A stretch of 52,427 nucleotides of DNA, from the NCBI GenBank assembly GCA_944392965.1, contig CALXYM010000015.1, positions 1 to 52,427 of the forward strand, in the 5' to 3' direction. The position numbers and the translations under genes were made by a program. The stretch's first letter is position 1. Each line of letters begins with the position of its first letter. Of the stretch, positions 1-52,427 are shown one piece after another. The DNA is from an uncultured Spirochaetaceae bacterium. Lineage in GTDB: Bacteria; Spirochaetota; Spirochaetia; Sphaerochaetales; Sphaerochaetaceae. The notes below the pieces were generated by a model that was not told the origin of the DNA, did no database searches, and saw only the letters and a program-made list of their open reading frames with translations.

Positions 1-321
1 GCAAATCCCAATGTGCTTGTTGTCGACAGGTTCTTCCCTTCGACGAAGATGTGTCCGGGCTGTGGAGTCATCAATGAAGGCATCACGCTATCTGACAGGA
101 TATTCACCTGCGGGTGCGGATACACTGAGGAGCGTGATGTGAAAAGTGCAAAAACACTGCTTCTTGCAGGAGAGCATGAAATGTCCTGCACGCTTGCGGG
201 ACGCAAGTGTCCTCCGGAGGAGCGGAAGTCAGCCTTCTATACCTCGTATGAGATATGGAAGCATTCTGCGAAACGCCCTGGGAAGGGAAAGAGCCCGGAA
301 GCTCCATTCTCTAAGCGTTAG
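1..321 (+). CDS. tnpB: TnpB RNA-guided nuclease, C-terminal part
   Basis: The frame is open from the first base, so the start lies outside the window; a GTG at 13 is internal. The visible residues contain the family's C-terminal block: DRFFPSTKMCPGCG, then a second zinc pair in FTCGCG, then ERDVKSAKTL carrying the last RuvC aspartate. The zinc ribbon is therefore CPGC plus CGC, close to the usual CxxC...CxxC. The tail after the RuvC aspartate (about 55 residues, basic) is normal for TnpB. No TnpA gene is visible. The retained zinc ribbon and catalytic aspartate give no sign of decay in the visible part. Confidence 0.9.
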   Translation, partial: ANPNVLVVDRFFPSTKMCPGCGVINEGITLSDRIFTCGCGYTEERDVKSAKTLLLAGEHEMSCTLAGRKCPPEERKSAFYTSYEIWKHSAKRPGKGKSPEAPFSKR

Positions 322-341
322 CGAAGAATGGAGCAGTTCAC
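1..341 (+). mobile_element. 3' end of an IS200/IS605-family TnpB element
   Basis: The window opens inside a tnpB gene, and the segment ends with an element-type right end. A 10-bp perfect inverted repeat (GCTCCATTCT at 301-310 and AGAATGGAGC at 325-334) straddles the tnpB stop codon and contains a smaller inner stem CTAA/TTAG. The tail continues as GAGCAGTTCAC to about 341. In this family the right-end hairpin lies at the tnpB stop, and the same region is the 3' part of the guide (omega) RNA. The boundary near 341/342 is supported because bases beyond it encode normal MerR sequence on the minus strand, while bases before it do not. The left end lies outside the window. Confidence 0.75.
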
Positions 342-629
342 ATATGCGATGCTCTCCTTTCTCTCTCTTATCTCCTTCTCAAGGGCAGTTTTTTTCTTCT
401 CAAGGATCATCTTCCTCTCTTCTATGCTCTCTTTTCCTTTTAGGCATAGTTCAAGGTATTCCCTCATTTCCTGGATGCTCATATCACATTTCTTTAAACA
501 GGTGAGGTCCTTTATCCATCTGACATCGTATTCATCAAAATATCTTCTTCCATTCGTATCTCTTTTCACGTTCGGAATAAGCCCTTTATTACAGTAGAAC
601 TTCAAAGTCTCATAACTTAACACTCTCAT
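318..629 (-). pseudogene. MerR-family regulator, truncated at both ends
   Basis: The product contains the second half of a MerR winged helix (LSYETLKFYCNKGLIPNVKRD, NGRRYFDEYDVRWIKDL) and a coiled-coil dimerisation helix. The first DNA-binding helix is missing: upstream of LSYETL the sequence runs straight into a divergent flavodoxin gene. The end is also wrong. After ESIAY the frame enters the TnpB element and stops after VNCSILR, so roughly 25 family-typical C-terminal residues are lost. A start could be improvised at ATG 629 (GGGAG upstream) or GTG 656. MerR/flavodoxin divergent pairs are common, so this was probably the flavodoxin's regulator, now broken. Confidence 0.75.
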
Positions 630-1092
630 CGTATATTTCTCCCATACGGGGAACACGGAGGAAATTGCAAATTATATAGCAGAACAGATTGGCTCCGATA
701 TCTACAGGATAGAACCTGTGAATTCGTATCCGGAGACAAGTTACATGATATGGGAAAACATGGCTCGTGATGAGATGGCTTCCAATGCCCGTCCAGAGAT
801 CAATAATCTGCCATCATCCATCGATGGCTATGATACGCTCATAGTCTGCTATCCAATCTGGTGGCATACGGCTCCCATGATAATAGGAACTTTCTTAGAG
901 AACTATGATCTTGAGGGTAAGGATATCTACCCGGTATCGCAGTCACAGTCGATGAACAGATCTCAGTTCAACACATCTGTTGAATTTATAAGGGAATGTT
1001 CTGGCAGAGCGAGAGTCCATGACGGTCTTTTTGCCAGGTCATCAAATACAAGGGCGATAGACAACTATCTTACGGGAAACGGGTTAATTTGA
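616..1092 (+). pseudogene. Flavodoxin, start codon lost
   Basis: In frame from 616 the sequence reads L-NTLIVYFSHTGNTEEIANY, the complete FMN phosphate-binding N-terminus of a flavodoxin (normally preceded by M-K). It continues through YDTLIVCYPIWWHTAPM, the isoalloxazine-side loop, to a family-typical C-terminus with SNTRAIDNYL. Codons 613-615 are a stop and no ATG, GTG or TTG is available before GTG 718, which would delete the FMN loop. The gene therefore lost its start where it joined the truncated merR on the other strand. Either it is dead or it is translated from a non-standard start. It ends in a good terminator. Confidence 0.75.
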
Positions 1093-1101
1093 TTCATTTA
1101 A

Positions 1102-1144
1102 AGGCATGGGAGTATGTTCTTCCATGCCTCCTTTCTTTTTTTTA
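1102..1144 (+). terminator. Intrinsic terminator after flavodoxin
   Basis: AGGCATGG (1102-1109) pairs with CCATGCCT (1122-1129), with further AG/CT pairing inside. It is followed by a T-rich run (CTTTC then eight or more T). It lies 10 bases past the flavodoxin stop and faces the convergent GNAT gene. Confidence 0.8.
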
Positions 1145-1158
1145 GAATAGGGAAGGTC

Positions 1159-1614
1159 TTAACTTATGGCTTTCCTCATCACAAAATTTGTAAGAAATGC
1201 TCCTCTTATTTCTACGGTTTGTTCTTTTATGCACATATAACCTCTTTTTTCAAAGAATGGTCTTGCGGTTATTGATGCATGTGTCTCAATCTCTTTGAAA
1301 TCTCTGATTGTTTCAAGTCTGTCACACAGGGCTGTGGCTGTACCCTTTCCCTGATAGTCCTTATGCACAAAGAGATGGTCCAGGTAGCCACTCTCATCAA
1401 TGTCCCCGAATCCGATGATGGTACCGTCTTCTACTGCAAGAAGTGAATAATTTTTATTCAGCGCTTCTTCCAAATGGGTGTAATTCCTGTCAGAAGGAGC
1501 CCATGCTTCTGTCTGCTTCTCATCATAATCTTTTCTGTTTACACTATGAACTGTGTCGTAGAATAGCCTCTTTACCTCATCCAGATCTTTTTTCTCGTAT
1601 TCCCTTATTTCCAT
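1159..1614 (-). CDS. GNAT-family N-acetyltransferase
   Basis: A 151-residue protein of normal size for a single GNAT domain. HLFVHKDYQGKGTATALCDRL (about 79-99) contains the acetyl-CoA pyrophosphate-binding motif Q-x-G-K-G. ASITARPFFEKRGYMCIKEQ matches the family's later motif, where Phe and Gly-Tyr precede the last strands. The acceptor substrate cannot be read from sequence. It stands alone, convergent to flavodoxin and divergent from the purine permease. An upstream GAGGA is about 13 bases from the ATG, so ribosome binding looks weak. Confidence 0.85.
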   Translation of the reverse strand: MEIREYEKKDLDEVKRLFYDTVHSVNRKDYDEKQTEAWAPSDRNYTHLEEALNKNYSLLAVEDGTIIGFGDIDESGYLDHLFVHKDYQGKGTATALCDRLETIRDFKEIETHASITARPFFEKRGYMCIKEQTVEIRGAFLTNFVMRKAIS

Positions 1615-1695
1615 GTTTTTATAATATCCTCAGGCAGGGGAGAGTAGAATTAGTTATCCGTAAATTCATGAAAAAAATTGTTGAAAATATTTAAA

Positions 1696-1724
1696 TTGCT
1701 TTATCTGGATACTCATTTTATAAT
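1696..1724 (+). promoter_or_regulatory. Promoter of the purine permease
   Basis: TTGCTT (1696-1701), a 17-base spacer and a perfect TATAAT (1719-1724). The predicted 5' leader is about 50 bases. Confidence 0.7.
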
Positions 1725-1738
1725 TTTTCATAGGCTAT

Positions 1739-1763
1739 GAATGGTAGGAAATCTCTTCCATTC
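1739..1763 (+). promoter_or_regulatory. Leader hairpin before the purine permease
   Basis: GAATGG (1739-1744) and CCATTC (1758-1763) form a 6-bp stem in the predicted leader, just before the ribosome binding site AAAGGAGGA (1771-1779). No purine-riboswitch core is recognisable, so its role is open; it may only stabilise the message. Confidence 0.4.
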
Positions 1764-1782
1764 TTAAAACAAAGGAGGATCT

Positions 1783-3150
1783 ATGAAAGATTTTTTCACC
1801 CTAAAGGAGAAGAATACCACTGTCAGAACTGAAATAATCGCAGGTCTGACAACCTTCTTCACTATGGCTTATATCATCTTCGTCAATCCTAACATGCTTA
1901 GTGAGACTGGTATGAGCTGGGAAGGGGTATTCGTAGCAACCTGTCTTGCTGCTGCGGTAGGAACACTTGTAATGGCTCTGTTCGCGAATGTACCATATGC
2001 CGTGGCTCCTGGAATGGGTCTGAATGCGCTCTTCACATACACCATCTGTATGGCGGGAGGGTTCGCATGGCAGGAAGCGCTTGCCATGGTATTCATCTGT
2101 GGACTCATAAACATAGTAATCACTGTTACAAAACTGAGGAAGTCAATTGTCAAATCTATCCCGGAGAGCTTGCAGAACGCCATAGGAGGCGGCATCGGAC
2201 TGTTTATTGCTTATCTTGGAATGAATAACGCAGGTCTCATCTCCTTCACAGGAGCCTATCCAAGCGTTACTCCTGGAATGCAGCCGTTCAACGAGGCTCA
2301 CCTTGTCCTTGCCGTAGTGGGGCTATTGATCATGGTCATCCTGATGGCACTGAAGGTGAAAGGAGCAATCCTCATAGGTATCGTTGCTACGACTATCATA
2401 GGAATACCTTTCGGGGTTACGGCAATGCCGGAGAGCATATTCTCAGGTGCTCATACCGTTGCTGGATTTAAGGAAGTCGCGTTCAGTTTCTTCGGTTCTC
2501 CCGGTTTCGGATCCCTTTTCTCCGATCCGACTAAGATAGCATTCGTAATCGTCACGATATTCTCCATGAGCCTCTCTGATACGTTTGATTCCATCGGAAC
2601 GTTCATCGGAACGGGAAGAAAGAGTCATATCTTTGATGAGGAGGATGAGAAGGCTCTTGAGGGATCTGGATTTAAGAGCCGTCTGGACAAGGCTCTTGTC
2701 GCTGACAGTGTTGCAACGAGTATCGGAGCTCTTTTCGGAACGAGCAATGCGACAACGTTCGTGGAGAGTTCTGCCGGTATAGCAGCAGGAGGAAGAACAG
2801 GTCTTACAAGCCTTACGACCGCTATAATGTTCCTCATCTGTCTGCCGTTCTCTGGACTTATAGGAATGGTGCCATCTGCAGCAACATCCCCGGCACTCAT
2901 CGTTGTAGGTATTTTGATGGTAGAGCCGTTTGCCGAGATCAACTGGAAGGATTTCAAGGATGCTGTTCCCGCATTCTTCACGGTTGCTGTAATGAGCTTC
3001 ACATATGGTATTACGAATGGTATCGCGGCTGGATTCATCATGTACTGCATCACGAAGATCTGCGCGAAGGAAGGAAAGGAGATCCATCCTATCATCGCAG
3101 TCGCATCCGTGCTGTTCATAATCGATTTCGTCATAAAAGCCATCGGTTGA
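1783..3150 (+). CDS. NCS2-family purine permease (AzgA/PbuG type)
   Basis: A 455-residue polytopic inner-membrane protein, full length for the AzgA-like branch of NCS2 (hypoxanthine, guanine or adenine uptake by proton symport). Seen: N-terminal FTLKEKNTTVRTEIIAGLTTFFTMAYI, typical of the branch; APGMGLNALFTYT in transmembrane segment 3; SLSDTFDSIGTFIGTG; and TNATTF-like GTSNATTFVESSAGIAAGGRTGL, the substrate-site region. It is monocistronic, with its own promoter, a strong ribosome binding site and a terminator. Which purine it carries is not decided here. Confidence 0.93.
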   Translation: MKDFFTLKEKNTTVRTEIIAGLTTFFTMAYIIFVNPNMLSETGMSWEGVFVATCLAAAVGTLVMALFANVPYAVAPGMGLNALFTYTICMAGGFAWQEALAMVFICGLINIVITVTKLRKSIVKSIPESLQNAIGGGIGLFIAYLGMNNAGLISFTGAYPSVTPGMQPFNEAHLVLAVVGLLIMVILMALKVKGAILIGIVATTIIGIPFGVTAMPESIFSGAHTVAGFKEVAFSFFGSPGFGSLFSDPTKIAFVIVTIFSMSLSDTFDSIGTFIGTGRKSHIFDEEDEKALEGSGFKSRLDKALVADSVATSIGALFGTSNATTFVESSAGIAAGGRTGLTSLTTAIMFLICLPFSGLIGMVPSAATSPALIVVGILMVEPFAEINWKDFKDAVPAFFTVAVMSFTYGITNGIAAGFIMYCITKICAKEGKEIHPIIAVASVLFIIDFVIKAIG

Positions 3151-3170
3151 TAGTTCTTTCTACTTATTTC

Positions 3171-3205
3171 GGGTATGGAGATCATCTCCATGCCCTTTTT
3201 CTTTT
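3171..3205 (+). terminator. Intrinsic terminator after the purine permease
   Basis: GGGTATGGAGAT and ATCTCCATGCCC form a 12-bp stem (one T-G wobble) around a single base, followed by TTTTTCTTTTT. It is a strong rho-independent terminator. Confidence 0.9.
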
Positions 3206-3226
3206 TAGTGTGTTATCATCATATGC

Positions 3227-3886
3227 ATGATAAGAGTAGATAACGACTGGCAACCCTTATTCGATATAGAACAGAACAAGGAATACTATCTTGAACTAAG
3301 AAAGTTTCTGAAGCATGAGTATGCTACAAAGAGGATATATCCTCCGATGGATGAGATATTTAATGCTTTCAAACTCACCCCATTTAACAGCGTGAAAGCC
3401 GTCATCGTAGGCCAGGATCCGTATCATGAGGAGGGGCAGGCGATGGGGCTCTCATTCTCCGTGAGGGAAGGAACGGAAGAACCTCCTTCGCTTAAGAACA
3501 TCAAGGAGGAGTTGAAAGCGGAGGGATTTGACACATCCGCTTGGTCAAGTGACCTTACCAGATGGGCAAAACAGGGAGTACTCTTATTAAACAGCACGCT
3601 TACCGTTGAAGCACACAGAGCAGCCTCCCATGCATCACACGGCTGGGAACGTTTCACGGATACGGCAATCGTGGAACTAGGAAGAGATCCTCGACCCAAG
3701 GTCTTTCTCCTGTGGGGTAGTTATGCACGTAGCAAGAAGATCCTGATAGAAAACAGCGCACATCTCATTCTCGAGTCTGCTCATCCAAGCCCGTTAAGTG
3801 CTTACCGTGGCTTCTTCGGTAATAACCATTTTAGAAAATGTAATGAATTTCTTATTAGAAACGGCGAAGAGCCGATAGCCTGGTAG
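3227..3886 (+). CDS. ung: Uracil-DNA glycosylase, family 1
   Basis: 219 residues, the standard length. It removes uracil from DNA to start base-excision repair. The water-activating motif GQDPYHEEGQAMGLSFSV, the uracil-pocket LLLNSTLTVE and the DNA-intercalation loop HPSPLSAYRGFFGNNHF are all intact. The ATG at 3227 begins MIRVDNDW, typical for the family, but no Shine-Dalgarno is visible in the T-rich stretch before it. It is convergent with the acyl-CoA synthetase gene. Confidence 0.97.
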   Translation: MIRVDNDWQPLFDIEQNKEYYLELRKFLKHEYATKRIYPPMDEIFNAFKLTPFNSVKAVIVGQDPYHEEGQAMGLSFSVREGTEEPPSLKNIKEELKAEGFDTSAWSSDLTRWAKQGVLLLNSTLTVEAHRAASHASHGWERFTDTAIVELGRDPRPKVFLLWGSYARSKKILIENSAHLILESAHPSPLSAYRGFFGNNHFRKCNEFLIRNGEEPIAW

Positions 3887-3898
3887 GCTATTGGCTCT
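3868..3898. terminator. Shared hairpin over two convergent stop codons
   Basis: GAGCCGATAGCC (3869-3880) pairs with GGCTATTGGCTC (3886-3897) around a TGGTA loop. The stem contains the ung stop codon and the stop of the leftward synthetase gene, which are only one base apart. It probably serves as a two-way terminator, although the T tract on the plus side is short. Confidence 0.7.
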
Positions 3899-5522
3899 CC
3901 TTTAATGCTTTCTTCCTTATCTTTCCACTTATTGTCTTAGGAAGCTCGTTTGTAAATTCTATGTATCTTATCCACTTGTATTCAGCAAGCTTCGAGTTCG
4001 TATACTCCCTTATCTCCTTCTCAAGCTCTGCCGATGGCTCATAGCCGTGAGAAAGTACGATGAAGGCTTTTATCGCCTGACCTCTGAGGGTATCAGGAAT
4101 TCCAACGACACTGCACTCAAGAACCGCATCATGCTTGATCAGGATGTTCTCGATCTCAAAAGGTCCGATTCTGAATCCACCGCTCTTGATGATGTCATCG
4201 AATCTGCCATGGAACCAGAAATACCCATCTTCATCCTTCCATGCAGAGTCTCCCGTGTGATACACGCCGCCTGACCATGCGTTCCTATAAAGCTCCTGAT
4301 CTCCAAGGTAGGAGGAGAATACTCCGATCGGCTTCTTCCCATTCTCAGGAACGATTACGATCTCTCCGATTTCCCCATTCTCGACCTCTTTTCCGTTCTT
4401 ATCCAGAAGCTTAAGGGTGTAAAGGGGACTCATGACTCCCATCGACCCTTCCTTGTTCTTGATTCCCCTGTAGTTCGCACTTAGAAGAGTTGTCTCCGTC
4501 TGTCCGTATCCCTCGTTCAGATAAAGTCCCGTCTTCTCATGGAAGCGCTGGAATATCTCGGGATTGAGATACTCCCCCGCGGTTGAGGCGCTTTTAAGAC
4601 TCGGCATCGCAGGAGTTCCCTTCTTTACCAGATAACGGTATACCGTCGGTGGAGCACAGAAAGATGTGACCTCATATCTGTTTATCACCTGCGTAAGCAT
4701 CTTCGGATCGAAGTTGTCGAAGTCGTATACCATTACCGCCGATCCGACAAGCCACTGTCCATACATCTTACCCCAGCTTGCCTTTGCCCATCCGGTCTCG
4801 GCTACCGTGAAATGCAGTCCGTTATCTTCGGCTCTCTGCCAGTAGCGGGCGGTAACGATATGGGCTAGGGGATAGCTGAAATCATGGATTACCCCCTTCG
4901 GATATCCCGTGGTACCTGATGTAAAATACATCATCATGCTGTCGGTGGCCTTCGTATCGACTCTTTTAAATTCTTCATCTGCCATTCTCTCGAGCTCTGA
5001 GAGATTAATGAACCCATCGACATCCTTCTTGATGCTCATAAGTATCGCACTTTTTCCCGCATCCTCAAGAGCATCCTTTATCCTCTTTGGAACATCGTTC
5101 TCATATGTTGTGACGACGGCTTTAATATCGGCAGTCATGAAACGGTATTTGAAATCATCCGTCCTCAGCATGTGGGTCACCGGAACCATCACCGCCCCCA
5201 GCTTATGCAGGGCAAGGGCTATGAACCAGTACTCATAGTGCCTCTTGAGACAGAGCATCACAAAATCCCCTTTTCCGATTCCGAGTGAGGAAAGTGTGTT
5301 TGCATACTTGTTCGATTCCCTTCTTACATCGGCGAATGTGAACGTCCTCTCTTCTCCCTCGGCATTGCACCATACCATTGCCCTTTTATCTGGTTCTGTC
5401 CTCGCTATCTCATCTACCACGTCGTAGGCGAAGTTAAAATTGTCCTCATAATGGATATCTATATTTTTCAGCGCGCCGTTCTCATCTTCCTCGGTCGTGC
5501 AGAATCTCTCATATATACTCAT
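3888..5522 (-). CDS. AMP-forming acyl-CoA synthetase (medium-chain type)
   Basis: A 544-residue member of the acyl-adenylate family. Seen in order: the P-loop YFTSGTTGYPKG, the nucleotide motif EGYGQTETT, YHTGD, SGGFRIGPFEIE, and the C-terminal adenylation lysine in PKTISGKIRKKAL. It would activate a carboxylic acid with ATP and CoA. The N-terminal half (NFAYDVVDEIARTEPDKRAM, WAKASWGKMYGQW) resembles medium-chain acyl-CoA or benzoate-CoA synthetases rather than acetyl-CoA synthetase. It starts 13 bases after accA with AGGAG upstream, so it is the last gene of the fatty-acid operon. That suggests recycling or import of acyl chains, which is inference. Confidence 0.88.
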   Translation of the reverse strand: MSIYERFCTTEEDENGALKNIDIHYEDNFNFAYDVVDEIARTEPDKRAMVWCNAEGEERTFTFADVRRESNKYANTLSSLGIGKGDFVMLCLKRHYEYWFIALALHKLGAVMVPVTHMLRTDDFKYRFMTADIKAVVTTYENDVPKRIKDALEDAGKSAILMSIKKDVDGFINLSELERMADEEFKRVDTKATDSMMMYFTSGTTGYPKGVIHDFSYPLAHIVTARYWQRAEDNGLHFTVAETGWAKASWGKMYGQWLVGSAVMVYDFDNFDPKMLTQVINRYEVTSFCAPPTVYRYLVKKGTPAMPSLKSASTAGEYLNPEIFQRFHEKTGLYLNEGYGQTETTLLSANYRGIKNKEGSMGVMSPLYTLKLLDKNGKEVENGEIGEIVIVPENGKKPIGVFSSYLGDQELYRNAWSGGVYHTGDSAWKDEDGYFWFHGRFDDIIKSGGFRIGPFEIENILIKHDAVLECSVVGIPDTLRGQAIKAFIVLSHGYEPSAELEKEIREYTNSKLAEYKWIRYIEFTNELPKTISGKIRKKALKESQ

Positions 5523-5535
5523 TCAGTATTATCTC

Positions 5536-6297
5536 CTAGAAGGCTCTGAACCTTCTATAACGCTTTTCTTTGAAATCCTTATCATTCTTTATCTTCTCTA
5601 TCTCGCTCTTCATTTCTTTGCCGAGATTTGTAAAGAATTCCTCCGTTCCAATCTCATCCTCTTTCACTATTCTTTCTATGAGGTTGAGATTCAGAGCATC
5701 CTCTGCAGTAAGCTTCAGACACTCGGCAGCCTCATCGGCCTTCTTACTGTCCTTGAAGAGGATGCTCGCACACCCTTCGGGGGAAATCACAGAATAGACC
5801 GCGTTTTCAAGCATCCATACGCGGTCAGCAACCGCAAGTCCGAGTGCTCCGCCGCTTCCACCTTCACCTATCAAGACAGAGAGGATTGGAACATTTAAAT
5901 CCATCATTTCCATAAGGTTCGTGGCGATGGCTTCTCCTTCGCCCCTTTCTTCTGCCTCAATGCCACAGAAAGCACCGGAAGTGTCTACGAACGTGATGAC
6001 AGGACGATTAAACTTCTCTGCTTCCTTCATGAGTCGAAGCGCTTTGCGATATCCCTCGGGGCTGGGAGCTCCGAAGTTTCTCATTGTCCTCTCTGCAGCA
6101 GTCCGTCCTTTTTCTATTGCGACCACAGTCACCGGCATGCCGGAGAGAGATGCGATGCCCGCGACTATTGCACCATCGTCCTTAGCTCTCCTGTCCCCGT
6201 GAAACTCGATGAAAGAGGTGAATATGTTGTTTATGTATGATAGTCCTGTAGGACGGTTTGCGGAACGGGCTATCCTGACCCTGTCATATGCTCTCAT
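5536..6297 (-). CDS. accA: Acetyl-CoA carboxylase carboxyltransferase, alpha subunit
   Basis: 253 residues, the short Gram-positive-like form lacking the N-terminal extension of the E. coli subunit. With AccD it transfers CO2 from carboxybiotin to acetyl-CoA. Seen: [53 protein letters not shown], and the oxyanion glycines [18 protein letters not shown]. The ATG overlaps the accD stop by four bases, pointing to coupled translation of the two partner subunits. Confidence 0.96.
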
Positions 6298-7127
6298 CTG
6301 TCTTTTTCTCCATGAAGTGCAAGAATCTGGGTAAGCGTGTATTTCAGATCCTTCCTGTGAACGATCTTATCTACAAAACCGCACTTTAGAAGGAACTCTG
6401 CTCTCTGGAACCCTTTAGGAAGTTCTTTCTTCGTCGTCTGCTCAATCACTCTTTTTCCTGCGAAGCCGATCATCGCACCTGGTTCAGAGAGTATTATATC
6501 TCCTTCCATGGCAAAACTTGCAGTAACACCTCCTGTCGTAGGATCGGTGAGGACCGCGATATATAGCAGCCCTGCATTGCTATGCTTTTTTACAGCTCCG
6601 CTGACCTTTGCCATCTGCATGAGGGAGATAAGTCCTTCCTGCATTCGAGCCCCTCCTGATGCCGTGAAACCTATCACAGGAAGTCTTTCTGTTGTCGCAT
6701 ACTCAAAGAGTTTTGTGATTTTTTCTCCCGTCACGCGTCCCATGCTCCCCATCATGAAGAGGCTCTCCATGAAGAATACGGCAACTGTCATGCCATCGAT
6801 GACCGCTTTTCCTGTGATTACCGACTCATCCTCTCCGCTTGCTTTTCTCGCTTTCTCAAGTTTCTCATCATAGCCGGGGAAGGACAGCACATCCTCTGTC
6901 TTCTCATCTTTGAAAAGTTCCTGGAAGTCATCGAAGAAGAGCATCGCCCTCTCACGTGCCTTGATTCTGAAATGATAACCGCAAGAACATGTTCTGAACG
7001 GCTGAATCTGTGAGAGCTTTAGAGTCCTATGACAGTTTGGGCATACTATCTCATCAAGTGGAGCGGGGATGTTGTCCCTTCCTTCCTTCTCAAGTTCGTT
7101 ACCAGGTTTGATGCTGAAGCTGATCAT
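6294..7127 (-). CDS. accD: Acetyl-CoA carboxylase carboxyltransferase, beta subunit
   Basis: 277 residues. The N-terminal zinc ribbon has Cys29 and Cys32 (CPNC) and Cys47 and Cys49 (TCSCG); the second pair is CxC rather than the usual CxxC. The rest is a normal crotonase-fold subunit: [33 protein letters not shown], and [17 protein letters not shown]. It overlaps accC upstream and accA downstream by four bases each. Confidence 0.95.
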
Positions 7128-8434
7128 TTGAAGTCCTCCATGCTCGTCGTGTCATATGTTCCATCCACGAACCTGTCATATTTCAATATCCTGAGCTGTT
7201 CTTCGGCATTCGTCTCAATTCCTGCTATCTGCAACTCGCAGAGGTATGCTCTCATCTTTCTTATCGCCTCATCCCTCGTCTGGGCATATACTATGAGCTT
7301 ACCGACAAGAGAGTCGTAGTAGGGCGAGACAAGTGTACCCCTTTCGAGGAATGTGTCAAAACGTACGAACGGGCCCCCAGGTACATGAATCGCATCAATA
7401 ACTCCAGTACTGCGTGCGTTTATCCTGCACTCTATCGCAGCTCCTCTTGTCCTTACGTCCTTGTTTGTGAAGGATAGGGGAATTCCTGCTGCAATTCTTA
7501 TCTGCCATTTCACGATATCTATCGAGGAGAGTATCTCGCTTACAGGATGTTCCACCTGCAGACGGACGTTCATCTCCATGAAATAGAACTTCCTGTCTGT
7601 TGAGAAGAGGAACTCGAGTGTTCCCGCGTTCCTGTATCCCATCCTTATCGCAGCAAGCCGCGCTTTCTCCATCAGGATCTCTCTCTCTTTCTCTGTGACC
7701 TTCGCACTCGGGCTTTCCTCCACGAGTTTCTGATGGTTTCTCTGCATCGAGCAGTCACGCTCTGCGAAGCTCACTGCGTTTCCAAATTCATCCGCGAGTA
7801 CCTGTACCTCGATATGGCTTGCCGGCATGACGTACTTCTCCAGATAGAGCGCTCCATCCGAGAAACTCTGTTCCGCCTCGTTTTTCGCAATAGGGTAGAG
7901 ACGTTCAAGGTCTTCCTCATTCTCTATGAGTCTTATCCCCCTTCCCCCTCCGCCACTTCTGGCTTTGAGCATCACGGGGTATCCAATCTCTTTGGCTTTG
8001 ACTTTTGCCTCATCAAGGCTTTCGAGTATTCCAGTTCCCGGAATGACATCAAGCCCTGCATCCTGAGCGATCTCCTTCATCTTCGTCTTATCACTGAGTT
8101 TCCTCATTAATTCGGAACTCGGTCCGATGAATGCGATTCCGTTTTCTTCGCAGAGTGTTGCGAACTCCTCGTTCTCTGAGAGAAATCCATAACCGGGATG
8201 GATTGCCTTAGCCCCAGTCAAGAGGGCTGCGCTTATTATCCTGTCGGCTCTCAGGTAGCTTTCTCCTGCCTCCCCCGGGCCGATACATACGCTCTCATCC
8301 GCAAGATAGCGGTGCAGGGAATGTTCATCAGCCTCCGAATAGACTGCTACACTCTTGATGCCCATCTCACTCAGAGCACGGATTACCCTTACCGCGATCT
8401 CTCCTCTGTTTGCAATCAGGATTTTTGAGAACAT
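7124..8434 (-). CDS. accC: Biotin carboxylase subunit of acetyl-CoA carboxylase
   Basis: 436 residues, slightly shorter than the usual 445-450. It carboxylates the biotin on AccB using ATP and bicarbonate. Seen: MFSKILIANRGEIAVRVIRA; the ATP-grasp glycine loop LKARSGGGGRGIRLI; the active-site EMNVRLQVEHPVSE; and RGAAIECRINA. The start overlaps the end of fabZ by 19 bases, so it is embedded in the operon. It ends in a four-base overlap with accD. Confidence 0.97.
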   Translation of the reverse strand: MFSKILIANRGEIAVRVIRALSEMGIKSVAVYSEADEHSLHRYLADESVCIGPGEAGESYLRADRIISAALLTGAKAIHPGYGFLSENEEFATLCEENGIAFIGPSSELMRKLSDKTKMKEIAQDAGLDVIPGTGILESLDEAKVKAKEIGYPVMLKARSGGGGRGIRLIENEEDLERLYPIAKNEAEQSFSDGALYLEKYVMPASHIEVQVLADEFGNAVSFAERDCSMQRNHQKLVEESPSAKVTEKEREILMEKARLAAIRMGYRNAGTLEFLFSTDRKFYFMEMNVRLQVEHPVSEILSSIDIVKWQIRIAAGIPLSFTNKDVRTRGAAIECRINARSTGVIDAIHVPGGPFVRFDTFLERGTLVSPYYDSLVGKLIVYAQTRDEAIRKMRAYLCELQIAGIETNAEEQLRILKYDRFVDGTYDTTSMEDFK

Positions 8435-8856
8435 AACGCACTCTTATCCGCTAAGGCGAAGGAGTATTCCGCCTTTATCTTAAGCTCGCCATTCACATAG
8501 CCTTCTCCTTCTGCGAAATAGAAGATACCTTTGCTTTTTGTGATGTGGCACTTTGTTTCGAATTTATCACCTGGCAGGACGGGACTTTTGAACCTGACCT
8601 TGTCAAGTCCTGCGTAAAGGCATACTTTCCCTTCCTGCATACGTTCTTTCAACAATACTGCTGTACTCTGCGCGAGGATTTCACAGAGTATCACTCCCGG
8701 CACGATTGGAAAGCCGGGAAAGTGTCCGTCCAAGAAGAACTCATCGCCTTTTATAGTATATATGCCGTGAGCGTATCCATCCTCCTCAAACGCCTCGTCC
8801 AGAAGAAGCATGCTTGATCTGTGGGGAAGGATCTCCATCAGTTCATTTCTGTTCAT
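8416..8856 (-). CDS. fabZ: 3-hydroxyacyl-ACP dehydratase
   Basis: 146 residues with the hot-dog fold signature. LDGHFPGFPIVPGVILCEILAQ supplies the catalytic His (in GHFPG) and the acidic residue on the central helix (CEILAQ). N-terminal NELMEILPHRSSMLLLDEAFE is standard. It removes water from 3-hydroxyacyl-ACP in each elongation round. It lies between accB and accC, an order also found in other bacteria with merged acc/fab clusters. Confidence 0.95.
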   Translation of the reverse strand: MNRNELMEILPHRSSMLLLDEAFEEDGYAHGIYTIKGDEFFLDGHFPGFPIVPGVILCEILAQSTAVLLKERMQEGKVCLYAGLDKVRFKSPVLPGDKFETKCHITKSKGIFYFAEGEGYVNGELKIKAEYSFALADKSALCSQKS

Positions 8857-9281
8857 CTGTCCCTCCTGTATAAGAAGAGGGGAGTACCGAATTCTACGGC
8901 TTCTCCGTTCTTCACTAAGATTTTCTCGATGACGCCGTCATCCTCAGCTTTGATCTCATTCATGAGCTTCATTGCCTCGATTATGCAGAGCGTGTCTCCT
9001 TTTCTGAATTGTGAGCCAACCTTCACGTAATCATCCTTGTCCTCCGCACTGGCAGAGTAAAAGAGTCCGACCATCGGAGACTTTATCTCAAGGGTAGAGG
9101 AGCCGGTGTTCTCCGTTTTGACAGACTCTTCCTCTTCATTTTCTGAGTATGTCATCTCGCTCTGTGGAACGGAGATTCCTCTTTCCATGCGGAAGGTTTT
9201 TCCACCCTCACTAACTTCAAATGCGCTGAGCTTCAGTTCTTTCATCAGCTCTCCGTATTTCCTCAATTCGTTTAAATCCAT
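8853..9281 (-). CDS. accB: Biotin carboxyl carrier protein
   Basis: 142 residues. The C-terminal biotinyl domain carries the modified lysine (Lys105) in IEAMKLMNEIKA. The domain starts near residue 66 with IKSPMVGLFY, and before it lies an acidic linker (SENEEEESVKTEN) instead of the usual Ala/Pro-rich one. The N-terminus NELRKYGELMKELKLSAFEV is the usual dimerising segment. The start overlaps the fabF stop (TGATG), and the end overlaps fabZ by four bases. Confidence 0.96.
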   Translation of the reverse strand: MDLNELRKYGELMKELKLSAFEVSEGGKTFRMERGISVPQSEMTYSENEEEESVKTENTGSSTLEIKSPMVGLFYSASAEDKDDYVKVGSQFRKGDTLCIIEAMKLMNEIKAEDDGVIEKILVKNGEAVEFGTPLFLYRRDR

Positions 9282-10519
9282 CAGATCCTCCTGAATGCGA
9301 GACAGGCGTTATGACCACCGAATCCCAGAGAGTTCGATATGGAAAGGGTTATGTCTTTCTTAACCGCTTTAAGCGGTGTGTAATCGAGATCACACTCCTC
9401 ATCTTTTTCAAGGAGGTTGATCGTCGGGGGGATGAGTCCTGTCTCAAGAGCCTTGATTGCGACAATCGCCTCAAGTGCACCCGCAGCTCCCAGCATATGT
9501 CCTGTCATGCTCTTTGTGGAACTTATTGAAGCCCGTCTTGCGGCCTCCTCTCCGAGCGCATGTTTTATTGCAAGCGTCTCTGCCTTGTCATTTAATGGAG
9601 TTCCTGTACCGTGGGCATTGATGTAGATGCTGTCACTTTCAGTATACCCGGCCTCTGCAAGAGCCTGACTCATTGCACGGCGCGCACCCTCAGCATCCGA
9701 TCTCGGTGCCGTTATATGATATGCATCGCTTGTCGAGCCGTATCCGACGAGTTCTGCATAGATTTTCGCATTTCTTTTTTTCGCGTGCTCATATTCCTCA
9801 AGGATGAGGGCAGCTCCTCCTTCTGCGATAACGAATCCGCTTCTTCTCTTGTCAAAAGGAAGACTGGCTGCATCCTTATCCGTTGCAATGGAGAGTGCCT
9901 GCATGTTTATGAACCCTGCAACTCCACACTCGGAGATTGCTGCCTCGCTTCCTCCCGTAATCACGGCATCTGCATAACCATGTCTGATGAGCCTCATCGC
10001 TTCTCCTATGGCATTCGATCCTGATGCGCAGGCCGTGACTGCAGGCATCGCAGGTCCCTGTGCGTTATATTTGATTGACAACAGTCCGGAGGACATATTT
10101 GCTATCATCATGGGGACGAAGAATGGGGATACCCGGCTAGGACCTCTCGTTATGAGCGTGTTATGTTCCTTTGTGAATGTCGCCATTCCACCGATTCCCG
10201 TACCGAAATATACTGCGAATCTCTCGGGGTCGACGTTTCCGATAATTCCGCTCTCTTCAACAGCCTCCGCGGCTGCCGCAATTGCGAACTGCGCATAACG
10301 GTCAGTTTTAAGAACTTCGGACTTCTCCATATAATCGCGGGGATTGAAGTCCTTGACCTCTCCGTCAAGTTTCGCCTTATAAGCTGTGGCATCGAAAAGT
10401 GTGATCTCTCCTATACCGTTCACTCCGTCTAAAAGGTTCTTCCAGTTTTCATCCACGCCTTTTCCGACGGGGCTTATCGCACCCATTCCCGTTACAACGA
10501 CTCTTCTATAGTTTTCCAT
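9281..10519 (-). CDS. fabF: 3-oxoacyl-ACP synthase II
   Basis: 412 residues, full length. It is a condensing enzyme that extends acyl-ACP with malonyl-ACP. The catalytic triad is visible: Cys164 in VTACASGSNAIGEA, one His in INAHGTGTPLND and one in SMTGHMLGAAGALE. RRVVVTGMGAISPVGKG is the classic start. No fabH (the initiating synthase) is present in this operon, so initiation must be encoded elsewhere or done by this enzyme. Confidence 0.97.
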   Translation of the reverse strand: MENYRRVVVTGMGAISPVGKGVDENWKNLLDGVNGIGEITLFDATAYKAKLDGEVKDFNPRDYMEKSEVLKTDRYAQFAIAAAAEAVEESGIIGNVDPERFAVYFGTGIGGMATFTKEHNTLITRGPSRVSPFFVPMMIANMSSGLLSIKYNAQGPAMPAVTACASGSNAIGEAMRLIRHGYADAVITGGSEAAISECGVAGFINMQALSIATDKDAASLPFDKRRSGFVIAEGGAALILEEYEHAKKRNAKIYAELVGYGSTSDAYHITAPRSDAEGARRAMSQALAEAGYTESDSIYINAHGTGTPLNDKAETLAIKHALGEEAARRASISSTKSMTGHMLGAAGALEAIVAIKALETGLIPPTINLLEKDEECDLDYTPLKAVKKDITLSISNSLGFGGHNACLAFRRI

Positions 10520-10533
10520 GCCTCTTTTCTCCT

Positions 10534-11265
10534 TTACATTGCGATTCCGCCGTCCACTTTCAGCACTTCTCCCGTGATGTAGGAGGAAGTAGCCAGGAAA
10601 GCCACGGCGTCAGCGACTTCATCAGCCTTTCCAAACCTCTTGAGAGGTATCATCTGGACAAGTGGATTATCTTCCCCGATGTTCTCGGTCATATCGGTTC
10701 TGATGAAACCGGGGGCTACGGCGTTTACCGTTATGTTCTTAGCAGCAAGCTCCTTGGCGGCGGACTTTGTCAGTCCTATTATCCCGGCCTTGGATGCCGA
10801 GTAGTTTGCCTGCCCAGGGTTTCCGATGATTGCTGATACCGATGATATGTTTACGATCCTGCCTTCCTTCTGCCTCAACATCATGGGCACAGTGTGGCGG
10901 ATCATGTTGAATGTTCCTTTTAAGTTCGTATCTATTACGCTTGAGAATGATTCCTCGCTCATCATCGCGATGAGTCCGTCCTTTACTATTCCCGCGTTGT
11001 TTACGAGGATGTCGATACGTGTAAAATCCTCTTTTATCTTCCTTGCAAGTTCCTTTGTCTCCTCATAGGAGGAAACATCGGCCTTGTATGAGATGGCTTT
11101 CACCGAATATTTTTCCGTTATCTCCCTCACCGTCTCCTCAGCCTTGTCGCTGTTGCCATGGTAGACGACAGCGACAGCAGAACCGAGGGATGCGAGTTTC
11201 AAGGCTACGGCCTTTCCAATTCCTCTGGATGCGCCTGTTACGACACTGACTTTTCCGCTCAGCAT
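10534..11265 (-). CDS. fabG: 3-oxoacyl-ACP reductase
   Basis: 243 residues from the ATG at 11265, which I prefer to an upstream in-frame start at 11304. The shorter form begins MLSGKVSVVTGASRGIG as the family does, and has AGGAGAGG just upstream. It is an NADPH-dependent short-chain dehydrogenase. The Rossmann glycines TGASRGIG, the NNAG strand and the catalytic Ser plus YxxxK (NISSVSA..., NYSASKAG) are all present. The ATG lies just before the fabD stop, a seven-base overlap. Confidence 0.96.
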   Translation of the reverse strand: MLSGKVSVVTGASRGIGKAVALKLASLGSAVAVVYHGNSDKAEETVREITEKYSVKAISYKADVSSYEETKELARKIKEDFTRIDILVNNAGIVKDGLIAMMSEESFSSVIDTNLKGTFNMIRHTVPMMLRQKEGRIVNISSVSAIIGNPGQANYSASKAGIIGLTKSAAKELAAKNITVNAVAPGFIRTDMTENIGEDNPLVQMIPLKRFGKADEVADAVAFLATSSYITGEVLKVDGGIAM

Positions 11266-12173
11266 GAAACCTCTCCTCTGATCTTCTCGATTGCATCCAC
11301 ACATCCTGTGGAGTAGACCCTTACATCTCTGCTTATCTTCTTTATGATGGAAGAGAGCGTTGTCCCCGGTCCTATCTCGATGAACGTATCAACGCCCTTT
11401 TCAATCATATCCTCAACACTCTTCTGCCAGAGCACGGGGCTTTTTATTTGAAGAGCGAGAATATCTTTTACAGAATTCTCATAAGGTGCGCCGAGATAGT
11501 TCGAATATGTTGTGATTTCCGGAGCCTCGACGACTGTTGAATCTAGAAACGAAGCGAACTTCTCTGATGCCTCGTTCATGAAAGGGGAGTGGAATGCGCC
11601 TTTCACGCTTAAACGTACGCACCTTCCGCCGTTTTCTTTCACGTCCTCTTCAAAGCTTTTGATCTCGCTTTCGATTCCTGAGCACACAATCTGTCCGGGG
11701 CAGTTGAAGTTTACAGGAAAAACGTAGTCGTATTTCTCTGCAAGCTCGTTGACCTTGTCCTCGCTAAGGCGGATTACTGCAGTCATAATCGCATCGAATT
11801 TCTCTGAGTCCTCCTGCATGATGGATGCCCTGTTTGATACGATGTTCATGCCGCTTTCCCTGCTGAATGATCCTGCGTAGGCGAGGGCTGCTATCTCTCC
11901 AAGTGAGAAGCCTGCGACAACATCGGCCTTTACGCCCATCTCTGTCAACAGGTTTGATATCGCAACCTCCACCGCATAGAGTGCAGGCTGCGTGTTTATA
12001 GTCTTCATAAGTTCTTCATTGGTCGAATTGTAAATTGAATCAATCAGGCCATGATGGACCTTGTCGAGTTTTTCCAGGGTAGCTTTGAATACGGGGTAGT
12101 TCTCATACAGATCCCTGCACATCCCGACTTTCTGATCCCCCTGTCCCGAAAATACGAAGGCTATTTTACCCAT
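11259..12173 (-). CDS. fabD: Malonyl-CoA:ACP transacylase
   Basis: 304 residues. It loads malonyl groups from CoA to ACP. The nucleophile is Ser90 in AGFSLGEIAAL, and the partner His is in VKGAFHSPFM. FVFSGQGDQKVGM replaces the more usual FPGQGSQ at the N-terminus, keeping the glutamine that helps form the oxyanion hole. It overlaps fabK by 13 bases. Confidence 0.95.
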   Translation of the reverse strand: MGKIAFVFSGQGDQKVGMCRDLYENYPVFKATLEKLDKVHHGLIDSIYNSTNEELMKTINTQPALYAVEVAISNLLTEMGVKADVVAGFSLGEIAALAYAGSFSRESGMNIVSNRASIMQEDSEKFDAIMTAVIRLSEDKVNELAEKYDYVFPVNFNCPGQIVCSGIESEIKSFEEDVKENGGRCVRLSVKGAFHSPFMNEASEKFASFLDSTVVEAPEITTYSNYLGAPYENSVKDILALQIKSPVLWQKSVEDMIEKGVDTFIEIGPGTTLSSIIKKISRDVRVYSTGCVDAIEKIRGEVSC

Positions 12174-13105
12174 TTCATAGCTCCTTTAAGCGTTTCTTCG
12201 CATCCGTCCATCACATCTTTGATGATATCGGCTGCACTTTCTTCCTTCTTTACGACAGAAGCGATCTGTCCGGCGAGGAAGCATCCGTTCTCCATGTCTC
12301 CATCTTTCACAGCCTTGCGCAGAGCTCCGACTGCGAGATTCTCAAGCTCGTCATCTGGCATTCCACCATATTCGGCTTCCTGATATCTTCTTGAAAATGG
12401 CGTCCTCAGACTTCTTACTGGGTGGCCAAGCCTTTTTCCTGTCACCATTGTGCAGAGGTCGGATGCCTTGATGATCTTCTCCTTGTATACGGGACTGATG
12501 TTACATTCCTTTGCACTGAGGAATCTTGTACCCATCTGAATGCCTACGGCTCCAAGGAGGAACGCTGCAGCCGCAGCTCTTCCATCTGCTATTCCACCGG
12601 CGGCGATTACGGGAAGATCGGTTGCGTCAACAATCTGTGGAACGAGTACTATCGTTGTGAGTTCTCCCACATGTCCTCCGCTTTCTCCACCTTCTGCAAT
12701 CAGGGCATCTGCACCAACTCTTTTCATAAGTTTCGCCAGTGCGACAGAGGCAACAACTGGAATTACCGTTATTCCAGCATCCTTCCATGCTTTCATGTAT
12801 TTGCTTGGGTTTCCTGCTCCTGTGGTGACGACCTTCACCCCTTCCTCGACTACGAGATCTGCGATATCATCCGCATAGGGGCTCATTAGCATGATGTTCA
12901 CTCCAAACGGCTTATCTGTAAGGCTCTTCGCTTTCTGAATCTCCCCCCTTACATAATCCTTAGGGGCGTTTCCTGCTGCGATGATTCCCAGTCCTCCGGC
13001 GTTCGAGACCGCAGAAGCGAGTTCCCCGTCTGCGATCCATGCCATGCCGCCCTGAAAGAGGGGATATTTGATCCCCAGCATCTTTGTTATTGGCGTCTCG
13101 ATCAT
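12161..13105 (-). CDS. fabK: FMN-dependent enoyl-ACP reductase II
   Basis: 314 residues of the nitronate monooxygenase/FabK family. It begins TPITKMLGIKYPLFQGGMAWI, typical of FabK. FMN-phosphate contacts are visible in EGGESGGHVGE and VIAAGGIADGRAAAAAFLLGA. It completes the elongation cycle in place of FabI; no fabI is in the window. Placement between acpP and fabD favours FabK over a nitronate monooxygenase. Confidence 0.93.
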   Translation of the reverse strand: MIETPITKMLGIKYPLFQGGMAWIADGELASAVSNAGGLGIIAAGNAPKDYVRGEIQKAKSLTDKPFGVNIMLMSPYADDIADLVVEEGVKVVTTGAGNPSKYMKAWKDAGITVIPVVASVALAKLMKRVGADALIAEGGESGGHVGELTTIVLVPQIVDATDLPVIAAGGIADGRAAAAAFLLGAVGIQMGTRFLSAKECNISPVYKEKIIKASDLCTMVTGKRLGHPVRSLRTPFSRRYQEAEYGGMPDDELENLAVGALRKAVKDGDMENGCFLAGQIASVVKKEESAADIIKDVMDGCEETLKGAMKWVK

Positions 13106-13114
13106 GCTTATCCC

Positions 13115-13342
13115 TTAGAGTGCTGCGATGAAATCTACGAGATCCTTTACAGTCTCAAGCTTCTTATCCACTTCAATTGTTACTCCGAGCTTGTCCTCAA
13201 GGTTCATAAGAAGCTCTACCGTATCGAGGCTGTCGATTCCGAGTTCACGGAATGTGCTCTCCATCTTGATATCGTCCATATTGGCGTCCGTGCGCTCTGC
13301 AACTGTCTCTCTGATTGCGTCGAAAATCGTTTTTTCGTCCAT
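13115..13342 (-). CDS. acpP: Acyl carrier protein
   Basis: 75 residues starting at the ATG at 13342, with AGGAG eight bases upstream. A longer in-frame start at 13405 would run through the promoter and is rejected. ELGIDSLDTVELLMNLED carries Ser38, the 4'-phosphopantetheine attachment site. It is the acidic carrier for all fab enzymes of the operon and its first gene, nine bases before fabK, which suits a high-abundance protein. Confidence 0.96.
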   Translation of the reverse strand: MDEKTIFDAIRETVAERTDANMDDIKMESTFRELGIDSLDTVELLMNLEDKLGVTIEVDKKLETVKDLVDFIAAL

Positions 13343-13377
13343 TTTGTTTCTCCTGTTTCTGTTGTTAGATGTTTTTA

Positions 13378-13408
13378 ATATTGACATATTTTCAGAAACT
13401 GTCAATAT
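13378..13408 (-). promoter_or_regulatory. fab operon promoter covered by an inverted repeat
   Basis: Read on the minus strand, a perfect TTGACA is followed by 17 bases and AATATT as the likely -10. The same stretch is a perfect 9-bp inverted repeat, ATATTGACA at 13378-13386 and TGTCAATAT at 13400-13408 with 13 bases between. One arm covers the -35 and the other the -10. This is the geometry of a repressor site; the sequence does not match the FapR or FabT consensus as I know them. Confidence 0.6.
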
Positions 13409-13420
13409 GCCAAGTACTTT

Positions 13421-13489
13421 AATTTCTAGAAATTACCACCTTCTCCCTTTTATTTCCAGTAGCTAATTATTACTAACTAATTACTAGTT
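13421..13489. promoter_or_regulatory. Two palindromes upstream of the fab promoter
   Basis: AATTTCTAGAAATT (13421-13434) is a perfect 14-bp palindrome about 17 bases upstream of the -35. AACTAATTACTAGTT (13475-13489) is a weaker dyad with arms AACTA/TAGTT. Both lie in an AT-rich, gene-free stretch (13343-13543). They could be operator sites, but AT-rich palindromes also arise by chance. Confidence 0.35.
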
Positions 13490-13543
13490 GAATTAACTAT
13501 GTATTTCTTTCTCTGTCTGAATTATATTTTCCATTCATTTTAG

Positions 13544-13954
13544 TTAAACTGCCTTATAAATCCAGCCAGGAGCGACCTTGCCTCCTTCTCTCATTAAAAG
13601 CGTCTTATCCTTTGCAGAGATGATCATAGAGAGCTTTCTCTGCCAGAATTTCTTCTTTTTTATGTCGATTATGATTAACTTATCATCTCCTTCCGTTATT
13701 CTCACGCACCGTTTCACTGCGAATACCGGTAATGCCAGGAGCAGGATCTTATTGCTCTGTGTGTTTCTGTAGTTCATACTGAATATATATAAAGTGGAAG
13801 AGTCTGTGAGCTTCTCGGAAGGCCGTTGGAGAAGTTCCAAATATGTGGCGAATGCGTTTCGCCCCAATTGGATCCTGCCATTCAGATTTTTTATCTGGAT
13901 ATCCTCGATATTCTCCGTAATGATATCTTCTATTCTCATTATTTTTTCTGTCAT
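13544..13954 (-). CDS. Unrecognised 136-residue protein downstream of Lon-like gene
   Basis: I do not recognise the family. It has no signal peptide or membrane helix. The N-terminal half contains MRIEDIITENIEDIQIKNLN and FATYLELLQRPSEKL; the C-terminal half is strongly basic with alternating hydrophobics (DDKLIIIDIKKKKFWQRKL), suggesting a beta-rich fold. It follows the Lon-like protease gene by 15 bases in the same direction, so the two are probably co-transcribed and may act together, for example as substrate or adaptor. That link is inference only. Confidence 0.7.
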   Translation of the reverse strand: MTEKIMRIEDIITENIEDIQIKNLNGRIQLGRNAFATYLELLQRPSEKLTDSSTLYIFSMNYRNTQSNKILLLALPVFAVKRCVRITEGDDKLIIIDIKKKKFWQRKLSMIISAKDKTLLMREGGKVAPGWIYKAV

Positions 13955-13969
13955 ATATCCTCCTTTGTG

Positions 13970-15595
13970 TTATCTGCTCATACTCATCTTCTTTTCCATC
14001 GCGGGAAATATGATGCTGACAGCTTCTTCGAACGTACTCACGTAATGGATTTTCATCTTGTTTTTGAAGAATTTCTCGACTTCCTGCGCTTCCTTCCTGT
14101 TTGCCTCTGGGATTATCACATCTTTTATCCCGCAGCTGAACATTCCCTGTAGTTTCGTCACCACCCCTCCGACAGGAAGGACGATACCTTTCATCGTGAT
14201 TGCACCTGTGACTGCGATGTCTTCCCTTACCGGGGTTGATGTATATTCACTTAATATCGCAAGGGCTGTTGCAAGACCTGCGGAATCTCCGTTCCTCCTT
14301 ATAGAGGCGATGTAGTTTATGCTAGTCTCTTCAAGCATCTCTCCGTAGTTTCTCCTTATATAAGAATCTGCAAGCTCATATGCTATGCACGCATTCTCAT
14401 TCGTCATCTTCTCACAGAGGCCGTATACTGAAAGTCCGCTTCTCCCTTTTACGATCTTAACCTCAACAGGGGAAAGGTATGCCAGTGTCCCTGAAACCGC
14501 GATCCCGTTTATCATGCCGGGGTCGAAATATTCCTCCTTCCTCTCGATGATATTGATGTCATCTTCTTTGAAGGTGTCCTCTATGGTTTTTGCATCCACC
14601 CTGAGAGCATGGATTCTTCCATCCTTTAGGAATGTTGAGGATTTTATCGCAAATATCTTCTCTACCGCATCCCTTATCGGTCGTACCGAGTAGTTATGCA
14701 TTCCCTTTTTGATGGCAAGTGCCTTGACTGCTTCATCATCGAACTCTATATATCTTGATGGCCCTATGGTGTAGTTCATTTTCTCTATGAGCCTTTTTGT
14801 GATCTTCTTCAGATCTGAAAGTTCGTACCTCTTCATCTCTATTATTCTCAGCCTATCCAGAAGAGGTTCCGGTATTCCTTCAAGGGTGTTTGCTGTGAAG
14901 ATTGTCCATGCTGATGAACAGTCGAAGGGGAGGGAGAGGAAGTCATCTACGAATTCCTTCTTTCTATCATCTTCAAGAAGATCCAGAAATGCGTCTGCGG
15001 CTTTCCCATAACCCGTGCTATCTCCGAGTTTATCAAGTTCATCGAATATGATTATCGGGGATAGGCTCTCGGTTTTTACGAATGCATTTATTATCTTACC
15101 TTCTGTTGCTCCCTTCCACTGGGGATCGTTTCCTTTCAACATGAAAGTTCCCGCTATACCTGAAAGTGATATTATGTCGTAACCTTTTCTGAGTCCTTTA
15201 GCCAGGGAGACGCAAAGACTGGTCTTGCCACTTCCCGGACTACCCACAAGGAGGATTGGACGAGGTGTCTTATTCATGACTATAGCACTCGATACCTCGT
15301 TTAGAAGAGCACTCTTTAAGTATTCAAGTCCCTCATGGCTGTTGTCCATCGCGATCTTTGCTCTTGTATAATCGGCTTTCGTATAGGGATTCTTCTTTAA
15401 ATCAACGAGCTTAAAGATGAGATTCTTCCTTTTTGAAGAGCATTCTTCCTCCTCCCTTTTAAGGAAAAGTTCGACATAGCCGTTTTTCAGTTTTCTCGCA
15501 GTCCCTCTGTCTATTTCAAGATTCTCATCAATTCTGGATAAGATATATTTATCTACAGAATCCGCATTTTCATAAACATTATCAATTATTTCCAT
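13970..15595 (-). CDS. Short Lon-type ATP-dependent protease (S16)
   Basis: 541 residues. It has an AAA+ ATPase domain followed by a Lon protease domain, but no N-terminal Lon substrate domain (ordinary Lon is near 780-800 residues). Walker A is GSPGSGKT at 118-125, Walker B IIIFDELDK with Asp185-Glu186, and the arginine region EPLLDRLR is near 244-250. The protease dyad is intact: Ser438 in NGDSAGLA and Lys481 in VVTKLQG. The first ~100 residues are a helical segment unlike Lon's own. It should degrade cytoplasmic proteins; a narrow substrate range is likely, by inference. AGAGGTAGG precedes the ATG. Confidence 0.88.
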   Translation of the reverse strand: MEIIDNVYENADSVDKYILSRIDENLEIDRGTARKLKNGYVELFLKREEEECSSKRKNLIFKLVDLKKNPYTKADYTRAKIAMDNSHEGLEYLKSALLNEVSSAIVMNKTPRPILLVGSPGSGKTSLCVSLAKGLRKGYDIISLSGIAGTFMLKGNDPQWKGATEGKIINAFVKTESLSPIIIFDELDKLGDSTGYGKAADAFLDLLEDDRKKEFVDDFLSLPFDCSSAWTIFTANTLEGIPEPLLDRLRIIEMKRYELSDLKKITKRLIEKMNYTIGPSRYIEFDDEAVKALAIKKGMHNYSVRPIRDAVEKIFAIKSSTFLKDGRIHALRVDAKTIEDTFKEDDINIIERKEEYFDPGMINGIAVSGTLAYLSPVEVKIVKGRSGLSVYGLCEKMTNENACIAYELADSYIRRNYGEMLEETSINYIASIRRNGDSAGLATALAILSEYTSTPVREDIAVTGAITMKGIVLPVGGVVTKLQGMFSCGIKDVIIPEANRKEAQEVEKFFKNKMKIHYVSTFEEAVSIIFPAMEKKMSMSR

Positions 15596-15957
15596 AGTTT
15601 TTACCTACCTCTTTCAAAATTCAATTTCCTCTTTCGCCACGTGCGCGCGGCCCTCATTTCATGTCCATTTCTTTCCACCTTGCTAAGGAGGATAGACTTG
15701 TAAATGTGTTATTCTTAATTCTTTTTTCACACTTACAGTTGATAGCCTCAAAGAGGCATATATTTAGAGAATTGAATAAAAGTATCGGAAAATTGAGAAA
15801 ATTTAGAAAAATAAAAATAACGTGCTAAAAGACTATTTTCATCTATCTAAGCCATAAAAGAATAAAGCTAAGAGCGAATAATTATTTCTTGAAGCCTATA
15901 ATATTGACTTTTTTCATTGACAGAGTGCATGGGGGCAGGTATTTTGAGTGATGGGAT
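15596..15957. other. AT-rich intergenic region
   Basis: 362 bases without a supported gene, between divergent Lon-like and membrane-protein genes. It contains one short GC-rich patch (CGTGCGCGCGGCC, near 15643-15655) and a small hairpin GCCTC-AAA-GAGGC near 15746-15758. A promoter for the rightward gene sits at its right edge. I see no RNA gene or repeat. Confidence 0.5.
15917..15945 (+). promoter_or_regulatory. Promoter of the membrane-protein/lipoprotein cassette
   Basis: TTGACA (15917-15922), a 17-base spacer and TATTTT (15940-15945). The predicted transcript starts only a few bases before the ATG at 15958, so the message would be nearly leaderless with a poor ribosome binding site. Confidence 0.55.
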
Positions 15958-16938
15958 ATGAAACAGAAAATATCAGTTGATAACCTTAGATCGAGTTATT
16001 ATGAACAGTATAGAAACGAGCTGAATGGGATATGGAGAAACTCTCAATTCCTATGGGCTTTCGACAGTATTCTTTTTGGAGGATATGGTTTCTTAATCAG
16101 TAAGAGTATTGATTTATTATCTGATAAACCAAAACTTTATATCTGTAATGAAATTTCTCTGTTTTTATGTTTCCTTGGCCTCTGTATCACAGCCCTTTGG
16201 ATTGCCATGGCTAAATCCTCAAAGACGTGGCAAGAATGGTATGAGGAGAAGATACGTAGACTTGAACATGATAGAACTTATTTTACTTTTCCACGTTCTT
16301 ATGCGATGGGTGGAACGACCAACCGGGTTGAGAACCTAGATGATAAGCTCCATACAAGAAATAGTGGTAGTTACTCAACAGGTAAATTAAATATCCTGAT
16401 TGCACAAACTATATGGGTGCTTTGGGCATTTCTCTATGCCATACACCTTTTATGTGTACCTGTTTTCCTGTTGATCAATTTCTCTTTTCTTGTCGGATTA
16501 ATACTTCTACCTGTTCTGTATTTTATTTTTATTCGAGTACTAAAAGGGATAGCAAAACGTTCCTATCTTAGAAACGAGGATTACGGGGAGGAGTTCATAT
16601 TTGAAACATACCTCCGCATTGAGAAAGCAGAAGAAGCCTTAAATAACGTATTTTACGTAACAAGTTCAGATAGTAAGAAGAATCTCCTTGATTACTTCCT
16701 TAATGAATACAGAGCCTTGAGCTTTGATCTTTATCATATCTTACAAAGTTCAGGTGATGTTTATGACTATGATGAATGGCTATCCTCCGACTATGAAAAG
16801 CTGTTTGCAGAGTTTAAGAGAGAGTACATATCTTCAAGTATTAGAAAAGATGAGCTCTTTTTAAATAGGTATAAAATACAAATTCATGAAGTTTATTCGA
16901 GATATAAAGCCATTTTGGAGAGGGAATACAATGTGTAA
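15958..16938 (+). CDS. Four-helix membrane protein of unknown function
   Basis: 326 residues. Likely membrane helices are at about 31-50, 64-86, 147-170 and 172-194. The second is followed by KTWQEWYEEKIRRLEHDR, a Trp-rich amphipathic cytoplasmic stretch. The C-terminal ~130 residues are a soluble, charged helical domain. The two-helix start with an adjoining W/Y-rich segment is reminiscent of RipA-like octameric membrane proteins and of small 2TM effectors in bacterial defence systems, but I cannot assign either. It overlaps the next gene by eight bases. Confidence 0.75.
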   Translation: MKQKISVDNLRSSYYEQYRNELNGIWRNSQFLWAFDSILFGGYGFLISKSIDLLSDKPKLYICNEISLFLCFLGLCITALWIAMAKSSKTWQEWYEEKIRRLEHDRTYFTFPRSYAMGGTTNRVENLDDKLHTRNSGSYSTGKLNILIAQTIWVLWAFLYAIHLLCVPVFLLINFSFLVGLILLPVLYFIFIRVLKGIAKRSYLRNEDYGEEFIFETYLRIEKAEEALNNVFYVTSSDSKKNLLDYFLNEYRALSFDLYHILQSSGDVYDYDEWLSSDYEKLFAEFKREYISSSIRKDELFLNRYKIQIHEVYSRYKAILEREYNV

Positions 16939-17251
16939 AAAATACATCACAGATTTGAATGAAGAAGCCCAAGAATTAAACAAAACTATAAAAACTACAA
17001 CAGCTAGTGTAAGAGAACTTTCAGAAGCTATTAAATCATTAAATAAACTTAAAGTAAGTTTCAATAAAGAAATTTTAGAATTTCAAGTTAGAAAGCTACG
17101 AATAGAAGCAGAAAAAGAAAAAAACATTAGTAATTGTATTTTTAAGTGCCTAATAGGTGTAGGTGTTTTAATTCTTGTAGGAATTGTTATTTTTAAAGGA
17201 TTAGCAATTTCTAATACTGCAACTTTAAATATTACATTACCAAATAAGTGA
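16931..17251 (+). CDS. Small coiled-coil protein with one membrane helix
   Basis: 106 residues from the ATG at 16931 (MCKKYITDLNEE), which overlaps the end of the previous gene. Residues about 5-65 are a Lys/Glu-rich coiled coil; about 70-92 are a single hydrophobic helix (CLIGVGVLILVGIVIF). The DNA is markedly AT-rich compared with the core operons. Overlap with the four-helix protein suggests the two form a membrane complex (inference). No family recognised. Confidence 0.7.
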   Translation: MCKKYITDLNEEAQELNKTIKTTTASVRELSEAIKSLNKLKVSFNKEILEFQVRKLRIEAEKEKNISNCIFKCLIGVGVLILVGIVIFKGLAISNTATLNITLPNK

Positions 17252-17258
17252 GGGGAGT

Positions 17259-19829
17259 ATGAGAAAACAAAAGAGACCGATTGCCATAATTTTATTAGCT
17301 CTGTTTGTTATGCTGTTTACATCATGCGCTCCAGAAGTAACAACATACACCGTTACCTTTATGAACGAAGGGAATGTTTATCATACTGCTACTGTTATCG
17401 CAGGACAGACTGTAGGGGAAATCACCGCTCCTCAAGCAGAGGAGGGAAAAGAGTTTTCATTCTGGTCAGCTGATGGAAATACTCAATTTAATTTCAGTTC
17501 TCCAATAAATTCAAATATTACGTTATATGCAGTTTGGGAGAATTTAACATACGAGATTACTTTTTATGTTAATGATGAAGTTTATGAATCTGTATCAGTG
17601 ATTTCTGAAGATCAGGTTACACAGCCAGATAACCCAGAACCTATAGAGGAAGGAAAAGTTTTCTGGTATTGGAGTTGCGAAGGTGAGGAATATGATTTTT
17701 CAACACCTGTAACAGCAGATTTAAGTTTATATGCTATGTTTGCAGATAGCACACATAATGTAACATTTGTGAATGGAAGTTGGACATCATCTCCTCAAAT
17801 TGTGGAACATGATACTCCTGTAGAAAAACCAGAAGATCCGACAAGTTCTGATGTAAAAATAAGGTTTTATCATTGGAGTTTAACTGAAAATGGAGAAGAG
17901 GCTTATGATTTCTCATCTCCTATTACATCTGACATTACTCTTTTCGCCGTATGGGGAGAAAATAGGCATAATGTGACTTTTGTAAATGGTGGATGGAACT
18001 CTATTGTATCAGTTCTGAATACTGAAACCGTTTCACCTATATCTGATCCAGAACCAATTGAAGAAGGGGATGTTTTCTCTCATTGGAGCAGTACGGAATA
18101 TGGAGAGGCATTTGATTTCGCAACACCAATAACAGAGGATATGACCCTATATGCCGTATGGAAACCTGTCGTAACTTATGTCAATGGAACAGAAATTACA
18201 AAAGTTACTTATGAATATGGGGCTACATTAACTCAACCTGAAAATCCAACAACCGTTCCAGAAGGGAAGAGAACCTTTTCACATTGGAGTGAGGAGGATG
18301 GTGGATTAACAGAATATGAATTTAATAGCGTTGTTTTAACAAAAGATAAGACCCTATATGCCGTATGGACGGATTACCAAGTACGAATTGTAAATTTAGA
18401 TGAAACCATAAGTGCATATGATGTGATTTCAGGAACTACAATTGCAAAACCAGAAACTCCCGATGGACAGGGAAGAGAGTTCTTATACTGGGGAACTACA
18501 AACTGGGGGAATGAATATGATTTCACAACTCCTGTAAATAGTGATATTACCCTTTATGCGGTTTACAACAATCATAAGGTTACTCTTATAAACGGTTCAA
18601 CAGAAACTATTTATCCCTGTTATGTTGGAGAAGCATTACAAAAGCCAGACGATCCAGAAGCTGTAGAAGATTGGCAAGGTGACTTTTTCTTTTGGAGTGA
18701 AGCAGATAGAAACCAAGGTGAAACGGAATTATTTGGCACTGTCATAGATAAAGATATTGTTTTATATGCCATCTGGATGCCAAAAGGAATTACTTATTCA
18801 ACTAACTATGAAAACAAACTTCAGATAACAGATTATGATAATAGCTATGAGGAAATCGTAATCCCTTATGGTGTTGAAGTAATTGGAAATAATGCGTTCT
18901 ACTATTGTGATAAATTAAAAATTATTTTCCTACCTGATAGTATAGCGAACATAGAAAATTCCGCTTTTAGAGATTGTAGTTCATTGGAAAACATAGATAT
19001 TCCAAAGGGTGTGACTAGTATTGGAAATAGTACTTTTTGGGGTTGTCGTGCATTGAAGAGCATAGATATCCCAGATGGTGTGACGAGTATAGGCAATTAT
19101 TCTTTTAGAGGCTGTAGTTCATTGATAAGCATAGATATCCCAGAGGGGGTAACGAGTATTGGAGATTCTGCTTTTGAGTCATGTTCTTCTTTAACAAGTA
19201 TAAAGATACCAGACGGGGTAACGACCATAGGGAGTTATGTTTTTTTCTGTTGTAATTCTTTAGAGAGTATAGATATTCCAGAAAGTGTGATGAGTATTGG
19301 GGATTATGCCTTTTATAACACAGGGTTACAAAATATAGAAATACCAGAGGGCGTGACAAGTATTGGGGCGTATGCTTTTTATTCTTGTTTTTCGTTGGAA
19401 AACATAAAAATACCAAATAGCGTTACGACTATAGGGAGTCATGCTTTTTCTGACTGTAGTTTATTGGAAAGCATAGATATCCCAGATGGAGTGACGACTA
19501 TAGGAGGTGATACTTTTTCTGGCTGTAGTTTATTGGAAAGCGTAAATATACCAGAAGGAGTAACAATTATTGCAAGCGGTATGTTTAGATACTGTAGAGC
19601 ATTGAATGATATACACATCCCAGAAGGTGTGACGAGTATAGGGTTTTCTGCTTTTTTCGGTTGTCGTTCATTAACAAGTATAGAAATTCCTGAAAGTGTG
19701 GAAAACATAGATAGCACTGCTTTCTCAGAGTGCCCTTCCCTCTCCACAATAACCATAGACAACACAGAAAATGCAATTTTGGGTTCTCCTTGGGGTGCTA
19801 CAAATGCTACTGTTATCTGGTCAAGATAA
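17259..19829 (+). CDS. Surface lipoprotein with B-repeats and BspA-type leucine-rich repeats
   Basis: 856 residues. A lipoprotein signal peptide ends in LFTSC with the lipidated Cys at 23. Residues ~28-505 hold seven Listeria-Bacteroides type repeats of about 65-70 residues, each ending like TLYAVW (the last few vary: TLYAVY, VLYAIW) and with a central FSHWS/FWYWS. From ~525 to the end are about 13 BspA-type 23-residue repeats of the form IPEGVTSIGDSAFESCSSL. Such proteins are anchored outside the cell and bind host or microbial surfaces. It follows the small coiled-coil gene by seven bases and is probably co-transcribed with it. Confidence 0.92.
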   Translation: MRKQKRPIAIILLALFVMLFTSCAPEVTTYTVTFMNEGNVYHTATVIAGQTVGEITAPQAEEGKEFSFWSADGNTQFNFSSPINSNITLYAVWENLTYEITFYVNDEVYESVSVISEDQVTQPDNPEPIEEGKVFWYWSCEGEEYDFSTPVTADLSLYAMFADSTHNVTFVNGSWTSSPQIVEHDTPVEKPEDPTSSDVKIRFYHWSLTENGEEAYDFSSPITSDITLFAVWGENRHNVTFVNGGWNSIVSVLNTETVSPISDPEPIEEGDVFSHWSSTEYGEAFDFATPITEDMTLYAVWKPVVTYVNGTEITKVTYEYGATLTQPENPTTVPEGKRTFSHWSEEDGGLTEYEFNSVVLTKDKTLYAVWTDYQVRIVNLDETISAYDVISGTTIAKPETPDGQGREFLYWGTTNWGNEYDFTTPVNSDITLYAVYNNHKVTLINGSTETIYPCYVGEALQKPDDPEAVEDWQGDFFFWSEADRNQGETELFGTVIDKDIVLYAIWMPKGITYSTNYENKLQITDYDNSYEEIVIPYGVEVIGNNAFYYCDKLKIIFLPDSIANIENSAFRDCSSLENIDIPKGVTSIGNSTFWGCRALKSIDIPDGVTSIGNYSFRGCSSLISIDIPEGVTSIGDSAFESCSSLTSIKIPDGVTTIGSYVFFCCNSLESIDIPESVMSIGDYAFYNTGLQNIEIPEGVTSIGAYAFYSCFSLENIKIPNSVTTIGSHAFSDCSLLESIDIPDGVTTIGGDTFSGCSLLESVNIPEGVTIIASGMFRYCRALNDIHIPEGVTSIGFSAFFGCRSLTSIEIPESVENIDSTAFSECPSLSTITIDNTENAILGSPWGATNATVIWSR

Positions 19830-19836
19830 AGTCTTT

Positions 19837-19855
19837 AAAATCCATTATGGATTTT
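19837..19855. terminator. Hairpin between convergent lipoprotein and helicase genes
   Basis: AAAATCC and GGATTTT pair around ATTAT. It overlaps the last codons of the leftward helicase gene and lies just after the lipoprotein stop. The stem is AT-rich and therefore weak. Confidence 0.45.
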
Positions 19856-21935
19856 GAAATAGTGCCCTTAGAAGGAACTTGTATCTTTTAAGTCTTATGT
19901 AAGGTACTGTTCCTTCTTCTTTTGTCTCTTTTGTGGAGTGAAATGCACCGTAGATGAGGGAATCTTTATCTGTCGTGATGGGGAAAGGATAAGTTGTCAT
20001 GCAGGCTTTTTCTATATTTTTTAGCTTGAATTTACCCTCTGCGATGGAGAATGTTACTTTTCTTCTGTGCCTCTCCACGTTTTTTTTCAGGGTCGGATTT
20101 AAAGATGTTTTAGAGAACTCCTTGGAGGGGTAGATCGTTATCTCATCATCTTTCTCCCAGAATTCTTTTCTCATCTTCCATGATGTCTGGGAGGATGATG
20201 TCATTTTCGCCTTATCTCCCATCTTTCCGAACAGTCCTATCTCTGTGTATTCACTCAGGTTCTCGTTTATCAGATTTACTAAGAGTTTCAGATTTCTTTT
20301 TCTTTTCTTCTCTTCCTGTTTTAAATAGTTGATAAGTATTGAGAGTGTCGTATCCTTTCCTGTTTTCTCTTCAAGGAATGAATAATCTGATATCAAGATG
20401 AATTTCACCCTTGCTCTCGATATCGCAACATTCAGAAGCCTGTCACTTTCTCCATTTCTGTTCTTCTCGTCCGTAAGAGTAAGAAGGCGGGAGAGTGTTT
20501 CAAGCGGGTATGCATCAGGGATGTCGAATATCATTATATTCACTTCCTTTCCCTGGAATGAGTGCACGGTGTCTATTACCGTGTTCTCCATCTCTTCTTT
20601 CGAAAAGAGATCCTTTGCAAACAGGGAGAGAAGCCTGCTCTCTGCCTTATACGGTGTAGAGATTCCTATCGTGATATCGTTTCCTATGAATTTCCTGTAA
20701 AGAAGGGCGGTCATTATGGAAAAGTATGCGGAGACGAAATTCAGATAGCTCTTTTCATACCTTGTAAAATATGAACGATATGGTGATATATCCAGTAGGT
20801 TCATCCCGGAGGAAAATATCCTGTCCATTGCGCTTTTCCTGATCTTCTCCTCTCCCTTCTTACCTTTTCTAAGTCTGCCCGAGTAGAATGTGGAACTGAC
20901 GAATGATGATATTTCACTATTCATCCTGTACTCAGTATCGAGCATACGGCATACGTTCCCGTCATTTATGTTCTCCTCCTTAGAAAGACCTAGTATGTCG
21001 TATATCATCTCCGTATTGCTGTTCTCATTCTCGACGGGTGAGAGCTGTTTATGGTCTCCGTATATGTAGAATCCTTTCTGAGGGATGAGGGAAAGCGCAT
21101 AGAAATGCCTGGATCTGACGACGCCGGCCTCATCTAAAAGGATGTAATCGAAAAAAGGGCAGTCATTCCTGAATAAATGAGGATACTCGATTAAAGCTTT
21201 TGCCACAGTCAAGAAGATGATCTGTCCATCTCTTATTGCATCAAGAGTTTTTTCTATTGCCGTCCTTTTTACGATTCCTCCATCTCCGATTCTTATGATC
21301 TCCAGCTTTGCAGCTTTCATTTTCATATAAAGATCGTTTACGCTGAGATTGTTATTTGCGAGTATTAATATCTTCTCTCCTTTTTTCGATAATCTCTTTG
21401 CCGTGTTGATTATCTCTCTTGTTTTTCCGCTTCCAGGTGGCCCCCATATGAATTTTATCTCACTCTCCCTTCCTTGAATCCTTTCCAGTCTTTTTTTAAA
21501 CGGTATTGTATTTTTATCGATGGTGAGCGCAAAAAGATCCCATGCTGCACTGTCTTTTCTCAGATCCTGATTCTCAATGGTTTTCAAGATATCCAGTTCA
21601 AAAGAATCCGTCAGTGGATATAATGTGATTTTTCCTTCTCTGAGGAACCTCTCCCGCTTTGCCCAGAAAACATTTCCCCTTATCGCATAGCTATTTCCAT
21701 TTTTTCTTATCTCCACCTTATAACGTTTGTCATCATGGTAGAGGATGTATTCATATCCTTTCTCAAGGATACCACCATAATGGTATGAATCCTCTTTAGT
21801 TAGAATGAGTGTATCTCCTGAGAGAAAATAAGGGTTCACGGATATTTTGAGGGTCGAGAACAGCTCTTTTCTCAGACTGTTTTTATAATTTATGAATTCA
21901 TCTTCAATCCGTGAGCAGAGCTCCCAGTATTCCAT
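19845..21935 (-). CDS. SF1B (Upf1/Dna2-like) helicase
   Basis: 696 residues. Seen: Walker A GPPGSGKT at 165-172; the Walker B variant LLDEAG at 267-271, where the last residue is Gly; motif III YGDHKQLSPV near 292-301; TEYRMN near 335; motif V VDTVHSFQGKEVNIMIFD; and motif VI LNVAISRARVKFILISD. This is the layout of UPF1/Dna2-like helicases that unwind DNA or RNA 5' to 3'. The N-terminal 150 residues and the final ~140 are of unrecognised type; no nuclease motif is obvious. Single-gene unit; its role could be repair, RNA handling or defence. Confidence 0.9.
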   Translation of the reverse strand: MEYWELCSRIEDEFINYKNSLRKELFSTLKISVNPYFLSGDTLILTKEDSYHYGGILEKGYEYILYHDDKRYKVEIRKNGNSYAIRGNVFWAKRERFLREGKITLYPLTDSFELDILKTIENQDLRKDSAAWDLFALTIDKNTIPFKKRLERIQGRESEIKFIWGPPGSGKTREIINTAKRLSKKGEKILILANNNLSVNDLYMKMKAAKLEIIRIGDGGIVKRTAIEKTLDAIRDGQIIFLTVAKALIEYPHLFRNDCPFFDYILLDEAGVVRSRHFYALSLIPQKGFYIYGDHKQLSPVENENSNTEMIYDILGLSKEENINDGNVCRMLDTEYRMNSEISSFVSSTFYSGRLRKGKKGEEKIRKSAMDRIFSSGMNLLDISPYRSYFTRYEKSYLNFVSAYFSIMTALLYRKFIGNDITIGISTPYKAESRLLSLFAKDLFSKEEMENTVIDTVHSFQGKEVNIMIFDIPDAYPLETLSRLLTLTDEKNRNGESDRLLNVAISRARVKFILISDYSFLEEKTGKDTTLSILINYLKQEEKKRKRNLKLLVNLINENLSEYTEIGLFGKMGDKAKMTSSSQTSWKMRKEFWEKDDEITIYPSKEFSKTSLNPTLKKNVERHRRKVTFSIAEGKFKLKNIEKACMTTYPFPITTDKDSLIYGAFHSTKETKEEGTVPYIRLKRYKFLLRALFQNP

Positions 21936-22120
21936 GTATCCACTCCCTTTGTAGTATATTTCCTCAATTATATGTTATGCAGGAGGAAGAAAAAAGTCGT
22001 GGTCTTGATACCTTTAGAAACTACAGGACGAGGAGCTTTTTATCCTTGTATTATATTTCATTCTGATTTCGGTATTATATATAAGCCTGTATCTGGATTG
22101 GATACAGGCTTTTCAACTGT
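21936..22120. other. Intergenic region with a strong hairpin
   Basis: AAGCCTGTATC (22083-22093) and GATACAGGCTT (22101-22111) are a perfect 11-bp stem with a seven-base loop. It lies about 10 bases past the stop codon of the glutamate synthase operon and probably ends it, although on that strand the tail is only TATATATAAT. The remaining stretch upstream of the helicase gene shows no clear promoter. Confidence 0.6.
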
Positions 22121-22858
22121 TCAGCTGACTGCGGCATATAACTCCTTATAGCTATTTTTAGGATTCGGTTCGATTACTATGAATGTGCCGTCCATGCATT
22201 TCTTATAATCTTCTCTGAACTCTTTTGAAAACTCCTCTATATAAGGGGCGATGACGCTCTTCTTCTCTTCATCATCAATTTTTCGCATTAGAAGTTTTTC
22301 CGAGAGACCCACGGGTTTTTCATCTGTCCGCAGATAAATGCGTCCTGAGTACATTCCATTGCCACAGAAAAATCCTGTGATAGGCTCTTTTTCTCTGTTA
22401 AGACCGAGAACGATTATCGTACCGCCTGCAAGATACTCTCCCAAGAAGGAGCCTGCGGTTCCTCCGATGACTATCACGGGCTGGATATCCCCATAGGCTT
22501 TCATATGCACCCCCGCACGGTAGCCGGCGTTGCCGTGGATGAATATCTTTCCTCCCCTCATCGCATAGCCAAGGGCATCTCCGGCAGAGCCGTCTATGTA
22601 CATCTTCCCGTTGTTCATCGTGTCTGCAACTGCATCCTGGGCATTCCCTTTTACCCTTATCGTTCCTCCATCAAGGTAAGCTCCAAGCGCGTTTCCAGGT
22701 GTGCCCGTAAGGGTAAGATTCACATTCTTCATACCGCATCCGATGTATCTCTGGCCCATGCAGCTTTTTAATGTAAGAGGTTCTCCATCAGCCTCTCTTA
22801 TCAGGGCGGCGATATCCTCCTGCCTCATGTTCTTCACGTCTACTTCTAGCATTCTCAT
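22121..22858 (-). CDS. Glutamate synthase, GXGXG (GltB C-terminal) subunit
   Basis: 245 residues from the ATG at 22858, which overlaps the upstream stop by four bases (ATGA); a longer in-frame extension to 22999 lies inside the neighbour and is rejected. It is a right-handed beta-helix of repeated G-x-x-x-G units: TGTPGNALGAYLDGG, VKGNAQDAVADTMNNG, IDGSAGDALGYAMRGG, IHGNAGYRAGVHM, GGTAGSFLGEYLAGG. This matches the structural third domain of GltB encoded as a separate protein. It packs against the synthase domain and helps line the ammonia tunnel. Confidence 0.92.
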   Translation of the reverse strand: MRMLEVDVKNMRQEDIAALIREADGEPLTLKSCMGQRYIGCGMKNVNLTLTGTPGNALGAYLDGGTIRVKGNAQDAVADTMNNGKMYIDGSAGDALGYAMRGGKIFIHGNAGYRAGVHMKAYGDIQPVIVIGGTAGSFLGEYLAGGTIIVLGLNREKEPITGFFCGNGMYSGRIYLRTDEKPVGLSEKLLMRKIDDEEKKSVIAPYIEEFSKEFREDYKKCMDGTFIVIEPNPKNSYKELYAAVS

Positions 22859-24363
22859 TCTCCCGCATACCTTATTCCGAGAACCTGTAATTCCTTCTCG
22901 TTCAGATCGACACCACGGAGGGCAAGGCGGTTTCCTCTCAATGCCTCGATTGAGTTTATGCCCATGCCTCCCATGATCTCCTGTATCTCCCGTGTCCATG
23001 CGTGTACGAGGTTCACAAGGCGCTCTGCTCCCTTCTCTGGATCAAGACGCTTCGTAAGCTCCTCTTCCTGCGTCGCTATGCCCCACGAGCATTTTCCCGT
23101 ATGACAGCTTGCGCAGAGGTGGCATCCTAGCGCTATTAGAGCCGCCGTACCTATTGAGACGGCGTCCGCACCGAGTGCGATCGCTTTTGCCACATCCGCG
23201 GAGTTATGTATTCCCCCGCTTGCGATTATTGAGACACGGTCCCTTATATGCTCTTCCCTGAGTCTCTGATCGACAGAAGCGAGAGCGACTTCTATTGGGA
23301 TGCCGACGTTATCCCTTATACGCACGGGGCTTGCGCCTGTTCCTCCTCTGAAGCCGTCGATCGAGATGATGTCAGCTCCGCTTCTTGCTATTCCACTTGC
23401 AATCGGTGCTATGTTATGTACTGCTGCGACTTTTACTATCACGGGTTTAAGGTAGCCTGTTGCCTCCTTTATGGAGGATACGAGCTGTCTGAGATCCTCT
23501 ATTGAGTATATGTCGTGATGAGGAGCTGGACTGATGGCATCCATTCCTGATGGAACCATTCTTGTACGCGATACGTCCCCGATGATCTTGGCTCCAGTAA
23601 GGTGCCCTCCAATTCCAGGCTTTGCACCCTGTCCGATCTTTATCTCAACCGCAGCTCCTGCAGAAAGATATCTGCTATGCACGCCGAATCTTCCGGATGC
23701 GACCTGCACGATCGTGTTATCCCCATACTTATAGAGATCCTCATGCAGTCCTCCTTCTCCCGTGTTCCAGTATGTTCCAAGTTCCTTTGCCGCCATCGCA
23801 AGCGCCTTATGTACATTCAGGCTTATCGCACCATAGCTCATTGCTGAAAAGAGAATAGGGGTATCGAGTTCAAGGTGTGGAGGCAGGTTGTCTTTTATTC
23901 TTCCTCTCTCATCCCTCTCAATTCTCTCTGGCCTGCTTCCTATGAATACCTTCGTCTCCATGGGTTCTCTCAGCGGATCTATCGAGGGGTTTGTCACTTG
24001 ACTTGCATTAAGAAGGATCCTGTCAAAATAACGGGGTATGGATTTCACGGGGCTTCCCATGCTCGATAGAAGTACGCCACCGCTTTCGCTCTGGCGGTAT
24101 ATCTCCTTTAAGCTGTCACAGCTCCACTCGGCATTTGGACGGAACGTGTTCTTATTCAGTACGATAGAAAGTGCTCCCGTTGGGCAGTAGGAGACACAGC
24201 GCTGGCAGTCTACGCATTTCGTGCTGTCCGCTTTGAGCGTTTTCTTCTCTTCATCATAGCTGTGTACACCATAGGAGCATTCACGTACGCATATGCGACA
24301 GGAGACGCACGCTTCATTATCCCGTATTACTTTGAATCTTGAAGGAATCAGGTTGCATCTCAT
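22855..24363 (-). CDS. Glutamate synthase, ferredoxin-FMN synthase subunit
   Basis: 502 residues. The N-terminus has two 4Fe-4S ferredoxin motifs (Cys19, 22, 25, 29 and Cys50, 53, 56, 60). The FMN-binding TIM barrel follows: LFSAMSYGAISLNVHKALA, NTGEGGLHEDL, QGAKPGIGGHL, DGFRGGTGASPV and SGGIHNSADVAKAIALGADAV. A third cysteine cluster, CHLCASCHTGKC, matches the 3Fe-4S site of glutamate synthases. It makes glutamate from 2-oxoglutarate and tunnelled ammonia. No NADPH-binding GltD is encoded nearby, so electrons may come from ferredoxin. Confidence 0.94.
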   Translation of the reverse strand: MRCNLIPSRFKVIRDNEACVSCRICVRECSYGVHSYDEEKKTLKADSTKCVDCQRCVSYCPTGALSIVLNKNTFRPNAEWSCDSLKEIYRQSESGGVLLSSMGSPVKSIPRYFDRILLNASQVTNPSIDPLREPMETKVFIGSRPERIERDERGRIKDNLPPHLELDTPILFSAMSYGAISLNVHKALAMAAKELGTYWNTGEGGLHEDLYKYGDNTIVQVASGRFGVHSRYLSAGAAVEIKIGQGAKPGIGGHLTGAKIIGDVSRTRMVPSGMDAISPAPHHDIYSIEDLRQLVSSIKEATGYLKPVIVKVAAVHNIAPIASGIARSGADIISIDGFRGGTGASPVRIRDNVGIPIEVALASVDQRLREEHIRDRVSIIASGGIHNSADVAKAIALGADAVSIGTAALIALGCHLCASCHTGKCSWGIATQEEELTKRLDPEKGAERLVNLVHAWTREIQEIMGGMGINSIEALRGNRLALRGVDLNEKELQVLGIRYAGE

Positions 24364-25454
24364 CTTCTCACCTCCTTATCCAGCGTCACGATCACAGGCT
24401 CTCCACCCCGGGGAGCCCATATCCTGTCAAGTTCTGGTTCTATTACCCTTATCGCGGCCTCCTCTGATGCAAAATACACCTTTCTTCCTTTCTCTGCTGC
24501 GACAAGGCTTCTGAGCTTTAGTCTGTCATTGAGAGCCATCATGCCTCCATTGAATCCGACGAGGATTGAGAAAGGCCCTGTTATGAGGAAGGAAGGAAAC
24601 ATCTTTCTCAGGTACGAGAGCCTCTCTTTCTCGTCATCATCCTTCAGTTCTATCGTGCTCCAGAAAGGGGAGGCGATAACATTAGCACACTCTTTCAAAC
24701 TTAAATGCTGTTTTCTTTTCAGATAGTCTAGTATGTATGTTATTACCTCTGTATCCGTAAGGAGATTGCATGAGTAACCGTACATCTCCACGGCCCTCCT
24801 GTTGGCATCGTATGATGATATCTCCCCGTTATGCACTACCGATAGGTCAAGCAGTGCGAAAGGGTGTGCACCTCCCCACCATCCCGGGGTGTTCGTCGGA
24901 TATCTTCCGTGTGCAGTCCACGCATAACCGTCATATTCCTCAAGGCGGTAAAAGTCCGCAACATCCTCAGGATAGCCCACGGCCTTGAACACTCCCATGT
25001 CTTTTCCACAGGAGAACACGAAACTGCCACCGATCGTGTTGTTTATCCTTATCATGCACCGTGCCGTGTATTCATCCTCATCAAGATGGCTGTCTGAAAG
25101 ACGATGGGGCAGAGGTGTGACGAAATACCTCCAGATCAGTGGAGCATCCTTTATTCTTGGATTCGGGCGTGTCGGAATTTTTGAGAGGTTTATGATGTCA
25201 AAGTGTCTGTCAAGAAACCTCTCCGTCTCCTCCCTTGACTGTAGATTGTCGTAAAACACATGGATGGCATAGTGATCCTTATACTGGGGATAGATCCCGT
25301 AACCTGCGAATCCACCTCCAAGTCCGTTCGAGCGCTCATGCATCACGGAAATGGATTTTGCTATCACAGATCCGTTTACAAGGCTTCTGTCCCTGCTGAA
25401 TATCCCGCTTATGGCACACCCTGAGGGTATTCTCACTTCTCCTTCTCGTGGCAT
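24360..25454 (-). CDS. Glutamate synthase, class II glutamine amidotransferase subunit
   Basis: 364 residues from ATG 25454, which has GGGAGG upstream; the in-frame TTG at 25478 lies in the terminator T tract and is rejected. It hydrolyses glutamine to feed ammonia to the synthase subunit. The catalytic Cys is in IPSGCAISGIF, a little inside the N-terminus, so either processing exposes it or the family acts differently. HERSNGLGGGFAGYGIYP, AWTAHGRYPTNTPGWWGGAHPF and VVHNGEISSYDANR are the glutamine-binding and oxyanion motifs. It is the first gene of the three-piece synthase operon. Confidence 0.92.
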   Translation of the reverse strand: MPREGEVRIPSGCAISGIFSRDRSLVNGSVIAKSISVMHERSNGLGGGFAGYGIYPQYKDHYAIHVFYDNLQSREETERFLDRHFDIINLSKIPTRPNPRIKDAPLIWRYFVTPLPHRLSDSHLDEDEYTARCMIRINNTIGGSFVFSCGKDMGVFKAVGYPEDVADFYRLEEYDGYAWTAHGRYPTNTPGWWGGAHPFALLDLSVVHNGEISSYDANRRAVEMYGYSCNLLTDTEVITYILDYLKRKQHLSLKECANVIASPFWSTIELKDDDEKERLSYLRKMFPSFLITGPFSILVGFNGGMMALNDRLKLRSLVAAEKGRKVYFASEEAAIRVIEPELDRIWAPRGGEPVIVTLDKEVRR

Positions 25455-25476
25455 AAACTCATCCCTCCCCTCATAC

Positions 25477-25532
25477 AAAAAAATTAAGGCGTACTCAGAA
25501 TACTCCCGTATTCCAAGAACGCCTTTGTCCTT
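25477..25532 (-). promoter_or_regulatory. ANTAR-type antiterminator hairpin and terminator in the glutamate synthase leader
   Basis: Reading leftward, AAGGAC (25532-25527), hexaloop AAAGGC (25526-25521) and GTTCTT (25520-25515) form a 6-bp hairpin with A at loop position 1 and G at 4, the ANTAR consensus. It overlaps the 5' arm of an intrinsic terminator: AAGGCGT (25525-25519) pairs with ACGCCTT (25492-25486), GGAATAC with GTATTCT, then seven T (25483-25477). The two folds exclude each other. The gene starts only 23 bases beyond, so the terminator is an attenuator. Confidence 0.75.
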
Positions 25533-25545
25533 AACTTAGACTAGG

Positions 25546-25574
25546 ATTACAAAATAAAAAGGGAAAACTGTCAA
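25546..25574 (-). promoter_or_regulatory. Promoter of the glutamate synthase operon
   Basis: On the minus strand TTGACA (25574-25569), 17 bases and TGTAAT (25551-25546). The predicted start near 25540 is only about eight bases before the hexaloop hairpin, leaving no room for a second upstream hairpin. Confidence 0.75.
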
Positions 25575-25703
25575 TAGTCTGTCATTCTATTACGGTTTTT
25601 TTATTATTGTTGTTGTAATTTGTTGCATCAGTATATCTTAGTCCCTGAAAAACTGAGAAAAATAAAATTTTTGAAAAAAGATTCTTTTTGTTCATTTTTT
25701 GTA

Positions 25704-25732
25704 TTGACGAATTTATTCTAACCTTGCATAAT
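25704..25732 (+). promoter_or_regulatory. Promoter of the glutamine synthetase operon
   Basis: TTGACG (25704-25709), 17 bases, CATAAT (25727-25732). The predicted transcript starts near 25738-25740, about ten bases before the hexaloop hairpin. Confidence 0.75.
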
Positions 25733-25748
25733 CCCTTGCATAGAAAAA

Positions 25749-25795
25749 CAGCAACGGCGCTGCGGATTATGGATCAATAGTCTGCGGCGCTTTTT
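25749..25795 (+). promoter_or_regulatory. ANTAR-type antiterminator hairpin and terminator in the glnA leader
   Basis: CAGC (25749-25752), hexaloop AACGGC (25753-25758) and GCTG (25759-25762) form a short hairpin with A1 and G4 in the loop. Its 3' half is shared with an intrinsic terminator: a 14-bp stem from 25757-25770 and 25777-25790 with a GGATCA loop, followed by TTTTT. Forming the small hairpin blocks the terminator. The loop and its closing C-G pair (CAACGGCG) match the glutamate synthase leader (CAAAGGCG) at seven of eight bases. The gene begins at 25815. Confidence 0.78.
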
Positions 25796-25814
25796 CTATA
25801 AATAGGGAGGACGT

Positions 25815-27128
25815 ATGGAACAAACACTGGCGGAGATAAAAGCGCTGATGGAGGAGTATGAGATAAAGTTCATCCGTCTGGCGTTCTGTGACATATTCGG
25901 TTTGCAGAAGAACATCGCGATAATGTCCAGCCAGCTGGAGCACGCCGTAATGCACGGGGTCTCCTTCGATGCTTCCGCGATTGACGGATTCTCAAACGTA
26001 TCCGAGTCCGACCTCTTTCTTCATCCTGACCTTAATACATTTTCAATACTTCCATGGAGGCCTCAGGAGGGAGGGGTCGCAAGATTCTATTGCAACATCT
26101 CCTATCCTGATGGACGTCCATTTGAAGGGGATGGCAGGTATATTCTAAGAGAATGTGAGAAAAGAGCGAGAATGGCAGGTTATTCATTTCTCGTCGGTCC
26201 TGAGTGTGAGTTCTATCTTTTTGAGACTGATGATAACGGCTATCCGACTCGTAAACCGTTTGACAAAGCCGGTTATTTCGATATCGCACCCTTGGACAGG
26301 GGAGAGAACATCAGGAGGGAGATATGCCTTACGATTGAGGAGATGGGACTCTCCCCTGAGAGAAGCCACCATGAGTCCGGGCCGGGGCAGAATGAGATCG
26401 ATTTCCGCTGTTCAAGCCCCCTTAAAGCCGCCGATGATCTGATGACACTCCGTACGGCCGTGAAAGCCATAAGCTATCAGAATGGATTATTCGCCTCATT
26501 TTTGCCAAAGCCCCTGGTAGGGGAAAGTGGCAGTGGACTGCATATAAACCTCTCGGTATTTGAAAATGAGGAGAACCTTTTTGATGGCTTCTCATCCTGT
26601 AAAAATCCCAAAGCCTCATCCTTCCTTGCTGGAATACTGCGCAGGATCGCGGAGATAACCGCGTTTGCAGATCCTCTCCCTGGCTCCTATTCGAGGCTTG
26701 GCAAATGTGAGGCTCCAAGCATGATCTCCTGGAGTGCGGAGAACAGGTCGACCCTCATAAGAGTTCCTGCCGCAAGCGGAGATGATTCAAGGATTGAGAT
26801 AAGAAGTCCCGATCCGTCCTGCAATCCATACCTTGTAATAGCCCTTCTGATCTCTGCTGGATTTGAGGGAATCAAAGATTCTTTAGAGCTTCCTCCTAGC
26901 ACGGATAAGGATATATTCTCTCCGGGAGGAAGAGCAGGCCTTAAGGAGATTCCGCAGAGCCTGCAGAAGGCTGTGAAGATTGCAAAAGCAAGTGAGTTTG
27001 TCCGTTCTGTCCTTCCAGCCCGTCTTGTGGATGATTACCTTACCCTGAAAGCGAGGGAGGCACAGGGATATGAGAGGAGTGAGAACGCCTACTCATATGA
27101 ACTTGAACGTTATTTCCCATATATATAG
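25815..27128 (+). CDS. glnA: Glutamine synthetase, type I
   Basis: 437 residues, GSI-alpha size. It makes glutamine from glutamate, ammonia and ATP. Active-site blocks: FLVGPECEFYLFE, SHHESGPGQNEIDF, PKPLVGESGSGLHINLSVF, SYSRLGKCEAPSMISW and SRIEIRSPDPSCNPYL. The region that carries the adenylylation Tyr in GSI-beta enzymes reads LELPPSTDKDIF, without that Tyr, so control by adenylylation is unlikely. First gene of an operon with the ANTAR regulator and a second glutamine synthetase; GGGAGGACGT precedes the ATG. Confidence 0.95.
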   Translation: MEQTLAEIKALMEEYEIKFIRLAFCDIFGLQKNIAIMSSQLEHAVMHGVSFDASAIDGFSNVSESDLFLHPDLNTFSILPWRPQEGGVARFYCNISYPDGRPFEGDGRYILRECEKRARMAGYSFLVGPECEFYLFETDDNGYPTRKPFDKAGYFDIAPLDRGENIRREICLTIEEMGLSPERSHHESGPGQNEIDFRCSSPLKAADDLMTLRTAVKAISYQNGLFASFLPKPLVGESGSGLHINLSVFENEENLFDGFSSCKNPKASSFLAGILRRIAEITAFADPLPGSYSRLGKCEAPSMISWSAENRSTLIRVPAASGDDSRIEIRSPDPSCNPYLVIALLISAGFEGIKDSLELPPSTDKDIFSPGGRAGLKEIPQSLQKAVKIAKASEFVRSVLPARLVDDYLTLKAREAQGYERSENAYSYELERYFPYI

Positions 27129-27168
27129 TCATAAAGACTTATATGGGATATAGAAAATAGGGGGATGT

Positions 27169-27732
27169 ATGGATACCGCATTGATCGTGACAGCTTCCGA
27201 GTCCTATGTTGAGATGAAGAGGCTTTTAAGCATGAATGCCGTGGTATCTGACAATGTAAGAAGTCTCAGGGAGGCACGCATGGCACTTTGTGATGTGCCT
27301 TATTCCCTCCTTCTGATCGATAATCCCCTTCCTGACGGATCGGCCAGGGAGTTTGCGATAGAAAGTTCCCGCAGAGACGGTTTGGATATCATCCTCCTTA
27401 CAAGTCCTGCCGTCGCGGAACGAGTCTCCATCGGTCTTGAGAGATACGGTGTATACGTGCTCTCAAAGCCGATAAGGGAGAATGAGCTTGCCATAATCCT
27501 GAGAAATATGAGGATTGGCAGGAAGAGGCGAGAGGAGCTCGAGGCGAAATGCAGACGGCTTTTGAAACGTCTGGAAGAGGAGAGGACACTTACGAGGGCA
27601 AAATGCCTTCTTGCCCTGAAAGAGGGCATTGGAGAGGATGAGGGCCACAGGGTACTAGAGAAGAAGGCGATGAACGAGAGGATAACACTTCTTGACGCCG
27701 CTAGCGAGATAATTCTGAAATATAGCAAGTGA
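27169..27732 (+). CDS. ANTAR-domain RNA-binding regulator (GlnR/EutV type)
   Basis: 187 residues: a receiver-like domain (1-~105), a coiled coil (~115-140) and an ANTAR domain (~143-184, [19 protein letters not shown] then [20 protein letters not shown]). The receiver keeps an Asp51 in [10 protein letters not shown] and Lys100 in VYVLSKPI, but the usual acidic pair after the first strand is replaced by Thr8-Ala9, so ordinary magnesium-dependent phosphorylation is doubtful. ANTAR proteins bind hexaloop RNA hairpins and prevent termination. Such sites occur in both leaders beside this gene, making it the likely regulator of the whole locus. A GlnR-type ANTAR protein beside glnA is known in some clostridia. 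Confidence 0.9.
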
Positions 27733-27764
27733 ATTGTTTGCTTTTTGATATAGGAGAAGAGAGT

Positions 27765-29837
27765 ATGAAAGAGATTCCTGAACTGTTTGGCAGTATGGTT
27801 TTCAATGATCATGTGATGAGACAGATGCTTCCCAAGACCGTATATAAGTCTCTGAAGCGTACGATGCAGGAGGGAACAGCGCTTGAGGCGGATGTCGCGG
27901 ACGTTGTTGCTGCCTGTATGAAGGACTGGGCTGTAAGCAAGGGGGCAACCCATTTCACGCACTGGTTCCAGCCCATGACGGGAATCACCGCAGAAAAGCA
28001 TGATTCTTTCATTAGTCCGGACGGAAACGGGAACGTGTTGATGGATTTCTCGGGAAAGGAGCTTGTAAAGGGAGAACCGGATGCATCCTCATTCCCTTCC
28101 GGTGGTCTGAGAGCGACGTTTGAAGCACGCGGCTATACCGCCTGGGATCCTACGAGTTATGCCTTTATCAAGGATGACACGCTCTTTATTCCTACCGCAT
28201 TCTGCTCCTATACCGGACAGATTCTTGATAAGAAGACTCCGCTACTCAGAAGCATGGATGCCGTAAGCGTTGAAGCAGTGAGGACACTTAAGCTTTTCGG
28301 AAAGGACGTAAAGCGCGTTACAGCTACAGTTGGTCCTGAGCAGGAGTATTTCCTCATTGATGTGAAGGATTATGCGAAACGTCCTGACATCAAGCTGACG
28401 GGAAGGACACTCTTTGGAGCTCCATCTCCGAAAGGACAGGAGAAGGAGGATCACTATTTTGGAACAATAAGGCCACGTGTGAAGGCGTTCATGGCCGATC
28501 TTGACCAGGAGCTCTGGAAACTTGGTATTCCTTCAAAAACAGAGCATAATGAGGTCGCTCCATGCCAGCATGAGATGGCTCCGGTCTTTGAGACTGCGAA
28601 TATTGCCACTGATGCAAACCAGCTTACGATGGAGGTCATGAAACAGGTTGCAGAGCGACATGGTTTCGCATGCCTTCTTCATGAGAAGCCGTTCGAGGGT
28701 ATCAACGGATCTGGAAAACACAACAACTGGTCGCTCTCTACCGATACTGGAGAGAATCTTCTTGATCCGGGTAAAACCCCTAGTGAGAATGCCCAGTTCA
28801 TTCTCTTTCTAACTGCGATAATAAAGGCTGTCGATGATAACCAGGATCTTCTGCGCCTCTCTGTAGCCTCAGCAGGAAATGATCACCGTCTGGGGGCTAA
28901 CGAGGCACCTCCTGCAATTCTCTCGATATTCGTCGGAGATGAGCTTGAGGAGGTCATCAATTCGATAATCGAAGGACGTATGGCAAAGAGCGGGAGCCGT
29001 AACAAGATCGATCTTGGAATGGTTCTTCCGAAGCTTCCTCAGGATAACAGCGATCGCAACAGGACGAGTCCGTTTGCTTTTACAGGTAACAAGTTCGAGT
29101 TCCGTATGCTCGGTTCCTCGTTCAATATCGCATGTACGAACACCATACTGAATACCGCGGTTGCCGAGAGCCTCAGGGTATTCAATGAGGAGCTTTATTC
29201 TGCAAAAGATTTCTCCTCAGCTCTCCATGACCTTATTAAGAGAGAGCTTACCGAACATAAGAGGATACTCTTCAATGGAAACGGCTATAGCAGAGAGTGG
29301 GAAGAGGAAGCGGAGAAAAGAGGCCTCCTCAACTATAAGAAAACCCCCGATGCGCTTGTGCATTATACTGACGAGAAGAACATCGAGCTTTTCAAGAGGC
29401 ACGGAATTTATACTGCTGAGGAACTTAAGAGCAGGGAGGAGGTGCTTATCGATGAATATCAGAAGCAGATCCGGATCGAGGCATTGACGATGCTCGAAAT
29501 GCTTAAAAAGGACATCATCCCAGCATGTATCTCATATTCTGATAAACTTGCAAAAGGGGTTGCCGTCAAGAAGAGCATAGGAATCGAGGCCGAGGCAGAG
29601 ATGAAGCTCTGCAAGGAGATTACAGGAAACATCGCATCGCTTTTAGATAAGACAGAGACTCTTGAAGGTGATGTTGGAACCACACCGGAGGATGTATACA
29701 AGGCGGCCAGATTCTCAGCGGATGTGATCATTCCTGATATGGAGAAGGCTAGGGCAGTTGCTGACCATCTTGAGACGATGGTTGGAAAGAAGGAATGGCC
29801 TATGCCCACCTATGCGGACATCCTTTTCTATTGCTAG
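27765..29837 (+). CDS. Glutamine synthetase, type III
   Basis: 690 residues from ATG 27765 ([15 protein letters not shown]), with AGGAGA upstream; a GTG at 27729 overlaps the regulator gene and is rejected. GSIII signatures: [68 protein letters not shown] and [14 protein letters not shown]. It catalyses the same reaction as GSI with a distinct, double-ring dodecamer. Having GSI and GSIII in one operon with an ANTAR gene between them is unusual. Confidence 0.95.
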
Positions 29838-29870
29838 CATCTGGATTGGAATTATATGGTTGTACAGATC

Positions 29871-29890
29871 GCCCACGCATCAGCGTGGGT
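29871..29890 (+). terminator. Hairpin after the GSIII gene
   Basis: CCCACGC and GCGTGGG form a perfect 7-bp stem around ATCA, between the GSIII stop and the convergent MATE gene end. It probably ends the glnA operon; the following TGATTTC is a poor T tract. The compact stem also resembles hairpins at IS200/IS605 ends, but no such gene is adjacent. Confidence 0.5.
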
Positions 29891-29894
29891 GATT

Positions 29895-31241
29895 TCATGT
29901 CTTGATGTTCCTTTTTCTTTTTTTCATATAGAAGTAGGCGTATGGATATTCATAGATCATCATTGCTATCCATCCTATCGCACAGGCTATGCTTATCGCT
30001 CTTATCCCCAGGATGTCTATCAGCAGATAGGTGAATATCACGCGCAGTGACGCCTGTATTGTCGTTGAAATGAGCGTTATCTTCATTTTCCCCATTCCCC
30101 TCATGAATCCCTGCATCCCGTTAGTAAGGGCAGGAAAGATATAGAAGAACGCCATCGTTGAGAGATATCTTACGCCCTCTGCTATCACAAGGGATGCGTT
30201 TTCCCCTGTTGTGAAAAGGCCTGTGATCTCCTCCTTAAAAATGAATACGACAATACCTATAAAAAAACCGTAGAGTATTTCGAGTAGCAGTCCTTCCCTG
30301 AGTCCTGTCACTATTCGTTTTTCCTTTCCTGCTCCTTTGTTCTGAGCAGTGAATGTCGTTATAGCATGTCCTATGCTCTGTTCAGGGGTGAATGCGAAAT
30401 CATCCACGCGTGTTACGGCGTTGAATGCGGCGATCACATCAACCCCGAGGGAGTTTACTGCACTCTGTATCATGAGTTTTCCTATTGGCTGCACAGACTG
30501 CTGAAGTGCCGTTATCGAGCCATAGCTGACGATCTTTGAGAGCATCGACCTGTCAAATCCCCAATCGTTTTTCCCTATCCTGAGAATATCCACATGGCGG
30601 TAGATGTATATGAAGGCAAGGATAGCGGAAAACGCCTCGGCTATTACCGTCGTTGTCGCACTGCACCTGATACCGAATCCGAGAAATCCAATGAATATTA
30701 TATCGAGAACGAGATTGAGTATGGAGGAAAAAAGTAGGAATTTCAGGGGGGTGGATGAGTCTCCGACGCTCTTTAGTGCTGATGAGAGCGCATTATAGAA
30801 GTATGTGAACGGGGTAGCAAGGAAGATTATTCTTAAATAGGTGGCACTCATTCCCATGACATCCTCAGGGGTATTCACCCACACAAGAATCCTCTCTGTG
30901 AGAAAGAAACCTATTATGGAAACGGAGAGAGAGAATATTAGGCCGAAAAGGAGAAGGGTAGATAGGGCTTTTTTGAGCTTCTCATCCTCCCTTGCACCAT
31001 AATACTGACTCATGAGGACGCCGCTTCCGATACAAAGACCAGAGATCGAGAGTATTAAAAGATTCATTATTGGACTTGCAATTCCAGTGGCGGCAAGTGC
31101 ATCACGTCCGATGAAACGTCCTGCGATTATGCTGTCGGCGGCGTTATAAAAGAGCTGGAAGGCCGATGCTAGCACCAATGGAACAGCATAGCGCACCATA
31201 TGCTTGAAAGGACTATTTTCCGTCATTCTCATCTCAGCCAT
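29895..31241 (-). CDS. MATE-family multidrug/toxin exporter
   Basis: 448 residues, about 12 membrane helices, inner membrane. N-terminal MVRYAVPLVLASAFQLFYNAADSIIAGRFIG and the matching second-half segment (LMIQSAVNSLGVDVIAAFNAVTRVDDF, then HAITTFTAQNKGAG) are typical of NorM/DinF-like cation antiporters. The C-terminus ends in a short basic tail (KKRKRN). Substrate unknown. Single-gene unit; no good Shine-Dalgarno precedes the first ATG, and a second Met five codons in is possible. Confidence 0.92.
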   Translation of the reverse strand: MAEMRMTENSPFKHMVRYAVPLVLASAFQLFYNAADSIIAGRFIGRDALAATGIASPIMNLLILSISGLCIGSGVLMSQYYGAREDEKLKKALSTLLLFGLIFSLSVSIIGFFLTERILVWVNTPEDVMGMSATYLRIIFLATPFTYFYNALSSALKSVGDSSTPLKFLLFSSILNLVLDIIFIGFLGFGIRCSATTTVIAEAFSAILAFIYIYRHVDILRIGKNDWGFDRSMLSKIVSYGSITALQQSVQPIGKLMIQSAVNSLGVDVIAAFNAVTRVDDFAFTPEQSIGHAITTFTAQNKGAGKEKRIVTGLREGLLLEILYGFFIGIVVFIFKEEITGLFTTGENASLVIAEGVRYLSTMAFFYIFPALTNGMQGFMRGMGKMKITLISTTIQASLRVIFTYLLIDILGIRAISIACAIGWIAMMIYEYPYAYFYMKKRKRNIKT

Positions 31242-31344
31242 GTGATTTTTATAACACTAAAGAGAAATAAGAGGAAGAAGAAAATATTTTTCTTCTTTTG
31301 GGGAGCATCGGTAAAACTCACCAACAGAGGCCCATATTCTGAAA

Positions 31345-32195
31345 CTACTGTATGTTTTGTGCAATCTTTCTCACTTCATCAAGTGACATGTTGAAACTCT
31401 TCGAGACCTGCTCTGGGGTTGCTAATCTGTCCCTTAATATGGTTTCGATAGATCTTTTCCTCTCTTCTTCTCTTCCTTTTTCTATCAGTCTTGCACTGTC
31501 GCTCATGAATTCCATCCTTCCCTCCTTCGTGTTCTTTATTTCTTCCATCCTTCGCCTTAACTCTTCTCAGGATCCGCACTCCACAGGTCGTGTATCATTC
31601 TCCCTTCCTCTGTATTCAGCCCCTCATACCCCATGCTCACCTCAAACCTTTCCATGCTCCTGTCCGTCACATAATTCTCCTCATCCTTCCACCTTGAATG
31701 ATACACCGCTTTCCCCCTCCCGTGTATATCCTTGTTGAGGAAATATATCGATATCTGCCTCGGAAGACTCGAGTACCTCTCTCCCTTGGCAAGGAACGCT
31801 ATGTTCAGTGACCCCTCGTATATCCTTCTCCTCTCCTCCAGGTCAGGCTCCGCCCACTTCTGCATCTCGTAGCTTATCATGCGCCCCTCCTCGTCCTCTG
31901 CGAGCGCATCCAGCACCACAGAGTGCCCTATGTTCTCTATCCGGTACTGCGTCCACACTTTCACAATCCTGATGTCCTCTCCAGTGATCGTGCGAGCTAT
32001 GTACTCTGCCATCTCCTTACCGTGCCTCATGCCTATGTTGAAGAGCACGTCCGAGGTGAAGTCCTTGGACATTAGCTCCCTCAAGGGACCATCTGCCGTA
32101 TAATCCTCCTCTCTATCTTTCACGGAATCCCAATCCTCTTTTCTGGTGGATGAGGGGAGATAGAACATGATCTTTATACCATTACTTTTTTTCAT
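31345..32195 (-). pseudogene. Rpn-family PD-(D/E)XK nuclease/transposase, frameshifted
   Basis: The first 212 residues (32195-31557) are the nuclease part: LRELMSKDFTSDVLFNIGM, and the core VVLDALAEDEEGRMISYEMQKW with the D...ExQ catalytic pattern. Reading stops after WSADPEKS. The family's C-terminus continues in another frame: L-RRRMEEIKNTKEGRMEF, then a charged helix and a HTH-like tail (ATPEQVSKSFNMSLDEVRKI) ending at 31345. A one-base frameshift near 31557-31565 therefore splits the gene. The first fragment keeps the catalytic residues and could still be made. Such genes are numerous and often broken in spirochaetes. Confidence 0.8.
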
Positions 32196-32384
32196 ATTGT
32201 CATTTTCTCCTATCTTCTTAACTGTCTAAACTTCTAATCTGTTAAGTAAAATGAAGGAGAATTCCTCTAAACTTCTTCGTTTTCTGTGATAATGCCTAAA
32301 ATTCCTATATACATGCCGTTGTCTTAAGCCTTTCTGCATTTTGTAAAAACCAGTATCATATACAGCGAATAAGAGGAACGAAGA
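32196..32384. other. Short intergenic region, divergent genes
   Basis: AT-rich; lies between the Rpn remnant (leftward) and the methyltransferase (rightward). AGAGGAACGAAG before ATG 32385 is an acceptable ribosome binding site. No convincing promoter pair or repeat seen. Confidence 0.4.
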
Positions 32385-33152
32385 ATGTCGGATTGGAATC
32401 CTGAGAGGTATTTAAGGTTCAAGAAAGAGAGGACGCAGCCTGCCATCGATCTTGTAATGAGAGTAAAGACTGTTAATGGGGATATTAGAAGTGTCGTTGA
32501 TATCGGATGTGGCCCTGGCAACAGTACTGCCATCATCCATGAGGCTTTTCCCTCTGCCGAGATTATTGGGATAGACAATTCGGAGAACATGATTGAAAAG
32601 GCCATGACGGAACATCCAGATTATGAGTTCAGGCTTCTCTCCGCATGGGATCTGGAGGGAAAATATGATCTCATATTCTCTAATGCGTGTCTGCAGTGGA
32701 TAGATGATCACGAACGCCTTCTGCCATTTTTAATGGATCATCTTAATCCGAAGGGGATTCTTGCTGTACAGGTTCCGAACAATACCGAAGAACCCTTTTT
32801 CAAGGTCCTTGAAGAGACTGTGAGATGTGGTAAATGGGATTTTAACGGCATAGAAGAGAAAAACGGGATATTACCAGTTGAAAAGTATTACGATATTCTC
32901 TCATCTGTTTCAAATATGAATTACATATGGGAGACAAAGTATATCCACTATATGCCTGATATTGATTCCATGATCGATTGGACGAGAGGAACGAGGCTTA
33001 GGCCGTATCTTGCTTCCCTTTCAGAGGAAGAGGGGAATGCATTTATCTCCGAGATTAGAAATAGGGCCGTGAAGTATTATTCACCAATGAATGATGGTAC
33101 GTATCTTTTCGGATTTAAAAGGCTTTTCTTTATGGCGGTAAATGATAGGTAG
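32385..33152 (+). CDS. tam: Trans-aconitate 2-methyltransferase-like protein
   Basis: 255 residues, the size of Tam. A class I SAM methyltransferase: VVDIGCGPGNSTAII is motif I, EIIGIDNSENMIEKAM motif II, and YDLIFSNACLQWIDDHERLLPFLM the family-specific substrate region. N-terminal WNPERYLRFKKERTQPAIDL is characteristic of Tam. It would methylate trans-aconitate to detoxify this aconitase inhibitor; the exact acceptor is inferred from family. It is followed after nine bases by the DUF362 gene. Confidence 0.88.
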   Translation: MSDWNPERYLRFKKERTQPAIDLVMRVKTVNGDIRSVVDIGCGPGNSTAIIHEAFPSAEIIGIDNSENMIEKAMTEHPDYEFRLLSAWDLEGKYDLIFSNACLQWIDDHERLLPFLMDHLNPKGILAVQVPNNTEEPFFKVLEETVRCGKWDFNGIEEKNGILPVEKYYDILSSVSNMNYIWETKYIHYMPDIDSMIDWTRGTRLRPYLASLSEEEGNAFISEIRNRAVKYYSPMNDGTYLFGFKRLFFMAVNDR

Positions 33153-33161
33153 GAAGAATAC

Positions 33162-34247
33162 ATGAATAAGAACATATACATGATTTATGGCAGTAATCTC
33201 TCTTTTATGACAAAAAGACTTCTTGAGAGTATAGATGTCTATTCTCAGATCGGAGCGAAGGAGAAGAGGATTGTCATTAAACCGAATCTCGTCATTGCTG
33301 GACGACCTGATGAGGGTGCGACGACACATACAGAGATAGTCACGGCCACGATAGAATATCTGAAAGACGGGGGTTTTAACGATATAACGATAGCGGAAAG
33401 CTCCTGGGTTGGAGCAAGGACAGAGGATGCATTCCATCTTCTGGGGTATTATGACATTGCGAAAGAATATGATGTTTCTCTGATCGATACGAAGAGGGAC
33501 AGATTCAGAAGAGTTGAGAACCATGGCATATCTATGGAGATAGCAGAAACGGCGCTTGATGCCGGTTTCATTATAAACATTCCTGTCTTGAAGGGACATT
33601 GCCAGACCCTGATGACTCATGCGATGAAGAACCTCAAAGGGCTGCTATCCGACAAATCCAAAAGAGATTTCCATCGCTATGGTCTTATGAAACCCATTGC
33701 CGCACTCTCTGATATAATCAGATCGGATTTGATAATCTCTGATGGAATCTGTGGCGATCTCGATTTCGAGGAAGGAGGCAATCCTGTTCGTATGGACAGG
33801 ATGATGGCCGCCTCTGATCAGTTCCTGATTGATGCCTACGCTGCTACGCTCATGGGATTTTCCCCATATGATATCGGCTATATAAAGGTTGCCTCAGAGT
33901 GGGGGATATTCAGCCCTGATTTGTCAGGTGTGAACATTGTGGAGCTGAATAGGCCTCAATCAAGTTCAGGAAAGCCGACGGGCATGGCTCAGCGTCTTGC
34001 TGGATACACTGCTCCCGACAACGCCTGTTCTGCATGTTTTGCATCTTTGATTCACGCTTTGAAAAGGCTGGATGATGAAGGACTCTTATCCTCTCTTGGA
34101 AAAGAAAAGATCGCGGTAGGGCAAGGGTATAAGGGAAAATGTCCCGCCATCGGGTCCGGCTCCTGCTGTTCATCCGCGTCTGTCTTTGTAAAAGGATGTC
34201 CTCCGAAGGCTGATGACATTCTTGCCATGCTTAAAAAACTCCTCTAA
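33162..34247 (+). CDS. DUF362-domain protein
   Basis: 361 residues. The DUF362 core is visible: RIVIKPNLVIAGRPDEGATTH, ITIAESSWVGARTEDAF, NIPVLKGHCQTLMTHAMKNLKG and ADLIISDGI-like SDLIISDGICGDLDFEEGG. Unlike many relatives, no tandem 4Fe-4S ferredoxin domain follows; instead there are isolated cysteines (NACSACF, GSGSCCSSAS, KGCPP). Function of the family is not established. It is probably co-transcribed with the methyltransferase. Confidence 0.85.
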   Translation: MNKNIYMIYGSNLSFMTKRLLESIDVYSQIGAKEKRIVIKPNLVIAGRPDEGATTHTEIVTATIEYLKDGGFNDITIAESSWVGARTEDAFHLLGYYDIAKEYDVSLIDTKRDRFRRVENHGISMEIAETALDAGFIINIPVLKGHCQTLMTHAMKNLKGLLSDKSKRDFHRYGLMKPIAALSDIIRSDLIISDGICGDLDFEEGGNPVRMDRMMAASDQFLIDAYAATLMGFSPYDIGYIKVASEWGIFSPDLSGVNIVELNRPQSSSGKPTGMAQRLAGYTAPDNACSACFASLIHALKRLDDEGLLSSLGKEKIAVGQGYKGKCPAIGSGSCCSSASVFVKGCPPKADDILAMLKKLL

Positions 34248-34440
34248 TGTTTCTTTCTGCTTATACCATTTGATAAGTATGAAGCTAAGTGAAGAAATAG
34301 ACCTTTTAGCGTATTTTTGTAAAAAGTTGTCGAATATTTGGTTAAAAAACTGTCAATAAGTCGGAATAGTACAAATTGCTTTCTGCATTTTCTCCATTTT
34401 TCAGCTTATTGTTAATCAAAATAACAGGTGGAAGCAAACA
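34248..34440. other. Upstream region of the pectin-uptake operon
   Basis: 193 AT-rich bases. I find no confident -10/-35 pair. AGGTGG lies seven bases before the ATG of the first permease. The operon promoter and any operator for the LacI/AraC-type regulator are expected here. Confidence 0.4.
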
Positions 34441-35418
34441 ATGACAATTGACAAGAAAAACAAGAAAAATGGTTCTGCGACGGTTGTAGTGAATGCGCCT
34501 CTGAATAATAGAGGACGCCTTGGACGGGAGATAAAAAGGCACACATCTGTTTATCTTCTTCTACTTATCCCCCTGATTTACTACATCATATTCAAGTACG
34601 TTCCAATCTGGAACGCACAGATCGCATTCAAGGATTTCCAGGCAAGAAGAGGTGTGCTTGGAAGCGCATGGATAGGTTTACAGAATTTCTCAGACTTCAT
34701 CAATTCATTCTACTTCTGGGAACTGCTGAGGAACACGGTCTTTTACAGCGTTGGAAAGATCATAATCAGTCTTCCTCTTTCCATTCTGCTTGCAATTGCG
34801 ATTTACGAGTGTACGCGCCCGGTTTTAAGAAAGATCGTTCAGACGCTTGCATATCTTCCTCACTTCCTTTCATGGGTTATCATGTATGGTATCCTTCTCT
34901 CGCTCCTTGCCCCGGCTGATGGTGTTCTGAATGATATCATCAGGCTCTGTGGCGGTACTCCAATCGACTTCTTATCGAACGTTAGTGCCTTCCCGTGGGT
35001 TGTCCTCATTTCCGATGCATGGAAGGAGATGGGATGGAGTGCGATCATCTTCATTGCCGCTCTCATGGGCATAGATGTTTCCCTTTTTGAGGCCGCTATG
35101 GTTGAAGGTGCGAACAGCTGGCAGAGGATAAGATACATAACGCTTCCTGCGATCAGGCCGGTTATCGTAACGGTTCTTCTTCTCAAGATCGGTACCATTC
35201 TTGATGCAGGATTCGATCAGATCTACATGCTTTACAGCCCACCGGTATACTCAGTTGCAGATATCATCGACACATGGGTTTACAGACAGGGACTTCTGCA
35301 GTTCGAATTCGGACTTGCAACAGCCGTTGGTCTCTTCAAGGGTGTGTTCGGTATGATTCTCATGCTCATCTCGAACAAGCTCGTATCGAGAATGAACGAA
35401 GGTTCATCAATATTCTAA
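34441..35418 (+). CDS. Carbohydrate ABC transporter permease 1 (LplB/YtcP type)
   Basis: 325 residues, six membrane helices. N-terminal YLLLLIPLIYYIIFKYVPIWNAQIAFKDF is typical of permeases for oligogalacturonides and other plant polysaccharide fragments. The ATPase-docking EAA loop is EAAMVEGANSWQRIRYITLPAI. It pairs with the next permease. No ATPase gene is in the locus, so a shared MsmK/UgpC-like ATPase elsewhere is expected. Confidence 0.93.
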   Translation: MTIDKKNKKNGSATVVVNAPLNNRGRLGREIKRHTSVYLLLLIPLIYYIIFKYVPIWNAQIAFKDFQARRGVLGSAWIGLQNFSDFINSFYFWELLRNTVFYSVGKIIISLPLSILLAIAIYECTRPVLRKIVQTLAYLPHFLSWVIMYGILLSLLAPADGVLNDIIRLCGGTPIDFLSNVSAFPWVVLISDAWKEMGWSAIIFIAALMGIDVSLFEAAMVEGANSWQRIRYITLPAIRPVIVTVLLLKIGTILDAGFDQIYMLYSPPVYSVADIIDTWVYRQGLLQFEFGLATAVGLFKGVFGMILMLISNKLVSRMNEGSSIF

Positions 35419-35433
35419 TAGGGGGTGCTGGAA

Positions 35434-36414
35434 ATGGCAGATAATGAAATGAAATTACAGGCTGAAGCAGTACCTGCTACAGACGGAAAGAAGAAAAAGA
35501 AGGAGAAGGTTCATCTGAAACCGAATCTCCATAACAAGACGGTTCGTCCGACTACGGCAGACCGTGTATTCCAGATCATCGTTGACGTTTTCATGGTGTT
35601 CATCCTCCTTGTTATCGTCGTACCTGTCTGGTCTACGATTACGCTCTCATTCAGGCCTAACACATACATCGGTACGTATCTGGAAGGCATGTTCCTCCCA
35701 CCATGGGACTGGTCAATAGACGCTTATAAGGCTCTTTTAGGAAATGACGGATTCGCACTTGCATTCTTCAACAGCTTGAAGATCCTCGTCGGAGGTGTCG
35801 CATGTGCTCTCTTCCTGACTGTTCCTATGGCTTACGTAATGTCGGTCAAGACTCTTCCTGGAAGAAAGATCCTTTCTACGATCGTCATCATCCCGTACGT
35901 TTTCAATGTAGGAATGATCCCTTCCTACCTCCTTGTGACCAGCATCGGATTACAGAATCATCTTGCTGCTGTGTTCCTCCCTGGAGCAATTTCGACGTAC
36001 AACCTCATCATCATGAGACAGTTCTTCGACGGAATCCCAGGAGAGCTCAAGGAGAGTGCTAGGATTGACGGCTGTTCAGAGATCCAGGTTCTTATGAAGA
36101 TTATCCTGCCTCTCTCGAAGGCGATCGTGATGACTATCGGCCTGTATTATGGTGTATCGTTCTGGAACAACTTCTTCAATGCGATGCTCTATATCAGCGA
36201 CAACTATCTCTACCCACTCCCGATCCTTCTGAGGAACATCCTCATGGCATCTGGAATGAACGAGTATGTTGAGGTCAACGCATTCGGTAATGCTCCTGTT
36301 CAGGCGATTAAGGCAGCCTCTGTATTCCTTTCAGCTATACCTATGGTCATTGCCTATCCGTTCATACAGAAGTATTTCACAAAGGGTACTCTTCTCGGTT
36401 CCGTAAAGGGCTGA
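35434..36414 (+). CDS. Carbohydrate ABC transporter permease 2 (LplC/YtcP type)
   Basis: 326 residues from ATG 35434, with GGGGGTG upstream, in preference to a GTG at 35425. The first ~45 residues are a Lys-rich soluble tail (GKKKKKEKV), then six membrane helices. The EAA loop is KESARIDGCSEIQVLMKIILP. C-terminal PFIQKYFTKGTLLGSVKG is a hallmark of the polysaccharide-uptake branch. It partners the preceding permease and follows it by 15 bases. Confidence 0.93.
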   Translation: MADNEMKLQAEAVPATDGKKKKKEKVHLKPNLHNKTVRPTTADRVFQIIVDVFMVFILLVIVVPVWSTITLSFRPNTYIGTYLEGMFLPPWDWSIDAYKALLGNDGFALAFFNSLKILVGGVACALFLTVPMAYVMSVKTLPGRKILSTIVIIPYVFNVGMIPSYLLVTSIGLQNHLAAVFLPGAISTYNLIIMRQFFDGIPGELKESARIDGCSEIQVLMKIILPLSKAIVMTIGLYYGVSFWNNFFNAMLYISDNYLYPLPILLRNILMASGMNEYVEVNAFGNAPVQAIKAASVFLSAIPMVIAYPFIQKYFTKGTLLGSVKG

Positions 36415-36453
36415 TGATCTAGATACTAAAACTTGAAAAAAAGGAGATTTTTA

Positions 36454-38022
36454 ATGAAAAAACTTGCTATCGCTTTATTTGCATTAGCATTGCTGGTTTC
36501 TCCGGTTTTCGCCAATGGCGCAACTGAAACGGCAGCAGCAAGCAGTGACGAACCTGTAACCATCGAAGTGTGGTATGGTGCGGCTATCACAGAAGCAGGA
36601 CCAATTCCAGAGGATTGGGTTGGATACGATATCCTTTTAGAGGAGCACAATATCAATCTCATCTTGACGGCGCTTCCTTCAAATGAGAGCGACCAGGATG
36701 TGAGAATCCAGGCAGCCGGTGCGGCTAACGATCTTCCTGACCTCTTCATGGTACGTCGTCCGGTTCTTACTAATCTCGTAAAGCAGGGCCTTGTTGCTCC
36801 TGTCGATGATTATTATGCTCTGATGCCGCATAGGACTGAGGTCATGTATGATGAGAATGCAATCAGAATGACGACGATCGATGGCGAGAGCTTTGGTTTC
36901 GCATCTCCTGGTGCCATTGTCAGGAATGAAGGTCTCCTGATCAGGAAGGACTGGCTTGATAACCTTGGTCTCGAGGTTCCGACGACTACTGAAGAGCTTA
37001 GAGAGGTTCTGAGAGCTTTCACCTTCGATGATCCAGATGGAAACGGCAGGGATGACACATGGGGCTATGGCGCATTTGTAGAGAGTGATACGACTATCAA
37101 CGGCTATCCAGGATCTAGGTTCTTCCCACTTCTCGGTGCATTTGATGTCGCAGGTCTCTGGTCTTTCGACAGCGATCACCTTGGACTTAATGTCTATCGC
37201 CCAGAATTCTACGATGCAATGGCCTATATCCGCTCCCTTATCTCAGAAGGCCTTGTCGATCCTAACTGGCTTTCTTACAGGAAGGATGATTTCCGTGCTG
37301 CATGGAAGCAGGGCAGGTTTGGAGTAATGAAGGAGCAGAATGCTGCATTCGCGGCTGAAGCTAACTATGCGCCGTTTGATGCGAACTTCCCTGATGGAGA
37401 GTGGATTGTCATTGACGCAATCACGGGTCCTGATGGATATGCATCGATTGGAGCATATGATCAGAACTACAGAATCTATGCAATATCTCAGGCTGCAGTC
37501 GATGCTGGAAAGGCTGAGAAGATCTGTGAGCTCCTTGAGTGGATGAGCTCTGATGAGGGCTATCTCCTCTGCGGATGGGGACAGGAAGGAATCAACTATG
37601 TCCTCGATGATAATGGAATCCCGACAGCAGGAGATCTTGGCGACATGGCGTTCTCTGGAACACAGGGACAGGTCTATACGCAGCTGAGGAACATGGTATT
37701 CTACAATAGCGATACCGAACTTGCTTCAAGGTATCCTACATATACGACCGCAACATCCGGTAAGACGATGTCTGCCCTCACTGTTCTCAGAGAGATGCAG
37801 GAGAAGGAATGGACACCTGCAATCGGGTCTGGCATGATGCCTACACCGAATGCTGACGTCTCCAGATACTACGAGCAGTCACTGGCGGAGTTCCTCTCTG
37901 GACAGAGGGAGCTTACTCCGGAGACATGGCAGGCATTCCTTGACCAGTTCAATAGGATTGGAGGACAGGCTTGGAATGAGCAGGGAATCGCATATGCTCA
38001 GGAGAACGGTCTAGTTTACTAA
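36454..38022 (+). CDS. Extracellular sugar-binding protein of the ABC importer
   Basis: 522 residues from ATG 36454, preceded by AAAGGAG; a TTG at 36433 would include that site and is rejected. A signal peptide (MKKLAIALFALALLVSPVFA) with no lipobox Cys ends near residue 21, then NGATETAAASS. The mature part is a family 1 type binding protein (VTIEVWYG, GYDILLEEHNINLILTALPS, PDLFMVRR, AWKQGRFGVMKEQNAAF) resembling LplA-like oligouronide binders. It captures pectin fragments for the two permeases. A hairpin follows the stop. Confidence 0.92.
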   Translation: MKKLAIALFALALLVSPVFANGATETAAASSDEPVTIEVWYGAAITEAGPIPEDWVGYDILLEEHNINLILTALPSNESDQDVRIQAAGAANDLPDLFMVRRPVLTNLVKQGLVAPVDDYYALMPHRTEVMYDENAIRMTTIDGESFGFASPGAIVRNEGLLIRKDWLDNLGLEVPTTTEELREVLRAFTFDDPDGNGRDDTWGYGAFVESDTTINGYPGSRFFPLLGAFDVAGLWSFDSDHLGLNVYRPEFYDAMAYIRSLISEGLVDPNWLSYRKDDFRAAWKQGRFGVMKEQNAAFAAEANYAPFDANFPDGEWIVIDAITGPDGYASIGAYDQNYRIYAISQAAVDAGKAEKICELLEWMSSDEGYLLCGWGQEGINYVLDDNGIPTAGDLGDMAFSGTQGQVYTQLRNMVFYNSDTELASRYPTYTTATSGKTMSALTVLREMQEKEWTPAIGSGMMPTPNADVSRYYEQSLAEFLSGQRELTPETWQAFLDQFNRIGGQAWNEQGIAYAQENGLVY

Positions 38023-38035
38023 GATTAAAACTCAG

Positions 38036-38060
38036 GTCGGCTACGTCGGACGTAGCCGGC
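38036..38060 (+). promoter_or_regulatory. Intergenic hairpin after the binding-protein gene
   Basis: GTCGGCTACGT and ACGTAGCCGGC form an 11-bp stem (one T-G pair) around CGG. With no T tract and the next gene only 28 bases further, it is more likely a 3' stabiliser or partial terminator that raises binding-protein mRNA over downstream genes than a full stop. Confidence 0.55.
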
Positions 38061-38087
38061 TGTTTAAAAGGAAAAGGAAAAACTGTT

Positions 38088-39176
38088 ATGGATGCACTTT
38101 CACTGAAAATAGCAAAAAGCGTCGAATCGTATTACAGGCCAGGGGATATGAAGTGGCATTATGAACACGGCCTGGTACTTTATGCCTCCTTAAAGGCTGG
38201 TGATTATTATGGCGATGAATCGATGTATTCTTGGATATATTCGATGTACGATCGTCTCATCGGAGAGGATGGGAGCATTGCTACTTACAGGGAAGGTGAA
38301 TACAACCTCGATCAGATCAACGCAGGTCGTGCCCTTTTTGAACTGTATGACAGGTCGAAGGAAGAGAGATTCCTAAAGGCGCAGGATCGACTTAAGAGCC
38401 AGCTTGTAAATCAGCCGAGGTGTTTATGTGGTGTTTACTGGCACAAGGAGATCTATCCTTGGCAGATCTGGCTTGACGGGCTTTATATGCAGGGACCATT
38501 CAATGCCGAGTATGCCGTCCGTCATGGAGATGGTGATGCTCTTGATGATGTTGTGGCACAGCTTGAAAAGACATATGAGAATCTCCGTGATGATAATACG
38601 GGATTGCTTTACCATGCGTTTGATGAATCTCGGGGACAGAGATGGAGCAATGCGATAACAGGATTAAGTCCTCATTTCTGGTCACGTAGTATAGGCTGGT
38701 ACCTGATGGCAATTATCGATGTGCTTGATTACCTTCCTAAAGAGCATAAGGAGAGGGAAAGACTCATCAGCATATTCAATAATCTCATGAAAGCAGTTCT
38801 TACTTTCCAGGATGAGAGTGGAATGTGGTATCAGGTTCCAGATGAGAAGGGCAGGGATAAGAACTATCTTGAGACAAGCGGCAGCAGCATGTTCGCCTAT
38901 TCCCTCTTTAAGAGCATTCGTCTTGGTTATTCTAAGGATGAGTCATACATTCCTGCAGCAAGAAAGGCCATGGATGGTATAAGGAGGACATACCTTACTC
39001 AGGACGAGAAGGGGATCTACCATCTTGGCGGAATATGCTCTGTCGCCGGCCTTGGTGGAAATCCGTATCGTGACGGCTCTTTCGCATATTACGTGAAGGA
39101 AAAGATTGCGACTGATGATTTCAAAGGCGTGGGTCCGTTTATTCTAGCCAGTCTGGAAGAGGAGGAGAGCATATAG
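38088..39176 (+). CDS. Unsaturated rhamnogalacturonyl hydrolase, GH105 (YteR type)
   Basis: 362 residues, cytoplasmic (no signal peptide). It has the six-hairpin barrel pattern: YEHGLVLYASLKAGDYYGDES, WLDGLYMQGPFNAEYAV (general-acid Asp region), WSRSIGWYLMAIIDVLDYLP matching the family's WGRGNGWY block, and GSSMFAYSLFKSIRLGY. It removes the unsaturated galacturonyl end of imported rhamnogalacturonan oligosaccharides. It sits directly after the importer. Confidence 0.9.
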   Translation: MDALSLKIAKSVESYYRPGDMKWHYEHGLVLYASLKAGDYYGDESMYSWIYSMYDRLIGEDGSIATYREGEYNLDQINAGRALFELYDRSKEERFLKAQDRLKSQLVNQPRCLCGVYWHKEIYPWQIWLDGLYMQGPFNAEYAVRHGDGDALDDVVAQLEKTYENLRDDNTGLLYHAFDESRGQRWSNAITGLSPHFWSRSIGWYLMAIIDVLDYLPKEHKERERLISIFNNLMKAVLTFQDESGMWYQVPDEKGRDKNYLETSGSSMFAYSLFKSIRLGYSKDESYIPAARKAMDGIRRTYLTQDEKGIYHLGGICSVAGLGGNPYRDGSFAYYVKEKIATDDFKGVGPFILASLEEEESI

Positions 39177-39218
39177 GCTTCCACATCAGAGTCTTCTCCT
39201 CTTCCAGCGGCAGTTAAT

Positions 39219-40094
39219 TCAGATTGTATCGAGGTAGAGAAGAGTTTCCCTGAGTGTAGCCGGATTAAGGTTCTCCAGGAGGATTGGAACATCGATCTTA
39301 TATTCTCTTAGAAGGGAGAAGATCACCGCCCAGTCCACGACTCCATCCATCAGTGCCTTATCCCCGATCTTCCAGCCGTTGGAATCCAGGATGTAATTCT
39401 TGGCATGGATGGCTACGATATCGGGATTGAGGAGATCCAGATCGTGCCGTATGGCCTTTTCAACGGCCTTGGCACTCGGGTGAATGCGGACAGAGCCATC
39501 CGGTTCGGGAATTCCAAGCCAGCTTGTGAGATTGATTGGATCATAGATAACCTTAAGCCTGTCGCTTTTGAATGTGTCGAGAACCTTTCTCATGCGTTCT
39601 GCAGAGCAGATCGTATGTTGTCTGGCGACTGCCTCGAGTGTTACTATTCCATCCGTCTCTTCTGCTTTTTTTAAAAGACGCTCAACGGAAGAAAGGAGTA
39701 TGGAGAAGTACTTCTCTTCGCTGGTGTGGGGATTGTAGGAACAGTCGGGATTTGCACTTCCTGTCTCTGTTGCTACATAAGGACAGCCGAACTCTTTGTT
39801 CAGAGCAAGGCTCGTCTCAAAGCGTCTTAACTGTTCATCTCTCGCTTCCGGGTCAGGATGTACAGGATTGATGTAACAGCCTATGATGGCAACTGATACT
39901 CCGTGTCGTGCAAGTGCGTCACGAACGGATGAGATATATTCCGGAGTATACTCACTATACTTCGGAGATGAGGGAATGACCTTATTCAAGGCGAGCTGTA
40001 TCTTGCTCTCCTTTTTATAGGTCTCGATAGCTAAAGCAAGGGACTCTGCGGAGTCGAACTTGCCGATGTCATGAGCTCTGAATCCAATTTCCAT
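39219..40094 (-). CDS. Sugar-phosphate isomerase/epimerase-like TIM barrel
   Basis: 291 residues. AP endonuclease 2/xylose-isomerase-like fold with metal ligands in order: GIVTLEAVARQHTI (Glu), KVIYDPINLTSW (Asp), VAIHAKNYILD (His) and PILLENLN (Glu). The exact sugar is unknown; the pectin locus suggests a uronate or rhamnose intermediate. It is the only gene of the locus on the minus strand, in between the GH105 and GH28 genes, so it uses a separate promoter. Confidence 0.85.
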   Translation of the reverse strand: MEIGFRAHDIGKFDSAESLALAIETYKKESKIQLALNKVIPSSPKYSEYTPEYISSVRDALARHGVSVAIIGCYINPVHPDPEARDEQLRRFETSLALNKEFGCPYVATETGSANPDCSYNPHTSEEKYFSILLSSVERLLKKAEETDGIVTLEAVARQHTICSAERMRKVLDTFKSDRLKVIYDPINLTSWLGIPEPDGSVRIHPSAKAVEKAIRHDLDLLNPDIVAIHAKNYILDSNGWKIGDKALMDGVVDWAVIFSLLREYKIDVPILLENLNPATLRETLLYLDTI

Positions 40095-40140
40095 AAGGAA
40101 ATTTTAAATTCATAGGCTCACTTTTGTAAAGGAATACGAT

Positions 40141-41487
40141 ATGGAGTTTGAATCAATTTTAACGTATGGAGCCCTAGGAGATGGTATTACAGATAATACG
40201 GAGGCTTTTAAGAAGGCTCTTTCAGGTGGTAAATGCATAAGCGTTCCTGAGGGGGTGTTCTCAACCGGTCCTATACGGATTGCAAGTGATACCACGCTCC
40301 GTTTGGAAAAGGGGGCGGTTCTCTCCTTCATCCCTAGTCCGGAAATATATGAACCTGTATATACTAGATGGGAAGGGGTTAACTGTTATGCCATGCATCC
40401 ATGCATCCTCATAAGAGATGCGGAACGTGTCTCCGTCATCGGGGAAGGAACGATTGACGGTAATGGAAGCTACTGGTGGAAGAGTGCCGACTATAAGAGG
40501 TATCATCAGAGCAGGCCTGAGACAGAGATTGAGAAACGTTTTGCTTCTCTTAATCCTGGATATGAGACACAGCCGGGAGGAGGTGGAGGAAGGCAGTGTC
40601 AGTTCCTCCGTCCACCACTTTTCCAGACCCTCAACTCCAAAAACATAGAAATCAGAGGTATAAGGCTGACGAACAGTCCATTCTGGACGCTTCATCCCGT
40701 TTATACCGATCATCTTATAATCGACGGTGTAAGCATAAAGAATCCGTATGATAGTCCGAATACTGACGGTATTGATGTCGATTCGTGTACGAATGTCTCG
40801 ATAAGAAACTGTACGGTTGATGTTGGTGATGACGGTATCGCCATAAAGAGTGGAAGTGGAGAGGATGGCATAAAAACGGGCCGTATCACGGAGAACGTGC
40901 ATGTCTCATTTTGCCAGGTGTTCTCTGCTCATGGAGGTATCGTGATAGGAAGCGAGACCGCGGGAGGAATCAGGAACATATATGCTGAGAACTGCTCTTT
41001 CATCGGAACGGATAGAGGTATTCGAATAAAGACCAGGCGTGGTCGAGGAGGAGCGATTGAGAACCTCACGTTCCGCTCTCTCAACATCTCTGATAATATC
41101 TGTCCGATTGCGATAAACATGTACTATCGCTGCGGTTGTGATGACAAGACCTGTTTCAGCCTTGATAAACTTGAGGTCACAGAATCGACCCCTTCGATAA
41201 GGAATATATGTATAGAGGACTGTCATGCGACAGGAAGCAAGGCATCCAATGGATTCATCGTTGGTCTGCCTGAAATGCCAATAACCGGACTGACGATCAA
41301 GTCCTCATCTTTCTCCCTTTCGGATAATCCTTCTGAGGATATCGACAAGAGTGAGATGTATGAGGGCCTGCCCGAGATCACGAGTCGTGCCGTGAGACTC
41401 AGAAATGTCAGTGCGGAGATTGAAAATGTGTCCGTTACCGGTTCAGCGGAGGCTTTTCTCATAGAGGAAGGCTGCTCGATCCGATAG
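40141..41487 (+). CDS. Polygalacturonase-type hydrolase, GH28
   Basis: 448 residues, parallel beta-helix, no signal peptide. It starts YGALGDGITDNTEAFKKAL, a pectinase-family opening. GH28 active-site blocks are complete: SPNTDGIDVDSC, VDVGDDGIAIKSG, FSAHGGIVIGSE (His) and RGIRIKTRRGRGG. Cytoplasmic GH28 enzymes act on imported oligogalacturonides or rhamnogalacturonan fragments as exo-enzymes. It starts 46 bases from the divergent epimerase gene. Confidence 0.92.
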   Translation: MEFESILTYGALGDGITDNTEAFKKALSGGKCISVPEGVFSTGPIRIASDTTLRLEKGAVLSFIPSPEIYEPVYTRWEGVNCYAMHPCILIRDAERVSVIGEGTIDGNGSYWWKSADYKRYHQSRPETEIEKRFASLNPGYETQPGGGGGRQCQFLRPPLFQTLNSKNIEIRGIRLTNSPFWTLHPVYTDHLIIDGVSIKNPYDSPNTDGIDVDSCTNVSIRNCTVDVGDDGIAIKSGSGEDGIKTGRITENVHVSFCQVFSAHGGIVIGSETAGGIRNIYAENCSFIGTDRGIRIKTRRGRGGAIENLTFRSLNISDNICPIAINMYYRCGCDDKTCFSLDKLEVTESTPSIRNICIEDCHATGSKASNGFIVGLPEMPITGLTIKSSSFSLSDNPSEDIDKSEMYEGLPEITSRAVRLRNVSAEIENVSVTGSAEAFLIEEGCSIR

Positions 41488-41514
41488 TGTTGATAGAATT
41501 GTTCTCCTTTATTT

Positions 41515-41540
41515 CCTCCAGGGAGCCTTCTCCTTGGAGG
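41515..41540 (+). other. Hairpin between GH28 and acetylesterase genes
   Basis: CCTCCA-G-GGAG and CTCC-T-TGGAGG pair around CCTT, a 10-bp stem with one internal mismatch. There is no T tract. Possibly an mRNA-stability element. Confidence 0.4.
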
Positions 41541-41564
41541 ATCTCATAAGGAATGGGAGATATG

Positions 41565-42230
41565 ATGCCCAGACTGTTTATTTTCGGAGATTCGACAGCA
41601 GCAGCCAAGGAGGATAAGGCAAGACCGGAGACGGGATGGGGAGAATGTTTTTCCAGATATCTTTCTCCTTCTTGGATTCTTGATAACAGGGCGGTTAACG
41701 GCAGAAGCACCCGTTTAGTACTCTCCAATGGAGATTTCTTCAGGGCCCTCTCTGATTCGGCTGAGGGCGATGCGGCTCTCATACAGTACGGGCATAACGA
41801 GAGCAAGATGGATGAGGAGAGACACACCGATCCCTGGACGAGTTTTAAAGATAATCTGACATACATGGCTGCCTCTCTGGGAAAGAGGGGAGTCTCTGTC
41901 TATTTTCTTACTCCGATAGCCCGTCGCTGTTTTAAGGACGGAATTCTTGTGGATACCCATGGCGACTATCCAGATGCGATGAAGGAGACTGCGAAAGAAC
42001 TTTCCATTCCCCTTATTGATATGACGAAGGCGACCATGGATATGATCAGAGAGACAGGAGAAGAGGAGAGCAGGGAGTACTTCATGAACTTTGCTCCAGC
42101 TATTTATGAGAACTATCCGGAGGGGGATGAGGATAACACTCATCTCAGACCGAAAGGGGCTGAGGCTGTTGCTTCCTTGGTCTATTCTCTACTGCGTCAA
42201 TATGAACCTCCGTTTTTAATAAAGGCATGA
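41565..42230 (+). CDS. SGNH-type rhamnogalacturonan acetylesterase
   Basis: 221 residues from ATG 41565 (MPRLFIFGDSTAAA), which best fits GGGAG five bases upstream; ATGs at 41553 and 41562 are in the same frame. It has the catalytic Ser in FGDSTAA, NRAVNGRSTR, the oxyanion block QYGHNESK and the Asp-His pair in DEDNTHLRPKGA. It removes acetyl groups from rhamnogalacturonan, making it accessible to GH105 and GH28. Resembles RhgT/YesT. Cytoplasmic, so it acts after uptake. Confidence 0.9.
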   Translation: MPRLFIFGDSTAAAKEDKARPETGWGECFSRYLSPSWILDNRAVNGRSTRLVLSNGDFFRALSDSAEGDAALIQYGHNESKMDEERHTDPWTSFKDNLTYMAASLGKRGVSVYFLTPIARRCFKDGILVDTHGDYPDAMKETAKELSIPLIDMTKATMDMIRETGEEESREYFMNFAPAIYENYPEGDEDNTHLRPKGAEAVASLVYSLLRQYEPPFLIKA

Positions 42231-42257
42231 TATAATACCCTAAAAAAGGAGTTGCAT

Positions 42258-45200
42258 TTGAAAGGCCAGAGGATAGGATTCACCCTTGCTAGTATTCATT
42301 TAGGCTCTTCTCAGAGCCTGTGGGCAAGCCTTGCTGCTCATGTGCTGAAAAGTAACGATCAGTTGTTTATCTTCCCCCTTGGACGACTAGAGTACCAGGA
42401 GGAGAGTGAGGCCATGAGAGCGGGGGTGACCTCTCTTGTGAACCTTAAGAACATTGATGGCCTGATCTCTTGGGCATCAGCTTTGGGGGGCGTGGTGTCT
42501 TTAAATGACGTCATCGCATTTCATGAAGAACATTTCTCTGATATTCCATATGTCACTATAGGGCTTAAATGTCCTGGTCACGCTGATATAAGTTTTGACG
42601 CCTATGACGGTTTCAAGGGAGCGATACTCCATCTGATAAAAGTCCATGGGGTGAGAAAGATAGCGTTTGTAAGAGGTCCTGAGAACCATATCTCCGCTGA
42701 GGACAGGTATCGTGCATATATCGACAGTCTTAAAGAGTGCAAGATAGATTTCGATGCCCGTCTCGTATCCTCTCCGTTTTCCTGGTCGTGCGGAGAGGCT
42801 GCGATAAAAGAGCTTGTAGAGGAAAGAGGCTTGAGGCCAGGTATCGATTTCGAGGCTCTCTGTTCGGCAAGTGACATGATGATGCTCAGCTCTGGGCGCT
42901 ATCTTGAGCGTATGCATGTGAGAATTCCAAAGGATTTGAAACTCATCGGATTTAATAACAGTTCTGAAAGCCAGCTTCTTAGGGTTCCATGTACGACGGT
43001 TTCCATGCCTTATGAAAGAATGGGAATAATGGCATATACCCTTATAAAAGGACTTCTTAACTCTCCAAAGGGGGATTTTGAGTGCCCTGATGTGGTCCTG
43101 CCTGCAGAACTTGTAATACGTCGTAGCTGTGGTTGTACCGACAGTTTCGGAGGAAAGGAGCATGCATCTCTTCTGATACGTGACAGGGAGAGCTTTAAGG
43201 CATGGGCGAACAAGATGTTCCACTTCACGGACGATGAGCGTTCTCTTGTCGATAAGGCGATCGCACTCTCTTTTGCATATCCTCTTTTAGAAGATGAAGA
43301 GGAGGATCTGTTACTGACGGTCGCAGAGCTCTTTGAGAAACTTCTCATGCGCCAGATTGATGTGAACCTTATCTACGAGGCCCTCGGATGGTTTTCTCTT
43401 ATAAATGAGAACGAGGATTTCAGATCTTTTGTGTCAGAGCGTCTTCTGCAGCTTGTCGGAACCTCTCTTTGCAGGGTGAACCTTTTGAAAGAGTTTCAGG
43501 AGGAGGATAAGAAGAAGAGCCTGAACAGGCTGAAATGTGAACTCCTCAGTCTTAAGACATTCTCCGATCTTTCACGCAGCCTTGCTAAATATCTGCCATC
43601 CCTTTCTGTAAGTGCTGCATTCGTGATATTGAAAACGGATGACCTTCGTTCACGGTTTGTTGGAGGTTTTGACAGGGAGAGGCTCTATACGGATGAGATA
43701 GAGTTTGAAGAGGATCTTCTTCTACCTGAGGGCATTACGAATACTCTAGGACATGGGGTATATATTGTAAGTGAGCTTTTTTCAGAGAACATAGATCTTG
43801 GATATCTTGTGATAAGAACGGATAACCTTGATGGAAGCCTTTCCGAGGAACTGAGGACGTCTCTCTCTTCTGCTGTGCAGGGAACCTATCTTCTGGAGAG
43901 CAGCAACAATGCCCGCATAAGAGCGGAGAATGCTGAAAAGGCGCGCAGCGAGTTCTTCTCGAACGTCTCTGAGGATTTGCGTGATCCCCTTTTGAAAATA
44001 AAGGAACTTATAAGCTCCATAGACGGGGATGATGACTCACGCCGTGCGATAGCCCGTGAGATAGCGAAGGCAAACCATATGCTTGATCTCTCTCTTGCAC
44101 AGACTGGAGAGCTCGAGCTTGAAGCGAGGCTTGTGAATCTTGAGAGCATAGTAAGATCTGAGGCGGATAGGAGGCATGTCAGCCTTGAAATTCTTGACAG
44201 GATTCCTCTCATATACTTCGATCCGGGACGTCTCAAAGAAGCCTTGGAACTCCTGATAAGCCTCTCCCTTGATAACGCTTGTCCTGTCAGTCTGAAATTG
44301 AAGGTGACAAGGGGAACAATCTCTCTTGAGATAGAGAACACTGGCTCGAAGCTCGATTACCGTCTTTTCCTGAACGATGCATCCTATCTTCTTTCTGAGA
44401 GGATAATGGTCATGCATCAGGGGACCATAATCCCCTCACTGGGAAGGATAACCCTTTCCTTCTCTCTTCCGACATTCTCATCCCTCAGTGTGAAGGAAAA
44501 ACATGGAAGGCTGTTACTGCTTGGAAGGGATGAAGGGGCTTTTGCTCTCTACGATGAGGTCGTGGAAAGAGATGGCGTGAGGAACAGAAAGAGGCTTCTG
44601 GATGCAGATATCGCGGCGATAAGCTGGGCTATGGATGATGTGAGCTATGACGTTCTTAACCTCCTTCGTACTCTATCGCGTGAGTCAATGCTGTCCAGAG
44701 TCCCATTATATTTCTATGGAAATGTCGAAGATGCGTTTAATCCTGTAAGTCTGATCGACTACATGATGAGGGATTTCGATACGCCTCCTGTGATAATCCT
44801 TGGTCCTCTTCCTGAGCCTCTGAAAGGGGTTCTCTCCGAGAAGAACACTGTGTTTATCAAGGAACTGGGAGAATATGATGGAAAGGAGAGCGGGCAGGAT
44901 GCCCGGCTTCTGATAACTACGAAGGAGATAAGCGCGAAGGATATCATGGAGTTCAGAAAGAACAATGATGTGAATTTCAACATCATGGTAATGCTTGGCA
45001 CGTTCTCCTCTTCTTACGCTGAATCCATATGTTCCATTCCAAAGGTCCTGCTCGTGAATACCTGCATTGCGGAATCAGAGGATTTCATATCACGTTTTAA
45101 CTCAATCCTTGCCGGAGATGAGATACTTCCCGCTTTCACGGGGGCTCTTGTAAAGAGGGCCTTGGGGTATCTGGTGGAGCATGCGACGAGCCAGATAACC

Positions 45201-45455
45201 CGATGGCAGCTTGCGGAGAGCGTGAATGTCAGCGAAGATTATCTCACGAGGATATTCCGTAAGGAGCTGGGGATCTCTCCCTGGGATTATCTGAACAGGT
45301 ACAGGATATATCTGGCTTCCGAACTTCTCAGGCAGGAGGCGATGAGTGTCAACGAGGTGGCATACCGCACGGGCTTCCAAGATCAGGCATATTTCTGCCG
45401 TGTATTCAAGAAGATAAAAGGGATTACCCCTGGAAAACTCCGCAGCCGGCCCTGA
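42258..45455 (+). CDS. LacI-like sensor / kinase-like / AraC hybrid regulator
   Basis: 1065 residues. TTG at 42258 is the likely start (AAAAGGAG six bases before); the upstream TTG at 42252 abuts that site. Residues 1-~290 are a LacI-type sugar-binding domain without its HTH (IRPIPKDLKLIGFNN-like RIPKDLKLIGFNNSSESQL, TTVSMPYERMGIMAY). A GAF-like region follows (~420-550), then a dimerisation helix FFSNVSEDLRDPLLKIKEL in which the phospho-His is Glu572, and an ATPase-like region that has lost the N-box and DxGxG. A degenerate receiver and an AraC HTH (~965-1060, LAESVNVSEDYLTRIFRKEL, EVAYRTGFQDQAYFCRVFKK) end it. No membrane helix. Probably the pectin-locus activator. Confidence 0.88.
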   Translation: MKGQRIGFTLASIHLGSSQSLWASLAAHVLKSNDQLFIFPLGRLEYQEESEAMRAGVTSLVNLKNIDGLISWASALGGVVSLNDVIAFHEEHFSDIPYVTIGLKCPGHADISFDAYDGFKGAILHLIKVHGVRKIAFVRGPENHISAEDRYRAYIDSLKECKIDFDARLVSSPFSWSCGEAAIKELVEERGLRPGIDFEALCSASDMMMLSSGRYLERMHVRIPKDLKLIGFNNSSESQLLRVPCTTVSMPYERMGIMAYTLIKGLLNSPKGDFECPDVVLPAELVIRRSCGCTDSFGGKEHASLLIRDRESFKAWANKMFHFTDDERSLVDKAIALSFAYPLLEDEEEDLLLTVAELFEKLLMRQIDVNLIYEALGWFSLINENEDFRSFVSERLLQLVGTSLCRVNLLKEFQEEDKKKSLNRLKCELLSLKTFSDLSRSLAKYLPSLSVSAAFVILKTDDLRSRFVGGFDRERLYTDEIEFEEDLLLPEGITNTLGHGVYIVSELFSENIDLGYLVIRTDNLDGSLSEELRTSLSSAVQGTYLLESSNNARIRAENAEKARSEFFSNVSEDLRDPLLKIKELISSIDGDDDSRRAIAREIAKANHMLDLSLAQTGELELEARLVNLESIVRSEADRRHVSLEILDRIPLIYFDPGRLKEALELLISLSLDNACPVSLKLKVTRGTISLEIENTGSKLDYRLFLNDASYLLSERIMVMHQGTIIPSLGRITLSFSLPTFSSLSVKEKHGRLLLLGRDEGAFALYDEVVERDGVRNRKRLLDADIAAISWAMDDVSYDVLNLLRTLSRESMLSRVPLYFYGNVEDAFNPVSLIDYMMRDFDTPPVIILGPLPEPLKGVLSEKNTVFIKELGEYDGKESGQDARLLITTKEISAKDIMEFRKNNDVNFNIMVMLGTFSSSYAESICSIPKVLLVNTCIAESEDFISRFNSILAGDEILPAFTGALVKRALGYLVEHATSQITRWQLAESVNVSEDYLTRIFRKELGISPWDYLNRYRIYLASELLRQEAMSVNEVAYRTGFQDQAYFCRVFKKIKGITPGKLRSRP

Positions 45456-45496
45456 TGCTTTGCCTATAATGGTAAAGAGTGGTAGAATCTTTTTTC

Positions 45497-46438
45497 ATGA
45501 TAGATTTCCATACCGATACCGTTTATCAGCTTGTGATCAATGACAGCGAGGAGAGCCTTGTCAGAAATTCTTTTTCCGTCGATGCCGAGAGGATGAGGAA
45601 AGCAGGGGTAAAAGCCGTCTGTTTTGCTCTTTTTACCCCAGAGGAGAATAACAAGGGTCTTTCCAGATGGGAGTTTTTTAATAAGCTTTATGATCGTTTT
45701 GTCTTGGAGATAGAATCTTCCCAAGGCCTGTTGAAACAGGCACTCTCCGCCTCTGATATCGAGATGAATGATGTGAGCGCGGTTCTTACCGTTGAGGATA
45801 TCGGACCTCTTGACGGGGATATGGAACGCCTTCCACTTCTAAAGGAATGGGGTGTTAAGATTGCTTCCCTGATATGGAATAATGAAAACAAGTATGCATA
45901 TCCAAATTCAAAAGATGCCTCTGTTATGACAAAAGGGCTGAAGAAAAAGGGAAGAGAGGCTGTGGAAATCCTGTCCTCCCTTGGTATCATCCTGGATGTC
46001 TCCCATCTTAATGATGGTGGCTTTTATGATATCTACGAAAGCGGGGTGAGAATGGTCGCAACGCATTCTAATTCCCGTGCTTTATGTCCTCATCCGAGGA
46101 ATATCACCGATGACATGGCAATGAAAATCGCGGATCGTGGTGGAATAATCGGGATGAACATATGTCCGGCCTTCCTGTATCCATATCCGGAGGGAACGAA
46201 AGAGAAGGATTGCCGTTCGAGAATAGAGGACATGGTTGCCCATATAATGCACTTTTATTCAATCGCGGGAGAAGATGTAATTGCCATCGGAAGTGATCTT
46301 GATGGTACAGGAGGGGCTTTGGAACTAGCCAGTGTTCTTGACTATGAGAAGCTCTTTGATCCTCTTAAGAAAGCTGGGCTCAGTGAGAGACAGGTAGAAA
46401 AGTTCTATTATCTTAACGGTTTAAGGATGTTCAAATGA
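45497..46438 (+). CDS. Membrane dipeptidase-like zinc peptidase (M19)
   Basis: 313 residues from ATG 45497 (MIDFHTDTVYQL), the usual start; a GTG at 45479 is also in frame. Zinc ligands of the renal dipeptidase family: HTD near the N-terminus, the bridging Glu in LTVEDIGPLDG, His in LDVSHLND and His in VATHSNSRALCPHPRNI; the Asp is in AIGSDLDGTGG. It hydrolyses dipeptides, in the cytoplasm here since no signal peptide is present. The stop overlaps the rlmD ATG by four bases. Confidence 0.92.
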   Translation: MIDFHTDTVYQLVINDSEESLVRNSFSVDAERMRKAGVKAVCFALFTPEENNKGLSRWEFFNKLYDRFVLEIESSQGLLKQALSASDIEMNDVSAVLTVEDIGPLDGDMERLPLLKEWGVKIASLIWNNENKYAYPNSKDASVMTKGLKKKGREAVEILSSLGIILDVSHLNDGGFYDIYESGVRMVATHSNSRALCPHPRNITDDMAMKIADRGGIIGMNICPAFLYPYPEGTKEKDCRSRIEDMVAHIMHFYSIAGEDVIAIGSDLDGTGGALELASVLDYEKLFDPLKKAGLSERQVEKFYYLNGLRMFK

Positions 46439-47859
46439 GGAATCGTGATATCTGTCCTCTTTTCAGCCGCTGTGGTGGTTGTGACTATTCGTCTTCTTAT
46501 AAGAGGGAACTTGAGGATAAAACGGAATATGTATACTCCCTTTTTGCACGACACTGTCCTACTTATGAGACTATTGGCTGTAACTATGAGCATTATAGGA
46601 ACAAGGTCGTGTCCACATTCGGTTATGACAGGAAAGGAAATATAATCTCAGGTCTTTACATCAAGGGAACTCACCATCTGATTGAGAAAAGGGACTGTCC
46701 TCTCGAATTTGAAGAATCTCCCTCCATCCTTCGTTCCATCCGACGTCTAATGAGAAGTTATGGAGTTCGTCCGTATGATGAGGATTCTTTCACAGGAGAT
46801 CTTAGACATGTGCTTCTACGCAAGGGCCATAAGAGCGGAGAGGTTCTTGTTCTCCTCATCTTCGGTAACGATCGCTATGAGAAAAAGAAGGAGTTTGCTG
46901 CGTCAATAAAGGATATGTGCCCATCCGTGACGTCTGTTTCTTATCAGGTGAATGGGGAGAAAACCTCTATGATCCTCTCTGATAATCCTATAAGGAGGCT
47001 CATAGGAAAGGGGTATATAGAATCACAGCTGTTCAATCTCAAATTCAGGGTAAGTCCCTCTTCCTTTTTCCAGATTAATGATTCTCAGACCGAGGTGCTC
47101 TATGATATGGCCCTCCATATGGCAGGACTGACTGGAAAGGAGAAGGTATTAGACGCATATTCAGGAACTGGCACGATAGCTATGATCGCATCAGGAAAGG
47201 CTGAGAAGGTGATAGCCGTGGAGAATAATGGCAGTGCGGTTCTCTCTGCAATGGAGAGTGCGAAGGAGAACGGGATTGAGAACGTCACTTTCATCTCTGA
47301 TGATGCTTCATCCTTCGTGAAAAATGAGGCAAAGAAGAAGGAACATTATGATGTCGCATTTCTCGATCCTCCCCGTTCCGGTTCTGATGAGAAGTTCCTC
47401 TCATCCCTTATAAAACTGGCGCCTGAGAGAATCGTCTATATAAGCTGTAATCCAGAGACGCAGGAGAGGGATGTGCGATATCTTGAACGCTTTGGACACT
47501 ACAAGACCATAGCCGTCCAACCTGTTGACATGTTTCCTCGTACGAGGCATGTGGAGACAGTAGTTCTTTTGTCCCAACAAAAGCCGGATGACACCATAGA
47601 GATCGACCTGGACTTGGATGAGCTGGACGCCACGACTGCTGAGACAAAGGCCACCTATGAGGAAATCAAGGCATACGTCTGGGATAAGCACCATTTGAAA
47701 GTATCCAGCCTGTATATCTCCCAAGTCAAAAGAAAGTGCGGATTAGAGGTTGGTCAGAATTATAACCTGTCCAAATCCGAAAACCCGAAAGTGCCAAAGT
47801 GTCCGCCAGAAAAGGAAGCGGCGATTATGGACGCACTGAAACATTTTCAAATGATCTGA
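46435..47859 (+). CDS. rlmD: 23S rRNA (uracil-5)-methyltransferase with an exchanged C-terminal tail
   Basis: 474 residues. The N-terminus has the iron-sulfur cysteines (CPLFSRCGGC) but no TRAM domain. SAM site VLDAYSGTGTIAMIA, FLDPPRSGSDEKF, and catalytic Cys in VYISCNPETQERDVRYL are intact to the normal end at DMFPRTRHVETVVLLSQ (about residue 380). About 95 extra residues follow: KPDDTIEIDLDLDELDATT, then YVWDKHHLKVSSLYISQVKR and NPKVPKCPPEKEAAIMDALK. I recall this tail from Firmicutes mobile-element proteins, not from spirochaete RlmD. The fusion suggests an element inserted at the 3' end of the gene and supplied a new end. Confidence 0.85.
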   Translation: MRNRDICPLFSRCGGCDYSSSYKRELEDKTEYVYSLFARHCPTYETIGCNYEHYRNKVVSTFGYDRKGNIISGLYIKGTHHLIEKRDCPLEFEESPSILRSIRRLMRSYGVRPYDEDSFTGDLRHVLLRKGHKSGEVLVLLIFGNDRYEKKKEFAASIKDMCPSVTSVSYQVNGEKTSMILSDNPIRRLIGKGYIESQLFNLKFRVSPSSFFQINDSQTEVLYDMALHMAGLTGKEKVLDAYSGTGTIAMIASGKAEKVIAVENNGSAVLSAMESAKENGIENVTFISDDASSFVKNEAKKKEHYDVAFLDPPRSGSDEKFLSSLIKLAPERIVYISCNPETQERDVRYLERFGHYKTIAVQPVDMFPRTRHVETVVLLSQQKPDDTIEIDLDLDELDATTAETKATYEEIKAYVWDKHHLKVSSLYISQVKRKCGLEVGQNYNLSKSENPKVPKCPPEKEAAIMDALKHFQMI

Positions 47860-47862
47860 TGA

Positions 47863-47907
47863 CAAAAACACGGATGACTGGCCACTGGGCGATCATCCGT
47901 GTTTTTG
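47863..47907. terminator. Two-way terminator after rlmD
   Basis: CAAAAACACGGATGA (47863-47877) and TCATCCGTGTTTTTG (47893-47907) are a perfect 15-bp inverted repeat around 15 bases. It carries T runs in both directions and serves rlmD and the convergent DUF2971 gene. Confidence 0.88.
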
Positions 47908-47921
47908 CATTATCCGATCTC

Positions 47922-48968
47922 TTATACATCCGTGAGCAGATATGCGTTCAAGCTATTTGTATCATCAATGTAGGATTGATAGATATTTTTGACTCCAGCT
48001 TCTTTGGCCATGGAAATAATCAGATTTTTATCTACTTGGGATGTTCTCAACCCAATAATGACGCCTTTCGGAACCCACTCTATCATTGCTGGAAGCTTCA
48101 TCTTAGCATTTGCGATCATCCGCCATTCTTCGTCATATTTGTGGCATTCCTTTTTAATCAAGCTATTGCGTTCGATTTCCCAAGGAAGAGGTCTTAAGTC
48201 TTTCTGTATAGATTCTGGCAAAGAACCGCCCAATCGTTGTGCCACCTCTTGCGCCATCACAAGCTTTAAAAGATCGGTAGCATCATGTGACTCATTGGAA
48301 TAATATACTGGGTAAATCCGTGTACCGCCTTTATAAACGCCGCAATTTACACATTTGCTCAGCTTACCACAATGGAAGCTATCTGAATCATTTAGGTCAT
48401 ACATAAGGCAAAAACCTTTATGCATGTCGGCATATTTAAGCCATAAAGATTCATTAAATCCATTTTCGGAAAGACAAATAGACAGAATCTCGTCTTGTAT
48501 TTTTGAACGCAAAGTTAGTACATAGGACAAAAATTGTTTTGTTATTCCATTTGCAAATAACTGTTTTAATCCTTCGACAGTTGTTACTTGTTGAATAAAC
48601 TCTTGCGGAACGCCAGGCTGATTTTGAAAAGTTTCTTTCATCCCGTTTGCCAACGCTGCTAATGCTTCAGGGGAGCTATAATTGCTATCAAATTCCTGAC
48701 GAATCTTTTCCACATCAATATGTAAAAAGGTGTCAAACGGATCATCATAACTGCTGGCTTTAGAGAAGAATAGTTTGTTAGAACGTAAAGCGTCAAGATT
48801 ATTGTTATTTACCGCACGATACTTATACAAAAATCTTGGATAGCGAATTTTCGCCATCAGTTGGTTAATTTCATTTGATATATCTTCACCTGTAAATGAG
48901 CACAGCGTCTTCCAATAATCCTGCATTTCATCGTGGCTCATAGCAGTTTTTCGTTCTTCTACTTCCAA
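47922..48968 (-). CDS. DUF2971-domain protein
   Basis: 348 residues. DUF2971 landmarks: FLYKYRAVNNNNLDALRSNKL, FFSKASSYDDPFDTFLHI, ILSICLSENGFNESLWLKYADMHKGFCLMYDL and HKYDEEWRMI. Function unknown; the fold is thought to be ADP-ribosyltransferase-like in some relatives, which I cannot confirm here. The family is common in accessory and defence islands. It follows the HEPN-like gene and the restriction-modification gene on the same strand. Lower GC than the core genes. Confidence 0.85.
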   Translation of the reverse strand: MEVEERKTAMSHDEMQDYWKTLCSFTGEDISNEINQLMAKIRYPRFLYKYRAVNNNNLDALRSNKLFFSKASSYDDPFDTFLHIDVEKIRQEFDSNYSSPEALAALANGMKETFQNQPGVPQEFIQQVTTVEGLKQLFANGITKQFLSYVLTLRSKIQDEILSICLSENGFNESLWLKYADMHKGFCLMYDLNDSDSFHCGKLSKCVNCGVYKGGTRIYPVYYSNESHDATDLLKLVMAQEVAQRLGGSLPESIQKDLRPLPWEIERNSLIKKECHKYDEEWRMIANAKMKLPAMIEWVPKGVIIGLRTSQVDKNLIISMAKEAGVKNIYQSYIDDTNSLNAYLLTDV

Positions 48969-49004
48969 AGAACCCCCCTCTTTCTAAAATTGACTTCGTT
49001 TGAT

Positions 49005-49895
49005 CTATTCGTTTTCGGCAGGTAAAGCATTTGAAATTTCATTCAGATCGAATCCTTGTCCCTCTAAAAATTCCACTTCATATCCTACTTGAATCCTTAC
49101 CTGTTCTTGCTCCTCAGTGGATAACTCTGAAAGAAGATTTGACAGTTGCTGTACGTAGTCACAGTCTTCGCCTATATATTCTTGAAAATTATCCTGCTTG
49201 CACTTTTCCTGAAAATAGATCAAGGCAAATAGGTATGCAATTTTTTTACCAAGCGGCAAGGCGGGAATATCAAGCGTTAAAAAGGCGCAGATATCTCGGT
49301 ATGAATATTTTTTGTCGGCAAGTTCACGCTGTATAAAATCTCCCATAGAAGTTGTTTGGAAGGCGGGACTGTTAATATAACGCATAATTGAACTTTTAAA
49401 AGTGGACTGAATATTCTCGGCGTTTGCTGATGCTATTTTTTCAATATTCTTCAAGACATCATCAAAATACTTTCCAACGGCCTCTTGGTCATATTGAATG
49501 AATCCACTATTATGCGCACAACGATCTCTTTTATCAACAAATTCCTTTACTTCGCTTTGTTTGTTTGCGTGCCAAGAAAAGACGCCTAAATAGCCGTCAA
49601 TGAAGGTTTGCTCAGGAATAATGGAAGAATCAAAAATATTTTCTACGGATTCAAATTGTCCGTTAGCTTGACACAGTTTTTTAACTCGGTCGTGGCTGTA
49701 GGTTTTTAAAGTCCAAAACTCCTTATACAAAAACGCCATAAACAACATGTGAAATGCCATGAGTGAGAACTGAAACTTTTCATTCGTATAGTTTTCACAG
49801 CAAGCACGGACTAAATAATTTTTGTACTCGTTATTTTCTGTATCCCCAAAATCTATCGGCAAATAATACAGAAGCTTTTGGATATATTCTTCCAT
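49005..49895 (-). CDS. HEPN-like protein next to a type I modification gene
   Basis: 296 residues from ATG 49895 (MEEYIQKLLYYL), one base after the hsdMS stop and with GGGGTGAG upstream; the longer frame reading to 49952 lies inside that gene. FVDKRDRCAHNSGFIQYD carries R-x4-H (Arg123...His128), the motif of HEPN ribonucleases. All-helical, no membrane segment. Translational coupling to hsdMS suggests it belongs to the same system, possibly as an effector or accessory; that is inference. Confidence 0.75.
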   Translation of the reverse strand: MEEYIQKLLYYLPIDFGDTENNEYKNYLVRACCENYTNEKFQFSLMAFHMLFMAFLYKEFWTLKTYSHDRVKKLCQANGQFESVENIFDSSIIPEQTFIDGYLGVFSWHANKQSEVKEFVDKRDRCAHNSGFIQYDQEAVGKYFDDVLKNIEKIASANAENIQSTFKSSIMRYINSPAFQTTSMGDFIQRELADKKYSYRDICAFLTLDIPALPLGKKIAYLFALIYFQEKCKQDNFQEYIGEDCDYVQQLSNLLSELSTEEQEQVRIQVGYEVEFLEGQGFDLNEISNALPAENE

Positions 49896-49896
49896 A

Positions 49897-52398
49897 TCAC
49901 TCACCCCAGACTTCCGAAATTTTGTCATTAATCTTTTTCTCAAAAATTTCAATCAGACGCTTATTTTGGTCTACAATAGCGATTTCTCCTTCCGTTTGAT
50001 TGACGATCTTTCTCTGCTCATCCAAAGAAGGAAGGGACACCGGATAATTGAGAACAAAGTCCTTTGTCAGTCTTCGTAGGCCTCCAGTGCCGGTCATTTG
50101 GGGGGTACCCTCGGAAATAAACCGATTGCTGTTAATGATATAGTAAATATATTCCGGCAGAACTCTGTCAGGATTTGCTCGAAGAACAAAGAACTCACTG
50201 GAGCCAAATCCAATACCATTTTCCAAGTTTTTTGCTAATCCAGACTTCCCGTTTTCAAAGCATGGGGTCACTTTAGCCAGAAGTACATCATTATCCCTGA
50301 AGTATGTATATCCCGTGTAAACTTCTTTCAGGGGCCGCACCTCCTGAACCGAGAAGTACATATCTGTGTCGCTTATCACAACCATAGGAACAAACGAAAC
50401 ATCGCCCTCAAAATCTTTAACTTCGGATTTTCTGGGATTCAGTTCACAGATATCCCCCAGCCGTATTGTTTCCCAATGGGAGTTATTTTGAATAGTCGGT
50501 TTATAGTTTTCTACAACTTGCCGAGCGCCGTCAATAATCTTCTGGTAACTGTCAAGTTCAAGAACTATTTCTTCTTGTACTGATATGGGAGGAAGTGGAA
50601 TTTTTATATTTTTAAGATCACTCGTCTTGATGCTTGCTTGATTTACAGCCTTTTGCGCATACGAACGAGCACTGCCAACAAAAAAATCACTTTTTAGACA
50701 ATAGGCAAGATATTGTGGTAGCACGATATCCTGCTTGGGTCTTAATCTTAACAAATTGATACCATGTATAACTTTTTCATCAGAATAGAAGATAGCGGTC
50801 TTAGCCAGGTGCTCTATGCTGTTAATATGACTGAATAAGATATCGCCGTTTTGCATAAAAGCATTCTCATCTGGCTCATCATTAGTCCACTTAGTTTTAG
50901 ATAAATCTACAATTCCATCTGAGATTGTTTGTATTCTGGTTACTCTATATTTGCCTTCTCCATCATGTTGTTCTACATTTTTTCCATTTTTTATTTCATA
51001 ACAAAGTTCTGAAAGTGCAACCATAGGCCAATTGCTATTTATTATCTCACTGATTTTATAGCGTTCTCCGACCAAAATATAATCTTGCTCCGATATTTGT
51101 TTTTTCTCAGCAATGGTTACAAGCGGATGTTGGAGAATTTCGTCATCCGCTGTTTGCGGTTCAAGATCAGCATGGTATTTTTGGACAATGCGAATAATAT
51201 CCGGAATTTCGCTTCCCTTTTTGGGTTGGCGCTGCGCTCCCAGATCAAAGCCGTCATTATTCAGTTTTACAAAAAGAATTTCATCTTTTAGCCTGGCAAA
51301 AGACTTGTCAATGAGCAAAATACTGGTCTTAACGCCACTGTACGGGTTAAAAACGCCGGCAGGCAGTGAAATTACTGCATACAGCAAGCCATCGTCTACC
51401 AGATATTTCCGAAGTTCTTTGTAAGCATTGGCAGATTGGAACACGATGCCCTCCGGGACAATGATAGCAGCCCGGCCTGTCGGGTTCAGGTGCTCGGCAA
51501 TGTAGTCCACAAACAGTACCTCGGAGCGTTTAGCTTTTACCCGATAGCGGCTGTGGGGCATAATTCCGCCCTTTGGCGTCATGAAAGGCGGATTCGCAAG
51601 GATCACATCATAACAGTCATCCCATTTTTCTTCACTGGTTAGGGTGTCATATTCGCTGATTTTGGGCTTTGTAAAATGGTGAAGGTACATATTTACCCGG
51701 GACAGACGCACCATATCGGGCGAAATATCGTACCCGGCAAAGTTTTCCGTCAAACGCTTGCGGTCATCGGCGGTCAGTGTGCTTTTTCCATCCTCATCCT
51801 TGTTCTGTGCCAGAATGTGACGATAGGCACTGATCAGGAAACCGGCTGTACCGCAGGCAGGGTCTAGAATGGTCTCGTTTTTTTTCGGGTCTACGATTTC
51901 CACCATCATGTCAATGATATGGCGGGGTGTGCGGAACTGGCCGGCATCTCCCTGACTGCCCATGATGGACAGCAGATATTCAAAGGCATTGCCCAAATCC
52001 TCGCTGTTGTCATACGAGAAGTCGCTGACTTCTTTGAGAAACATATTCAAGGTATCCGGGTCCCGATAAGGGATATATGCTCCACGGAAAATATCACGGA
52101 ACAGCTGCGGAAGGTTGGGGTTCGTAGTCATTTTCTCAATGCCTTCTGCATAGAGTAAAGCCCTTTGCTGACCGCTGTTTTCCGGCTTCATGATTTCCGT
52201 CCAGGCATACTTCTCATATTCACCTGTAAAAAACTGCCGGGTACCGCCAAATTCCAAACCTTCTATATCCATGTCATCCATGAATTTATAAATGAGCGCA
52301 ATGGTGATCTGTTCAACCTGCGCCTTGGGATCAGGCACCTTGCCCACCAGAATATCACGCAGCGTATTGATCTTGCGCTTTACGTCAAATGTCAACAT
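49897..52398 (-). CDS. Fused HsdM-HsdS type I DNA methyltransferase/specificity protein
   Basis: 833 residues. Residues 1-~440 are an N6-adenine methyltransferase of HsdM type: helical N-terminal domain, GDAGQFRTPRHIIDMMVE, SAM motif DPACGTAGFL at 179-188 and NPPF at 269-272. From about 455 two target-recognition domains follow, WPMVALSELCYEIKNGKN and HWETIRLGDICELNPRKS, each with a helical spacer ending in PLPPISVQEEIV or SLPSLDEQRKIV. So modification and specificity subunits are one chain. AGGAGG precedes the ATG. The restriction subunit would lie beyond the window. Confidence 0.92.
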   Translation of the reverse strand: MLTFDVKRKINTLRDILVGKVPDPKAQVEQITIALIYKFMDDMDIEGLEFGGTRQFFTGEYEKYAWTEIMKPENSGQQRALLYAEGIEKMTTNPNLPQLFRDIFRGAYIPYRDPDTLNMFLKEVSDFSYDNSEDLGNAFEYLLSIMGSQGDAGQFRTPRHIIDMMVEIVDPKKNETILDPACGTAGFLISAYRHILAQNKDEDGKSTLTADDRKRLTENFAGYDISPDMVRLSRVNMYLHHFTKPKISEYDTLTSEEKWDDCYDVILANPPFMTPKGGIMPHSRYRVKAKRSEVLFVDYIAEHLNPTGRAAIIVPEGIVFQSANAYKELRKYLVDDGLLYAVISLPAGVFNPYSGVKTSILLIDKSFARLKDEILFVKLNNDGFDLGAQRQPKKGSEIPDIIRIVQKYHADLEPQTADDEILQHPLVTIAEKKQISEQDYILVGERYKISEIINSNWPMVALSELCYEIKNGKNVEQHDGEGKYRVTRIQTISDGIVDLSKTKWTNDEPDENAFMQNGDILFSHINSIEHLAKTAIFYSDEKVIHGINLLRLRPKQDIVLPQYLAYCLKSDFFVGSARSYAQKAVNQASIKTSDLKNIKIPLPPISVQEEIVLELDSYQKIIDGARQVVENYKPTIQNNSHWETIRLGDICELNPRKSEVKDFEGDVSFVPMVVISDTDMYFSVQEVRPLKEVYTGYTYFRDNDVLLAKVTPCFENGKSGLAKNLENGIGFGSSEFFVLRANPDRVLPEYIYYIINSNRFISEGTPQMTGTGGLRRLTKDFVLNYPVSLPSLDEQRKIVNQTEGEIAIVDQNKRLIEIFEKKINDKISEVWGE

Positions 52399-52427
52399 TT
52401 TCTTTCCTCCTACATAAAGCGGGATAC

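Follow-up and report, generated by a model that had tools for sequence, protein, structure and literature searches.

The window analysed here, a stretch of 52,427 nt from an uncultured Spirochaetaceae bacterium, contains a glutamate synthase (glt) operon and a glutamine synthetase (glnA) operon that diverge from one intergenic region, with an ANTAR protein encoded in the second. The question raised by this locus is whether the two leaders attenuate transcription under the control of that protein and, if so, whether they belong to the family of dual-hairpin RNAs from which ANTAR targets have been described.

The two leaders of the divergent nitrogen operons

Each leader could be seen directly in the sequence to carry a promoter, a hexaloop hairpin and an overlapping intrinsic terminator, as an earlier note on this DNA had stated (Table 1). 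Both hexaloops have A at position 1, G at position 4 and a C-G closing pair, and the loops reported previously, AAAGGC for glt and AACGGC for glnA, were verified at their positions. In both leaders the 5' arm of the terminator begins within the hexaloop hairpin, so that the two structures draw on common bases and the folds are mutually exclusive, again in agreement with the earlier description. The terminator folds (-28.7 kcal/mol, z -7.6, for glnA and -26.1 kcal/mol, z -5.2, for glt, against dinucleotide shuffles) are stronger than the hexaloop hairpins alone (approximately -4.8 and -5.9 kcal/mol, respectively). A sigma-70 consensus scan was weak when used alone, and overlooked the minus-strand glt promoter because its -10 element is TGTAAT. 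The glnA start at 25815 is preceded by a Shine-Dalgarno site, and the start of the first glt gene is most likely the ATG at 25454, with the Shine-Dalgarno site GAGGGGAGGG, rather than the TTG at 25478.

The reported ANTAR protein of the glnA operon was recovered with PF03861 (curated cut-off 27.3 bits), its receiver domain falling under the Pfam cut-off, and a genome-wide search returned no second ANTAR protein in the source genome. Elsewhere in the window, positions 17259-19829 encode a large secreted protein in which repeated Listeria-Bacteroides-type and leucine-rich surface repeats were recognized by eye.

Table 1. Genes and leader features of the divergent glt and glnA operons, with coordinates in the window; R1 is a covariance model of the leader element that was run on the own genome, its relatives and the phylum
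Feature	Coordinates	Strand	Evidence
First glt gene, class-II glutamine amidotransferase domain of split glutamate synthase	24363..25454	-	Pfam GATase families; same-place orthologues in relatives
Glutamate synthase FMN/FeS core gene	22858..24363	-	PF01645, 463 bits
Glutamate synthase GXGXG-domain gene	22124..22850 (approximate start)	-	PF01493, 105 bits
glnA, type I-like glutamine synthetase (GSI)	25815..27128	+	PF00120/PF03951; TIGR00653, 384 bits
ANTAR regulator, degenerate receiver and C-terminal ANTAR domain	27169..27732	+	PF03861, 45.5 bits; nearest solved relative AmiR
GSIII (glnN-type) glutamine synthetase, gene 3 of the glnA operon	27729..29837	+	PF12437, PF18318
glt promoter: TTGACA (25574-25569), 17 nt, TGTAAT (25551-25546)	25546..25574	-	Sequence
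glt-leader hexaloop hairpin GGAC-AAAGGC-GTTC (antiterminator fold), loop 25526-25521	25517..25530	-	R1 match, 38.2 bits
glt-leader intrinsic terminator: stem-loop 25525-25486, then AATTTTTTT (T7)	25477..25525	-	Folding; covariation
glnA promoter: TTGACG, 17 nt, CATAAT	25704..25732	+	Sequence; position kept in relatives
glnA-leader hexaloop hairpin CAGC-AACGGC-GCTG (antiterminator fold), loop 25753-25758	25749..25762	+	R1 match, 43.4 bits; stem covariation
glnA-leader intrinsic terminator: stem-loop 25756-25791 and T-rich tail TTTTTC	25756..25797	+	15-bp stem; folding; covariation

Conservation and covariation in related loci

Among the 139 genomes of the family, 85 carried an orthologue of the ANTAR protein (the Pfam model gave 87), and its surroundings in most of the orthologue-bearing genomes were fetched and annotated with the window proteins. 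Two gene orders were common, one with glt divergent from GSI-ANTAR-GSIII and the other with GSIII divergent from glt...GSI-ANTAR, and the hexaloop-terminator element heads transcription units in both. Whatever the gene order, the element starts the glt, GSI and GSIII units in up to 80 related loci, and the ANTAR gene is found in the same cluster as the leaders in nearly all of them; the nine loci without the element were mostly short or cut near GSI. A set of four Bacteroidota loci that also matched the query was set aside, as these are not close relatives and match mostly in the receiver part.

After removal of duplicates, 127 elements, the window's two included, shared the loop AA[ACGT]G[GA][CT], a consensus in which A1, G4 and the C-G closing pair had been imposed by the search and position 2 had been left free. 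A test of the loop free of the A1/G4 condition was provided by counting all 16 classes defined by loop positions 1 and 4: of 203 regions upstream of genes, 84 had an A..G.. hexaloop overlapping a terminator, against 0-5 for each of the other 15 classes. In an alignment of 40 sequences picked for carrying the element, a choice that favours pairing counts and affects covariation measures less, double changes were counted in 39 cells of the antiterminator stem and 102 cells of the terminator stem, the shuffled controls giving 14 and 32, respectively. Both signals were abolished when the partner was slid by 1-3 columns. Columns 3-6 of the 5' stem lie outside the terminator, and their covariation therefore supports the alternative, hexaloop fold itself. 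The earlier note had made its proposal depend on whether close relatives keep A1/G4 and the overlap between hairpin and terminator, and the conservation, the loop-class count and the covariation bear this out decisively.

These data also bear on whether the structures are ordinary constitutive terminators with a chance resemblance to the ANTAR motif, a reading that could appeal to the frequency of GC-rich stems with GGC in terminators. Conservation and covariation, both present in relatives, refute this reading and leave it practically no probability: the disparity between A..G.. and all other loop classes, the covariation of 5' stem columns outside the terminator, and the recurrence of the element in the own genome only before nitrogen or glutamine genes (see below) all argue against it. 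Instead, it is very probable, judging from the leaders and their counterparts in relatives, that both leaders act as transcription attenuators and that their reader is the ANTAR protein of the glnA operon, with default termination relieved by capture of the hexaloop. By default, polymerase would make the first 40-60 nt, the terminator would fold, and the glt or glnA-antar-glnN transcript would end early. Active ANTAR protein, most likely under nitrogen or glutamine limitation, would capture the one A1/G4 hexaloop, which lies at the extreme 5' end of the growing transcript, withholding bases from the terminator and allowing readthrough. The putative antitermination step is suggested by anatomy and covariation, and binding by the ANTAR protein, the direction of regulation and the signal are proposed by analogy with NitR and EutV. 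As the regulator gene sits in the glnA operon, the glnA leader would form a positive loop.

Single hexaloops and the position of the promoter

The positions of the promoters in the related leaders constrain how much RNA can precede the hairpin. Of the 127 leaders, 95 have a TTGAC box placed 34-52 nt ahead of the loop, where 1.8 would be expected, and none has one in the neighbouring slot; among leaders of relatives the end of the -10 element mostly lies 11-22 nt before the loop. Transcription starts approximately 7 nt downstream of a -10 element, so at the start sites predicted from these consensus promoters only 0-11 nt would precede the stem; a P1 hairpin and its linker require at least approximately 17 nt. 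Leaders of the third target and of Treponemataceae have the loop within 22 nt in 48 of the 50 with a good promoter. Further hexaloops upstream, with a stem of at least 3 bp, were found in 5, 3 and 2 leaders against 4.6, 2.4 and 4.2 expected, i.e. at chance level, the exception being the glt leaders, of which 5 in 53 had a stem of at least 4 bp when no C-G closing pair was required (1.7 expected). Downstream, inside the terminator, there was some excess of non-CG-closed hexaloops in glt leaders, which was interpreted as a side effect of the terminator stem.

The ANTAR targets in the literature have two hairpins, P1 and P2 (PMC3369931, PMC8164766), and for EutV both hexaloops are needed in vivo, although a single dimer binds a single hexaloop, which is the minimal binding unit (PMC8934654). 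It could therefore be argued that the leaders are canonical dual-hexaloop attenuators in which a divergent P1 was missed upstream and the true start lies further upstream than predicted. Besides this uniform precedent, the distant phylum member G174 has what looks like a canonical dual hexaloop (AGAGAT followed by AATGAG) overlying a terminator upstream of an Amt-like gene (L227:6140-6235); the detection of this pair indicates that the search method is able to see one. The TTGAC spacing, the few nucleotides left between the -10 element and the hairpin, and the chance-level frequency of upstream hexaloops, apart from the small glt group, make the dual-hexaloop reading quite improbable. The window leaders, with their predicted start sites, thus appear to hold a single hexaloop and to have no P1 of the kind that marks described ANTAR-target RNAs, and would be best regarded as a variant of the dual-hexaloop family and not as members of it. 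In this respect the earlier statement that known ANTAR systems work this way conceals the chief difference, the targets of EutV, NasR and AmiR being dual-hairpin and these leaders single.

As in the eut leaders of Enterococcus faecalis read by EutV/EutW (PMC3369931, PMC8934654), the leaders have an A1/G4 hexaloop whose 3' side is the terminator 5' arm. However, in the eut targets two hexaloops are separated by a linker of 5-12 nt, where the leaders here have one at the 5' end, and the amiE leader controlled by AmiR is likewise described as dual-hairpin. Published searches demanded two hairpins, and a single-hexaloop class would consequently have escaped them. In the expectation of Walshe et al. 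(PMC8934654), sites with one hexaloop would occur chiefly in settings free of the time limit that a moving polymerase imposes; here, the single hexaloops sit in transcription attenuators themselves, and comparison with the eut leaders bears on what P1 is for.

The ANTAR protein and its probable wider regulon

The nearest solved relatives of the window protein are AmiR (1qo0_D, E 2.3e-6), Rv1626 and EutV. In equivalences read by hand from one alignment with solved relatives, EutV K149, E160 and M172 correspond to K145, E156 and M168, each kept in 98 of 99 relatives, 97 of 99 have K or R at the EutV K143-equivalent position, and 95 of 99 share with AmiR a His at the Y164-equivalent position. The protein therefore resembles EutV as a receiver-ANTAR protein with conserved RNA-contact positions, and resembles AmiR of the Pseudomonas aeruginosa AmiR/AmiC system, its nearest solved relative by sequence, in this His and in its degenerate receiver. 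Across the 99 relatives the receiver Asp site is D in 44, N in 44 and E in 6, and the acidic pair is absent; the window protein retains D51, without the acidic pair. Because the Asp site is often Asn and the acidic pair is missing, phosphorylation is unlikely as a general signal, and the receiver lacks the combination of Asp and acidic pair that characterizes two-component, kinase-activated ANTAR regulators such as EutV, which is activated at its Asp. Unlike AmiR, which is silenced by the amide sensor AmiC, the protein has no AmiC-like gene beside it in the glnA operon.

The degeneracy of the receiver suggests a partner protein or ligand over a kinase, and AmiR is itself partner-controlled. 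A tentative and on balance rather doubtful sub-hypothesis is that GSI is the sensor, with glutamine-bound GSI keeping the ANTAR protein inactive in the manner of GS-TnrA in Bacillus, and the ANTAR gene does directly follow GSI in almost all family loci and in most sampled Treponemataceae loci. However, genomes G076 (99% complete) and G025 have the ANTAR protein and R1 leaders with no GSI at E 1e-30, which rules out GSI as an obligatory sensor, and the ANTAR gene adjoins amt-glnK in G477 and pyrG in G287. GSIII or P-II could be the sensor.

The regulon appears to extend beyond the two operons to which the earlier note had limited it. Of the eight places at which R1 matches the own genome, the five highest-scoring lie before glnA and glt (scores in Table 1), amt (C21:19058, 31.3 bits), asnB (C29:1769(-), 28.2 bits) and pyrG (C29:2026(+), 21.5 bits), the last two leaders being divergent; C4:54544, C14:13856 and C4:138764 (16-19 bits) were dismissed, having no proper hexaloop before a nitrogen gene. 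By these matches the predicted regulon holds at least five leaders, and the same ANTAR protein would probably read those of amt, asnB and pyrG too, giving a glutamine/ammonium regulon. The amt, asnB and pyrG targets recur in relatives, and in Treponemataceae such leaders stand upstream of GSIII, amt, asnB-like, glt-like and GSI genes, frequently with 2-3 attenuators in series. Across 393 phylum genomes, with kinship ignored, 68 had both an ANTAR and an R1 match, 8 ANTAR only, 22 R1 only and 295 neither; outside the own family, again with kinship ignored, the corresponding counts were 44, 8, 21 and 284. The mismatched genomes (22 of 90 R1-positive genomes without an ANTAR match and 8 of 76 ANTAR-positive genomes without an R1 match) are likely due to incompleteness and filter losses.

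Those R1 matches in genomes without a detected ANTAR gene would be expected if the attenuators were read by a different factor, such as another RNA-binding protein, a glutamine-type riboswitch or a small RNA. This is very improbable, as an Rfam scan of the window gave no family at gathering score, a C-G-closed loop with A1 and G4 is the one documented for ANTAR proteins, and the presence of the element tracks ANTAR genes, down to the shared clusters described above. With the ANTAR protein retained as the reader, we consider it reasonably likely that Spirochaetes have a widespread ammonium/glutamine ANTAR regulon in which one first-transcribed hexaloop suffices and P1 is dispensable, and in which a metabolic partner or ligand, not phosphorylation, switches the regulator.

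The earlier note had regarded a nitrogen regulon of this type in a spirochaete as new. ANTAR control of GS/GOGAT as such is already known: in the account cited in PMC6316151, antitermination by NitR of Clostridium saccharobutylicum (glnA-nitR-gltAB; Stutz et al. 2007) is credited with GS/GOGAT induction under nitrogen limitation, and for Desulfotomaculum and Pelobacter, ANTAR targets have been predicted upstream of genes for glutamate synthase, glutamine synthetase and ammonium transporters (PMC3369931). In the NitR system, as here, the ANTAR gene lies inside the GS/GOGAT cluster, but the present locus differs in its spirochaete host, in combining GSI, GSIII and a split glutamate synthase, and in a regulon that reaches amt, asnB and pyrG, a comparison made at the level of organisms and genes. 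The Desulfotomaculum and Pelobacter predictions concern the same classes of nitrogen genes, but came from a dual-hairpin model, and the main text of that study names no spirochaete. The part of the novelty claim that stands is the distribution across spirochaetes, which, like the extension of the regulon and most of all the leaders with one hexaloop, was not found in the literature searched (supplements and subscription papers being outside its scope). No description of nitrogen sensing in these spirochaete groups was found in that literature either, and the ANTAR protein with its targets is a candidate master nitrogen regulator for them.

Several further observations were made among the R1 matches. 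Two to three complete hexaloop-terminator units stand in tandem before amt or GSIII in L166, L169, L170, L194, L207, L213, L218, L050, L054 and L087, a possible arrangement for multi-step control. Matches of 40-43 bits at L156:5032-5078(-), L157:4719-4764, L159:4821-4865(-) and L161:5258-5301(-) are followed by genes that by eye encode an M20-type peptidase or an ABC substrate-binding-protein-like product (the L157 protein has no Pfam match), which are possible further regulon members with no obvious nitrogen tie. The amt gene behind the own-genome leader (G000:C21 from approximately 19200, L154:3204-4933) changes frame near residue 40, contains stops at residues 61 and 326, and is either a pseudogene or affected by assembly errors; intact copies, approximately 90% identical, are present in the relatives L158 and L162. 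Amt proteins behind leaders (L162:4078-5853) have a fused C-terminal P-II domain (PF00909 and PF00543).
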